From: Promethearchaeota archaeon Loki_b32
GTDB taxonomy: Archaea; Asgardarchaeota; Lokiarchaeia; Sigyniarchaeales; SOKP01
NCBI GenBank assembly: GCA_005223125.1
Contig: NJBH01000033.1
Span: 1 to 41,480, forward strand
Reading direction: 5' to 3'
DNA length: 41,480 nucleotides
Shown: piece by piece, positions 1-41,480 of the stretch
Position numbering within the stretch: the first letter of the stretch is position 1
Layout of the letters: each line of letters begins with the position of its first letter
The notes under the pieces: model-generated
What the model was told of the DNA's origin: nothing
The model's input: only the letters and a program-made list of their open reading frames with translations
The model's database searches: none
Made by a program: the position numbers and the translations under genes

Positions 1-61
1 CACTATACACATCAAGTGGATCAGGTTCTTTATCCGGTGCTTTTCTTCCTGTACGCGGCAT
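1..61 (-). CDS. Partial hypothetical protein, N-terminus only
   Basis: An ATG at 61-59 on the minus strand opens a frame that runs off the window edge after 20 codons. The visible peptide begins MPRTGRKAPDKEP and is basic and proline-rich. I do not recognise the family from so short a piece. The roughly 145 bases up to the next gene (which ends at 207, same strand) are AT-rich and could hold its promoter, but I see no clear motif. The start is inferred only from the ATG and the uninterrupted frame. Confidence 0.4.
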   Translation of the reverse strand, partial: MPRTGRKAPDKEPDPLDVYS

Positions 62-206
62 AATTATTTCATCTTATGATATTTTAAATTAAATTTAGAT
101 TAGGTTTTCAAATTACTATATTTTAATTATTGGTTTTACTATTATTTATTTTTATTAGTTTATTGATAAGAAAAAGTATTTTATTAGAGATTTTTTTTTT
201 AGAAAA

Positions 207-656
207 CTAAGATTTTAGAGTAGCCTGACAGAAAGGGCAAGTTGCATAATCTTCATCTAATTCTTCGCCACAATATTCACAAAAATTCTTACTTTTTTTG
301 CCTTCTTTTTTCTTTTTTCTTGGTTGAGGTTTGGTTTCGACAATTTCTTCTACTTCAGGTTCTTCTCTTAATCCTGCTTTATCAAGAACTTTTTCTTTAG
401 GAGTCATAAGTTCACGCTTTTTCTCTGGTTTTACAAATGGTGTCTTTGAATATTCTAATTTAGTGATACAATCGGGACAGTAAGTTTTTGGTCTATTAGA
501 TAAATAAATCAAATATGCAATCACTCCGAAACCTAATGTAACTCCGATTATAATTATCCAAATTATTTTTTGTGTTGTATCTAATGGTTTTCTACTTGCA
601 GTTTCAACCTCATGTTTACATATTTTACAATATGCATATCGGATTTTCTTTGACAT
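207..656 (-). CDS. Small membrane protein with zinc ribbons at both ends
   Basis: A protein of about 149 residues. An N-terminal CxxC (CKIC) and a second pair (CPDC) flank one hydrophobic helix rich in Ile and Val, so a split zinc ribbon may sit on either side of the membrane segment. A basic, low-complexity linker with Lys/Glu runs leads to a C-terminal zinc ribbon, CEYCGEEL followed by CPFC. I chose the ATG at 656 (MSKK); two in-frame ATG codons lie just upstream (671 and 668) and cannot be excluded. This domain combination recurs in the window (8322-8945, 17023-18045). No enzymatic motif is visible, so the function is unknown; zinc binding is inferred from the cysteine spacing. Confidence 0.6.
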   Translation of the reverse strand: MSKKIRYAYCKICKHEVETASRKPLDTTQKIIWIIIIGVTLGFGVIAYLIYLSNRPKTYCPDCITKLEYSKTPFVKPEKKRELMTPKEKVLDKAGLREEPEVEEIVETKPQPRKKKKEGKKSKNFCEYCGEELDEDYATCPFCQATLKS

Positions 657-745
657 AATATCACACATCAAATGTTTAACTTGTATTTCTATTATAAGAG
701 ATTATTTTAATTAAAAAACGTTTTTAATACCTAATAATCAAGTTC

Positions 746-757
746 TTTTTATATAAA
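746..757 (+). promoter_or_regulatory. TATA-box-like sequence upstream of the tRNA methylthiotransferase gene
   Basis: TTTTTATATAAA lies about 55 bases before the ATG at 811. This fits an archaeal TATA box with transcription starting some 25 bases downstream. Assigned by eye; no BRE element is obvious. Confidence 0.4.
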
Positions 758-810
758 TTTATATTTGTTTAAATGGTTTTGAAAACAAAATGTAAGTATA
801 TGAGTTAGGG

Positions 811-2124
811 ATGATAAAACAATCCTATTACATAGAGACGTATGGATGCACATCGAATAAAGCGGATTCCTATATAATTTCAAATGTCTTAAATAAATCA
901 GATTATACCCAAACCACATTAGAAAGTGCTGAATTTGTTATTATCAACACATGTGCCGTTAAAGAACAAACTGAAAATAAAATAAAAGCACGTTTAGAAC
1001 ATTTACATAAACAATTTCACAAAAATCCTAATAAACATATTATAATTGCCGGTTGCTTACTTTATATAGCCCCAAATTACATTGAAGTAGTTAAAAAAAT
1101 CATTCCGTCGTTTGCGGCTATAATTGATTTAAATAATATTATAGAGCTTCCTGAAATATTACAAGAGATTAAGAATGGAAAGAAAAACTTAATAACCAAA
1201 TCAGCTAGAGTAATTGATAAAGCTAGTTATAACATAGATCATTCTCCTGGAAAAGTAACTGGAATAATTCCGATTTCAGAAGGATGTTTAGGCTCTTGCA
1301 CCTATTGTTGCGTAAAAAATGCGAGAGGAAAGTTAAATTGCTATGATCCTACAAGTATTGTCGAAAATGTTAAGTATCAATTAGAGCAAGGAATAAAACA
1401 AATATATCTGACTTCGCAGGATTGTAGCATTTATCAATATAATGGAATAATACTAGCAGATTTAGTAAGTAAAATTGCTAATTTGAATTATAAATTCTTC
1501 TTAAGAATTGGAATGATAAATCCAAGTTTTTTAATTGATAATATTGAACAATTGATCAAAATTTTCAAACATCAGAAGGTTTACCAATTTTTACATATTC
1601 CAATTCAATCCGGAAGTAATGATGTCCTTAAAAGAATGCAAAGAAAATATTTAATCTCTGACATTATTGATAACATTGATTTTTTAAAGAAAGAATTTAA
1701 GAATCTAACTATATCTACTGATATAATATGTGGTTTTCCCGGCGAAACTGAATACGATTTCTTTAGAACTATAAATTTCACAAAATGGTTAAAACCTGAA
1801 ATTTTGAATATCTCAAAATTTACTGCTAGACCCGGAACTAAGGCAAAACAAATGGAACAATTACATAGCAAATTAATAAAAGAAAGATCTATTAGATTAT
1901 CCAGCGTTTTCCGAAATAGTTTAAGTGAAATAAATAAAAAGTGGAAAGGTTGGGAGGGAGAGGTTTTAGTTTTACATGAAGGTACAGAGCCAAATCAAGG
2001 TTTTGGCAGAAATTATGCTTATAAAAATATATTTATAGCTAATTACGATGGTGAATTCGGCAAATTTGTTAACATTAAAATAGATAAAGTTAAGGGGTTT
2101 AATTTGTTTGGGAAAATTATTTGA
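811..2124 (+). CDS. tRNA (N6-threonylcarbamoyladenosine(37)-C2)-methylthiotransferase, archaeal e-MtaB type
   Basis: This 437-residue radical SAM enzyme should add a methylthio group to t6A at position 37 of tRNAs decoding ANN codons, giving ms2t6A. The N-terminal UPF0004 domain shows its three cluster cysteines (C13 in YGCTSN, C48, C82). The radical SAM motif CxxxCxxC is at C159, C163 and C166 (GCLGSCTYC). The C-terminal 60 or so residues fit a TRAM RNA-binding domain. Length and the YGC-TSNKADS start are typical of the archaeal/eukaryotic CDKAL1-like branch rather than bacterial MiaB. The gene is monocistronic, with a TATA-like box at 746 and a convergent neighbour. The ATG at 811 follows GTTAGGG directly. 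Family assignment is firm; the exact tRNA substrate is inferred from the family. Confidence 0.9.
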   Translation: MIKQSYYIETYGCTSNKADSYIISNVLNKSDYTQTTLESAEFVIINTCAVKEQTENKIKARLEHLHKQFHKNPNKHIIIAGCLLYIAPNYIEVVKKIIPSFAAIIDLNNIIELPEILQEIKNGKKNLITKSARVIDKASYNIDHSPGKVTGIIPISEGCLGSCTYCCVKNARGKLNCYDPTSIVENVKYQLEQGIKQIYLTSQDCSIYQYNGIILADLVSKIANLNYKFFLRIGMINPSFLIDNIEQLIKIFKHQKVYQFLHIPIQSGSNDVLKRMQRKYLISDIIDNIDFLKKEFKNLTISTDIICGFPGETEYDFFRTINFTKWLKPEILNISKFTARPGTKAKQMEQLHSKLIKERSIRLSSVFRNSLSEINKKWKGWEGEVLVLHEGTEPNQGFGRNYAYKNIFIANYDGEFGKFVNIKIDKVKGFNLFGKII

Positions 2125-2185
2125 TTAAGAAATATGCGATTAAAAATAAAAATAAAAAATTTTAAAAAAAAAAAATATTTTTCTT

Positions 2186-2383
2186 CTACATTTTGTTTCT
2201 ATCTATTAATAATTCTCCATTTGCACCTATATTTTCAGGATTATTTTCTCGGATAATTACTGAAATATGAGTGAAATCTTCAGGATATCCGTAAATTTCT
2301 TTAAATATATTTGTAAATTGTTTAACAAGTTTCCGTTTTGTTTCAATATCACGAGGAGGTCCTTCAATCATAATAATTGGCAT
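2186..2383 (-). CDS. 4-oxalocrotonate tautomerase family protein
   Basis: A 65-residue protein beginning Met-Pro-Ile-Ile. In this family the initiator Met is removed and Pro1 is the catalytic base. The body matches the 4-OT pattern: EGPPRDIETKRKLVKQFT, a helix, then a strand with ISVIIRENNPENIGANGELL. Such enzymes tautomerise 2-hydroxymuconate-type enols, and some members dehalogenate haloacrylates; the real substrate here is unknown. GTGAG lies just upstream of the ATG. A convergent A-rich stretch at 2160-2176 separates it from the tRNA methylthiotransferase gene and would give a U-rich transcript end for this gene. The haloalkane-dehalogenase-like gene lies just upstream on the same strand, which may reflect a shared role in halogenated or organic acid metabolism. 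Confidence 0.8.
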   Translation of the reverse strand: MPIIMIEGPPRDIETKRKLVKQFTNIFKEIYGYPEDFTHISVIIRENNPENIGANGELLIDRNKM

Positions 2384-2501
2384 TAACTCTCACTTCTTAA
2401 TTATTAATTTGATTTTATATATCAGAATAGATATTATGTTTAATTAGTTAAAAAAAAACTTATATATCAGTTTCATATGATGCTGTTTTTAAATTCTTTT
2501 T

Positions 2502-3401
2502 TCAGAGATTAAAAGCTTCTAATGCTTTTTTAGCTACAATATCTCCCCATTCTTGAACAAAATGTCCCGCTTCCTTAATTCTTAAAGGTTTTGGACATCC
2601 CTTAATATAAGTCCTTAAAATACGCATGACCGATGGTCCTAATACAGGATCTTGCATCCCAACTGCCATAAAAGTTTCACCGGACCAATCATTCTGAAAC
2701 CAGGCTCTAGCCCGTTGTGAAATCTTTGCTCCAGGGGCATCAGGATGATCAGGTACCATGTTTGGAAATCTTCGAACTCCTGCCTTGTATTTAATATCTG
2801 GAAAAGGAGCATTATAGGCTGTTTTCTCATCCTCTGTTAAATGAGGACATTGTCGTGCTAATAACCGTCCTGGTTCAATATCTGGATGACTATTATTCCA
2901 ATCGCGCCAAAATATGAATCCTTTTGAAAGTGGAACATCACCTACCCCTAACCAAGTATTCATTAATAAAAGTCTAGAAAATCTATTTGGCATATCCATA
3001 GGTAATGTAAGCCCAAGTAAACCTCCCCAATCTTGACAAACGAGTGTGATATTATTAAGATCAAGGCGTTTTATAAATTCTAATAGAGAATTTCGGTGAA
3101 AATCAAAGGTATATACTTGTTCTTCATTAGGTTTATCAGACTTGCCAAATCCAAAAAAATCTGGAGCAATTATATGATACCCGGCATTTAAAAAAATAGG
3201 AATCATTTTACGATACAAATAACTCCATGTAGGCTGTCCATGTAGACATAAAAATACTTCATTAGAATCTTTTGGTCCTTCATCAATGTAATGCATTCTT
3301 AAATTTTCATACCCATTAAGATCATCAATGTAATGAGGTTCATATGGAAAGTTAGGAAGTTTCTCAAATCTATCATCTGGAGTTCTTAAAAATTCTATAA
3401 T
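2502..3401 (-). CDS. Haloalkane dehalogenase-like alpha/beta hydrolase (DhlA-like), probable ATT start
   Basis: An alpha/beta hydrolase closely resembling the DhlA subfamily of haloalkane dehalogenases, which convert haloalkanes to alcohols by hydrolytic dehalogenation. Taking the start as ATT at 3401, it has 299 residues. The nucleophile Asp is in VCQDWGG at residue 124, the same number as in DhlA as I recall it. The halide-binding Trp follows it, and a second Trp in GFIFWRDW may be the other. The remaining acid is Asp in GMQDPVLG and the base His in EAGHFVQEW. The first ATG (3296) would delete 35 residues that match the DhlA N-terminus (LRTPDDRFEKLP). No ATG, GTG or TTG lies between the in-frame TGA at 3410-3408 and that ATG. 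ATT at 3401 gives an N-terminus aligning residue for residue with DhlA (MI-x-x-x-RTPD). A 1-base frameshift after the GTG at about 3412 is the alternative. Confidence 0.8.
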   Translation of the reverse strand: MIEFLRTPDDRFEKLPNFPYEPHYIDDLNGYENLRMHYIDEGPKDSNEVFLCLHGQPTWSYLYRKMIPIFLNAGYHIIAPDFFGFGKSDKPNEEQVYTFDFHRNSLLEFIKRLDLNNITLVCQDWGGLLGLTLPMDMPNRFSRLLLMNTWLGVGDVPLSKGFIFWRDWNNSHPDIEPGRLLARQCPHLTEDEKTAYNAPFPDIKYKAGVRRFPNMVPDHPDAPGAKISQRARAWFQNDWSGETFMAVGMQDPVLGPSVMRILRTYIKGCPKPLRIKEAGHFVQEWGDIVAKKALEAFNL

Positions 3402-3524
3402 AATTAATCACTATATATTATTATTTTAAAGATTCTTAAATTTGAAATAAGCTTGATAATTAAGTGATATAATCTCATATTAATTTTATTAAAAAGAAGA
3501 GAATAGACTATATAGGTAAATTTC

Positions 3525-4694
3525 ATGTCTGAAAAACTATATTGGAAAGACGCTTATGAAACTAAGTTTTCTGCAAAAGTAATCGCAATTAATGAAGAAG
3601 GGGTTGTGCTCGAAAAAACGTTATTTTATCCCGAAAGTGGAAACCAAGCGAGTGATCTAGGAAGTTTATCAATTAGAAATCTTAAATTTAAAGTTGATAA
3701 AGTATCTAAAGATGGAGAACATATTGTGCATCATATCTCTTCTGATTTTAAAGATAAAATTAATGTTGGAGATGAAGTTGATGGGGAAATTGATTGGGAA
3801 TATAGATATGGTATAATGAAAGCTCATACTTCTCAACACATTTTTTCAGCTGTGATTAAAAATAAGTTTGATATTGATACTGTTCGGGCAAATCTTAACT
3901 TTGAAGATGTATTTCTCCAAATGTCTCAAGAAATAGACTACAAACAATTGAATGAGATTTTAACTAAAGTTAATTCTATTTGTACTTCCCATAATCTAAC
4001 AGTGGACGCACGTGTAATACCAAATATAGAAGCTGAAAAAATAACTGAAAGGATAAGAAGTGCAATTCCAGATGAATCTAAAATAAGATTAATCGAAATA
4101 AAGGATTTAGATTTAGTGTGTTGTGGAGGAACTCATATTCAAAATACGATTGAAATTGGTAGGATATATACTTATGAATTTAAAAAAGGAACAGAGATTA
4201 GATATTTTGTAGGAAATAAAGCTTTACTGTTAGGTTCTAAAATTAATTTAGAATTAATTGCTCTAGCTAATGAATTAAATAATCCATTAGTGAAAACTCT
4301 CAATGTAATTAAAAAGCGTATGAAACTCTTTGAAACTCACCAAGAACAACAAAGAGATTTATCCATTATGTTCTTGGAAGCACTATCTAAATCACCCCTT
4401 AAAGAAATCAACGAAGTTTCACTATTTTACATCAATTTTAACGTTGATATAAAGATTTTAAACAAATCATTAGATAATTTTCCATCAAATTCACTTATTA
4501 TTGTAAAATTTGAAGACAACAAAATAAGAATACTCTCTCCAAATGAAATAATAGATTCGAATAAATTATTACAAGAACTTATCCAGAAATATGGTGGAAA
4601 AGGTGGAGGAAATCCTAAATCTTCTCAAGGTTTTTTAGAGAAAATGCCTGAAAAATTATTATCTGAGATAGAATTACTCCTTTCTAGAGATTGA
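3525..4694 (+). CDS. Alanyl-tRNA editing protein AlaX-L
   Basis: A free-standing editing enzyme that hydrolyses mischarged Ser-tRNA(Ala) or Gly-tRNA(Ala). It has 389 residues, the length of the long AlaX type. An N-terminal beta-barrel region (ESGNQASDLG matches the Gly-rich motif of AlaRS editing domains) precedes the zinc motif HxxxH at H101 and H105 (HTSQH) and CxxxH at C200 and H204 (CCGGTH). The C-terminal part ends in the DHHA1-like glycine motif GGKGGGNPKSSQG. The gene is divergent from the dehalogenase and has its own upstream AT-rich region. All expected catalytic residues are present. Confidence 0.9.
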   Translation: MSEKLYWKDAYETKFSAKVIAINEEGVVLEKTLFYPESGNQASDLGSLSIRNLKFKVDKVSKDGEHIVHHISSDFKDKINVGDEVDGEIDWEYRYGIMKAHTSQHIFSAVIKNKFDIDTVRANLNFEDVFLQMSQEIDYKQLNEILTKVNSICTSHNLTVDARVIPNIEAEKITERIRSAIPDESKIRLIEIKDLDLVCCGGTHIQNTIEIGRIYTYEFKKGTEIRYFVGNKALLLGSKINLELIALANELNNPLVKTLNVIKKRMKLFETHQEQQRDLSIMFLEALSKSPLKEINEVSLFYINFNVDIKILNKSLDNFPSNSLIIVKFEDNKIRILSPNEIIDSNKLLQELIQKYGGKGGGNPKSSQGFLEKMPEKLLSEIELLLSRD

Positions 4695-4744
4695 AAAAGA
4701 ATTAAAATATAGGTATTAATAAAATTAGGAAGAATTATTAAAAA

Positions 4745-5629
4745 TTATTTAAAACCGTATTTTTCTAAAAACGCTGTTAATCGTGTACGATGGAATTTCA
4801 AGCCTAAATCATCAGGATTTTCACCAAAAGCAAGTGCTAATAATTCAGTGATGTATAATACAGGTATACCAAATGTATTATCTCCAATTTTTTCTGCTTT
4901 CTTCTGATTATTATCAAATTGCTGATAACATGCAGGACAATTAACAATAATTGCTTCAGCGCCAGCATTCATAGCACTAATTAATTTATTTGATAATATT
5001 TGCATTGCTGGCTCTTCTTCTGTATTTCCCGTTCCCGTACCACAACAAAGCACTTCTTCTTCATAATCGACTGGAATTGCTCCTGTTGCCGCGACGAGTT
5101 CTCTTAGTTTAACAGGATTCATAGGATCATCAGTTTGCAGTTTCTCTGAGGGTCTATTATAGTGGCATCCCGTATGGCAGGCAACTTTTAATCCACTCAA
5201 TTCTTTTGTTATATGCTCATTTATTTTATCAACATATTCATGTAAGACTTCTACAAAATGTTTCACATTGACAGTTCCTTTGAATTCCTTCCCAACTGTT
5301 TTTAGAATTTTATTAATTTTATCTTTTTCATGATCATCATGCTTTAATTCTTCATTAACAAGTTTTAATGTTTGAAAACACCCATTACATAAAGAAATAA
5401 TATTTTTTCCTTCAGCTTCAGCGATAGTAAGATTTCTTGCGCCCATTGCCATCCAGCTTAGATGGTCAACACTATTGAATCCAACTGGATCTGGACAGCA
5501 TGCAAATGCAGCATCAGAGGTTTTTATACCGAGTTTATCAAACACTTTTCTTGCTGAGGCTTCTATAAAAGGAATTCTGTTTCCGATAACACATCCTTGA
5601 AACATTTTATATTCTTCCGCTTTAGCCAT
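4745..5629 (-). CDS. hdrB: Heterodisulfide reductase subunit B-like protein (HdrB, CCG domains)
   Basis: A 294-residue protein with two CCG domains, the fold that binds the two noncubane [4Fe-4S] clusters of HdrB. N-terminal ligand set: C13, C44-C45, C81 and C84. C-terminal set: C151 and C155 (CHTGC), C195-C196 and C231-C234 (CPAC). In methanogens HdrB reduces the CoM-S-S-CoB disulfide within HdrABC; in Asgard archaea the disulfide substrate is unknown. No hdrA or hdrC is adjacent: the upstream neighbour is a small membrane protein, with fdhD and the fwd operon further upstream on the same strand. GAGGAAT precedes the ATG. Family assignment is firm; partners and substrate are inference. Confidence 0.9.
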   Translation of the reverse strand: MAKAEEYKMFQGCVIGNRIPFIEASARKVFDKLGIKTSDAAFACCPDPVGFNSVDHLSWMAMGARNLTIAEAEGKNIISLCNGCFQTLKLVNEELKHDDHEKDKINKILKTVGKEFKGTVNVKHFVEVLHEYVDKINEHITKELSGLKVACHTGCHYNRPSEKLQTDDPMNPVKLRELVAATGAIPVDYEEEVLCCGTGTGNTEEEPAMQILSNKLISAMNAGAEAIIVNCPACYQQFDNNQKKAEKIGDNTFGIPVLYITELLALAFGENPDDLGLKFHRTRLTAFLEKYGFK

Positions 5630-5803
5630 TATTAATTCCTCTTTCTATTTTCTTAAAATAGATGATATGTATTTTTATTTAATAATATTTAGATCTATTA
5701 AAATTACATTAAAAAATTTGTTAAACAAATCAAAAAGTACTGGATTATAATCAAGATAAAAAAAATAAATATAGAAAGTAAAAAGCTTATACTTTATTGT
5801 AAA

Positions 5804-6238
5804 TTAATCCTTTTTTAACTTCCTTCTAGCGATTATCGTGAGTATAATACCTACAAATCCATAACTGCCATGGGCAATTTGTGTAATAATCGCCTGCATA
5901 TCGGAATAAATTGACCCTTCGAAAATTCCTGTAATAAAGAATATTATTAAACCAATTAATCCCATGCCAGCACCGAGACCTATAATAAATTTCCCTAATC
6001 TGAAATGATCCATAGCAACAATTAAAGCTCCAACAATGACAGCTATTCCTCCGCTCATAGCGATGTATCCTAAGATTTGCACAGCTAGCGAGACAATTGC
6101 AGCTACATCCGGTCCAACATCTGCTGCGATTATCCCATAAAGAGTCTCAAAAAAAGTAATGCTCCCCACAGTAGAACTGATAATCATTAAAATTCCACCA
6201 ACTATACATGCTAAAATCCATATCCGCTTTTTTCCCAT
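5804..6238 (-). CDS. Four-helix membrane protein, paralogue of the gene at 8322-8945
   Basis: A 144-residue protein with four hydrophobic helices and short loops. The first segment (GGILMIISSTVGSI) is nearly identical to the start of the protein at 8322-8945, and a second shared stretch is GALIVAMDHFRLGK against GALFIAIKQFRFGK. It therefore looks like a paralogue that lacks the C-terminal zinc ribbon. It ends in a basic tail. No known catalytic motif is seen. It lies between fdhD and hdrB on the same strand, separated from each by more than 100 bases, so co-transcription is possible but not shown. Confidence 0.65.
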   Translation of the reverse strand: MGKKRIWILACIVGGILMIISSTVGSITFFETLYGIIAADVGPDVAAIVSLAVQILGYIAMSGGIAVIVGALIVAMDHFRLGKFIIGLGAGMGLIGLIIFFITGIFEGSIYSDMQAIITQIAHGSYGFVGIILTIIARRKLKKD

Positions 6239-6371
6239 CGTTTTTTACACTTCGAACATTCATTTTAAAATTAAGTATCTATGATTTATTTCAAGAATAT
6301 ATAAAACTTTTTTCAATAAATTAATAGGTTTATAGACTTATTTTGATCCAAACGAGTAGTAAATTAGATGA

Positions 6372-7193
6372 CTAAGTTATAATCCTCTGGGGGTGAGTAT
6401 AAATATTCATCCTCGCTCCGCGCGCAAATCCAATTAAAGTAATTCCATAGGCAAAGGCTAGTCGAATCCCAGATTCAATTGCTGCAGAAAAAGAAGCAAC
6501 AATGGGGATCCTTGCTCTTAATGCTTTTAAAACTGAATCACCTGTCAATCTACCTGTCGAAGTTAGAAACACATTATCAAAATTAAGTTCTTTCAATAAT
6601 ATTTCTCCAATAACTTTATCAATCGCGTTGTGTCTACCTATATCTTCTTTAACGCTTAATAATTTTCCGTTAATATCGAATATGGCGGCTCCATGGCAAC
6701 CGCCAGTCTCCCGATAAAGCGGAGTTTTGACTTGCATTTTTTTTATGGCAGATAATATCGTGCTCGCACTAATCTTTATATTATCCTTTGCTTTAATTGC
6801 ACTTCTTATATTAGCTTTATCAAGGCTTTCTTTAATTAAATTTCGCCATGGAGATGATATACCACATGTAGTATCAACTACACGACTCACGGGATTAATA
6901 TCAAGATTTTCAATTTCAAAATCAATCTCTTCTTTCAACTCAACAAGAATCGAATTTTCTAATTCATTTACTTTGATTTCTTTAATATCTTTTATTGAGT
7001 CAATTATACCTATTGAAAATAGAAATCCCGCTGCTAATTCTTTTAAATCTTTAGCGAGACAAATGATATTCACAATCTGCATAGAATTAACATACAAATC
7101 AATTGGCGTTTCATATAGAACTATATCATCGATCTCTTCTTTCCTATTTTTCTTTATTCTAAATATCTTTACTTTTCTTTTAATCAAGGTCAA
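6372..7193 (-). CDS. fdhD: Formate dehydrogenase accessory sulfurtransferase FdhD
   Basis: FdhD moves sulfur from a cysteine desulfurase to the bis-MGD cofactor of Mo/W formate dehydrogenases. The 273-residue protein carries the family landmarks: LAAGFLFSIGII, YRETGGCHGAA, EDIGRHNAIDKVIGE, STGRLTGDSVLKA and the C-terminal GITLIGFARG followed by NIYTHPQRI. The cysteine loop reads DTTCGISS, so C110 is present but the second cysteine of the bacterial CxxC is serine. It begins with TTG at 7193, and no better start is nearby. Its proximity to fwdB, a Mo/W bis-MGD enzyme subunit, suggests that it may serve that enzyme or a formate dehydrogenase encoded elsewhere; this is inference. Confidence 0.9.
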   Translation of the reverse strand: MTLIKRKVKIFRIKKNRKEEIDDIVLYETPIDLYVNSMQIVNIICLAKDLKELAAGFLFSIGIIDSIKDIKEIKVNELENSILVELKEEIDFEIENLDINPVSRVVDTTCGISSPWRNLIKESLDKANIRSAIKAKDNIKISASTILSAIKKMQVKTPLYRETGGCHGAAIFDINGKLLSVKEDIGRHNAIDKVIGEILLKELNFDNVFLTSTGRLTGDSVLKALRARIPIVASFSAAIESGIRLAFAYGITLIGFARGARMNIYTHPQRIIT

Positions 7194-7299
7194 ACCGTTA
7201 AATAGAGAGATTTGAATTTTATTAGCTTGAATAGTATTTAATATTTTCTCTAAATATTAAAAAAAAAGATTATTAGATCTTCTTGGTTTAAAACAGAAT

Positions 7300-8238
7300 T
7301 CATATAATCTGATAAGTTTTTTGTGTGAAATTATCCCGTGTATAAAAGCCAAACTTTTTGTATAGTCCCAAAGCTTTTTCATTTTTGGTATCAACAGATA
7401 AATTAATTATTGTACACCCTTTCTTTCGAAGTGTTTCAATTCCAAATGCGAGCACGGCGCTCCCTATTTTATGATGTTGATAACTTGGAACAACACTTAA
7501 ATCTCCAATTAGACCAATACGATCTTGTTTCGGATTGAAATATGCATCACAAAACCCAACAATTTTATCTTTTTCATAAGCGATACAATAATCAACGATG
7601 TGATCTCTTTTTAATGCTTCTTGTATTTCTTGCCATTTCTTTTCCGTTATTGCTGCAAACTTAAATGATCCTTGAAAAGCCTCATTTAATACAGCAATAA
7701 AACTAGCATAATCATCTATCTCCTTTTGAGTCCGAATTTTAATACCCTCCGGAATACCAGGATTAGAAAATAAATCAAAATCATCCAAACGCATAGACCA
7801 GTTATAATTAACTGGTCTGAAGCCTAAATTCTCTAATTTCTTATCAAAAGGTGCCGATAATTCTCCGAATGTTTGAAATAAGAGTTCTGGAACATTTAGC
7901 TCCTTTCCAAGATTTAAAATAGCATCAATTAATTTTCCAGGGAGCTCTGATTTAATATATTCAGGTAATACACCATATATAACAAGCAAAGCATCTTTAT
8001 AGAGTGGAATATTGCCTACACCCACAAAAGCAATAATTTCACCTTGCTTATTTTCAAAAATCAAAAAGTCTCGTGAAAAGACAGTCTCTTTACCCAATAT
8101 TACATGAACAAACTCTTCAGTCAATTCAAATGTAGTTTCAGGATTTAAATATTTAGCCATTTGATTGTACAAATCTACAATTATAGAAAGTCCAATTGTG
8201 TCATCATATGGTTTAATCTTAAAGAAATTCGCTTCCAT
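7300..8238 (-). CDS. GNAT family N-acetyltransferase, two-domain
   Basis: A 312-residue protein. The C-terminal half is a clear GNAT domain: strand beta4 with IGLIGDLSVVPSYQHHKIGSAVL (acetyl-CoA-binding motif A), then INLSVDTKNEKALGLYKKFGF (motif B). The N-terminal 160 residues have a weaker GNAT-like pattern and may be a degenerate second domain, as in several tandem GNAT proteins. The substrate is unknown. It lies between fdhD and the zinc-ribbon membrane protein on the same strand, with about 60-80 bases on either side. Confidence 0.85.
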   Translation of the reverse strand: MEANFFKIKPYDDTIGLSIIVDLYNQMAKYLNPETTFELTEEFVHVILGKETVFSRDFLIFENKQGEIIAFVGVGNIPLYKDALLVIYGVLPEYIKSELPGKLIDAILNLGKELNVPELLFQTFGELSAPFDKKLENLGFRPVNYNWSMRLDDFDLFSNPGIPEGIKIRTQKEIDDYASFIAVLNEAFQGSFKFAAITEKKWQEIQEALKRDHIVDYCIAYEKDKIVGFCDAYFNPKQDRIGLIGDLSVVPSYQHHKIGSAVLAFGIETLRKKGCTIINLSVDTKNEKALGLYKKFGFYTRDNFTQKTYQII

Positions 8239-8321
8239 AATTTATTAAAATTGTAATTAGATATTTAACAATAACGGTTAGTAAAAATTCTTACTCAATC
8301 TAAATTTTTAGGGGAAAAACT

Positions 8322-8945
8322 TTATTCTCTCTCAAAAGTCTTGCCACATTCACTACAGAACTCAGCATTAAATGGTAAAGATGCTTCACAGCTTGGACAA
8401 GAAATTTTTTGAAAAGGAATTGGTGTAGTAGAATCAGTTTCTTCCTTTTCTTCTGTAATTTCAGCTTCTTCTTGAATTTTTTCAGGTTTTTTAATAAAGT
8501 TTCTCCCAATAATCGCAACTGTAACTCCCCCAAATTGTAACCCCGTATTATATGTGAAAAACCCTTCCAGTTTATCTAAATAAAGTAGAATCTGAGGATC
8601 AGTAACAATATTTGTCATGTCAACAATTTGTGAAATTAGCCAAATGATTAATGCAAGTGTACCAAAAGTTAATCCAATCCCAACAAGCCACTTTCCAAAT
8701 CTAAATTGTTTTATTGCTATAAAAAGAGCTCCTATTATTACTGCAACTCCTCCTATATCAGCGATCCATCTCATTATAGTAATTAATATTTCTAAAATTG
8801 GTTTTGTCCATGCGAGGTTTGAAGGGATTTGAGTATTAATTAATCCATATAGAACTTCATAAATTCCAATACTTCCAATGGTGGAACTAATGATCATTAA
8901 AATTCCACCTATAATTAGAAGGATTATTCCTAATTTATTTGGCAT
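8322..8945 (-). CDS. Four-helix membrane protein with C-terminal zinc ribbon
   Basis: A 207-residue protein with four hydrophobic segments in the first 150 residues, then an acidic Glu-rich linker and a zinc ribbon (CPSCEASLPFNAEFCSECG) that should lie in the cytoplasm. The membrane part is homologous to the 144-residue protein at 5804-6238 (shared GGILMIISST motif near the N-terminus). No catalytic residues are evident. Its position directly downstream of fwdC on the same strand, about 50 bases apart, suggests possible co-expression with the fwd operon. Function unknown. Confidence 0.7.
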   Translation of the reverse strand: MPNKLGIILLIIGGILMIISSTIGSIGIYEVLYGLINTQIPSNLAWTKPILEILITIMRWIADIGGVAVIIGALFIAIKQFRFGKWLVGIGLTFGTLALIIWLISQIVDMTNIVTDPQILLYLDKLEGFFTYNTGLQFGGVTVAIIGRNFIKKPEKIQEEAEITEEKEETDSTTPIPFQKISCPSCEASLPFNAEFCSECGKTFERE

Positions 8946-8995
8946 ATTATTAACCTATTGAATTATTAATAAAAGATTTAGTAAATTTAGGAGAT

Positions 8996-9847
8996 TTATG
9001 CTGCAACAAATAATCTACCGTTGGAACTATTGGAAATTTCACCAGTTTTTTTATCAATTTTAGAATGATTCTTCTCAACTGAATGATCGCCACTATATTC
9101 AGTAAATTTTCCTTTGATAATATCACCGTTCATTAATTCGATTTCTTCTACTTCACCCAATTTCTTATATGAAGGAAGGATTCTCGCTACTTTACCTTTA
9201 ACAACAATGGTTCCACGTACTTGATCTGCTCCAATACACCTGTCACAGTCCCCTTCAACGATAATAGTACCTCCGTGACTGTGAATACCCAAGAAAGAAC
9301 CTGCTGCACCACAAATTAGCGTAGGAAATCGTTTTGCAGGTTTCGAACCATTGACCCATGTTAAGGCTTCATCACCTATCTTACCCTTCACTTTTATTAA
9401 ACCATTTTGCATTCCTTTCCAATTTCCTCTATAAGCAGCACCAACATAATGTCCTGCATCTCCAGTAATTTCTAATTCACCACCTTTTAACATAGCACCA
9501 GCCCAATCATCAGCACTTCCATTAACTAGTATTTTTCCTCCAGACATATTATTTCCTACGTGCATTCCTACATTGTCATTTATTATTATTTCTCCACCAC
9601 TCATTTTTTCTCCGATTCTTTTGACATTTGAAAGATTTCCATCGACTATAATTTTAATCTCATTTAATTCTCCTCCTTCACCAGTAACATCGAAAAAGTC
9701 TCCTATTGTTTTTTCTTCATTTCCATGATATACAGTTAATTTTTTTATATCTGCTGCTGATTTTCCTGCAAATGCATCTGGTGTTATAGTGTCAGCTTCT
9801 AACGGAAATTCATATTCTTTTTTTAATTTTAATTTGATTTCAGCCAT
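8996..9847 (-). CDS. fwdC: Formylmethanofuran dehydrogenase subunit C
   Basis: A 283-residue FwdC/FmdC. It has the beta-helix glycine repeats typical of the subunit and of the GltB C-terminal domain: MSGGEIIINDNVGMHVGNNMSGGKILVNG, then DWAGAMLKGGELEITGDAGHYVGAAYRG. In methanogens FwdC scaffolds FwdA and FwdB. It is the last fwd gene, starting 4 bases after the fwdB stop, and GGGAGAA precedes its ATG. An extension beyond the repeat region (ISNSSNGRLFVAA) ends the protein. Assignment is firm. Whether the complex uses methanofuran or another C1 carrier in this organism cannot be told from the sequence. Confidence 0.92.
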   Translation of the reverse strand: MAEIKLKLKKEYEFPLEADTITPDAFAGKSAADIKKLTVYHGNEEKTIGDFFDVTGEGGELNEIKIIVDGNLSNVKRIGEKMSGGEIIINDNVGMHVGNNMSGGKILVNGSADDWAGAMLKGGELEITGDAGHYVGAAYRGNWKGMQNGLIKVKGKIGDEALTWVNGSKPAKRFPTLICGAAGSFLGIHSHGGTIIVEGDCDRCIGADQVRGTIVVKGKVARILPSYKKLGEVEEIELMNGDIIKGKFTEYSGDHSVEKNHSKIDKKTGEISNSSNGRLFVAA

Positions 9848-9851
9848 TTTT

Positions 9852-11180
9852 TTATTCTCCCTTTTTCTTTTTAACTGCTTCTATTAATTTTTCTAATATT
9901 TCTTTATCAGTTAGGCATTCACCTGGTGCCTCTTTCACTTTTCTTAATCGTAGAGGAACACTATCCATACGATAGGCAGTTCCCTCACACTCAATTCCTG
10001 CTATAGCAGGTGGTAAAATAATATCAGCGTTTACAGATGTAGGTGTATGATGAGGTTCAATGACTATTAAAGGATATTTGAACATATTTTTCACGGATGC
10101 TGCAGGAAAATTACTTGCAGGATCAGAAGCTACAATTAGAGATGCATCAATCTCATCTCTCATCAAAACATCAACAGAAGAGAATTCTCCTGGATTATAA
10201 CGAGGATATCCTCTTGAGAAATCTATAGAATAAGAATATCCTGTTTGCCATGAGAAAACTTGATTTGCCCCAGCAACATTATAATGGCCTCGCATAGGAG
10301 TTAATAAAAATTTAGTGTGATCATTCAATTCCCGTACGAGGCATATAGCAGCATCTATATTTCGATGGTGTGATAAAGTTTGTGTTAACCCCATACCGAA
10401 AAATATAACTCCAAAATTACAGGATTTCATAGTTTCTACTAGTTCTTTAACTTTTTCTATTGGAACACCCGAAATTTCGTCTGCATCTATTTCTACTCCT
10501 CTTAAGATTGCTCTGATGGCATTTATTAATTCATAATCTTCACTAGGATTTATTTGAACATGTATATCAGCAATTTGGGCTGTATGTGTGTTCCTAGGAT
10601 CAACAACCACTATAAACCGATCATTTCTACCATCTTTCCTAAAATATCCACGAATAAAATCACTATACCTAGAAAGATGTCTAGGATGAGCATGTACGGG
10701 ATTTGAACCCCAAAATATTATAAGATCTGCTCTATTTTTATATTCACCTAAAGTAGAAGTAGGAGCACCAACATCTTGAATAGCTAATAACGAGGGACCA
10801 TGACATACTGAAGCTGTATTATCTAATATACTTCCTAAAATTTCAGCTAATTCTACTCCTTTACCTTGAGCTTCACACTCAGTACTGGAAAATCCATAAA
10901 GTAGTGGTCTTTTAGCTTTTATCAAAATATTAGCTGCTTTATCAATTGCTTCATCCCAAGAGACTTCCTTAAATGACCCTTTTTCTTTTATGAGTGGTTT
11001 GTCATACCGATGGTCACTGGGATTTGAAGCAAAATACTTTTTGGTGCCTATTTGACAACCATTTCGTACTTCTATGACTTTTTCTTCTTTTATATCAATA
11101 TCCACTTCGAGATCATCACAAAGGGTTCCACAAAAAGGACAAATTACATCTGTTACTGTTCTAATTTTTTTAGCTACCAT
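9852..11180 (-). CDS. fwdB: Formylmethanofuran dehydrogenase subunit B (Mo/W bis-MGD catalytic subunit)
   Basis: A 442-residue molybdopterin oxidoreductase that reduces CO2 to formate in the Fwd complex. The [4Fe-4S] motif is C14, C17, C21 (CPFCGTLC) and C42. The metal ligand is a cysteine, C126 in ASVCHGPS, encoded by TGT and not by a selenocysteine TGA. Further cofactor-binding motifs follow (FWGSNPVHAHPRH, and HHTPTSVNADIILPPA near the C-terminus). The family and length match FwdB rather than FdhA. It lies 2 bases after the fwdD stop and 4 bases before fwdC, so co-translation is very likely. The formate-producing half is complete, but the FwdA amidohydrolase that condenses formate onto methanofuran is not in this operon. 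Confidence 0.93.
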   Translation of the reverse strand: MVAKKIRTVTDVICPFCGTLCDDLEVDIDIKEEKVIEVRNGCQIGTKKYFASNPSDHRYDKPLIKEKGSFKEVSWDEAIDKAANILIKAKRPLLYGFSSTECEAQGKGVELAEILGSILDNTASVCHGPSLLAIQDVGAPTSTLGEYKNRADLIIFWGSNPVHAHPRHLSRYSDFIRGYFRKDGRNDRFIVVVDPRNTHTAQIADIHVQINPSEDYELINAIRAILRGVEIDADEISGVPIEKVKELVETMKSCNFGVIFFGMGLTQTLSHHRNIDAAICLVRELNDHTKFLLTPMRGHYNVAGANQVFSWQTGYSYSIDFSRGYPRYNPGEFSSVDVLMRDEIDASLIVASDPASNFPAASVKNMFKYPLIVIEPHHTPTSVNADIILPPAIAGIECEGTAYRMDSVPLRLRKVKEAPGECLTDKEILEKLIEAVKKKKGE

Positions 11181-11182
11181 TT

Positions 11183-11578
11183 CTATGCCTCCTTTAATAA
11201 ACTAATTAAACCTACTGCATCTAAAACTTTACCACTTTGTATTACTTCTACACCAGCTTTCATTCCTTTATAAGTAGGCGTTCCACATGCTTGAGAATCA
11301 GGATTTACCACTTGGTTTGCCCAAGGCCCCATTGGTATAAATATTATACCTGGATGAGGTCCTTCTTCAGAAATTGTAGAATAAACAATAACTTCTCCAT
11401 GATCCGTGATTACTTTAACTGGCGTTCCAACAAGACAATCTAATTTTTTAAAATCCTCGCTATCAAATGCACAGATTCCTGCAGCTCTAACATTCTCTTT
11501 TGTGTTTTTACCACCTTCAAGTGCAACTCCTTGATTAATTGTACGACAAGTTATTAAAATTAAATTATTCAAACTCAT
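11183..11578 (-). CDS. fwdD: Formylmethanofuran dehydrogenase subunit D
   Basis: A 131-residue protein matching FwdD, the molydopterin dinucleotide-binding domain that is a separate polypeptide in Fwd complexes and completes the cofactor pocket of FwdB. Diagnostic segments are TCRTINQGVALEGGK near the N-terminus and GIIFIPMGPWANQVVNP followed by GTPTYKG, which are strongly conserved in the family. The start codon overlaps the end of the upstream fwdF-like gene by 4 bases, and AAAGGAGG lies 10 or so bases upstream. It is translationally coupled to fwdF and fwdB. Confidence 0.92.
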   Translation of the reverse strand: MSLNNLILITCRTINQGVALEGGKNTKENVRAAGICAFDSEDFKKLDCLVGTPVKVITDHGEVIVYSTISEEGPHPGIIFIPMGPWANQVVNPDSQACGTPTYKGMKAGVEVIQSGKVLDAVGLISLLKEA

Positions 11579-12300
11579 TCTTCTTTTTCCTCCTTTTCAC
11601 TCCACCTTAATGTTTTTAATCTCACCAAAAGAGGTTCCCAGAATAGCTCACTAAATTCTCCAGATGTTTTCACATCAGTTATTTTTAACTTTACAGCTCC
11701 TGTAGGACATCCATTATCACAAGAACCGCAAGAGATACATTTTTCAGGGTCTACAACGACATTTGGGACGGTTTCCCACCCTTTATCTGATTTTTCAGGA
11801 ACAGATATAGCTCCAGAAGGACACACTTCATAGCAGGTTTGACATCCACCAGGGCATTCTTCATCAACAATGCTAATTTCTCCATCAGTATATTGTTTAA
11901 CAACCCTTTCAATCCCATCATAGCTAGTAATTTTTTTTGCTTCAAATTCTAGCTTGGGTACAACATTTTCTTTTACTATCTGGATGTCAGCTAATTCAAT
12001 CACTTCACCATCTTTTTTTAAGGTTAAAGCACTAAAAGGACACATATACACACAAGTTCCGCAGAAGACACATGCTTCTGGGTCATATATTTCCGGTATA
12101 ATATCTTCTAGTTTAGGAAATCTACGTGAAGTTCCTACTGGACCACGAGAAATAGCATCCTTAGGACAGACTCTAGCACATGTTCCACAGCCTATACATT
12201 TAGTTTTATCCAGTATTAATTCTAAACTTTCAGTTAAGAACTGGACTTTTACATGTTCAATCTCTTTACTTATTGATCTTGATATTTTTGGAAATGAAAT
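11575..12300 (-). CDS. fwdF: FwdF-like polyferredoxin with four [4Fe-4S] motifs, probable ATT start
   Basis: An electron-carrying polyferredoxin of the Fwd complex. Starting at ATT 12300 it has 241 residues and four cluster motifs: CIGCGTCARVCP (from C35), CVFCGTCVYMCP (from C77), CPGGCQTCYEVCP and CISCGSCDNGCP. Methanogen FwdF has about eight clusters, so this is a half-size version. The nearest canonical start is a GTG at 12051, but it lies inside the second cluster motif and would remove six cysteines, so it cannot be real. Between the in-frame TAG (12306-12304) and that GTG there is no ATG, GTG or TTG. ATT at 12300-12298 lies six bases after GAGGTG (12312-12307), which makes it the likely start. 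The gene overlaps fwdD by 4 bases at its end. Confidence 0.85.
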   Translation of the reverse strand: MSFPKISRSISKEIEHVKVQFLTESLELILDKTKCIGCGTCARVCPKDAISRGPVGTSRRFPKLEDIIPEIYDPEACVFCGTCVYMCPFSALTLKKDGEVIELADIQIVKENVVPKLEFEAKKITSYDGIERVVKQYTDGEISIVDEECPGGCQTCYEVCPSGAISVPEKSDKGWETVPNVVVDPEKCISCGSCDNGCPTGAVKLKITDVKTSGEFSELFWEPLLVRLKTLRWSEKEEKEE

Positions 12301-12313
12301 TTTCTACACCTCA

Positions 12314-12568
12314 TTAAGATTCTAATAATTCTAATTTAATAGCACTTACAGGGCAAAATTTAATACATACTCCACATCCGTCACAATTATGGGTTCGTCC
12401 CTCTGTAAATATATCATAAGCCATACCATTTTTTACTAAAATTACAGCATTCTCTTGTGTTAAATAACCCATCTCTTTTAATTGATTAAAATTTATAGGA
12501 CAAGAAGTTACACAGATATTACATCCTATACAAGTATTTTTATTTATTTTTAATCGATAAATCTGCAT
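12314..12568 (-). CDS. Two-cluster ferredoxin, FwdG-like, first gene of the fwd operon
   Basis: An 84-residue 2[4Fe-4S] ferredoxin with motifs C13-C16-C19-C23 (CIGCNICVTSCP) and C62-C65-C68-C72 (CDGCGVCIKFCP), separated by an unusually long 38-residue insert. It begins with ATG at 12568 after GAGGG. Its stop lies 13 bases before the proposed ATT start of the polyferredoxin. As the first gene it should pass electrons between ferredoxin pools and FwdF/FwdB. FwdG and FwdH are both small ferredoxins; the long insert makes the exact equivalence uncertain. Confidence 0.8.
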   Translation of the reverse strand: MQIYRLKINKNTCIGCNICVTSCPINFNQLKEMGYLTQENAVILVKNGMAYDIFTEGRTHNCDGCGVCIKFCPVSAIKLELLES

Positions 12569-12630
12569 CTGATTCCCTCATTTTTAAATAGATTAGATAA
12601 AGATTTGTTACTTTAGCGTAAAATATTTGT

Positions 12631-12642
12631 AGATTTATAAGT
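12631..12642 (-). promoter_or_regulatory. TATA-box-like sequence for the fwd operon
   Basis: On the minus strand ACTTATAAATCT lies about 65 bases before the ATG at 12568. The 358-base region 12569-12926 between the divergent fwd operon and the vWA gene is very AT-rich and holds promoters for both directions. I see no other gene in it. Confidence 0.35.
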
Positions 12643-12871
12643 GTTTAATAATATCGGTCAGTATTTTAAATTAATTAATTAACTTAGATTGTAGAAAGAA
12701 TTTTTTTATAAAAAATTTGCTTTATGAATTCTAAAGTTCCTATAATAAATAAGCATCTTTTAGATATCAATAAACTAATTTAAATTTCTAACATATGTGG
12801 TGTTTAAGAGGTATTTATTGAAATCTATGATAGAACTTATTTAATCCTTAAACTTATTAATCTTTATACGA

Positions 12872-12885
12872 ATTTTATAATAAAT
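12872..12885 (+). promoter_or_regulatory. TATA-box-like sequence for the vWA/zinc-finger gene
   Basis: ATTTTATAATAAAT lies about 42 bases before the ATG at 12927, a plausible distance for an archaeal TATA box with a short leader. Assigned by eye in an AT-rich background. Confidence 0.3.
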
Positions 12886-12926
12886 AAGTTGTTAATTTAT
12901 TAATACTCCAATTTTCGTCAGAAAAC

Positions 12927-14069
12927 ATGCAATCTACCAAAAGTGAAGATTGTCTCATCTTTTATGCATTTTCGCCAGAAAATATTAAATTAAAGCAAGT
13001 CTATAATTCTCTTTCAGAATTTATAAAAAATAAACAGATTGCAGATCCTTCTGACAGATTCAACCTTATCGTATTTCAAGCAGATGGTCCAAATTATTTA
13101 GACCAATTCACATTTGACTCTGATTATATTTTAAAAACATTAAAAACTATGAGTAAAGATATCTCGAAAGCAAATATTGCTGGAGGGATATTTATTGCAA
13201 TTACTTTTATTATTGAAGTATACAAAAAAATTTCTGAAAAAATATTTCGGCTTTTAATCTTGGTTGATGATGGGGCTTATGAAATTCCTGATGCGTATCT
13301 TCCGCCTTTACAAGAATTGATTAAGGTTGTGAAGGATATGCCTTTTTTCATTGATACAGTGCTTATTGGATCTCCATACTCCGATCAAGCTCAGAAATTA
13401 CTAAAATTAACAAATCTATGTAATGGAGAATTATTCGGGATCAAAAACGTACGGGACTTAAATCCTATATTAACCTCGCTTTCAGAAAAGAAATATATTT
13501 CGGATCCCTCATTTATAAAGCATAGATTAAGGATGATTCTCCCTGATAACCAACCATTTTATATAAATTTAGCTGATACCCCAGAACCACTTATTGAGAC
13601 GACAACTTGTTCTATTTGCTTTCAAAAAGATAATCATGGTATAGTGAAATGTCCTTCATGTGATAATCCTGCACATGAGATATGTTGGGCTCAATGGGCA
13701 AAAACCTCTAATATTGGAATACCTCATGTATTCAGATGTCATAATTGTTTTAATATCTTAAAACTAGACAAACAATTTGTAAGTGACGTGCAGGCGGGTA
13801 AGATTCCTACCATAGCTGAAATGCAGAAAGTAGAAAAAAAGAATATTGTTGATTATTTACATGAGCTAGAAGATAAAATGAAACCCAAAATTGTTCAAGC
13901 TGATGATCCAATGGGTCTAGAAATAAAAGCTATGATGGAAACAAAAAATGGCGAACCTAAAAAAGAAAAAAAAAAGAGAAGAGTATCAGTGAAGATTTGT
14001 CCAAATTGTAGTAAGATTATGATGGGAGATAGGAAAAATTGTCCCTCTTGTGGGTATGTCTTATTTTAA
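12927..14069 (+). CDS. vWA-like domain protein with a C4HC3 zinc finger and C-terminal zinc ribbon
   Basis: A 380-residue three-part protein. Residues 8-185 look like a von Willebrand A-type fold: a hydrophobic first strand (CLIFYAFSPEN), FNLIVFQADG as the second, FRLLILVDDGAYEI as a later strand, and a last strand at FFIDTVLIGSP. The canonical MIDAS DxSxS is degenerate. Residues 228-274 form a finger with spacing C-x2-C-x10-C-x2-C-x4-H-x2-C-x17-C-x2-C (C228, C231, C242, C245, H250, C253, C271, C274). This is the C4HC3 order of PHD and RINGv fingers, and close in spacing to the C4C4 RING of TFIIH p44/Ssl1, which also follows a vWA domain. A charged linker leads to a zinc ribbon (C358, C361, C372, C375). 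The gene stands alone. Role unknown; repair, transcription or ubiquitin-related functions are speculation from architecture. Confidence 0.7.
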   Translation: MQSTKSEDCLIFYAFSPENIKLKQVYNSLSEFIKNKQIADPSDRFNLIVFQADGPNYLDQFTFDSDYILKTLKTMSKDISKANIAGGIFIAITFIIEVYKKISEKIFRLLILVDDGAYEIPDAYLPPLQELIKVVKDMPFFIDTVLIGSPYSDQAQKLLKLTNLCNGELFGIKNVRDLNPILTSLSEKKYISDPSFIKHRLRMILPDNQPFYINLADTPEPLIETTTCSICFQKDNHGIVKCPSCDNPAHEICWAQWAKTSNIGIPHVFRCHNCFNILKLDKQFVSDVQAGKIPTIAEMQKVEKKNIVDYLHELEDKMKPKIVQADDPMGLEIKAMMETKNGEPKKEKKKRRVSVKICPNCSKIMMGDRKNCPSCGYVLF

Positions 14070-14249
14070 AAAGGAAATTAGAGAATTTCTAAAATGTTCT
14101 ATAAGTAGACCTTAAACCTTTATTAAGTAAACTTCTTCAAGATAAATATTGCTCAAATACAATAAATCATTGAAAAAGTTTTTAATGACAACTTGGATCA
14201 TTAATATTGATATAAAAGCCAACATAGTTTTGTAGGAATCCACTAAATA

Positions 14250-15374
14250 ATGCCAAATTTAAAATATCAATTATCTTATTTCATAAAACATAAATGCGCT
14301 GTATGGGAATTTACATTAAAATGTAATAGTAAATGTATCCATTGTGGATCATCAGCAGGTAAATCTCGCTTAGATGAACTCAATACTGAAGAAGCATTAA
14401 CATTAGTTAAAGGTTTACGTTCTTGCGGGTATGATGGGATTGCTCTAATGGGAGGCGAGCCCTTCTTAAGAGATGATTGGTATGATGTCGCACAGGAAAT
14501 CAAACAAAATAAAATGAAACTAACCATTGTCTCTAATGGGTTAGAAATTAAAAATCAAATTAGAAAATTAAAAGAATTGCAAATAGATTGTGTTTCTTTA
14601 AGTTTGGATGGTGGAATTCCTAAAACTCACGATTATATAAGGGGAATTAGAGGCGCATATGATAAGGTATTAGAATCTATAAAAATACTCCAAAAAGAAA
14701 ATATTCCTGTTAGTGTCATAACAACTGTAAATAAAATTAATTTTAAAGAATTAAATCTGATTCGGGATTTATTAATTAATAAAAAAATCGCTTGGCAAAT
14801 TCAAATAGCTTTACCAATTGGAAGATTTTCAAAAAATTTGGTGATTTCTAGAAAGCAATTTTATGGTGTCGCAATGTTTATAGCATTAAATCTAAAAAAA
14901 TATTCAGTGAGAGAATTACCATTAATAGGGGCTCATTGTTTTGGTTATTTTTCTATGATTTTACCTGAATTAGGATTAGATCCGTGGATTGGTTGTCAAG
15001 CAGGTAAATCTGTTTTGGGAATTCAAAGCAATGGAAATATAAAAGGGTGTTTAACTTTATCCGATGATTTTATTGAAGGAAACATTAGAACCACTAATAT
15101 TTCTGATATTATAAATTCCAGATTTGATTTAAAATATAATCAATACTTACATAAAAATAACTCACAAGATTACTGCTACAACTGTGAAATGTTCAAAAAG
15201 TGTAAAGGGGGGTGTTTAGGCACGAGGATGGCTTTAAATTCTTTTGATAAACCATATTGTTTAAAAGCAATTGAGAAAAATTTATTCAAAAATGAATCTC
15301 TACCATTCAGGTGGAAAATAGATTCTAAAATTTCAAAATATAAATATCTATATCAAAAAATTTTATTGAAATAA
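14250..15374 (+). CDS. Radical SAM/SPASM enzyme, likely peptide- or protein-modifying
   Basis: A 374-residue radical SAM protein. The cluster motif CxxxCxxC is C25, C29, C32 (CNSKCIHC), followed by MGGEPFLR (the GGE SAM-binding motif) and a TIM-barrel body. The C-terminus has the full seven-cysteine SPASM pattern: C-x12-G-x4-C (GCQAGKSVLG to IKGC), C-x2-C-x5-C-x3-C (CYNCEMFKKCKGGC) and a final C in PYC. SPASM enzymes carry two auxiliary clusters and mostly mature RiPP peptides or enzyme active sites, or modify heme or cofactors. It is the first gene of a compact four-gene plus-strand cluster; a small membrane peptide gene starts 29 bases downstream. There is no RiPP recognition element at its N-terminus that I can recognise. 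The substrate is not known. Confidence 0.85.
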   Translation: MPNLKYQLSYFIKHKCAVWEFTLKCNSKCIHCGSSAGKSRLDELNTEEALTLVKGLRSCGYDGIALMGGEPFLRDDWYDVAQEIKQNKMKLTIVSNGLEIKNQIRKLKELQIDCVSLSLDGGIPKTHDYIRGIRGAYDKVLESIKILQKENIPVSVITTVNKINFKELNLIRDLLINKKIAWQIQIALPIGRFSKNLVISRKQFYGVAMFIALNLKKYSVRELPLIGAHCFGYFSMILPELGLDPWIGCQAGKSVLGIQSNGNIKGCLTLSDDFIEGNIRTTNISDIINSRFDLKYNQYLHKNNSQDYCYNCEMFKKCKGGCLGTRMALNSFDKPYCLKAIEKNLFKNESLPFRWKIDSKISKYKYLYQKILLK

Positions 15375-15403
15375 AATTAAAACTAAAAAATGGGTGGTTA
15401 AAT

Positions 15404-15664
15404 ATGGTTTTCAAAGATATTTTTCAACTTTATAATATTGGTAAAGAATTAGGATTATCTCGAAAAGAAATCAATAGCGTTCTGTTATTTAAAAATCGGT
15501 ATCCGTTAGTCATCGCTTTAATGTTGATTGTAATTCTCTCGGTTCTTGCAATTCTCTTTTGGAATGTAGCTTTAATTTTATATGCAAAATCAACTGAACC
15601 AGTCTATCCACGTGGGACTTTATATTCTAGTATTAGTTTAAAAGATTTTAGAGATAAAAAATGA
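15404..15664 (+). CDS. 86-residue single-pass membrane peptide between radical SAM and methyltransferase genes
   Basis: A small protein with a polar, mildly basic N-terminal 32 residues, one strongly hydrophobic helix at about residues 34-60 and a C-terminal tail of about 25 residues (EPVYPRGTLYSSISLKDF). It has no cysteine, so sactipeptide-type thioether formation is excluded. The tail has two Tyr, several Ser and one Thr, and an Arg-Gly. GGGTGG lies just before the ATG, and its stop overlaps the next gene's ATG by 4 bases. It could be a substrate of the neighbouring SPASM enzyme and methyltransferase, a membrane anchor for the complex, or unrelated. No homologue is recognised. Confidence 0.65.
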   Translation: MVFKDIFQLYNIGKELGLSRKEINSVLLFKNRYPLVIALMLIVILSVLAILFWNVALILYAKSTEPVYPRGTLYSSISLKDFRDKK

Positions 15665-17010
15665 AATTGAATATTGGTTGCGGAAAAAATTTTGAACCGG
15701 ATTATTGTAATATAGATCTATATGAGGATCTAATAGCTGATAGAAAGATGTCTGCTTTAAATCTTGAATTTGAAGATTATTCTTGTCAAGAAATAAAAGC
15801 AATCCATTTAATCGAGCATTTAGGATTTTATCAATCAATTTATGCATTAAGTGAGTTTTTTAGAGTATTAGAACCAGAAGGTAAATTATTTTTAGAAACT
15901 CCTGATTTAGAAAAGGCTTTTCGTACCTATTTAAACTCAAATTATGAACAAAAAAAAGATATATTAAGTTGGATTTATGGGCTTCCTCATGAAGGCTTAG
16001 AACATAAATTTTGTTTTCCGACCCAATTGCTGCTTGAGATATTTGAAAAGATTGGATTTGAAAATGTAATTCAAACGAGTTTTTATAATAAAGAATCAAT
16101 CCCTACTATAAAATTCGTGTGTACTAAGCCAAAAATTGATGAGGATAGTGAAATTTTTCAAATCTTTTCATCTATTCGAGAAAAAATGTTACTAGAGAAT
16201 GTAGTTAATTTTAAAGATTTGTTTTTAACAAAAGAACAAGAAGATCTTCTAAACTTTTTATTAATCGAGACAATAAATTTTATAAAAAATGGTAGTAAAA
16301 GAATAAATTTTAAGATTATTAAAAAATCGTTGATAACTTCGCCTCAGATAGTTAAAATCTTCATAGATAGTATGAAAAATCTTAGAATATTTACCGATAA
16401 TGAAGGAACTCAAATTTTAGAAATGACAGAATTTCTTATTAGAATTAACTTTCATGAGATTTTACTGGATGCTTTAATGAAAGCTCCTTTAATTCCAGGA
16501 ACTCAGAAAATTATTTTTTCTTCGATTGAATCATTTGGTTTGGGTATGATTGATACACTATTTTCTTCTAAAGCTGAGAAAGATAAGATGATAAAAAAGA
16601 TAAAACAATTATCTCAAGATATTAAAAACCAGGAGCTTCATTTATTTTCTCCTAATATTATAAGAAGAAAATCTTTAGATATATTTTATCAGGGTATTAA
16701 AAGTTTTTATAAACAAGATTATGAAACTGCATTAAATAAATTTCTAACATCTATAAAATTGTACAGAGATAATTTTTTATATTATTGGAACTTAGCAAAG
16801 GTTTTGGTAAACTTAAATTTAAAACAAAAAGCAATTAGGTATTATAAAAGGACATTGAGACTATTGAATTTAACGAAACTTCCGAATAAATCCCAAATTA
16901 AAGAAGATGTTAAAGTAGAATTAAACTCAATAAAAAAACAAAGATTGAAATTACTGGAAATGGAACCAATATTATCACTTGATAAATATCAATCAAATAA
17001 ATTAACTTAA
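15661..17010 (+). CDS. Class I SAM methyltransferase fused to a helical region and TPR repeats
   Basis: A 449-residue protein. The first 160 residues are a class I methyltransferase: LNIGCGKNFEPDYCNIDLYE (motif I and the acidic residue at the end of strand 2), then IHLIEHLGFYQSIYALSEFFRVLEPEGKL (motif post-II/III of the SAM-dependent methyltransferase 11 type). The middle is mostly helical with no recognised domain. Residues of about 345-420 form a TPR pair (FYQGIKSFYKQDYETALNKF; YYWNLAKVLVNLNLKQKAIRYY), which suggests protein or peptide binding. It overlaps the membrane peptide gene by 4 bases, so the two are translationally coupled. The substrate is unknown; the context suggests a peptide or protein. 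Confidence 0.75.
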   Translation: MKLNIGCGKNFEPDYCNIDLYEDLIADRKMSALNLEFEDYSCQEIKAIHLIEHLGFYQSIYALSEFFRVLEPEGKLFLETPDLEKAFRTYLNSNYEQKKDILSWIYGLPHEGLEHKFCFPTQLLLEIFEKIGFENVIQTSFYNKESIPTIKFVCTKPKIDEDSEIFQIFSSIREKMLLENVVNFKDLFLTKEQEDLLNFLLIETINFIKNGSKRINFKIIKKSLITSPQIVKIFIDSMKNLRIFTDNEGTQILEMTEFLIRINFHEILLDALMKAPLIPGTQKIIFSSIESFGLGMIDTLFSSKAEKDKMIKKIKQLSQDIKNQELHLFSPNIIRRKSLDIFYQGIKSFYKQDYETALNKFLTSIKLYRDNFLYYWNLAKVLVNLNLKQKAIRYYKRTLRLLNLTKLPNKSQIKEDVKVELNSIKKQRLKLLEMEPILSLDKYQSNKLT

Positions 17011-17022
17011 AAAAGTATTAAA

Positions 17023-18045
17023 ATGAAAAAACAACCAATTGAGAATTTAAGAAGTAAGGTAATTTTTGTTAGTTTAGCAATAATGTCTTCTTTTTTATTA
17101 ATAATTAATTTTATCCCAATATTCATAGTAAACGCTGGGATAACTACTGAATTTACAGGAGATTTAGACATAGACCGTGTAGCATATGTAAATCAAAGTA
17201 GTCCTGATATGCACTTTTTTGATCCTTTATGGGGAAACGCTGTAATTGGAAATTCTTGCGAGACGTTTGTCCATTTTAATCTTGAATTATTACCAAAGGA
17301 AACAGAAGAACTTTATTTTTTTTTGTGGTCGTTTAATTTTCGTGGTTATGAAGCTCCCGTAGAAGATATTGAAATAAATATCATATTAGTAGAGTCTAAT
17401 TGGTCTGACTCAGAGATAACTTGGAATAATAAACCTCAACACGAATTTATAATTGAAACTGTAAATGCTTCTGAAATTCTACAGAGCCCTTTTGTAGAGA
17501 GATATAACCTTAAAAGAGCTGTTGATTTAACAGAAATTTTCAAAGATAATCAACTGAATGAGCTCAGTCTTTGTATAAATATTACTGAAAATAATGCAGA
17601 ATTGAATGCAAGTGTCTATTTAGATGGAATCCAACTTATATGGAATTATGAGAAACTCATTATATCTTACACCACAATTATTTCTTCAGTTATAATCTTC
17701 TCTATGTTAATCGGAACAGTCTATTATATCAGAAAAGATATTCATTCTTGCCCAGAATGTACCACTAAAAGAAAACTTACTGAAAGAATTTGCTCATCCT
17801 GTGGGACAAGTATTAACAATGAAACTATAATTAAAAGTTCAGATTATCAATTAGTATTAATTCTATTATGGGTATTTGCATTTTTTGAGGTAATTTTTAT
17901 CCTTCTAACGGTGCTACCTGATTTTTACTTCCTCCTTAATCCTTTGATAATTTTTTTAGTCCTAATTCCTTGGGTGATTCTTTGTACCATCCAAATAATT
18001 AGAAAAATAAAGAAATATAGAGATTTAAGATTTTCTTTAGGATAA
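17023..18045 (+). CDS. DNRLRE-like extracytoplasmic protein with membrane segments and zinc ribbon
   Basis: A 340-residue protein. A hydrophobic segment at about residues 14-37 (signal or anchor) is followed by a beta-rich domain of about 170 residues with the DNRLRE pattern: DIDRVAYVNQSSPD, FVHFNLELLP, and VESNWSDSEITWNNKP, a motif diagnostic of that family. A second helix (about 213-236) leads to a cytosolic zinc ribbon (CPEC followed by CSSCG) and two further helices at the C-terminus. DNRLRE domains occur on surface proteins of bacteria and archaea. The gene starts 12 bases after the methyltransferase-TPR stop and closes the cluster, so it may present or bind the cluster's product outside the cell; this is inference. 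Confidence 0.7.
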   Translation: MKKQPIENLRSKVIFVSLAIMSSFLLIINFIPIFIVNAGITTEFTGDLDIDRVAYVNQSSPDMHFFDPLWGNAVIGNSCETFVHFNLELLPKETEELYFFLWSFNFRGYEAPVEDIEINIILVESNWSDSEITWNNKPQHEFIIETVNASEILQSPFVERYNLKRAVDLTEIFKDNQLNELSLCINITENNAELNASVYLDGIQLIWNYEKLIISYTTIISSVIIFSMLIGTVYYIRKDIHSCPECTTKRKLTERICSSCGTSINNETIIKSSDYQLVLILLWVFAFFEVIFILLTVLPDFYFLLNPLIIFLVLIPWVILCTIQIIRKIKKYRDLRFSLG

Positions 18046-18047
18046 AT

Positions 18048-18581
18048 TTAAAATTTTAAAATTTTAGGCTCTTTCCATTCTTCTCTAAGAATATTGAAAA
18101 GTGAAAGATCTCTCCATTCTCCTCTCATAAATATTATTTTGCGTAATACCCCTTCTTTTTTAAATCCGGTTTTTTCAAGAACTCTCTGAGAAGCAATATT
18201 TCTAGTATCTGTTCTTGCTTGTATCCGTACAATATCTTTTGAGAGAAACAGGAAAACTACAAACAATTTGACCACTTCTGTACAATAACCTTTCTTACGT
18301 TCAGATGGGATTAAAGTGAAGCCAATTTCCAATAGGTTTGATCCTAATGATTTACCTATAGAGTAGGTAATATTTCCAATTTTAGTTCCATCTTTTTTCT
18401 CAATAAAAAAAGATGTAGATTCATCAGGTCTTTCATTGTAACCTTTTTCGAGATCATCTTTTGAATATTGTTCTAATGGATAATACTCATCACGAAAATA
18501 AGGGTTATTAATCTATTCATAGTAAAGGGGAATATCTTATTTTTCTGGACGTCGTAAATTAATATTAATTCCTTCAAGCAT
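18048..18581 (-). pseudogene. GNAT acetyltransferase (RimJ/RimL type) broken by two nonsense codons
   Basis: The frame from the ATG at 18581 reads like a complete RimJ/RimL-type GNAT, starting MLEGININLRRPEK and continuing to GFTLIPSERKKGYCTEVVKL and NIASQRVLEKTGFKKEG. It is interrupted by TAA at 18539-18537 and TAG at 18515-18513. The first sits where the family usually has a charged residue, and the second where it has Trp (LYYE-stop-INNP), so single-base changes GAA to TAA and TGG to TAG would explain both. The frame is otherwise intact. The piece downstream of an internal ATG (18332, 94 residues) would lack half the domain. Its 3' end lies 2 bases from the DNRLRE-like gene's stop, in convergent orientation. 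Confidence 0.8.
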
Positions 18582-18798
18582 AATTTCTAAATCCTCGATA
18601 TTTAAAATTCTAAGTTTTTCTACATATTTATATACTAAGTAAAAATAAAAAATTGTTGTGAATATATTAAATACAATAACTAACTATATTTATATTACAT
18701 TATTTAAAAGCGAGTAATCTAAATTTTAATTGCTATAATTATCCTAAGTATTAATTTGATGTGAATTATAAAAGATGTTGATTAAGTAGGGAAATTGA

Positions 18799-19311
18799 AT
18801 GATAGAGGATTTTGATCGAGTCTCTTATATTTTTAGAGATTATTTATATAATTTTGTTAGATTATTGAAAGAAAATTATAAAGAGGATCTGCTTTCAGTT
18901 ATATTGTTTGGTTCTGTAGCGAGGGGAAAATGGAATAATGAATCTGATATTGACCTTTTTATAATATTTACCAATAAATCATCTATAAGAACCGCTATAA
19001 ATAATCGATTAACAAAAATCATATCAAATTACGAAAGAAAATCTAAATTAAAGAATTCTAAAGGGGATCGTATATTTTCTACTATACAGGACATATCATT
19101 GTTATTAAAAGATTTACATACATTTAGAACAATATTTTATGATATTGCGATGGATGGAATCATTTTATTTGATAGAAATCAAACTGGATTTCATTTTCTT
19201 AAAAAAATAAAAAAGAGAATTGAAGAAAAAGGACTTAAAAGGGTTTTTATAAAAGAAAATGATTATTATTGGGAAAGAAATGTTAAATTTGGAGAAATTA
19301 TTGAACTATGA
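18799..19311 (+). CDS. MNT-type minimal nucleotidyltransferase, antitoxin partner of HEPN
   Basis: A 170-residue protein of the minimal nucleotidyltransferase family. The motif LFGSVARGKWNNESDIDLFII has the GS-x-A-R-G and D-x-D pattern that binds metal and ATP. In HEPN-MNT systems the MNT protein neutralises the HEPN RNase, in studied cases by AMPylating it. It starts at ATG 18799 and overlaps the HEPN gene by 4 bases. A HEPN/MNT pair with the opposite gene order lies at 38519-39336. There are 217 bases upstream without a gene, AT-rich, probably its promoter. Confidence 0.85.
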   Translation: MIEDFDRVSYIFRDYLYNFVRLLKENYKEDLLSVILFGSVARGKWNNESDIDLFIIFTNKSSIRTAINNRLTKIISNYERKSKLKNSKGDRIFSTIQDISLLLKDLHTFRTIFYDIAMDGIILFDRNQTGFHFLKKIKKRIEEKGLKRVFIKENDYYWERNVKFGEIIEL

Positions 19312-19766
19312 ATAATTTCGATACTTCAAAAGGAGCAGTTGAAAGAGCTTTTCGCTGGTATCAAGGTGCTACACGAGCATATGAAGATGAAAGATGGGAT
19401 GATGTTATTTATTCCTTACAAATGTCAGTTGAGCAAGCCTTAAAAGCGATATTAATTCTTTTTGGGATTGAATATCCAAAAAAGCATGATATTTCCACTA
19501 TTTATGTCGATCTAAAGCAAAAACAAATTCCAGAATGGTTCAAAGAAGAAATTGATAATCAAGTAGACATGTTAAAGGATCTAATTAAATTAAGAGGTAA
19601 AGCTTCATATGGATATGTTGATGGATTAAAAAAAGACGATTTTAAAGATGAAGCATCAAATTTTAAAGATCCAGTTAAAGATGTAATTGAAGATTGTAAT
19701 AAACTGGTAATTGAATTTTCTAAAAAACAAATTCAGAAAAATGATGATAATGATTCTAATAAATGA
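19308..19766 (+). CDS. HEPN domain protein, putative toxin of the MNT-HEPN pair
   Basis: A 152-residue helical protein of the HEPN type (AFRWYQGATRAYEDERWDD, then SLQMSVEQALKAILILFGI, the family's conserved first helices). The expected R-x4-6-H RNase motif is not canonical: the equivalent region reads KLRGKASYGYVDG, with Tyr where His is common. Many HEPN proteins of this subfamily have Arg followed by an Asp-Tyr or Ser-Tyr dyad, so activity cannot be ruled in or out. The C-terminus ends in a polar Asn/Asp tail. It overlaps the MNT gene by 4 bases. Confidence 0.8.
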   Translation: MNNFDTSKGAVERAFRWYQGATRAYEDERWDDVIYSLQMSVEQALKAILILFGIEYPKKHDISTIYVDLKQKQIPEWFKEEIDNQVDMLKDLIKLRGKASYGYVDGLKKDDFKDEASNFKDPVKDVIEDCNKLVIEFSKKQIQKNDDNDSNK

Positions 19767-19917
19767 ATTTTTAAAATTCTCAAATTCTCCTTAAACACCA
19801 TATAATTATTATAGATAAATTTTTGATAAGGCATATCTTTATTAATTCTTTAAAATCAATACATTATATCGATATTAAATGTCATTTTTCAATCAATTAC
19901 CTGAGTAGGATTCAATA

Positions 19918-21579
19918 ATGAATAATGATGTCTTTACTTTTCTCGTTGGTGGTAAAGCTGGAGAAGGTGTAAAAAAAGCAGGATCAGTAGCTTCACATAT
20001 TTTTTCAAGCATGGGTCGGCATGTATTTCAAATGGATGATTATATGAGCTTAATAAGGGGAGGTCATAACTTTTCAGTTATAAGTACAGCACATAGATGG
20101 ATTAGTAGTCATTACATGAAAGCAAACCTAGTAGTAAATTTTGACAAAAGAAGCTGTGAAACCCATGTAAATGATATTGCAGAAAATGGGATTATGATTT
20201 TTAATTCAGATGAACAAGAACTTGAGAATGGTATTGGAATTCCATTAACTTCAGAAGCAGAAAAATATCCTATGAAAAATTTAATGTTTGGAGTTGGCGC
20301 TGTAGCGATATTAGCTGCAACAATTGGCTTTGAAAAAGAAGAGATGAATCAAATTATTAAAGATGAGTATCCAAGAGGAATTGAAAATAATATTGAATTT
20401 GCTAGTACAATTTATGATATTGTATATCCTGATTGCGGAAATAAGTTTTTTTTAGAGAAAGGAGATAGGGAGAGACCTATAATTACGGGAAATGAAGCAA
20501 TTAGTCTAGGGGCAATAGCCGGGGGATTAGATGTGTATTATGGGTATCCTATGACTCCCGCATCAACAATCTTACACACACTCGCTCGTGAAGCTGAAAA
20601 TTTTGGCTTAGCTGTAGTTCATGCTGAAAGTGAAATAGCAGTCATTAATATGGCAATCGGCTCAGCTTTCACAGGAGCAAGAGCTATGGTTGGAACTAGT
20701 GGAGGTGGCTTTGCTCTTATGACCGAAGGTCTCTCTTTGGCAGGTATTACAGAAGCACCCGTATTGATAATATTATCTCAAAGACCAGGACCCGCGACAG
20801 GAGTTCCTACTTACACAGAACAAGCAGATTTAGCTTTTGCCCTATCCGCTGGTCATGGAGATTTCCTAAGAATAGTTGCTTCTCCAACAACAGTTAGAGA
20901 AGCTTATTATCTTACTGCTGAAATGTTAGATTTAGTATGGAAATTCCAAACACCAGGAATATTGCTAACTGAAAAACATCTTTCAGAGAGTAGTATGACA
21001 GTAGAAATTGATTTGGAAAAATCCAAATGGGCAGAGCCAAAAATGTATAAAGATGGTAATTATAAACGATATCAAGATAAAGATGACGGAATTTCTCCTA
21101 TGTTATTTCCACCATCAAAAAAGATAATAAAATGGAATAGTTATGAACATGATGAACTGGGTATTACAACGGAAGATGCTAAGAAAATATCCTTTATGCA
21201 TGATAAGAGAAATAAAAAGCTAGAAACACTTATAGATTATTTAAAGGAGCAACAAATTGTTAAAATAATTCGAGGAGAAAATAACTCTAATATTTTTACT
21301 TATGGGTCAACTTACATGAGTGTTTTAGAAGCTCTTCGATGTGGAAGTTTAAACCCTACTACTGTCGCGCCAATATATTTGAATCCTTTACCCATATGGG
21401 AATTAAAAGAGTTTAAAAATCAAGATAATATTGTTATTGAACAAAGTTCTACTGGACAATTTACAAAGCTGCTAAAAGAAAAAGCTGGATTAAACGTAAG
21501 AAATACTATTAAAAAATATGACGGACGTCCTTTTGATCCACTTGAATTATCAATGAAAATTAAGGAGGTGCTTGAATAA
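19918..21579 (+). CDS. 2-oxoacid:ferredoxin oxidoreductase, alpha subunit (gamma-alpha fusion)
   Basis: A 553-residue subunit combining the gamma domain (residues 1-180, VGGKAGEGVKKAG at the start) with the alpha domain (from about 185, NEAISLGAIAGGLDVYYGYPMTPAST). The YPxTP motif is the substrate-contact motif of the family, and GTSGGGFALMTEGLSLAG is the typical alpha-subunit helix. With the beta subunit it should oxidise a 2-oxoacid to an acyl-CoA with reduction of ferredoxin, or run in reverse for carbon fixation. The fused gamma-alpha form with a separate beta is the two-subunit type found in archaea. The precise 2-oxoacid (2-oxoglutarate, pyruvate or aromatic) cannot be told. Starts at ATG 19918 after TAGGA. 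Confidence 0.88.
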   Translation: MNNDVFTFLVGGKAGEGVKKAGSVASHIFSSMGRHVFQMDDYMSLIRGGHNFSVISTAHRWISSHYMKANLVVNFDKRSCETHVNDIAENGIMIFNSDEQELENGIGIPLTSEAEKYPMKNLMFGVGAVAILAATIGFEKEEMNQIIKDEYPRGIENNIEFASTIYDIVYPDCGNKFFLEKGDRERPIITGNEAISLGAIAGGLDVYYGYPMTPASTILHTLAREAENFGLAVVHAESEIAVINMAIGSAFTGARAMVGTSGGGFALMTEGLSLAGITEAPVLIILSQRPGPATGVPTYTEQADLAFALSAGHGDFLRIVASPTTVREAYYLTAEMLDLVWKFQTPGILLTEKHLSESSMTVEIDLEKSKWAEPKMYKDGNYKRYQDKDDGISPMLFPPSKKIIKWNSYEHDELGITTEDAKKISFMHDKRNKKLETLIDYLKEQQIVKIIRGENNSNIFTYGSTYMSVLEALRCGSLNPTTVAPIYLNPLPIWELKEFKNQDNIVIEQSSTGQFTKLLKEKAGLNVRNTIKKYDGRPFDPLELSMKIKEVLE

Positions 21580-21580
21580 G

Positions 21581-22420
21581 ATGGAGGATCTCAAAACTGG
21601 CGCTGAAATCACATGGTGTCCTGGATGCGGAAATTTTGGAATCTTCACAGCGATTCGAAATGCAATTCCAATATTAGAAGAAAAAGGAATTAAACGTGAA
21701 AATGTTGTTATAACAGCTGGAATAGGATGCCATGCAAAGATTTTTGATTATCTTAATTTAAGTGGGATTTATGGATTACATGGACGTAATTGTTCAAACT
21801 CAGAAGGTATCAAAATTGCGAATCCCGATTTAAAAGTAATTAACTTTTCTGGAGATGCTAATGGACTAGCTGAAGGATTAACACATACAATGTTCGCAGC
21901 AAAAAGGAATCAAGATATAACCTTTATTTTACATAACAATAGTGTGTATGCCCTTACAACGGGTCAATTTTCTCCATTAGCGGAAAAAGGTTGGAAAGGA
22001 CCCTCTACGCCCAGAGGAAGCTACGAAGAACCATTTAATCCAATGTCTTTAATGATTGAGGCTGGCGCTACTTTTGTTGCAAGAAGTTTTGCAGGAGATA
22101 TAAAGCATCTCACAGATATTATGGTACAAGGAGTTGAGCATGAAGGGTTCTCATTTATAGAGGTCTTACAACCTGCCGTTCCATACCATAAATGGGCTGA
22201 ATATAGAGAACGAGTTGAATATCTTGAAAAAGAACCAGAGACTTATTTTGAAGCCATTAAGGCTGCCAAAGAAAAACATAAGTTTACAATTGGAGTATTT
22301 TATAGAACTACAAGACCAGTTTATCATAAAGAGTTATATGATGATCATAATCCAGTTACTCAAAAAATATCAAGAGAAATAAGATTAGACAAAATCAGAA
22401 AGTTTCTCTCTGATAAATAA
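21581..22420 (+). CDS. 2-oxoacid:ferredoxin oxidoreductase, beta subunit (TPP-binding), missing usual fourth cluster cysteine
   Basis: A 279-residue TPP-binding subunit. ATG 21581 is preferred over the TTG at 21572 because AAGGAGGTG lies at a good distance. Cys pair CPGC (C13, C16) and GIGC (C50) are three of the expected [4Fe-4S] ligands of two-subunit enzymes. The fourth is normally in QPCVTFN; here the segment reads LQPAVPYHKW, so Cys is replaced by Ala. A cysteine instead appears in HGRNCSNSEG, where the family usually has Ala-Leu-Pro. The TPP motif is SGDANGLAEG to LHNNSVYALTTGQFSP. A divergent sub-family is likely, because the remnant at 24561-24704 carries the same AVPYHKW. Confidence 0.88.
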   Translation: MEDLKTGAEITWCPGCGNFGIFTAIRNAIPILEEKGIKRENVVITAGIGCHAKIFDYLNLSGIYGLHGRNCSNSEGIKIANPDLKVINFSGDANGLAEGLTHTMFAAKRNQDITFILHNNSVYALTTGQFSPLAEKGWKGPSTPRGSYEEPFNPMSLMIEAGATFVARSFAGDIKHLTDIMVQGVEHEGFSFIEVLQPAVPYHKWAEYRERVEYLEKEPETYFEAIKAAKEKHKFTIGVFYRTTRPVYHKELYDDHNPVTQKISREIRLDKIRKFLSDK

Positions 22421-22510
22421 AATTTTGATATTTATTTTTTCTTGGGTTTAAAACTAATTGTTATTAAAGCAGTCAATATCTTTATTTATTCTTAAAATTC
22501 TATAATTTAT

Positions 22511-22578
22511 ATGGTCATTATCAGATTAGCAAAGATTGAAGATTGTATAAAGTGTGCTGAGTTTAAAATTTTGGAACT
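22511..22578 (+). pseudogene. N-terminal stub of a GNAT acetyltransferase
   Basis: In the gap between the oxidoreductase beta gene and the serine hydrolase, an ATG at 22511 begins MVIIRLAKIEDCIKCAEF, which is the typical first strand and helix of GNAT proteins (xIIRxAxxEDxxxC). After about 22 codons it runs into a poly-A tract and a non-homologous tail. The rest of the domain is absent, so I call it a remnant. Confidence is moderate because the match is short. Confidence 0.4.
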
Positions 22579-22581
22579 AAT

Positions 22582-22595
22582 AAAAAAAAAAAAAA
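22582..22595 (-). terminator. U-rich terminator candidate of the serine hydrolase gene
   Basis: A run of 14 A on the plus strand gives 14 U in the minus-strand transcript about 75 bases after the stop of the hydrolase gene at 22669. Archaeal termination commonly uses such U tracts. Confidence 0.45.
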
Positions 22596-22668
22596 GAAAT
22601 TTTTTACTTTCAATTTCTATTAATTTGAATCTTTTATTTTTTAGCTATTAATACACCGCTAATGTTAT

Positions 22669-23826
22669 TCATAGAACTGCGTCTAAAATGAAATCTATTA
22701 AGGTACCAGTATTATCATCATCAGCAGTAAAGACTACAACTATGTTGTCTTCTGGAATAACAATTATCCGTTGACCAGATAGACCACTGGCTGAATAATA
22801 ATTATCATAAGGCCACCATAAATATCCATATGACAACATACCCCAGGGATTTATTTGAACACTCGTCGAAATATCAATCCAATCCTCCGAAACAACTTGT
22901 CTCCCTCTCCACTTTCCTTCATTTAAACACATTAATCCAATGCGAGCCATCGCTTGATGTGTCATGAAAAGCCCGAAACCTCCATGATTTTTGATCGCTA
23001 AATCTCCTGATCCCCATGCTGAAGCTCCTTCCCACCAATCCCATTCATCATCTCGGATTTTAAGTGGTTTGAATAAGTTTTTCCGAGCAAATTCAGCCAT
23101 TGTCATTCCACTTTTATTTGCGATCATTACTGATAACATTTCTGCATTTCCACTTGTATATGTCCAAAAATCAACGGGAAAACTTGCTCCAGGTGTGTAA
23201 TCCATTGGTCTTGTAAGATAAGAATCGAGATTAAAATCAGTATAATACCAAGGCCACCAGTCGCCCAACTCATCCCATTGAATACCAGAGTTCTGTAAGA
23301 GCATATTTTCTACAGTTATATCTAATTTTCTTTCGTCACCATATGTATCAGAGTCCCACCTATCTGGGAAAACCTCGAAGAAGGTCGTATCTAAATCGAA
23401 AAGTCCATGTTCAATAGCTATTCCAGTAAGAAGAGATACGACGGATTTAGTAGCACTCCATAGACAATGCAAATTACCATTTCGAAGCTGTATAAAATCA
23501 TCGGCTTCAGGCCATACATAAATCTTTTCATCTATGCGTTCAGAGTCATCAAGATATTCTTCATTAACTATATATCCATTACGAATAATTAAGGCACTAT
23601 GAAGATCAATTTCGTTTGTTGAGATATACTCATACATTTCCTCAATCTTGCTTGAATCCATGCCTTGTGCTTCGGGAGTGCATTCCCTCCATTTATCCCA
23701 ATCAGGCCAATAATTAGACTTTTTGTATTTGTATGCAAGTACCTGAGGGGAAAAAAGACCAAGAAAGATGATGATAGTAAAAGATACTCCTATTATAGCT
23801 AATTTTGTATTACGTTTATTAATCAT
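22669..23826 (-). CDS. Secreted serine hydrolase of the beta-lactamase/penicillin-binding family
   Basis: A 385-residue class C-like serine hydrolase. The start is ATG 23826 (MINKRNTKLA), because AGGGTGAAA precedes it; 12 further codons upstream have no such site. A signal or anchor helix (AIIGVSFTIIIFLGLFSPQVLA) is followed by the domain. SxxK is in LWSATKSVVSLL (Ser nucleophile and Lys), the YxN motif is in WTYTSGNAEML, and the third motif region is SASGLSGQRIIVIPED, where Gly-Leu-Ser-Gly replaces KTG/HxG. It fits a group of esterases and D-amino peptidases rather than a true beta-lactamase. Located outside the membrane, either secreted or anchored. Confidence 0.85.
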   Translation of the reverse strand: MINKRNTKLAIIGVSFTIIIFLGLFSPQVLAYKYKKSNYWPDWDKWRECTPEAQGMDSSKIEEMYEYISTNEIDLHSALIIRNGYIVNEEYLDDSERIDEKIYVWPEADDFIQLRNGNLHCLWSATKSVVSLLTGIAIEHGLFDLDTTFFEVFPDRWDSDTYGDERKLDITVENMLLQNSGIQWDELGDWWPWYYTDFNLDSYLTRPMDYTPGASFPVDFWTYTSGNAEMLSVMIANKSGMTMAEFARKNLFKPLKIRDDEWDWWEGASAWGSGDLAIKNHGGFGLFMTHQAMARIGLMCLNEGKWRGRQVVSEDWIDISTSVQINPWGMLSYGYLWWPYDNYYSASGLSGQRIIVIPEDNIVVVFTADDDNTGTLIDFILDAVL

Positions 23827-24031
23827 TTTCACCCTTTTTGTTTTAATTAAAGAATGCGACAAAATGGTCGCAAATAATATATTTTTTTCATTATATTTAA
23901 AATTTTTTTTAAATCTTACATTTTTTTAGGATGGCTCTTTGGTGAAAGCCTGCAAACAGGGAACTTATATCATCTCTAAAAATTTAAAATTTTACCTTTT
24001 CCAATAATTAAGTTTAAATATATATAGTTTT

Positions 24032-24457
24032 TTATTTATTATTCAAGGGACCAGTACGTAATAAACTTAATACTTCTTTTTCGGTTTTGTTATCATAATC
24101 TTTTCCAGATGAGACATCCATACATCGCTCTTTATTATCTAATACATATTGAATAAATTGATCAACTCCATCCTCCTTTATACACCGAGCAAAGGCTTTG
24201 ATTTTTGGATCATAATCAGTACTATACATATCTCTATCACAAGGAAATTCTTGACATTCCCAACACCCATTTAAACCCTTTTTTAAGCAACAATTATGTT
24301 GGAAACAGCCTTCTTCACTTAAATATTTACCACAACTATTTGTTGTCGATTTACATCCACCACAAGTCTCAGATAAATGACAAAGTTTACATATCAAACC
24401 ACAATATGCAATACTTTCAATAATATCTTTTTTTATATGTTCTAGCTTTTCTGGCAT
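24032..24457 (-). CDS. Cysteine-rich DUF3795-like protein
   Basis: A 141-residue protein with 15 or more cysteines, mostly in the first 75 residues: AYCGLICKLCHLSETCGGCK, then CGKYLSEEGCFQHNCC and CWECQEFPCD. The pattern matches DUF3795, an uncharacterised family thought to bind metal or iron-sulfur clusters. The C-terminal half is cysteine-poor and helical (IKAFARCIKEDGVDQFIQYV). The gene is monocistronic. No function can be assigned. Confidence 0.75.
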   Translation of the reverse strand: MPEKLEHIKKDIIESIAYCGLICKLCHLSETCGGCKSTTNSCGKYLSEEGCFQHNCCLKKGLNGCWECQEFPCDRDMYSTDYDPKIKAFARCIKEDGVDQFIQYVLDNKERCMDVSSGKDYDNKTEKEVLSLLRTGPLNNK

Positions 24458-24560
24458 TATTTCTTACCCTTTATGGATAGTTCTCTCAATTTATGAAAGT
24501 TGAGCATGATACAAATAAAGAGATAGTATTTAAAATTTTTTTTTTAATTTATTTTAAGAA

Positions 24561-24704
24561 AAACCTGCTGTTCCATACCATAAGTGGGAGGAATACTGAG
24601 AGCGAGTTGAATATCTTGAGAAGAGACCAGAAACGTATTTTGAAGCAATTAAGGCTTCTGTAGAAAAACATAAATTTACAATATTTTATAAAAATAATCC
24701 TTAA
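24561..24704 (+). pseudogene. Remnant of a 2-oxoacid:ferredoxin oxidoreductase beta gene
   Basis: In the 300-base gap before the ABC transporter, the frame reads KPAVPYHKWEEY, TGA at 24597-24599, then ERVEYLEKRPETYFEAIKAS and EKHKFTIFYK. This matches the beta subunit at 22171-22310 at both DNA and protein level, with a small internal deletion after KFTI. The TGA replaces the AGA codon of the live gene. The amino acid differences (WEEY for WAEY, KRPE for KEPE) suggest the remnant came from a paralogue. Upstream of the fragment only AT-rich DNA is seen. Confidence 0.8.
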
Positions 24705-24757
24705 ATATAAATGCGTTCAATAAAAAATCATTATATCATTATTATAAATTTTCTTGG

Positions 24758-25597
24758 ATGAGATTGATTAAAAAAAAGGTGAATGTATTGGAAGAAATTA
24801 GTAAAAAACATATAAACTCTAATGGAAGTATTGATAATTCAAACACCATTGAAGTGAAGGATTTAAAGAAACATTTTATAGGGAAAAAAAGTTTTAATGA
24901 CGTTAAGGCTGTTGATGGAATTTCTTTTCATGTGAAAAAAGGAGAGATTTTTGGACTTTTGGGACCTAATGGGGCTGGTAAGACAACTACAATAAATATG
25001 CTATGTGGTTTATTAAAACCTACGGAAGGGACTGCTATAGTTGGAAGTTATGATGTAAGGAAGAATCTTAATAAGGTTAAGGAATTAATTAGTGTATGCC
25101 CACAAGAAGCAGCAGTATTTCCATTTCTTACAGGTAGAGAGAATATTGAGTATTTCGGTAACATGCACCTGATGTCGAAAGAAAAAATAAAAGAGCGCGC
25201 AGAAAAACTATTAAAGTTATTAGGGTTACTTGAAGCCAGTAAGCGGAAAGCAAAACATTATAGTGGAGGAATGAAAAGACAATTAAATTTATTAGTTGCG
25301 TTAATAAACGAGCCCAAAATTCTCTTCTTAGATGAGCCGACAGTGGGAATGGACCCTCGGGTTCGACGAAAAACATGGGAGTTTATTAGTTCTATAAAAA
25401 AACAAAATAGAACCATCATCTTGACAACCCATTATATCGAAGAAGCAGAAGCCCTCTGCGATAGAGTGGCGATTATTGACTATGGGAAGTTAGTAGCACT
25501 GGGACCTCCTAAAGAATTAATGGCAGAACACAAAGCTAAAAATTTGGAAGAAGTTTTTTTAAAAATTACCGGCAGAAGAATTTTGGAGGGGATTTAA
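24758..25597 (+). CDS. ABC transporter ATP-binding protein (ABC-2 type exporter)
   Basis: A 279-residue ATPase of the drug/antibiotic/lipid exporter class. Walker A is GPNGAGKTT, the Q-loop is VCPQEAAVFPFLTGRENIEYF, the signature is YSGGMKRQLNL, Walker B is ILFLDEPTVGMDPRVR and the H-loop is TTHYIEEAEAL. The first 30 residues are a Lys-rich polar extension before the ABC fold (IEVKDLKKHF). It is followed after 2 bases by the permease gene. It should drive the permease as a homodimeric full transporter. The substrate is unknown. Confidence 0.9.
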   Translation: MRLIKKKVNVLEEISKKHINSNGSIDNSNTIEVKDLKKHFIGKKSFNDVKAVDGISFHVKKGEIFGLLGPNGAGKTTTINMLCGLLKPTEGTAIVGSYDVRKNLNKVKELISVCPQEAAVFPFLTGRENIEYFGNMHLMSKEKIKERAEKLLKLLGLLEASKRKAKHYSGGMKRQLNLLVALINEPKILFLDEPTVGMDPRVRRKTWEFISSIKKQNRTIILTTHYIEEAEALCDRVAIIDYGKLVALGPPKELMAEHKAKNLEEVFLKITGRRILEGI

Positions 25598-25599
25598 TA

Positions 25600-26352
25600 A
25601 TGAAAAGACAAAGAATTCTAACTGTTTTTAGGACGGAAATGAAGAAACTGATAAGAACACCGATGTTTCTGTTTTTCTCGCTGTTTTTTGTCGCGATGCT
25701 TGTTATAATATTTGGACTTGTGCTTGGTAATAATTATGGATGGGGACCTGATTTAAGTGTTTTTGAACAAATGGTTCCGGGGATGTTTGCTTACTCAGGT
25801 ATTCTAACAATATTTACTGTCGCATCATCTGTTACTGGAGACCGCGATATTGGAGTGGAAAGAAGAATGAATACAACTCCAATTACCTCTGGAGAAGTAA
25901 TGATTGGTCAAATATTATCATATACAATTATACCAATCATCCAAACAGCTATAATGTTAATAACTGCGCTTCTCATAGGTTTTCGCCCAAATTTTTCTGT
26001 TGCTGGTGTATTATTGGTATTTGTTTTTATGATCTTTCTGTCTTTTTGCTCGGTCGGGCTTGGACTGATTACCGCTACTATTGCTAAAGATGCTAAAGCT
26101 GCAGGCGCTTTAGCTTTTATCTTTATCGTGCCACAACAGTTGTTTGGTTCATTCATATACATGGGTGAGGGAACAAAAGTAATTGGGTATTTTATGCCAA
26201 GTCAATATGTTACTGACGCTTTGTACCGAATTTCTTATGGAACCACTTTAACTGATGTGAATATTTGGATTGACCTTGTAGCAATTATAATTATAAGCTT
26301 TATAATATATGTTATCGGGTTAATATTATATGATAAGTATAAAAGCACCTAA
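25600..26352 (+). CDS. ABC-2 type permease
   Basis: A 250-residue membrane protein with about six hydrophobic helices of the ABC-2 permease type. Typical segments are an N-terminal amphipathic piece, MVPGMFAYSGILTIFTVASSV, ERRMNTTPITSGEVMIGQILSY (the conserved cytosolic coupling segment) and FIFIVPQQLFGSFIYMG. GGAGGGG lies just upstream of the ATG, within the ATPase gene end. It pairs with the ATPase immediately upstream. Two truncated 3' copies of this gene family lie at 33121-33350 and 36308-36395. Confidence 0.88.
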   Translation: MKRQRILTVFRTEMKKLIRTPMFLFFSLFFVAMLVIIFGLVLGNNYGWGPDLSVFEQMVPGMFAYSGILTIFTVASSVTGDRDIGVERRMNTTPITSGEVMIGQILSYTIIPIIQTAIMLITALLIGFRPNFSVAGVLLVFVFMIFLSFCSVGLGLITATIAKDAKAAGALAFIFIVPQQLFGSFIYMGEGTKVIGYFMPSQYVTDALYRISYGTTLTDVNIWIDLVAIIIISFIIYVIGLILYDKYKST

Positions 26353-26480
26353 ATTATAATTATATGCTTAAATCTATTAATTTCTTATTTTTTTTTACCC
26401 TTTTCTTTAACTTTCTATATTCTTAAAAAACAACAATCAAATAATGTAAATTTAAAAGAGGGGATTTTATTTTTAATAAT

Positions 26481-26810
26481 ATGGATGAAAATATTGATGA
26501 TTATATAAAAAAACAGAAATCTCCTCAAAAAGAAATTTATCAAATTATAAGGAACATCATATTAAAAACCTATCCAGACATTAAAGAGGAGATGAAATAT
26601 GGAGTGCCATATTATGGGAATAAATATTATATTGTTGCATTAAAGACCCATGTTAATTTAGGTTTCTCAATCAAGGGTTTAACAACAGAAGAAATTGGCC
26701 TTTTCGAAGGTACAGGAAAAACAACAAGGCATATAAAAATTAAGTCTCAAGAAAATATTGATGAGGAAAAAATAAAAAAGCTATTAAAAATGGTAAAGAT
26801 AAAAGATTAA
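26481..26810 (+). CDS. DUF1801 domain protein
   Basis: A 109-residue protein matching DUF1801 (YdhG-like, frataxin-type fold): DDYIKKQKSPQKEIYQIIRN, then YPDIKEEMKYGVPYYGNKYYIVALKTHVNLGF, and a final helix. Family members are proposed to bind iron or act as chaperones; the role here is unknown. It lies between the ABC transporter and the first Lrp-like regulator on the same strand. Starts at ATG 26481 after a GAGGGG 20 bases upstream. Confidence 0.75.
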   Translation: MDENIDDYIKKQKSPQKEIYQIIRNIILKTYPDIKEEMKYGVPYYGNKYYIVALKTHVNLGFSIKGLTTEEIGLFEGTGKTTRHIKIKSQENIDEEKIKKLLKMVKIKD

Positions 26811-26834
26811 GGTAATTAAATTCTAATTAGAATT

Positions 26835-27730
26835 ATGGACGAAACTGACCTATTTATTGTTAGAAAACTATTAGAAAACTCTTAGAAAACTCTCGCTTAA
26901 CTTACAGAGAATTAGCCAATATGACCGATATGTCGGTCAGCGGCATACATAAACGTATAAGAAACCTTGAAGATGATGGGATTATTAATGCTTATATTGC
27001 ACGACCTAGTCTAATAGCATTAAAATATCTATGGGTTGCGATTTTTGGCACTTCTAATGCAAAATCAATGGATGCAGTTAGTAAAGAGCTTGGGCAACAT
27101 GAAAATATCAGCATGGTATGCATAACTGGAGGAAAATTTATCTATATCAAAGCTTATTTAAGAGACATATCAGAACTTCAAGAATATAGTAGTTATGTCT
27201 CAAAAGTGGCTCATATTAGTGAGCCAACTGTAGGAATTATCAATGTGCCTTACATGATAACCCCAGAACCACTTACAAGGATTGATTATAAAATATTAAA
27301 GACTCTTAACAGAGATGCTAGGAAGCCAATATCAGATATTGCAGATGATGTAGGGCTCTCAGCTAAAACTGTTAGAAAACGATTAAACCGATTGATTGAG
27401 AATAAATTAGTTACATTTACCATTCAATGGACGCCGGCATATGCAAATAGTTATTTTACAATTTTTTATCTATTTTTAAACAAAGGTACTAATCTAAATA
27501 CTACAGTTCAAAATCTCAACGAGAAATTTTCTCAGAATATTGCATATTGCTTAACTTTTAGTAATATTCCTCACTTAATTTTATTTTGTACTTTGACGAA
27601 AACTTCTAAAGACACCCAGAGAATTCAAGAAGAATTGCAGACAGAGGGATTCAAGGATATAATTCCACATATTTTCTTATCGATAATGTGGTATAACTGT
27701 TGGGTCGATCAATTACTTAGAACAAAATGA
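26835..27730 (+). pseudogene. Lrp/AsnC-like regulator, frameshifted by an 11-bp tandem duplication
   Basis: Paralogue of the regulator at 29378-30262 (most of the sequence is the same). ATG 26835 begins MDETDLFIVRKLLENS and would continue with RLTYRELANMTDMSV, but three tandem 11-bp units TTAGAAAACT(A/C) at 26860-26892 place a stop after NS. Removing one unit restores the frame exactly. The ATG at 26921 yields a 269-residue protein that lacks the first 29 residues, including part of the first winged helix. The second HTH (DYKILKTLNRDARKPISDIA, then AKTVRKRLNRLIE) is intact. It may be inactive, have altered DNA binding, or switch by repeat slippage. Confidence 0.8.
26860..26892 (+). repeat. 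Three tandem 11-bp units causing the regulator frameshift
   Basis: Units TTAGAAAACTA (26860-26870), TTAGAAAACTC (26871-26881) and TTAGAAAACTC (26882-26892). The intact paralogue keeps this stretch in frame, and two units here would be in frame too, so the third unit is the insertion. Confidence 0.85.
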
Positions 27731-27768
27731 AAAAATTTGATAAGATTACGTTCCCAAATCTCAACCAA

Positions 27769-27810
27769 ATGGAAAAATTTTTGGAATTTTTTGTATCAAT
27801 TCCTTTCCAT
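27769..27810 (+). other. Hairpin downstream of the first Lrp-like gene
   Basis: ATGGAAA (27769-27775) pairs with TTTCCAT (27804-27810), and GGAATT (27783-27788) with AATTCC (27798-27803), leaving a loop of 9 bases and a one-sided bulge. It lies 39 bases after the stop, within the 346-base region 27731-28076. The rest of that region is AT-rich and is related to the region after the second regulator. It may be a terminator-like or regulatory RNA element; the following SDR gene is preceded by GGAGGAG. Confidence 0.45.
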
Positions 27811-28076
27811 TTCAGTGTAAAGATGTGAATTTTATTGATATTATTGATTATTTTTTTATTCGAAAGTTTTATGATTTTAAGGATAAATATGCTTTCCTTC
27901 TATTTAGTGGTTATAAGCCCCCTTTGCTTTTTTTTTTCTGTATTAGTGAACATAATCTTATTAGGGCCCCAAACTATATCATAATTAACAGATTTAAAAA
28001 AAAATGAAAGGAAAAAGAAAAATGATCTATGACAAAAAAAATTTAAATCCATATCACTACGGAGGAGATTATAAAA

Positions 28077-28961
28077 ATGATGAATAAACAGACAATACTG
28101 ATTGCTGGAGCGACCGGAAACATTGGGGGAGGTGCTGCGGTCGCTTTAGCAAAACGTGGTGCTAGAGTTGTGTTACTCGGGCGTTATTCCGAAAAATTAA
28201 AAGCTAGGGCGAATCTTATCCGTAGTGCTTTATCTGAAGCACAGATCGATTATCAGGATACGGACATTGCCATGCTGGTGGTCGACTTCTCTGATATGGA
28301 GTCTGTGAATCACGCGGCAGCCGAGGCTATGAACCGATTCCCGATGATAAATGGTCTGATACTATCTGTTGGCGTTCTTATCCAAAAAGGTCCGAAACTC
28401 CTGGACAGCGGTCATGAGGTGATGTTTGCTACAAACGTGATGGGGCCGTTTTTGTTCACCCAGCTGTTGTTAAAGAGGATGCAGCAATCAGACGGATTGG
28501 TCCTTCATGTGATTAAAAAATCCTATAAAGAAATCGATTGGGATGATCTTGAAAGCATCAGAAAACACAAGACAGATACGGCATACAACAGGACCAAGAC
28601 ATGCAACCTGGTGATCGCTGCGGAGTTGGCTCGACGATATGCTGGAAAGATCTCCTCTGTAGCATTCAATCCTACGTTCATCATCGATAAATCAGACCCG
28701 GAGTTGGACAAAAGGTGGCCATCCGGATTCATGGGTTTCTTCTGGCGGCTATTGACAGTACTCCTTGCAAAGCCACCTGCGGTCGCGGGTGAGCCTATTG
28801 CGGATCTGATGCTTTCATATCGAGATCGTAGTGCAATCAATGGAGCCTTGTTCAAACTGGATAAACGCGTCAAAAAACCTTATAAGGCAATGAATGACGA
28901 GGTATTAGGAAAAAGGTTGTGGGATGAGTTGGTTCTACTAACAGGATTAAAAGCTGAATGA
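28077..28961 (+). CDS. Short-chain dehydrogenase/reductase, probably horizontally acquired
   Basis: A 294-residue NAD(P)-dependent SDR. The cofactor motif is GATGNIGGGAA, followed by the Arg-rich VVLLGRYSEKL. The catalytic Tyr and Lys are in AYNRTKTCNL. It is longer than classical SDRs and resembles the retinol dehydrogenase/WWOX-like group with a C-terminal extension. The base composition differs sharply from neighbours: 33 of 60 bases at 28261-28320 are G or C, against 18 of 60 at 29881-29940. Codons such as CTG, GTC and CGG-type codons are much more frequent, which suggests recent transfer from a less AT-rich donor. GGAGGAG is well placed before the ATG. Substrate unknown. Confidence 0.85.
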   Translation: MMNKQTILIAGATGNIGGGAAVALAKRGARVVLLGRYSEKLKARANLIRSALSEAQIDYQDTDIAMLVVDFSDMESVNHAAAEAMNRFPMINGLILSVGVLIQKGPKLLDSGHEVMFATNVMGPFLFTQLLLKRMQQSDGLVLHVIKKSYKEIDWDDLESIRKHKTDTAYNRTKTCNLVIAAELARRYAGKISSVAFNPTFIIDKSDPELDKRWPSGFMGFFWRLLTVLLAKPPAVAGEPIADLMLSYRDRSAINGALFKLDKRVKKPYKAMNDEVLGKRLWDELVLLTGLKAE

Positions 28962-29377
28962 ATCCTGAGCACTTATCTTCAGCCTCATATTTCGCTTTCA
29001 GCTGCCGTCTCAATCAACTTATTTTTTATTTCTTTTTTTTGTTATATTTTAAGAAAAAATTGCCATCTATTTAATTCTTTATATCAATTTGTCAAGTGTT
29101 TTATTTCTATATAGTTTTGGCTTTCTTTTCCTTAATTTCATTGTTTTTCTTAAAGATATATTAAAATTCAATCAGGCAATGAGATTTAAAGAAATTGATG
29201 TGAAAACCTACACAAATGACGTATAAGATAAATTTTTTAACTGAATCTCTTTTTTATTTTAAAAAAATCTCTAGCAAGAGAACAAGATTTAGAATTCTAA
29301 CTATTTCAAAATATAAATAATAATGACAATTAAATCATATGCCTTCTAAAAATATTATTTAATTTCTTGTTAGATTT
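28962..29377 (+). other. AT-rich intergenic region with terminator-like T tracts
   Basis: The 416-base gap between the SDR and the second Lrp-like gene. T-rich runs at about 29022-29042 could end the SDR transcript. The rest is AT-rich without an ORF that resembles a protein, and the 3' part probably contains the regulator's promoter. Nothing else is recognised. Confidence 0.5.
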
Positions 29378-30262
29378 ATGGATGAAATTGACTTATTCAT
29401 TATTAAAAAGCTGTTTGTAAACTCTCGCCTTACATACCGAGAATTAGCGGAATTGACCGATATGTCCGTGAGTGCTACTCATAAGCGTATTAATAAACTT
29501 GTAGATGATGGGATAATCTCTGCTTTTATTGCACGACCAAGTGTAATAGCATTAAAATTTCTATGGGTTGTGATTTTTGGCACTTCTAATGCAAAATCAA
29601 TGGATGCAGTTAGTAAAGAGATAGGGCAACATGAATGTGTTGAAAGTGTTGCAATCGGGGGCGGTAAATTTCTCATTATTGTTGGGTTTTTAAGAGATAT
29701 ATCAGAACTGCAAGATTATAGTGGTCATGTCTCAAAAACCGCTCAAATAAGTGAGCCAACTATAGGAATCATAAATGTTCCTTACATGATAACCCCAGAA
29801 CCACTTACAACTATTGATTACAAGATATTAAAAACTCTTAATAAAGATGCAAGAAAACCTATAACAGATATTGCTGATGATGTAGGGCTTTCAGCTAAAA
29901 CTATTAAAAGACGATTAGATCGAATGATTGAAAATCATTTAGTTACATTTTCCATTCAATGGAAACCATTATATGATGTCAGTTTCATAACAATTTTTAA
30001 TCTAATTTTAAATGAAGGAACTGATATATATTCTAAAATTCAATATATTAACCAGAAATACTCTAAGAATATTGTTATTTGCTTTAGCTATAGTAATATT
30101 CCTAACTTGATTACATTAGAAACATGGGCAAGAACTGCTCAAGAATCCCAAAGAATTCAGGAAGAATTGCAAACTGAAGGGTTCAAAGATGTAATCCCCC
30201 AAATTGCTTTATCAGGAGATTATTATGATTGTTGGGTAGATCAATTACTTAGAACTAAATGA
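29378..30262 (+). CDS. Lrp/AsnC-like transcription regulator with two winged-helix regions
   Basis: A 294-residue regulator. The N-terminal winged helix is MDEIDLFIIKKLFVNSRLTYRELAELTDMSVSATHKRINKLVDDG. A linking domain follows, and a second HTH begins near residue 143 (TTIDYKILKTLNKDARKPITDIADDVGLSAKTIKRRLDRMIE). The C-terminal domain (SIQWKPLYD and beyond) is reminiscent of an effector-binding fold. The double HTH is unlike ordinary Lrp, which has one. It is the intact paralogue of the frameshifted gene at 26835-27730. It lies 284 bases upstream of a condensation-domain gene, as its paralogue lies upstream of the SDR, so a role in controlling the downstream gene is possible. Effector unknown. 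Confidence 0.8.
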   Translation: MDEIDLFIIKKLFVNSRLTYRELAELTDMSVSATHKRINKLVDDGIISAFIARPSVIALKFLWVVIFGTSNAKSMDAVSKEIGQHECVESVAIGGGKFLIIVGFLRDISELQDYSGHVSKTAQISEPTIGIINVPYMITPEPLTTIDYKILKTLNKDARKPITDIADDVGLSAKTIKRRLDRMIENHLVTFSIQWKPLYDVSFITIFNLILNEGTDIYSKIQYINQKYSKNIVICFSYSNIPNLITLETWARTAQESQRIQEELQTEGFKDVIPQIALSGDYYDCWVDQLLRTK

Positions 30263-30306
30263 GATATTTTTCTAAATTCCATTCCCAAATTTCAACTAGA
30301 TGGAAA

Positions 30307-30335
30307 ATATTTTGGTAGTTTTAGTTCCAAAATAT
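30307..30335 (+). other. Perfect 9-bp hairpin after the second Lrp-like gene
   Basis: ATATTTTGG (30307-30315) pairs perfectly with CCAAAATAT (30327-30335) across an 11-base loop. It sits 45 bases after the stop, at the equivalent position to the hairpin at 27769-27810 though the sequence differs. The 284-base region 30263-30546 otherwise holds a stretch similar to 27731-28000 and the ribosome binding site of the next gene. A third, imperfect copy lies in 37382-37490. Confidence 0.5.
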
Positions 30336-30546
30336 ATTCATTTGAGAGGAAAAAAGCGGATTTTATCAATATTTTTCATTTTTAATTAATTAAATATTTC
30401 ATAATTTCACCCATAACTTTTTATTCCTTTTATTTAAGGACTATAAGCTCTCATTGCTAATTTTTTTCTGTCCAAGTGAACATGCTTTTATTAGAGCCCC
30501 AATCTGTATTATAATTAACAAAAAAAAATAAAAAAGGTGGTAAAAA

Positions 30547-31941
30547 ATTACTCAACTACAAACAATTAAGTATGCGAAATATGAAAGAAAATTAAACTCC
30601 TTTGAAAGGAGATTTTTTAGGTCTCCTAATCAGACTATCTCTATAGTCGCTAGACTAAAAGGCAATATTTCGGAAGATGATTTAAAAGGTGCGTTATATA
30701 AAGTAAGACAGCAGCACCCGTTATTAGGAGTCCGAATTTACGTGGATGAAAACGGCGAACCCTGGTATACAAATGAAAAAGTTCCTGAAAATCCGTTAAA
30801 GGTAGTTCAACGAACATCAGATGGAGATTGGAATCGAGAACTCTTGAATGACTATAAAATACGTTTTAAATTATCAACAGGTCCATTAGCTCGCTTTATA
30901 TTATTGCAATCACCTGAGATTTCTGAAGTTCTCATCATTTGTCATCATGTAATATGTGATGGAACTTCTTTGGCTATATTAGCTCGTGATCTCCTTTTGC
31001 ATGTTGGTAATTCTGATCGAAAAGTACAAGAGATGGCAGAGCCCCCTTTAGCAACTCCAGATAATTTTCCAATAGATATAAAAATTGGAAAAGCCATAAG
31101 GTTCGCAATTAAAAAAATGAACGATTTATGGCAAAAGAAAAAATTAATCTTTGACGAAGAGGATGAAGATAACATCTTTAGAGCATTTTGGGACAACTAT
31201 AATTTTAAAATCATCTCAGTGGAATTAAGTGAAGAAGAAACATCAAATCTTGTTGAAAACTGTAGGCAACACGGAATAACTGTGAATTCAGCTCTTAATA
31301 CAGCTTTTCTAGGAGCACGTAATTCTATCCGAGGACCCTTTAAAGGAGGAAAACGAAATATTATGGTTCCTGTTAACACGCGAAACCACTATAAAAATCC
31401 TATAGGTGAACACGTTGGAGTTTATGTTTCAGGATTTGAGCTGAAATTCTCATATAATCCAAAAAAGGGTTTTTGGGAGAATGCTAAAATTTACAATGAT
31501 AAAGCAAAAGAAAATCTCTACATTAATAAAATATTTGAATTTGCTGCGATCACAGACCTCGTTGATCAATCTATGATAGATGCCCGTCAATTTACGTTTT
31601 TTGGTAATCTTGTTCCCTCAAACTTCAGTAGATATGAAAAAATTCATGCTTACTGTAATGATGAGAAGAATATAGCAAATAAGAGGGCAAAAAAGCAAAT
31701 TCCTAAATTACCTGTCATGGCTATTACCAATCTTGGTCTTTTGGATTATCCTTCAAAATATGGATCATTGGAGTTAGATCGTTTTATATTTGTGACTTCA
31801 GGCACTCCATATATCGAGCTTGTAATCCCTGTTGTCACGGTTGCTGGAAAACTAAGCTTTACAATTAATTACCTAGAAGAAATTACTGACACTGAAACAA
31901 TGGAAAAAATCAATATTGAAGTTTTAAAATATCTAAGCTGA
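30547..31941 (+). CDS. Condensation-domain-like acyltransferase, probable ATT start
   Basis: A 464-residue protein of the condensation domain/alcohol acetyltransferase superfamily. The catalytic motif HHxxxDG is seen as HHVICDGTSLAILA. FTINYLEE near the end matches the final strand. Such enzymes join an acyl group to an alcohol or amine without carrying an NRPS module; the acceptor here is unknown. The only canonical start further in (GTG 30742) would drop the first 65 residues (LNSFERRFFRSPNQTISIVARL, a conserved beginning for this family). ATT at 30547 lies a few bases after AAAGGTGG, and no ATG, GTG or TTG is available in that frame, so ATT is the best start. There is no acyl carrier gene nearby. 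Confidence 0.8.
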   Translation: MTQLQTIKYAKYERKLNSFERRFFRSPNQTISIVARLKGNISEDDLKGALYKVRQQHPLLGVRIYVDENGEPWYTNEKVPENPLKVVQRTSDGDWNRELLNDYKIRFKLSTGPLARFILLQSPEISEVLIICHHVICDGTSLAILARDLLLHVGNSDRKVQEMAEPPLATPDNFPIDIKIGKAIRFAIKKMNDLWQKKKLIFDEEDEDNIFRAFWDNYNFKIISVELSEEETSNLVENCRQHGITVNSALNTAFLGARNSIRGPFKGGKRNIMVPVNTRNHYKNPIGEHVGVYVSGFELKFSYNPKKGFWENAKIYNDKAKENLYINKIFEFAAITDLVDQSMIDARQFTFFGNLVPSNFSRYEKIHAYCNDEKNIANKRAKKQIPKLPVMAITNLGLLDYPSKYGSLELDRFIFVTSGTPYIELVIPVVTVAGKLSFTINYLEEITDTETMEKINIEVLKYLS

Positions 31942-32053
31942 GGTGATTTTTCAAATGCTGCTAATTAAGACCTCAAAAATTAACTCCCTTAATTTTTTTT
32001 AAGACAAAATAACATTAAATGAATTTTTTAAAAATCAACGTGGAGATATGTGA

Positions 32054-32536
32054 ATGAAATTATGGATAATATATAAGAACGGAATTGGATTCTCAAAGAT
32101 TATTGCTGAGATGCTCCAGGATCGCTTGGAGGATTACATCGATGTATCTGTAGGAACTGCTAAAAAGATAGATCCAGCTTTATTAGTTGAAGAAAGGTTT
32201 GAGTTTTTGATGATTGGAGATACTATAATTAAGGAAATCCCTAGTTCGGAAATTCAAAATTGGTTGTTAAAGTATTGGGAAATTTCAAATGAGAGAAAGA
32301 ACACTCTTAAAGCTATATCAGGATTTTATATTGTACAAACCGATATATCAGTTGAACCCTTATGGGTTGAATTTTTTAACAGTAAAGTGAGAGCAGAACT
32401 AATTTTTCCATCAATACTGCGGTTAAGGCTAAATGTGGAAGAATTATCATTAGAAAATGGAACTCCTGAACTAATTAAAAAATATTCGAACGATTTTGTT
32501 GAATTTATTATCAATAATAAAAATTCTATTAATTAA
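32054..32536 (+). CDS. Flavodoxin-like protein
   Basis: A 160-residue protein with a Rossmann-like flavodoxin fold pattern: LWIIYKNGIGFSKIIAEMLQDRL at the N-terminus in the place of the flavodoxin phosphate loop, then RFEFLMIGDTIIKEIPS. The loop lacks the T-x-T-G-N/T signature (here YKNGIGF), so FMN binding is uncertain. GTGGAGATATGTGA precedes the ATG. A second flavodoxin with a canonical loop is at 35699-36247. Function unknown. Confidence 0.55.
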   Translation: MKLWIIYKNGIGFSKIIAEMLQDRLEDYIDVSVGTAKKIDPALLVEERFEFLMIGDTIIKEIPSSEIQNWLLKYWEISNERKNTLKAISGFYIVQTDISVEPLWVEFFNSKVRAELIFPSILRLRLNVEELSLENGTPELIKKYSNDFVEFIINNKNSIN

Positions 32537-32565
32537 TATAAACTTGGAAAAGGTGGAGAATAACC

Positions 32566-32946
32566 ATAAATGTTTTTATTGTAGACGACGATATTTCAGT
32601 TTTAGAGTTATACAAAAAATTATGTGAAATATTGGGTTTAAACATTATTGATAAAGCAATGAATGGCGAAGAAGCTGTTAGTAAATTTCAGAATTTCATT
32701 ACCAAACCAGATTTAATTGTAATGGATTACCATATGCCATGAAAAAATGGTCTTGAAGCAACTCAAGCAATTTTGGAAATAGATAAAACAGCAAAAATTG
32801 TAATTGTAAGTGGAGATCCAACTATAAAACAAAAGGTATTAGCTTCAGGTGCAATTTGTTTTAAGGAAAAACCGTTTAATCTAACTCAATTATATCAACA
32901 AATAAATTTTTTTAAAGACCAAAAAAAAAAACGTGTCAAATGCTAA
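32566..32946 (+). pseudogene. Response regulator receiver domain with an internal TGA and ATA start
   Basis: A receiver domain (about 126 residues) beginning (ATA)NVFIVDDDISVLELYKKL. The acidic pair (DDD), the phosphorylated Asp in LIVMDYHMP, Ser in VIVSGDPT and Lys in FKEKPFN are all conserved. After MP the frame has TGA at 32740-32742, where the family has Gly or another small residue (MP-G-KNGLEA), then continues intact to TAA. A GGA to TGA change would explain it. The start is also unusual: after AAAGGTGGAG there is no ATG, and ATA at 32566 lies where Met is expected. It would be a single-domain regulator of a two-component system; no kinase is nearby. Confidence 0.7.
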
Positions 32947-33120
32947 ATAAAAAGATTGAATATATCAAGATTAACATCAAGAAATATCTTAAGAATAATG
33001 TATTAGGTTTAAATAGGAAAAGAACTAATTAAAATTAAAGGGACATAAATGTATCCTCTTTAAATAAAAAAAAAGGAAGAAAAGTTGTAGATTATGGACG
33101 AACAAAAGATAATTGAAACA
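32943..33120 (+). repeat. Duplicate of the region upstream of the 4Fe-4S gene at 37648
   Basis: This 178-base piece matches 37497-37674 with few mismatches and identical length. It includes the leader and the first nine codons of the 4Fe-4S gene (ATG GAC GAA CAA AAG...). At 33120/33121 it joins abruptly to a fragment of the ABC-2 permease gene, so the joint marks a recombination. Confidence 0.8.
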
Positions 33121-33350
33121 TTATCGTGCCACAACAGTTGTTTGGGTCATTCATATACATGGGTGAGGAAGTAAAAGTAATTGGGTATGCTATGCCAAGT
33201 CAATATGTTACTGACGCTTTGTACCGAATTTCTTATGGGCCCTCTTTAACTGATGTATATATTTGGATTGACCTTGTAGCAATTATAATTATAAGCTTTA
33301 TAATATATGTTATTGGATTAATCTTATACAATAAGTTTAAAAGTACCTAA
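33121..33350 (+). pseudogene. 3' fragment of an ABC-2 permease gene
   Basis: Bases 33121-33350 align gaplessly with 26123-26352, the last 76 codons of the ABC-2 permease, ending at the same stop. The fragment reads VPQQLFGSFIYMGEE to LILYNKFKST. It has no promoter of its own; in frame it follows the first codons of another gene at 33094, with a shift. Similar but shorter remnants are at 36308-36395. The fragment differs from the live gene at several codons, so it probably comes from a paralogue. Confidence 0.85.
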
Positions 33351-33483
33351 AGAATAATTAATTTTAGGAGGTTTATAAACTCATTAATGGGTTTTAAAAC
33401 CTTTACTTCATTTTTTCTTTTTATCAATAAATTTGATGAGAAAAGAAAAAATATTTAAAAATATTCTCTTTATAGAAAGGAAT

Positions 33484-34092
33484 ATGGATGAAACTTTATT
33501 AGATAATTTATACAAAATAAAAAAAAAAGATCTTAAGACCGCAGTAAATGTACTCGATAATGCATTTTCTGAAGATTCAATGTGGAAAGAAGTATTTAAT
33601 GATGAAGATAAGAACCGTGTACTAACTGAAGTTATGGTTAGATTTTGTTTGAAATATGGTAATGTTTTCTCAACATCTGATAATTTAGAAGGAGTAATGG
33701 CAATTTCACCTCATGATAAAGATATGACAACATTGAGAGTTATTCGAAGTGGTGCTTTTTTTCTTTCTATGAAAATAGCAAGCGAATCAAAGATAATGAA
33801 AGTTCTCAGTAATGCAGTTGAAGAAGCGAAGAAAAGTCTTAATTTAGGCCCATATATACATCTACTAATAATGGGTGTTTCACAAGAATTTCAAGGAAAA
33901 GGTTTTGGAGGAAAATTATTAAGAGCAGTTATAGAAAAAGCTGAAATAGAAAGAAAAGCTATATATTTGGAGACTCAAAAAGAAGAGAATGTAAGTCTCT
34001 ATGAAAAGTATGGGTTTTCTGTTAAGAAAAAAATAATTCTTCCAGAACCATTGAATTTACCAATGTGGTTAATGGTTCGAGATGCGAAATAA
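33484..34092 (+). CDS. GNAT family N-acetyltransferase
   Basis: A protein of about 202 residues with a C-terminal GNAT domain: HLLIMGVSQEFQGKGFGGKLLRAVIEKAE (motif A, Q/R-x-x-G-x-G/A) and IYLETQKEENVSLYEKYGFSVKKKI (motif B). The N-terminal half (LKTAVNVLDNAFSEDS) fits the family's first strand and helix. I chose ATG 33484 (MDETLLDNL) because AGAAAGGA lies directly upstream; a TTG/ATG pair at 33433 adds 17 residues. Substrate unknown. Confidence 0.8.
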   Translation: MDETLLDNLYKIKKKDLKTAVNVLDNAFSEDSMWKEVFNDEDKNRVLTEVMVRFCLKYGNVFSTSDNLEGVMAISPHDKDMTTLRVIRSGAFFLSMKIASESKIMKVLSNAVEEAKKSLNLGPYIHLLIMGVSQEFQGKGFGGKLLRAVIEKAEIERKAIYLETQKEENVSLYEKYGFSVKKKIILPEPLNLPMWLMVRDAK

Positions 34093-34136
34093 AATCAAAA
34101 AGAAAGTAAAACTGTGAATCTTTTATGCCCTTATTC

Positions 34137-34152
34137 TTTTTTTTTTTTTTTT
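34137..34152 (+). terminator. T16 terminator candidate after the GNAT gene
   Basis: Sixteen T in a row, 45 bases after the GNAT stop at 34092, a typical archaeal U-tract terminator. It opens the 302-base region before the membrane protein gene, which also holds the leader ORF at 34291-34398. Confidence 0.55.
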
Positions 34153-34290
34153 CTGATGTTTGAAAATTTATAAATGGAGTAAAGATTAAGATTTTTTTTT
34201 GTTATATCTACTTATTTATTAGAAAAATCTTTTTAAACACCATCTGTATTAAATTTAATAATAGATGTTTTTAGACAAAGGTGAAAAAAA

Positions 34291-34398
34291 ATTACACAAT
34301 ATAATAAAAAAAAAGAGGATTCTGCAGATTCGAGACATGAAAATTGTATGAAAGCGATTGTATGCGCAAAATACGGTAGATTGGAGGATTCCCTTTGA
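34291..34398 (+). CDS. Short leader ORF overlapping a membrane protein gene
   Basis: A reading frame of 35 codons starting at ATT 34291, eight or so bases after AAAGGTG, or at the internal ATG 34348. The second part reads MKAIVCAKYGRLEDSL and stops at TGA 34396-34398. MKAIVxxKYG is the typical beginning of zinc-type medium-chain alcohol dehydrogenases/quinone oxidoreductases, so it may be a captured gene start. The stop overlaps the TTG start of the membrane protein gene (TTGA), which implies translational coupling. The same arrangement recurs at 35239-35289 and, in part, at 35148-35173. Confidence 0.5.
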   Translation: MTQYNKKKEDSADSRHENCMKAIVCAKYGRLEDSL

Positions 34399-35096
34399 TT
34401 ATCCTAATAAAATTAGCAGGTTTTCTCTTTCTGTTTATTTTGGTTTTAAACCTTGTAATGGCGGCATTTGGTTATATAAACCCAGAACAGAAGATCAGCT
34501 CAGACGCTAAGATGCTGAACTCAGACGCTGAGCTGCAAAAGATTAACAAAAACGGGTCAAAAAAATTTAAAATAAGCATCGTGATAGCGCTTATAGAACA
34601 TACTTGCGTCATTGCACTTCCTATAATGTTGTTTATTGTTTTTAGTCAATATAACGCAATACTTGTTCTAATACTTGGAATTGTTTGGACCATCTTTCGA
34701 ATAGGAGAAGGCTTGATCCAAGTCTATAATGAAAAAAACTACTGGAGACTTCTCAATATAGCAAGACAATATTCAAGTACTAGTGGTGCTGAAAAAAAAT
34801 CGTTGAATGATTTAGGTAGTACAATTCTCAAAACACGAGACTCTAGATTCAAATTTGCAATGATCTTATGGTCCATTGGAACACTCGCATATTCAATCGT
34901 GTTAGTTACCTATGGAGTGTCCCCGATTATTGGATGGTTAGGAATTGTTGCCAGCATTTTAATTGGCTTCGGTAATGGGGTAAAATTTGTAAAACCTAGC
35001 TTTGAAGTATTGTCCACAATCGGAGGTCTATTGGCGATTGTATTTGAAATAATCATCGGAGGTTGGCTATTATTTTTTCCACTCATCATCCCATAG
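34395..35096 (+). CDS. Multi-pass membrane protein, DUF4386-like
   Basis: A 233-residue protein with about six hydrophobic helices. After the first helix a loop with SSDAKMLNSDAELQKINKN appears, then a basic piece (KKFKISIVIALIEH) that begins the second helix. The length, helix order and NP motif after the first helix are reminiscent of DUF4386; this assignment is tentative. It starts at TTG 34395, which overlaps the leader ORF stop, with GGAGGA 6 bases upstream. A truncated copy lies at 35286-35609. No ligand or enzyme motif is visible. Confidence 0.65.
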   Translation: MIILIKLAGFLFLFILVLNLVMAAFGYINPEQKISSDAKMLNSDAELQKINKNGSKKFKISIVIALIEHTCVIALPIMLFIVFSQYNAILVLILGIVWTIFRIGEGLIQVYNEKNYWRLLNIARQYSSTSGAEKKSLNDLGSTILKTRDSRFKFAMILWSIGTLAYSIVLVTYGVSPIIGWLGIVASILIGFGNGVKFVKPSFEVLSTIGGLLAIVFEIIIGGWLLFFPLIIP

Positions 35097-35169
35097 CTGA
35101 ACTGGGAAATGTAATAATTAAAATGTTAACAAGTGAAAAGGAGTAGAAGAAAAAATTGGTGGTTTCCCT

Positions 35170-35289
35170 TTGAGTATCGAAATCATAAACATAATAACAA
35201 AACCTAATATGGTAAAAAAAATGGAAAATAAAAGTAAAATGAAAGCGATTGTATACACCAAATACGGTAAATTGGAGAACTCCCTTTGA
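35170..35289 (+). CDS. Second short leader ORF before the truncated membrane protein copy
   Basis: From TTG 35170 (GGTGG upstream) 39 codons run to TGA 35287-35289. The last part (from ATG 35239) reads MKAIVYTKYGKLENSL, a near copy of the leader at 34348-34398 with the stop in the same place, again overlapping the next TTG. Upstream, the bases around 35150-35175 (AAA TTG GTG GTT TCC CTT TGA) repeat the end of this leader once more without its start. Coding status is uncertain. Confidence 0.4.
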   Translation: MSIEIINIITKPNMVKKMENKSKMKAIVYTKYGKLENSL

Positions 35290-35609
35290 TGGTTGAAATG
35301 ATCTTATCAGGTTTTCTCTTTCTGTTTATTATAATTACAAACGTTACAAGTGTGGAATTTAGTAATAAAATAATAAGTGATTTGAACTCAGACGCTAAGC
35401 TGCAAAAGATTAACGATAATTCTAATAAATTTAAAATAAGCATCGTGCTAGCGCTCATAGAGCATGTTAGCATAATTGCTATTAGTGTAATGTTGTTTAT
35501 TGCTTTTAGCCCATATAACATAACTCTTGAATTTATGGTAAAAGCTAATTTTAATTCAGAATATCTAAAAGACGGATTGATGAAAGATAGAGGTTTTTTA
35601 TCGGAGTAA
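35286..35609 (+). pseudogene. Truncated copy of the DUF4386-like membrane protein
   Basis: 107 codons starting at TTG 35286. The first 75 or so match the N-terminal part of the 233-residue protein (FLFLFI, LNSDAKLQKIND, KFKISIVLALIEH), with a shortened loop. After about residue 80 the similarity stops and 26 unrelated polar residues follow (NFNSEYLKDGLMKDRGF). It thus keeps two helices only and is probably non-functional or a small derived protein. Confidence 0.65.
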
Positions 35610-35698
35610 AGCTGTAATTAGTATAACTCTGAAAAATATTATAGTTAACTTAGAAATTCAATATAAAGATTGAAAAAATAAGGAGTATTATCTATTTC

Positions 35699-36247
35699 AT
35701 GAAAATTCTAATCACATATTTTAGTCAGACGGGTAACACTGAAAAGATAGCAGAAGCAATTCACGAAATAACATCTAAGAATCATGAGTCCTACTTGAAA
35801 AGAATAAAAAAAGTTAAAATTAAAGATTTGGATGAATTTGATTTAGTTTTTATAGGTTCTGCTTGTCATGATTCTGATTTAGCTAAACCTACTTTACGAT
35901 TTCTTAAAAAGATTCCAGATTCTCCCAAATATGCGATTGCAGGTTTTTATACTCACTCAACTTATTTACCAGAAGGAGATGATAGGATTAAAAAGTTATC
36001 TGAGAAATGGTCAGGCAAATGCAATGCGACATTTGAAGAGTTAAAAAAAGAAAAGAATGCCAACTTTAAGGGTTATTTCAGATGCCAAGGAATACCATCA
36101 CTACCTATTGAAAAATTTATTCATAATACAATTATAAAAGATGATGAAGAATGGGCAGTTTTCATAGAAGAAGTAAAAAAACACCCAAATGAAAATGATA
36201 TAGAAAATGCAAAAAAATTTGCCCAAGATATTTTAAATGAATTCTAA
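35699..36247 (+). CDS. Flavodoxin
   Basis: A 182-residue flavodoxin-type protein. The FMN phosphate loop is canonical: SQTGNTEKIAEAI. The second strand carries LDEFDLVFIGSACHDSD and the following FGxY-like region (AGFYTHST) is in the right place. AAGGAG lies upstream of the ATG. It should carry electrons via FMN, possibly for radical SAM enzymes or oxidoreductases. It belongs to the subgroup with a C-terminal extension (EFVKKHPNEND-like), whose members include flavodoxin-domain oxidoreductases. Partner unknown. Confidence 0.85.
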   Translation: MKILITYFSQTGNTEKIAEAIHEITSKNHESYLKRIKKVKIKDLDEFDLVFIGSACHDSDLAKPTLRFLKKIPDSPKYAIAGFYTHSTYLPEGDDRIKKLSEKWSGKCNATFEELKKEKNANFKGYFRCQGIPSLPIEKFIHNTIIKDDEEWAVFIEEVKKHPNENDIENAKKFAQDILNEF

Positions 36248-36307
36248 TTACTTTCACAACAGTAAGAATTGTGTAGTTTCCTTAGTCTATAATAACATGC
36301 GCATTAC

Positions 36308-36395
36308 TTAAATGGTCTTGGTAGCAATTGTAATTATAAGCATTATAATATACATTATCGGGTTATTATTATACAATAAATCTAAGAGTACCTAA
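36308..36395 (+). pseudogene. Second ABC-2 permease 3' remnant
   Basis: About 29 codons matching the end of the ABC-2 permease (33269-33350 and 26271-26352). The similarity to the copy at 33121-33350 continues past the stop (GAACAATTTATTTTAGGAGG), which shows a shared origin after that copy's own 3' region. Past AGGAGG at 36411-36416, a frame reads LTEEQYNYIHGYEEGTKS before it is broken; that is similar to the beginning of a class I methyltransferase and is probably another stub. Confidence 0.7.
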
Positions 36396-36456
36396 AGAAC
36401 AATTTATTTTAGGAGGTTGATAAACTCACCGAGGAACAATATAATTACATCCACGG

Positions 36457-36798
36457 CTATGAAGAAGGAACAAAATCTATATTTATTTTATTATATTTTT
36501 TTAATATCTTTTCAATTTCAAATTCTGCTTCCGAAATTTTATATTTTAATGTGATATTTTTCTTTTTTAACTCATCCAACATTTCCCAGATAGAAATCCC
36601 CGCAATCTCGGCAGCTTTTCCTAGAGATATTTTGTCGTCAATATACTCTTTTAAAGCATAATCAAATTTTTCCTGAGCTACGCTTTTCCATAATAATTTT
36701 CTTATATATGCGGATTGTTCCTCTTTAAATAATTCTCTCAATTTATCAATTTCTTCTTTCAAATCATCTGGTAATATGATAGATATTTTATCTCCCAT
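36457..36798 (-). CDS. Antitoxin, UPF0175 type, with N-terminal ribbon-helix-helix-like region
   Basis: A 113-residue protein. Start ATG 36798 is supported by GGTGAGGA directly upstream and lies inside the end of the toxin gene. The N-terminus (SIILPDDLKEEIDKLRELFKEEQSAYIRKLL) looks like a ribbon-helix-helix DNA-binding fold, and YIDDKISLGKAAEIAGISIWEMLDELKKK is the UPF0175 helix-turn-helix. It partners with the PIN protein at 36788-37285. Here the toxin gene comes first, the reverse of the pair at 39461-40294. Confidence 0.8.
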   Translation of the reverse strand: MGDKISIILPDDLKEEIDKLRELFKEEQSAYIRKLLWKSVAQEKFDYALKEYIDDKISLGKAAEIAGISIWEMLDELKKKNITLKYKISEAEFEIEKILKKYNKINIDFVPSS

Positions 36799-37285
36799 AA
36801 TCCTCACCTTTCTCAATATATTCTTGGATAACATCTGCAGAAACCCAACTATTTTCTGCATAGTTTTTTAAGTTTGATTTATATTCAGAAAAATCAATAT
36901 TCTTTGAAATTAAAAACTCAAAAATAGTTGCTATAGTTGTTTGATGTTCAATCTGAAGGATTTGAGCTAAATTTCGAGCTTTTTTTTCATCAATTAATAA
37001 CAATTCATTTTTCTGTTTAGCTAATTCAAGTGCTTCTAGTTCCCCTCTACTTAGTGGAGGATAAAATGATTCATCAAATGAATTTAAATTAGTGACTACA
37101 ATTTTTTCTTCTTTAATAAAACTTTCAATAGTAAATGCTTCTGAATAATTCTTTAATTTTCCTTTTACAACGACCTCATCGTATACAGCTTTAGGGATGT
37201 TTATATGTTTCACCAATTTAAACAAATAGTTTATCTTTCCTAATCTGGTTAATTGAATTAATGGACTTGAATTAGATATTACCAT
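36788..37285 (-). CDS. PIN-domain toxin, DUF3368 type
   Basis: A 165-residue PIN-like nuclease. The start MVISNSSPLIQLTRLGKI has the DUF3368 form S-S-P-L-I (Asn in place of the usual first Asp), then acidic residues in RGELEALELAK and LLIDEKKARNLA, the positions of the PIN active site. Likely an RNase toxin. The stop overlaps the antitoxin gene by 11 bases. The first acidic residue is replaced, as in many DUF3368 members, so activity needs to be judged with care. Confidence 0.8.
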   Translation of the reverse strand: MVISNSSPLIQLTRLGKINYLFKLVKHINIPKAVYDEVVVKGKLKNYSEAFTIESFIKEEKIVVTNLNSFDESFYPPLSRGELEALELAKQKNELLLIDEKKARNLAQILQIEHQTTIATIFEFLISKNIDFSEYKSNLKNYAENSWVSADVIQEYIEKGEDYGR

Positions 37286-37381
37286 ATGACATTATATGAT
37301 TCTATCATATATAAAGATGACTATCTCTGAGAAACTCATATATTTATTACTATATTCACTCTGGAAACTATTAAGAGTGTG

Positions 37382-37490
37382 AATCAATTACTTAGAACTA
37401 AATGAGACTTTAATTTAAATTTCTTTCCCAAATTTCAACTATATGGAAATTATTTTGGTACTTTTGGTTCCAATATATATTCATTTGAGA
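37382..37490 (+). repeat. Detached 3' end of the Lrp-like regulator and its downstream hairpin region
   Basis: This stretch matches 30237-30345: the last codons (QLLRTK then TGA), then TTCCCAAATTTCAACTA and the hairpin region with mismatches. No coding sequence for the rest of the regulator precedes it. It lies in the 362-base gap 37286-37647, directly before the leader repeat of 37497-37674. Confidence 0.75.
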
Positions 37491-37496
37491 AATTTA

Positions 37497-37674
37497 CTAA
37501 ATAAAAAGATTGGATATATCAAGATTAACACCAAGAAATATCTTAGGAATAATGTATTAGGTTTAAGTAGGAAAGGAACTAATTAAAATTAAAAGGAGAT
37601 AAATGTATCCTCTTTGAATAAAAAAAAAAGGAAAAAAGTTGTAGATTATGGAAGAACAAAAGATAATTGAAACA
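37497..37674 (+). repeat. Leader region of the 4Fe-4S gene, second copy at 32943-33120
   Basis: The partner of the 178-base repeat at 32943-33120. Because here it continues into a complete gene it is probably the parent copy. It contains AGGAGATAAATG and the first nine codons of the gene at 37648. Confidence 0.8.
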
Positions 37675-38301
37675 GAAAATCTTAGAAAATATATTAAAAA
37701 GCTAGAAATTGATACTTATGGCGTTGCCGACATGCATTTATTAAAGGAAATGGAAACTGGACTTCCCACAGATTTGAAAAAATTCCTAAATATGTTTCCA
37801 TATGCCATAATATTAGGTGCTCAATATGGAAAGTTAGGGAAAAAAGCATCTGGAAACGACACCTCATTATTTTTAGAAGGCGCTGCCCTTTCTATAATGG
37901 ACTATTTAGAAAATAAGGGTTATAGGCAACTTATAATTCATACTGAAGATGAATTTGATCCTATTAATCGGTTAGGATTTATGTCTCTTAAAATCTTAGC
38001 AAAAACAGCTGGACTTGGTTGGCAAGGTAGGTCATTATTAATTATTTCTCCAGAATTTGGTCCTTTACATCGCTTAATTGCAATTTTAACAGACCTACCA
38101 CTTCATACTAATCAAGTAATTAAAAATGAATGTGGTAATTGCCGAAAATGTATAGAAGCATGTCCTCAGAACGCACTTACTTTTGTTGCCTTTAACGACC
38201 ATCCCACATGTCGGGAGGATGTTTTAGATATTAAGACCTGTTTAGGAGATAATGGTTGCCTGTTATATATTTTATCCTGTCCTTGGTTAAAAAAGTCTTA
38301 A
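37648..38301 (+). CDS. Epoxyqueuosine-reductase-like 4Fe-4S protein
   Basis: A 217-residue protein similar to the C-terminal ferredoxin part of QueG-like reductases and related corrinoid-associated proteins. It has an N-terminal domain (YGVADMHLLKEM, MFPYAIILGAQYGKLG, GLGWQGRSLLIISPEFGP with the Gly-rich motif), then CGNCRKCIEACPQNAL and a second cysteine set (C-x8-C in CREDVLDIKTC, plus CLLYILSCPW). It is too short for full QueG (about 350 residues) and lacks obvious cobalamin-binding motifs. It may be a general Fe-S redox protein. A duplicate of its first nine codons and leader lies at 32943-33120. Confidence 0.75.
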   Translation: MEEQKIIETENLRKYIKKLEIDTYGVADMHLLKEMETGLPTDLKKFLNMFPYAIILGAQYGKLGKKASGNDTSLFLEGAALSIMDYLENKGYRQLIIHTEDEFDPINRLGFMSLKILAKTAGLGWQGRSLLIISPEFGPLHRLIAILTDLPLHTNQVIKNECGNCRKCIEACPQNALTFVAFNDHPTCREDVLDIKTCLGDNGCLLYILSCPWLKKS

Positions 38302-38346
38302 TACTTCAAAGTAATATTATAAAATTGAATTTCAAAACATGATAAT

Positions 38347-38451
38347 ATGATCTATCATAAAGAATTATATGGAGATCATAATCCAGTTACCAACAAACTA
38401 TCGAGAGATACACGATTAGATAAAATCCACAAAATTCTTGGATCTAAATAA
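38347..38451 (+). pseudogene. 3' fragment of a 2-oxoacid:ferredoxin oxidoreductase beta gene
   Basis: 34 codons from ATG 38347 (MIYHKELYGDHNPVTNKLSR) to TAA, aligning with the last part of the live beta subunit (VYHKELYDDHNPVTQKISREIRLDKIRKFL). Nothing upstream resembles the rest of the gene. It ends close to the same place as the live gene, so only the 3' end survived. Confidence 0.8.
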
Positions 38452-38518
38452 TGAATAAGTTTTATTTTAATAATTTTATAATGTTTTAGGGATTTCTCAC
38501 AGTGAGTCTAAGAATATT

Positions 38519-38989
38519 TTACTCAGAGATTTTCCATAACTTTCCTATTTTATTAATGAGACCCCTTTTTCTATAAGAATTTATTTTATTTTTAATCTCT
38601 CTAAAATATTTCTCATTAAAAAGACAAATTCCCTCGGTAAATCCATCTAAAATCATAGGATTTCCTTGATCAATTAAAATGTGGATTTCTTGAGGTTGAT
38701 ATAAGAAAAAATCGATAGGTAAAAGTAGTATTTCCATTTTTTCTTTAACTTCATCAATTCTATCGAAAAGTTTATCATTAACCCACTTGCCAATTAATAT
38801 AAGATCTATATCGCTCCCAACATTGAAATCCAATCGGGATCTTGAGCCAATTAAAACTGCACATATCAATTTTCCTTCTAAAAGAGAGTGTGCTTCTGAA
38901 ATGAAAGAATTTAATTCTTTCAGCTCTCTTTTATGTTTTTCAAATAGTTCTCTGTTAAATTTAATATTTTTTTGCTCCACTTTAAACAA
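38519..38989 (-). CDS. MNT-type nucleotidyltransferase, antitoxin of a HEPN pair
   Basis: A 156-residue minimal nucleotidyltransferase: VLIGSRSRLDFNVGSDIDLILIG gives the GS-x-S-R and D-x-D pattern. The start is TTG 38989; no ATG closer to the domain is suitable. It overlaps the end of the HEPN gene by 70 bases, an unusually long overlap that supports coupling. It is the reverse order of the pair at 18799-19766 (here HEPN first). Confidence 0.75.
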   Translation of the reverse strand: MFKVEQKNIKFNRELFEKHKRELKELNSFISEAHSLLEGKLICAVLIGSRSRLDFNVGSDIDLILIGKWVNDKLFDRIDEVKEKMEILLLPIDFFLYQPQEIHILIDQGNPMILDGFTEGICLFNEKYFREIKNKINSYRKRGLINKIGKLWKISE

Positions 38990-39336
38990 TCTTTAGCATT
39001 TTTTTCTGTATAATAATCATGGGGAATACCTGATACAAAAGCATCTGGATATCTTGTAGGAATATAATGTTTGTCCAACTCAATTGCACATTCCATTGGA
39101 ATTTCTAATGTTAATTGTTTTTTATTCTTTATAACCTGATTTAACAAATCTCTTAATGAATGACCAAATGGCCTTAATCCAATACTATATAAAAGTGTTT
39201 TTAATGATTTCTCTGCTACTTGGTGAGATAAAAAACATACTAATTCATATGACTTAAATCCTAAATTATTTTCCGCGCTTTCTAAATCTATTCTTGCCTG
39301 TTTTAACCATCGTGCTGCTTCTTCTGAGTTTCCCAT
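38920..39336 (-). CDS. HEPN domain protein
   Basis: A 138-residue HEPN protein. EEAARWLKQARIDLESAENN, then CFLSHQVAEKSLKTLLYSIGLRPFGHSLRDLL, are the conserved helices. The region HYIPTRYPDAFVSGIPHDYYTE fits the subfamily in which Tyr-x-x-x-Arg-Tyr-Pro-Asp follows the core helix. The R-x4-6-H RNase motif is not obvious. ATG 39336. Toxin activity is inferred from the pairing with MNT. Confidence 0.78.
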   Translation of the reverse strand: MGNSEEAARWLKQARIDLESAENNLGFKSYELVCFLSHQVAEKSLKTLLYSIGLRPFGHSLRDLLNQVIKNKKQLTLEIPMECAIELDKHYIPTRYPDAFVSGIPHDYYTEKNAKDCLKWSKKILNLTENYLKNIKES

Positions 39337-39460
39337 TGTAAATTTTAAAATCCTTAGATTAATAATCTTTTTTTATAAGTTAACCTCGTAGAAGAAAATT
39401 ATACTTAAATTTTTATGTTTTTTTTCAGAGTTAGAAAGTGTTAATCTTGGTTTTTAATCT

Positions 39461-39982
39461 TTATTTATTGTTGATTTTTTCAATTTCTTTAAGAATTTTT
39501 GAATATAAAGTGGAGGATATCCTAAATGGAGTATTTTCTATGAGAACATGAAGAAAATTTTTACATCTTTCTATGGTAATGAATTTTAATAGTAAAGATT
39601 TAATGAGGACACCAATAGTACCAGTAACTTTTAAATCTAGTGTTCTAGCAATCTCTCGTGCTGCAAAATCATCAACGATCATGATGATCTCATCAGATTC
39701 ATCCTGTAGTTCCTTTGCTAGGGCAATAACTGATGCTTCTCCGGAATGAATATGCAATTCCTTCAATCTATTAACAAGCTGTTGATTCGTTGGTTCTTTT
39801 AATGAAAGCCAGTTTGAAAAGCATTCTTTTAAAACAGAAAATTCGGGTGCATTATCATTACTTAATACCTCCTTTTTGACGATTAAAGTGGTGTAACATT
39901 CAGAAAAGAGTTTTAGAAGTAAGGATAGCGCGCCAATTTTGCCTAGATATATCAATGGTGAAGCGTTTATGATTCCGATCAT
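39461..39982 (-). CDS. PIN-domain toxin, DUF3368 type, second copy
   Basis: A 173-residue PIN-like protein. The first motif INASPLIYLGKIGAL matches the DUF3368 start, IHSGEASVIALAKEL the second acidic motif and MIVDDFAAREIARTLDLKVTGTIGVL the third. It is a paralogue of the toxin at 36788-37285 but only modestly similar. It lies 12 bases after the stop of its antitoxin. The inhibitor-toxin order (antitoxin first) is the normal one. Confidence 0.82.
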   Translation of the reverse strand: MIGIINASPLIYLGKIGALSLLLKLFSECYTTLIVKKEVLSNDNAPEFSVLKECFSNWLSLKEPTNQQLVNRLKELHIHSGEASVIALAKELQDESDEIIMIVDDFAAREIARTLDLKVTGTIGVLIKSLLLKFITIERCKNFLHVLIENTPFRISSTLYSKILKEIEKINNK

Positions 39983-39994
39983 TATATTTGTTAT

Positions 39995-40294
39995 TCAATC
40001 TAAAGCATATTCAATATCTTCCTTCATAGCTTGTTCATCGTACCCTGATACATTCCGCTTTTTTAATTCCTCCATCATCCTCCTCAGCGAGATTCCAGCT
40101 ATCTCCGCAGCCTTCCAAGCACTTATATCTTTTTCCCCGACTTGTTTACAAAGAACTTCAAGCATTTCCTCAGTAAGAGTTTTCTCTAATAATTGACGGA
40201 TGTAGGATGATTTATCTTTTTTTTTTAATCTTGCCATTAAGAAGCTTAACTTTTCGTCAAGATCATCATCTATTCTTACTGATAGAATTTTCAT
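39995..40294 (-). CDS. UPF0175-type antitoxin, second copy
   Basis: A 99-residue protein: LSVRIDDDLDEKLSFLMARLKKKDKSSYIRQLLEKTL is a ribbon-helix-helix-like DNA-binding start, and EKDISAWKAAEIAGISLRRMMEELKKRNVSGY the UPF0175 helix-turn-helix. First gene of the pair with the PIN protein at 39461. Starts at ATG 40294; the upstream 259 bases are AT-rich and also carry the oxidoreductase remnant at 40366-40430. Confidence 0.8.
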   Translation of the reverse strand: MKILSVRIDDDLDEKLSFLMARLKKKDKSSYIRQLLEKTLTEEMLEVLCKQVGEKDISAWKAAEIAGISLRRMMEELKKRNVSGYDEQAMKEDIEYALD

Positions 40295-40365
40295 AATTGT
40301 TCTAAGTATACTAGATCATTTCTTGTATATATAATTATTTTCTTAAAATTAATTCATTTTGGTAT

Positions 40366-40430
40366 GAAAACTGTCGGGGGATACCCGATTAGATAAAATC
40401 CGTAAAATTATTGGATGTCAATTCTCTCCA
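40366..40430 (+). pseudogene. Third remnant of an oxidoreductase beta gene 3' end
   Basis: The plus-strand frame KLSGDTRLDKIRKIIGCQF matches the end of the remnant at 38347-38451 (KLSRDTRLDKIHKILGSK) and the live gene. Only about 20 codons are left. No start or promoter is associated with it. Confidence 0.65.
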
Positions 40431-40553
40431 TAACAGAATAAAATTCCTTATCATCAATTTTTAATTTTTTAATTATAACTAAAAAGTTAATTTTTAGATA
40501 AAATATTTTAATTTCTGAAAAAACATAAATATTCTGAAAACGATATATATTTT

Positions 40554-40814
40554 ATGACTATTCAAGATAAGACTGTTGTTGGAAAAAAAGGAGAAATTTT
40601 GCCAAAAAAACCATTACGAGATGCGTCCGGCATTAGACCTGGGGATGAGGTATTAATTGAAGCCCATCCAGGTGAATTAATTATAAAGAAGATTTATTCT
40701 GTCGAAGAAGCATTATCTATGCCCATCATTGCTACAGGTACTCCTGAGAATATTGAAAGAGATATTGAAAAGGAGAGAAAGGTTCAGGAGAAATTAACTA
40801 ATGAAGAACATTAA
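40554..40814 (+). CDS. AbrB/MazE-type antitoxin (VapB-like)
   Basis: An 86-residue protein with an N-terminal swapped-hairpin AbrB fold: VVGKKGEILPKKPLRDASGIRPGDEVLIEAHPGELIIKK. The C-terminal 35 residues (SMPIIATGTPENIERDIEKER) are the flexible toxin-binding tail. It overlaps the PIN gene by 14 bases. It probably autoregulates the operon. Confidence 0.85.
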   Translation: MTIQDKTVVGKKGEILPKKPLRDASGIRPGDEVLIEAHPGELIIKKIYSVEEALSMPIIATGTPENIERDIEKERKVQEKLTNEEH

Positions 40815-41301
40815 TTCAATAATTCTCGATACAACATATGTTTTACCTCTTTTTGGTATCAAAATAGAACTTTCTCTCAAATTTGAAGAACAAATAAAAA
40901 TATTATGGAAAAATGGTATAAATGAATATAAAGTATTTCTCCCTTCAGTTTGTCTAATAGAAACTGTTTTTAAGCTTCTTAATGAATATAGAAAGAAAAA
41001 TGAATTCAATATTTTAGATAGATATCAACTGATACTCCCAACTATTTTAAATTCACCTATCGACATGTTCAATCCCGAATTAAATCCAAAAGCTAGTTTA
41101 ATAGCTTCAATTATCAGACACTCAGGTCATATGGATTTTATGGATTGCTGGATCGCAGGAGCAGCAGTTGCTCTTGAAGGTATTCTTTTAACTGAGGATA
41201 AAGACCTAGAAAAAGTTCTTAGAACAATTCCAGAAACTAAAACAGTTACCATATGGTCATGGAATAAACTAATAACTGAGACAATGAAAAAGAAGAAATA
41301 A
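40801..41301 (+). CDS. PIN-domain toxin (VapC-like)
   Basis: A 166-residue PIN nuclease. The first acidic motif is IILDTTYVLPLFG, the second LPSVCLIETVFKLL, the third FMDCWIAGAAVALEGILLTEDKDLEKVL. The pattern D...E...D...D is complete, so RNase activity is likely. It overlaps the AbrB-type antitoxin gene by 14 bases and ends 21 bases from the convergent UDP-glucose dehydrogenase-like gene. Confidence 0.85.
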   Translation: MKNINSIILDTTYVLPLFGIKIELSLKFEEQIKILWKNGINEYKVFLPSVCLIETVFKLLNEYRKKNEFNILDRYQLILPTILNSPIDMFNPELNPKASLIASIIRHSGHMDFMDCWIAGAAVALEGILLTEDKDLEKVLRTIPETKTVTIWSWNKLITETMKKKK

Positions 41302-41322
41302 ATATAATATGTTAAAATTATG

Positions 41323-41480
41323 TTAGAGATTAATCCTACCTATTGCTCTAAATGGTAAAGCACCATTAAATTTATCATAATCATAAAGTCTTCTTCCATC
41401 TACTAAATTCGGTGTTTTCATCAATTGCCTAAAATCATCTGGGTTTAAGGTTTTAAACTCATCCCATTCTGTAATTAATA
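41323..41480 (-). CDS. UDP-glucose/GDP-mannose 6-dehydrogenase-like protein, C-terminal end
   Basis: The minus-strand frame from the window edge to TAA at 41325-41323 reads ITEWDEFKTLNPDDFRQLM, then TPNLVDGRRLYDYDKFN and AIGRINL. This is the conserved C-terminal signature of nucleotide-sugar 6-dehydrogenases (TEWxEFxxLD, P-x-x-VDGR-x-x-Y, GIGR), which oxidise UDP-glucose or similar to the uronic acid for surface polysaccharide synthesis. Only 51 codons are visible. Confidence 0.8.
   Translation of the reverse strand, partial: LITEWDEFKTLNPDDFRQLMKTPNLVDGRRLYDYDKFNGALPFRAIGRINL

Follow-up and report, generated by a model that had tools for sequence, protein, structure and literature searches.

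A three-gene radical SAM/SPASM, membrane peptide and methyltransferase-TPR module in Asgard archaea, likely of the RiPP maturation type

Introduction

The PlpX splicease excises tyramine at X-Tyr-Gly sites (PMC11002830, PMC10533398) and needs no leader to splice internal tags (PMC10533398), and SPASM enzymes that make Tyr-X-X cyclophanes are also known (PMC11002830). RiPP clusters, with radical SAM types among them, have been noted in archaea, including Asgard archaea, in general terms only (PMC12144867). In the literature on Asgard RiPPs and radical SAM enzymes, on spliceotides in archaea and on DUF1843, we found no description of the system presented here and no characterised Asgard RiPP. 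Asgard archaea are the closest relatives of eukaryotes, and their surface components are little known.

The nif11-class peptide radical SAM maturase 3 family (TIGR04103), which we take to be the PlpX splicease family, has soluble Nif11-type peptides as substrates and a small RRE-like protein, PlpY, as its partner. The substrate peptide gene adjoins that of the enzyme, and an X-Tyr-small residue is conserved in the substrate. The GDL-motif peptide-associated radical SAM/SPASM maturases (TIGR03913, rad_SAM_trio) carry a C-terminal extension and are preceded by two to three tandem small DUF1843 peptides of about 54–70 aa, which look soluble and contain x-Tyr-[Gly/Ala/Met]; in Aureibacter, a class I methyltransferase without TPR adjoins the enzyme. 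Here we compare with these systems a gene cluster of Promethearchaeota archaeon Loki_b32, found in a window of 41,480 nucleotides that comprises the whole stretch of DNA analysed.

Results

An earlier note on this DNA had proposed a RiPP-like or surface-modification system in which a membrane-anchored peptide, or its tail, is modified and linked to a surface protein, and all four open reading frames that it described were confirmed on the forward strand. The first (14250..15374, +) encodes a radical SAM/SPASM enzyme of 374 aa, presumed to be a peptide maturase. It contains a Radical_SAM core with a CNSKCIHC cluster motif (14307..14765, +; PF04055, residues 20–172, E 6e-24) and a SPASM auxiliary iron-sulfur domain (14994..15188, +; PF13186, E 1e-6, above cut-off), in which the cysteine pattern pointed out by the note is invariant in 29 homologues. 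The second (15404..15664, +) encodes a candidate substrate peptide of 86 aa, indeed without cysteine and with one transmembrane helix, and consists of a leader region with IGKELGLSRKEI (15428..15478, +; G13 and L18 invariant, G17 and E22 conserved at 90% or more), a predicted transmembrane helix of poorly conserved sequence (15506..15583, +) and a core, YPRGTLYSSISLKDF (15605..15649, +), where Y68, G71, Y74 and F82 are invariant in 40 sequences and D81 is kept in 39. The stop of this gene overlaps by four bases (ATGA) the start of the third (15661..17010, +), which encodes a protein of 449 aa with a SAM methyltransferase, a helical linker and a TPR domain (MT-TPR). The fourth gene (17023..18045, +) starts 12 bases further on and encodes a DNRLRE/CBM96-like membrane protein with a zinc ribbon, the DNRLRE score of 31.3 bits falling just under the curated cut-off of 34. 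An Rfam scan of positions 11000–20000 returned nothing.

The TPRs that the note had seen on the methyltransferase (16651..16872, +) are apparent in an AF2 model of the protein (pLDDT 90.8), which combines a Rossmann methyltransferase with a helical and TPR part; the Pfam matches to methyltransferase and TPR families (the latter PF07719/PF13414) are both sub-threshold. G6, G8 and D19 are invariant, corresponding to the GxG and the acidic residue after strand 2 of class I SAM methyltransferases, and the PDB fold matches are methyltransferases. A search for MT-TPR outside Asgard archaea by tblastn against plasmids yielded just short stretches matching generic methyltransferases, and no methyltransferase is annotated beside the closest plasmid radical SAM enzyme (Agathobacter, 36%).

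Three genes make up the core module: those for the radical SAM/SPASM enzyme and MT-TPR and, in one to several copies, that for a small membrane peptide. Both enzymes are found in 56 of 228 Asgard genomes, with the methyltransferase alone in 5 and the radical SAM enzyme alone in 2 (Fisher p 1e-44), and these single enzymes are mostly fragments, the contigs being short or ending nearby. The radical SAM gene lies on the same strand and no more than 3.5 kb away for 52 of the 62 methyltransferase genes, the remainder being mostly on fragmented contigs. Class I peptides, the type found in this locus, are present in 1–4 copies per locus, and 109 of their 110 matches in Asgard genomes fall within 4.5 kb of the enzymes; in many loci, the final peptide gene and the MT-TPR gene overlap at stop and start. 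Thus, the trio is kept together in relatives rather than dispersed, and this part of the four-gene order suggested by the note holds across other Asgard genomes. The DNRLRE gene does not follow it. It is present in only 5 of 19 genomes of the genus, always directly after the methyltransferase gene, with one 28% match elsewhere, and no copy adjoins the enzymes at the system's other loci, which makes the arrangement of four genes a local variation on the three-gene module. As a lineage-specific accessory of five closely related genomes, the DNRLRE protein was rejected as a core partner and is not supported as a general one.

The linkage of the trio spans the phylum, which already refutes the idea that unrelated genes came together by chance in a single lineage and leaves that explanation with next to no probability. 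Such a case does occur upstream, where a VWA/RING gene was rejected as a module member since 17 of the 19 genomes of the genus carry it, among them the ones that lack the module. Also against chance, only about 150–160 bases separate the VWA gene from an oxoacid oxidoreductase gene in two relatives, whose radical SAM, peptide and methyltransferase genes are elsewhere in the same genomes. Profile-level searches covered Asgard genomes together with records of plasmids, phages or viruses, and in these the module has so far been seen only in Asgard archaea. A viral origin was also rejected, as an IMG/VR scan with the radical SAM profile gave only matches of about 24–37%, most of them to the core domain alone.

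The peptides belong to no family in Pfam or NCBIfam. Class I peptides carry a leader (G-x3-G-L-x3-[ED]-[IVM]) in an N-terminal helix, then one variable transmembrane helix and then a core (Y-x2-G-x2-Y-[SGA]-x-[VIL]-x3-[DN]-F). Mean entropy is 1.23 in the core and 1.45 in the leader as compared with 2.28 in the membrane segment, and dN/dS values of 0.14 (leader part), 0.35 (membrane helix) and 0.21 (tail) indicate purifying selection. The note had named an unconserved tail beside a preserved membrane part as evidence against its proposal, and the reverse was found: the tail is conserved while the membrane helix drifts. Class II peptides have three transmembrane helices, share the leader pattern of class I and are paired with a sister clade of the radical SAM enzyme (support 100/100). 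Their tyrosine motifs, YP and YG[VT][YF], are split between two predicted outside segments, with Y-P and Y invariant; an AF2 model of class II (pLDDT 70) is too weak to judge contact of the two motifs. Class III comprises soluble peptides with GYP[FY] and YGVY at one locus. All 73 aligned peptides have the motif-2 tyrosine, and the next residue is Gly in 32, Ser in 33 and otherwise Asn, Ala or Asp, with Ser in most Loki peptides. Flanking charges favour a predicted N-in, C-out topology, most clearly in one peptide family. Sactipeptide or ranthipeptide chemistry was ruled out, as no aligned core contains a cysteine.

The radical SAM clade groups with TIGR04103 and TIGR03913, both peptide-maturase families (support 99/99). 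Among five system enzymes scanned, the top NCBIfam model was TIGR04103 for three and TIGR03913 for two; identity to these sister families is about 34–36% and scores lie under their equivalog cut-offs, with 190–230 bits against TIGR04103 compared with a cut-off of 725. The third-best model for most of these enzymes was TIGR04133 (rSAM_w_lipo), a hypothetical equivalog presumably tied to a lipoprotein, judging from its name, and its score is far under the cut-off. The best PDB relatives include SkfB, PqqE and two entries titled only as radical SAM proteins, which we take to be CteB and SuiB.

Discussion

Compared with the TIGR04103 systems, the Asgard module shares the adjoining peptide gene and the tyrosine followed by a small residue, but its peptides are mostly membrane-embedded and MT-TPR stands in the place of PlpY; no recurring small RRE-like gene was found among the neighbour clusters. 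The peptide neighbouring a Nostoc TIGR04103 enzyme, for instance, contains ALYGLPPELF. Tandem small peptides, an x-Tyr-[Gly/Ala/Met] site and the methyltransferase are likenesses to the TIGR03913 systems, although that of Aureibacter is shorter, and the DUF1843 peptides show no similarity to the Asgard peptides, which have no DUF1843 match in Pfam and thus do not form a GDL trio. Triceptide or three-residue cyclophane enzymes (XncB, OscB and YxdB) are SPASM enzymes able to act on a precursor-peptide tyrosine, but the models listed indicate no close relationship for any of them, and the Asgard peptides lack a Y-x-x fixed at the third residue. In mycofactocin biosynthesis, a SPASM enzyme, MftC, also acts on a tyrosine of MftA; however, MftC falls outside the radical SAM clade and needs a C-terminal Val-Tyr, which the Asgard peptides do not have.

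A precursor-like gene adjoins a modifying enzyme in this module, and the peptide combines a conserved recognition segment with a conserved core, as in RiPP systems. We therefore consider it fairly likely that the locus encodes a maturation module of the RiPP type that acts on membrane mini-proteins, which supports the modification of a membrane-anchored peptide proposed in the note but not the surface protein as general partner. At the N-terminus of the peptide, a helix ([IV]G-x4-[LV]-x3-[ED]-[IV]) would remain cytoplasmic and dock the modifying enzymes, and the radical SAM/SPASM enzyme would then alter the C-terminal core, probably at the invariant tyrosines, because the nearest characterised relative, PlpX, acts at X-Tyr-Gly and motif 2 reads X-Tyr-[Gly/Ser/Asn/Ala/Asp]. 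MT-TPR may methylate the product, or may be a leader-binding scaffold that replaces an RRE. The short tail past the membrane helix (about 25–30 aa) could permit post-translational insertion of class I peptides, so that the altered core would end up outside while still anchored. A released core, the classical RiPP end product, is unsupported because no protease, transporter/exporter or recognised RRE is consistently linked in the neighbourhoods, although a protease or exporter could be encoded elsewhere in the genome. For class II peptides, the route of a cytosolic enzyme to motifs predicted outside counts against the proposed model, as do the frequency of Ser rather than Gly after the motif-2 tyrosine in Loki peptides, the missing PlpY and the low identity and sub-cut-off scores of the enzyme relative to its sister families.

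Regarding the chemistry, it is tentatively possible that the enzyme removes tyramine from motif 2 (X-Tyr-Gly/Ser), so that a reactive alpha-keto-beta-amino residue stays behind on display at the outer surface, with a change of -135.076 Da per site. The sister position to the PlpX family, the prevalence of TIGR04103 as top model, the universal motif-2 tyrosine and the capacity of PlpX to handle internal tags all point in this direction, but Gly is replaced in many peptides, the second invariant tyrosine (motif 1) and the DF end of class I are left unexplained, PlpY is missing and no chemistry was found reported for the sister family TIGR03913. A cross-link joining motif 1 to motif 2, or a three-residue tyrosine cyclophane at Y-x-x, would account for the constant co-presence of the two motifs, at fixed spacing in class I and spread over two segments predicted outside in class II, would form a rigid loop outside the membrane, and has a precedent in the known SPASM cyclophanes. 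Nevertheless, we regard it as doubtful, as the enzyme is not close to known cross-linking families by NCBIfam, where the WgkB and DynA models have much lower scores, and the Y+2 residue varies.

It is unlikely that the small membrane proteins are instead anchors or regulators that recruit both enzymes to another substrate, such as a lipid or a surface protein like the DNRLRE protein. The conserved leader could serve as a docking site in that role, class II peptides conserve N90, S50, G54 and S129 within their transmembrane helices, and no released product is evident; however, the invariant tyrosine motif lies opposite the leader, is kept while the membrane helix drifts and recurs in class III, where the peptides are soluble. 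A locus with as many as four divergent copies is likewise typical of substrates, and the DNRLRE gene has a narrow distribution.

A RiPP-type module would allow a broader and rather speculative proposal, namely that Asgard archaea produce arrays of mini-proteins, both single- and multi-pass, that are radical-modified and stay permanently in the membrane, their outside tyrosines carrying a modification of the splicease or cross-link type. If true, RiPP chemistry would here serve surface display without leader removal or export, a kind of system that has not been described. The locus offers a defined enzyme set, more than 100 natural candidate substrates, which fall into two main classes, and precisely located invariant residues; as such, the candidate substrate, site and chemistry are testable in E. 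coli. The module would also form a third branch of the enzyme clade that comprises the splicease and GDL-trio families, and could reveal the recognition signal of this clade as a tyrosine with a small residue after it.

Results and discussion

The unit is a phylum-wide set of three genes, encoding a radical SAM/SPASM enzyme (rSAM), a small membrane peptide and a methyltransferase-TPR protein (MT). The genome that carries the window measures 4.13 Mb, with Lokiarchaeota MAGs as its closest named relatives and the window as its contig C52, and the four reading frames of the earlier note were all found where it had placed them, on the forward strand: rSAM at 14250-15374, the 86-aa peptide at 15404-15664, MT at 15661-17010 and a DNRLRE-like gene at 17023-18045. 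Domain searches returned Radical_SAM and SPASM domains for rSAM, and the SPASM cysteine pattern read earlier holds, its cluster-binding cysteines being invariant in 29 homologues. Likewise, the peptide lacks cysteine and has one hydrophobic helix, and its stop shares 4 bases with the MT start, an overlap that recurs in many other loci. The structure model of MT is confident.

Profiles for MT, rSAM and the class I peptide (leader, one TM helix, core) were searched against 228 Asgard genomes and matched in 61, 57 (E < 1e-75) and 44 (strong E-values), respectively. Both enzymes occur in 56 genomes, including one with a split rSAM reading frame (G086); MT stands alone in 5 and rSAM in 2, mostly with the gene on a short contig or at a contig end. 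An rSAM gene lies within 3.5 kb on the same strand for 52 of the 62 MT genes, and 109 of 110 class I peptide matches, present in 1-4 copies per locus, have an enzyme gene within 4.5 kb. The trio of rSAM, peptide and MT recurs throughout the phylum. The DNRLRE gene, which the earlier note proposed as a fourth member, does not belong to the core: it is limited to five genomes of the genus, each time directly 3' of MT and with one duplication, and in a sixth genome the one match is at 28% and lies elsewhere. The window's genome also carries a paralogous second module (L043, G000:C58:84000-100000) with three peptides, one after the MT gene. Confinement of the system to Asgard is provisional, as whole-genome searches covered Asgard, and those beyond it covered plasmids and viral contigs. 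Patterns derived from the window protein and run against a collection of genomes matched close Loki relatives only.

Among 40 class I peptides, leader residues G13 and L18 and tail residues Y68, G71, Y74 and F82 are invariant, and G17, E22 and D81 are conserved in at least 90%. By mean column entropy, the core (1.23) varies least, followed by the leader (1.45) and the TM segment (2.28), and dN/dS among close copies is 0.21 in the tail, 0.14 in the leader part and 0.35 in the TM segment. A drifting tail beside a retained membrane part would have counted against the reading of the earlier note; the opposite was found, with the tail kept and the TM segment more variable. Flanking charges favour a topology with the leader inside and the core outside. 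Family f8 shows this best, with 9-15 K/R before the TM segment and 1-3 after it; in Loki peptides, it is less certain because of their lysine-rich end. Because the tail after the TM segment is so short, insertion would be expected after translation, and cytosolic enzymes could then reach the core first.

In families f2, f3, f23 and f26, the enzymes adjoin larger class II peptides (~137-185 aa), of which a locus can hold as many as five. These repeat the leader pattern of class I and have three predicted helices; their structure model is weak. Loop 1 always carries Y-P, and a tyrosine that is likewise invariant lies in a C-terminal motif, for example Y-[GN]-V-[YF]. In two f26 loci the peptide gene is divergently transcribed. 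In G082 (L069, G082:C11), three short lysine/proline-rich soluble peptides (class III) are encoded on the reverse strand just upstream of rSAM, each with GYP[FY] and YGVY and without TM segment or leader; these would be convenient soluble test substrates. In the rSAM tree, the class I enzymes (f1, f8, f15) and the class II/III enzymes each form a clade (100/100); a split rSAM frame kept class I family f11 out of this tree. Enzyme lineage tracks peptide class, as would be expected if the peptides are the substrates.

The best NCBIfam models for rSAM are TIGR04103 and TIGR03913, both well under cut-off. With outgroups, the Asgard rSAMs form a single clade (99/99) that groups with these two families and a lone Agathobacter enzyme (99/99), while MftC, TIGR04347 and the window genome's other SPASM proteins fall outside; we rely on the in-group splits only, because some outgroup branches are long. 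TIGR04103, of which we take PlpX to be a member, has a Nostoc locus whose Nif11 peptide ends in ...ALYGLPPELF. At TIGR03913 loci, DUF1843 peptides are encoded in sets of two or three and show LYGGA, PYGVA, MYMAT, YAAGI and similar motifs near the N-terminus, and in Aureibacter a methyltransferase adjoins. On plasmids (L134, L136, L141, L142), all 2-3 tandem DUF1843 peptides keep an N-terminal x-Tyr-[Gly/Ala/Met]. Tyramine is cut out by the PlpX splicease at X-Tyr-Gly sites (PMC11002830, PMC10533398). The likeness of the DUF1843 pattern to this site suggests related chemistry in TIGR03913. The putative substrate feature common to all three branches is a Tyr followed mostly by a small residue.

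With moderate confidence, rSAM would act on tyrosines of the peptide core, whether by tyramine excision, cross-linking or another change, among which the sequence does not discriminate. MT is probably active, as neither motif I nor the Asp of strand 2 varies, and with no recurrent RRE among the neighbour genes, it may double as the protein that reads the leader. Those genes include no consistently linked protease or transporter, and class II motifs are split over two separate segments; for both reasons, we consider it more likely that the product remains in the membrane than that a peptide is released.

A VWA/RING gene was rejected as a core member: of the 19 genomes of the genus, 17 have it, whether or not they carry the module. 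In G014 and G008, the genes that flank the module in the window, VWA and oxoacid oxidoreductase, are ~150-160 bases apart and the rSAM, peptide and MT genes sit on other contigs, so the trio behaves as a movable unit. The VWA-like protein (window 12927-14069; also G000:C36:182400-185204), which has a RING-like and zinc-ribbon C-terminus, belongs to a general Loki family with several copies per genome, often in tandem pairs. A multi-TM protein of ~200 aa with no Pfam match adjoins the module in six Loki-family loci (L050:3159-3758, L054:6233-6853, L057:10770-11375, L060:6623-7231, L063:378-980 and L046:6201-6854), usually right after a peptide gene, and is a possible accessory comparable to the DNRLRE gene. 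Finally, adjacent genes after the module (18799-19766) encode a 170-aa nucleotidyltransferase-like protein (GSxxRG) and a 152-aa HEPN-like protein, which by eye look like an MNT/HEPN toxin-antitoxin pair; relatives of the former gene precede rSAM in two other loci (L044 and L045).
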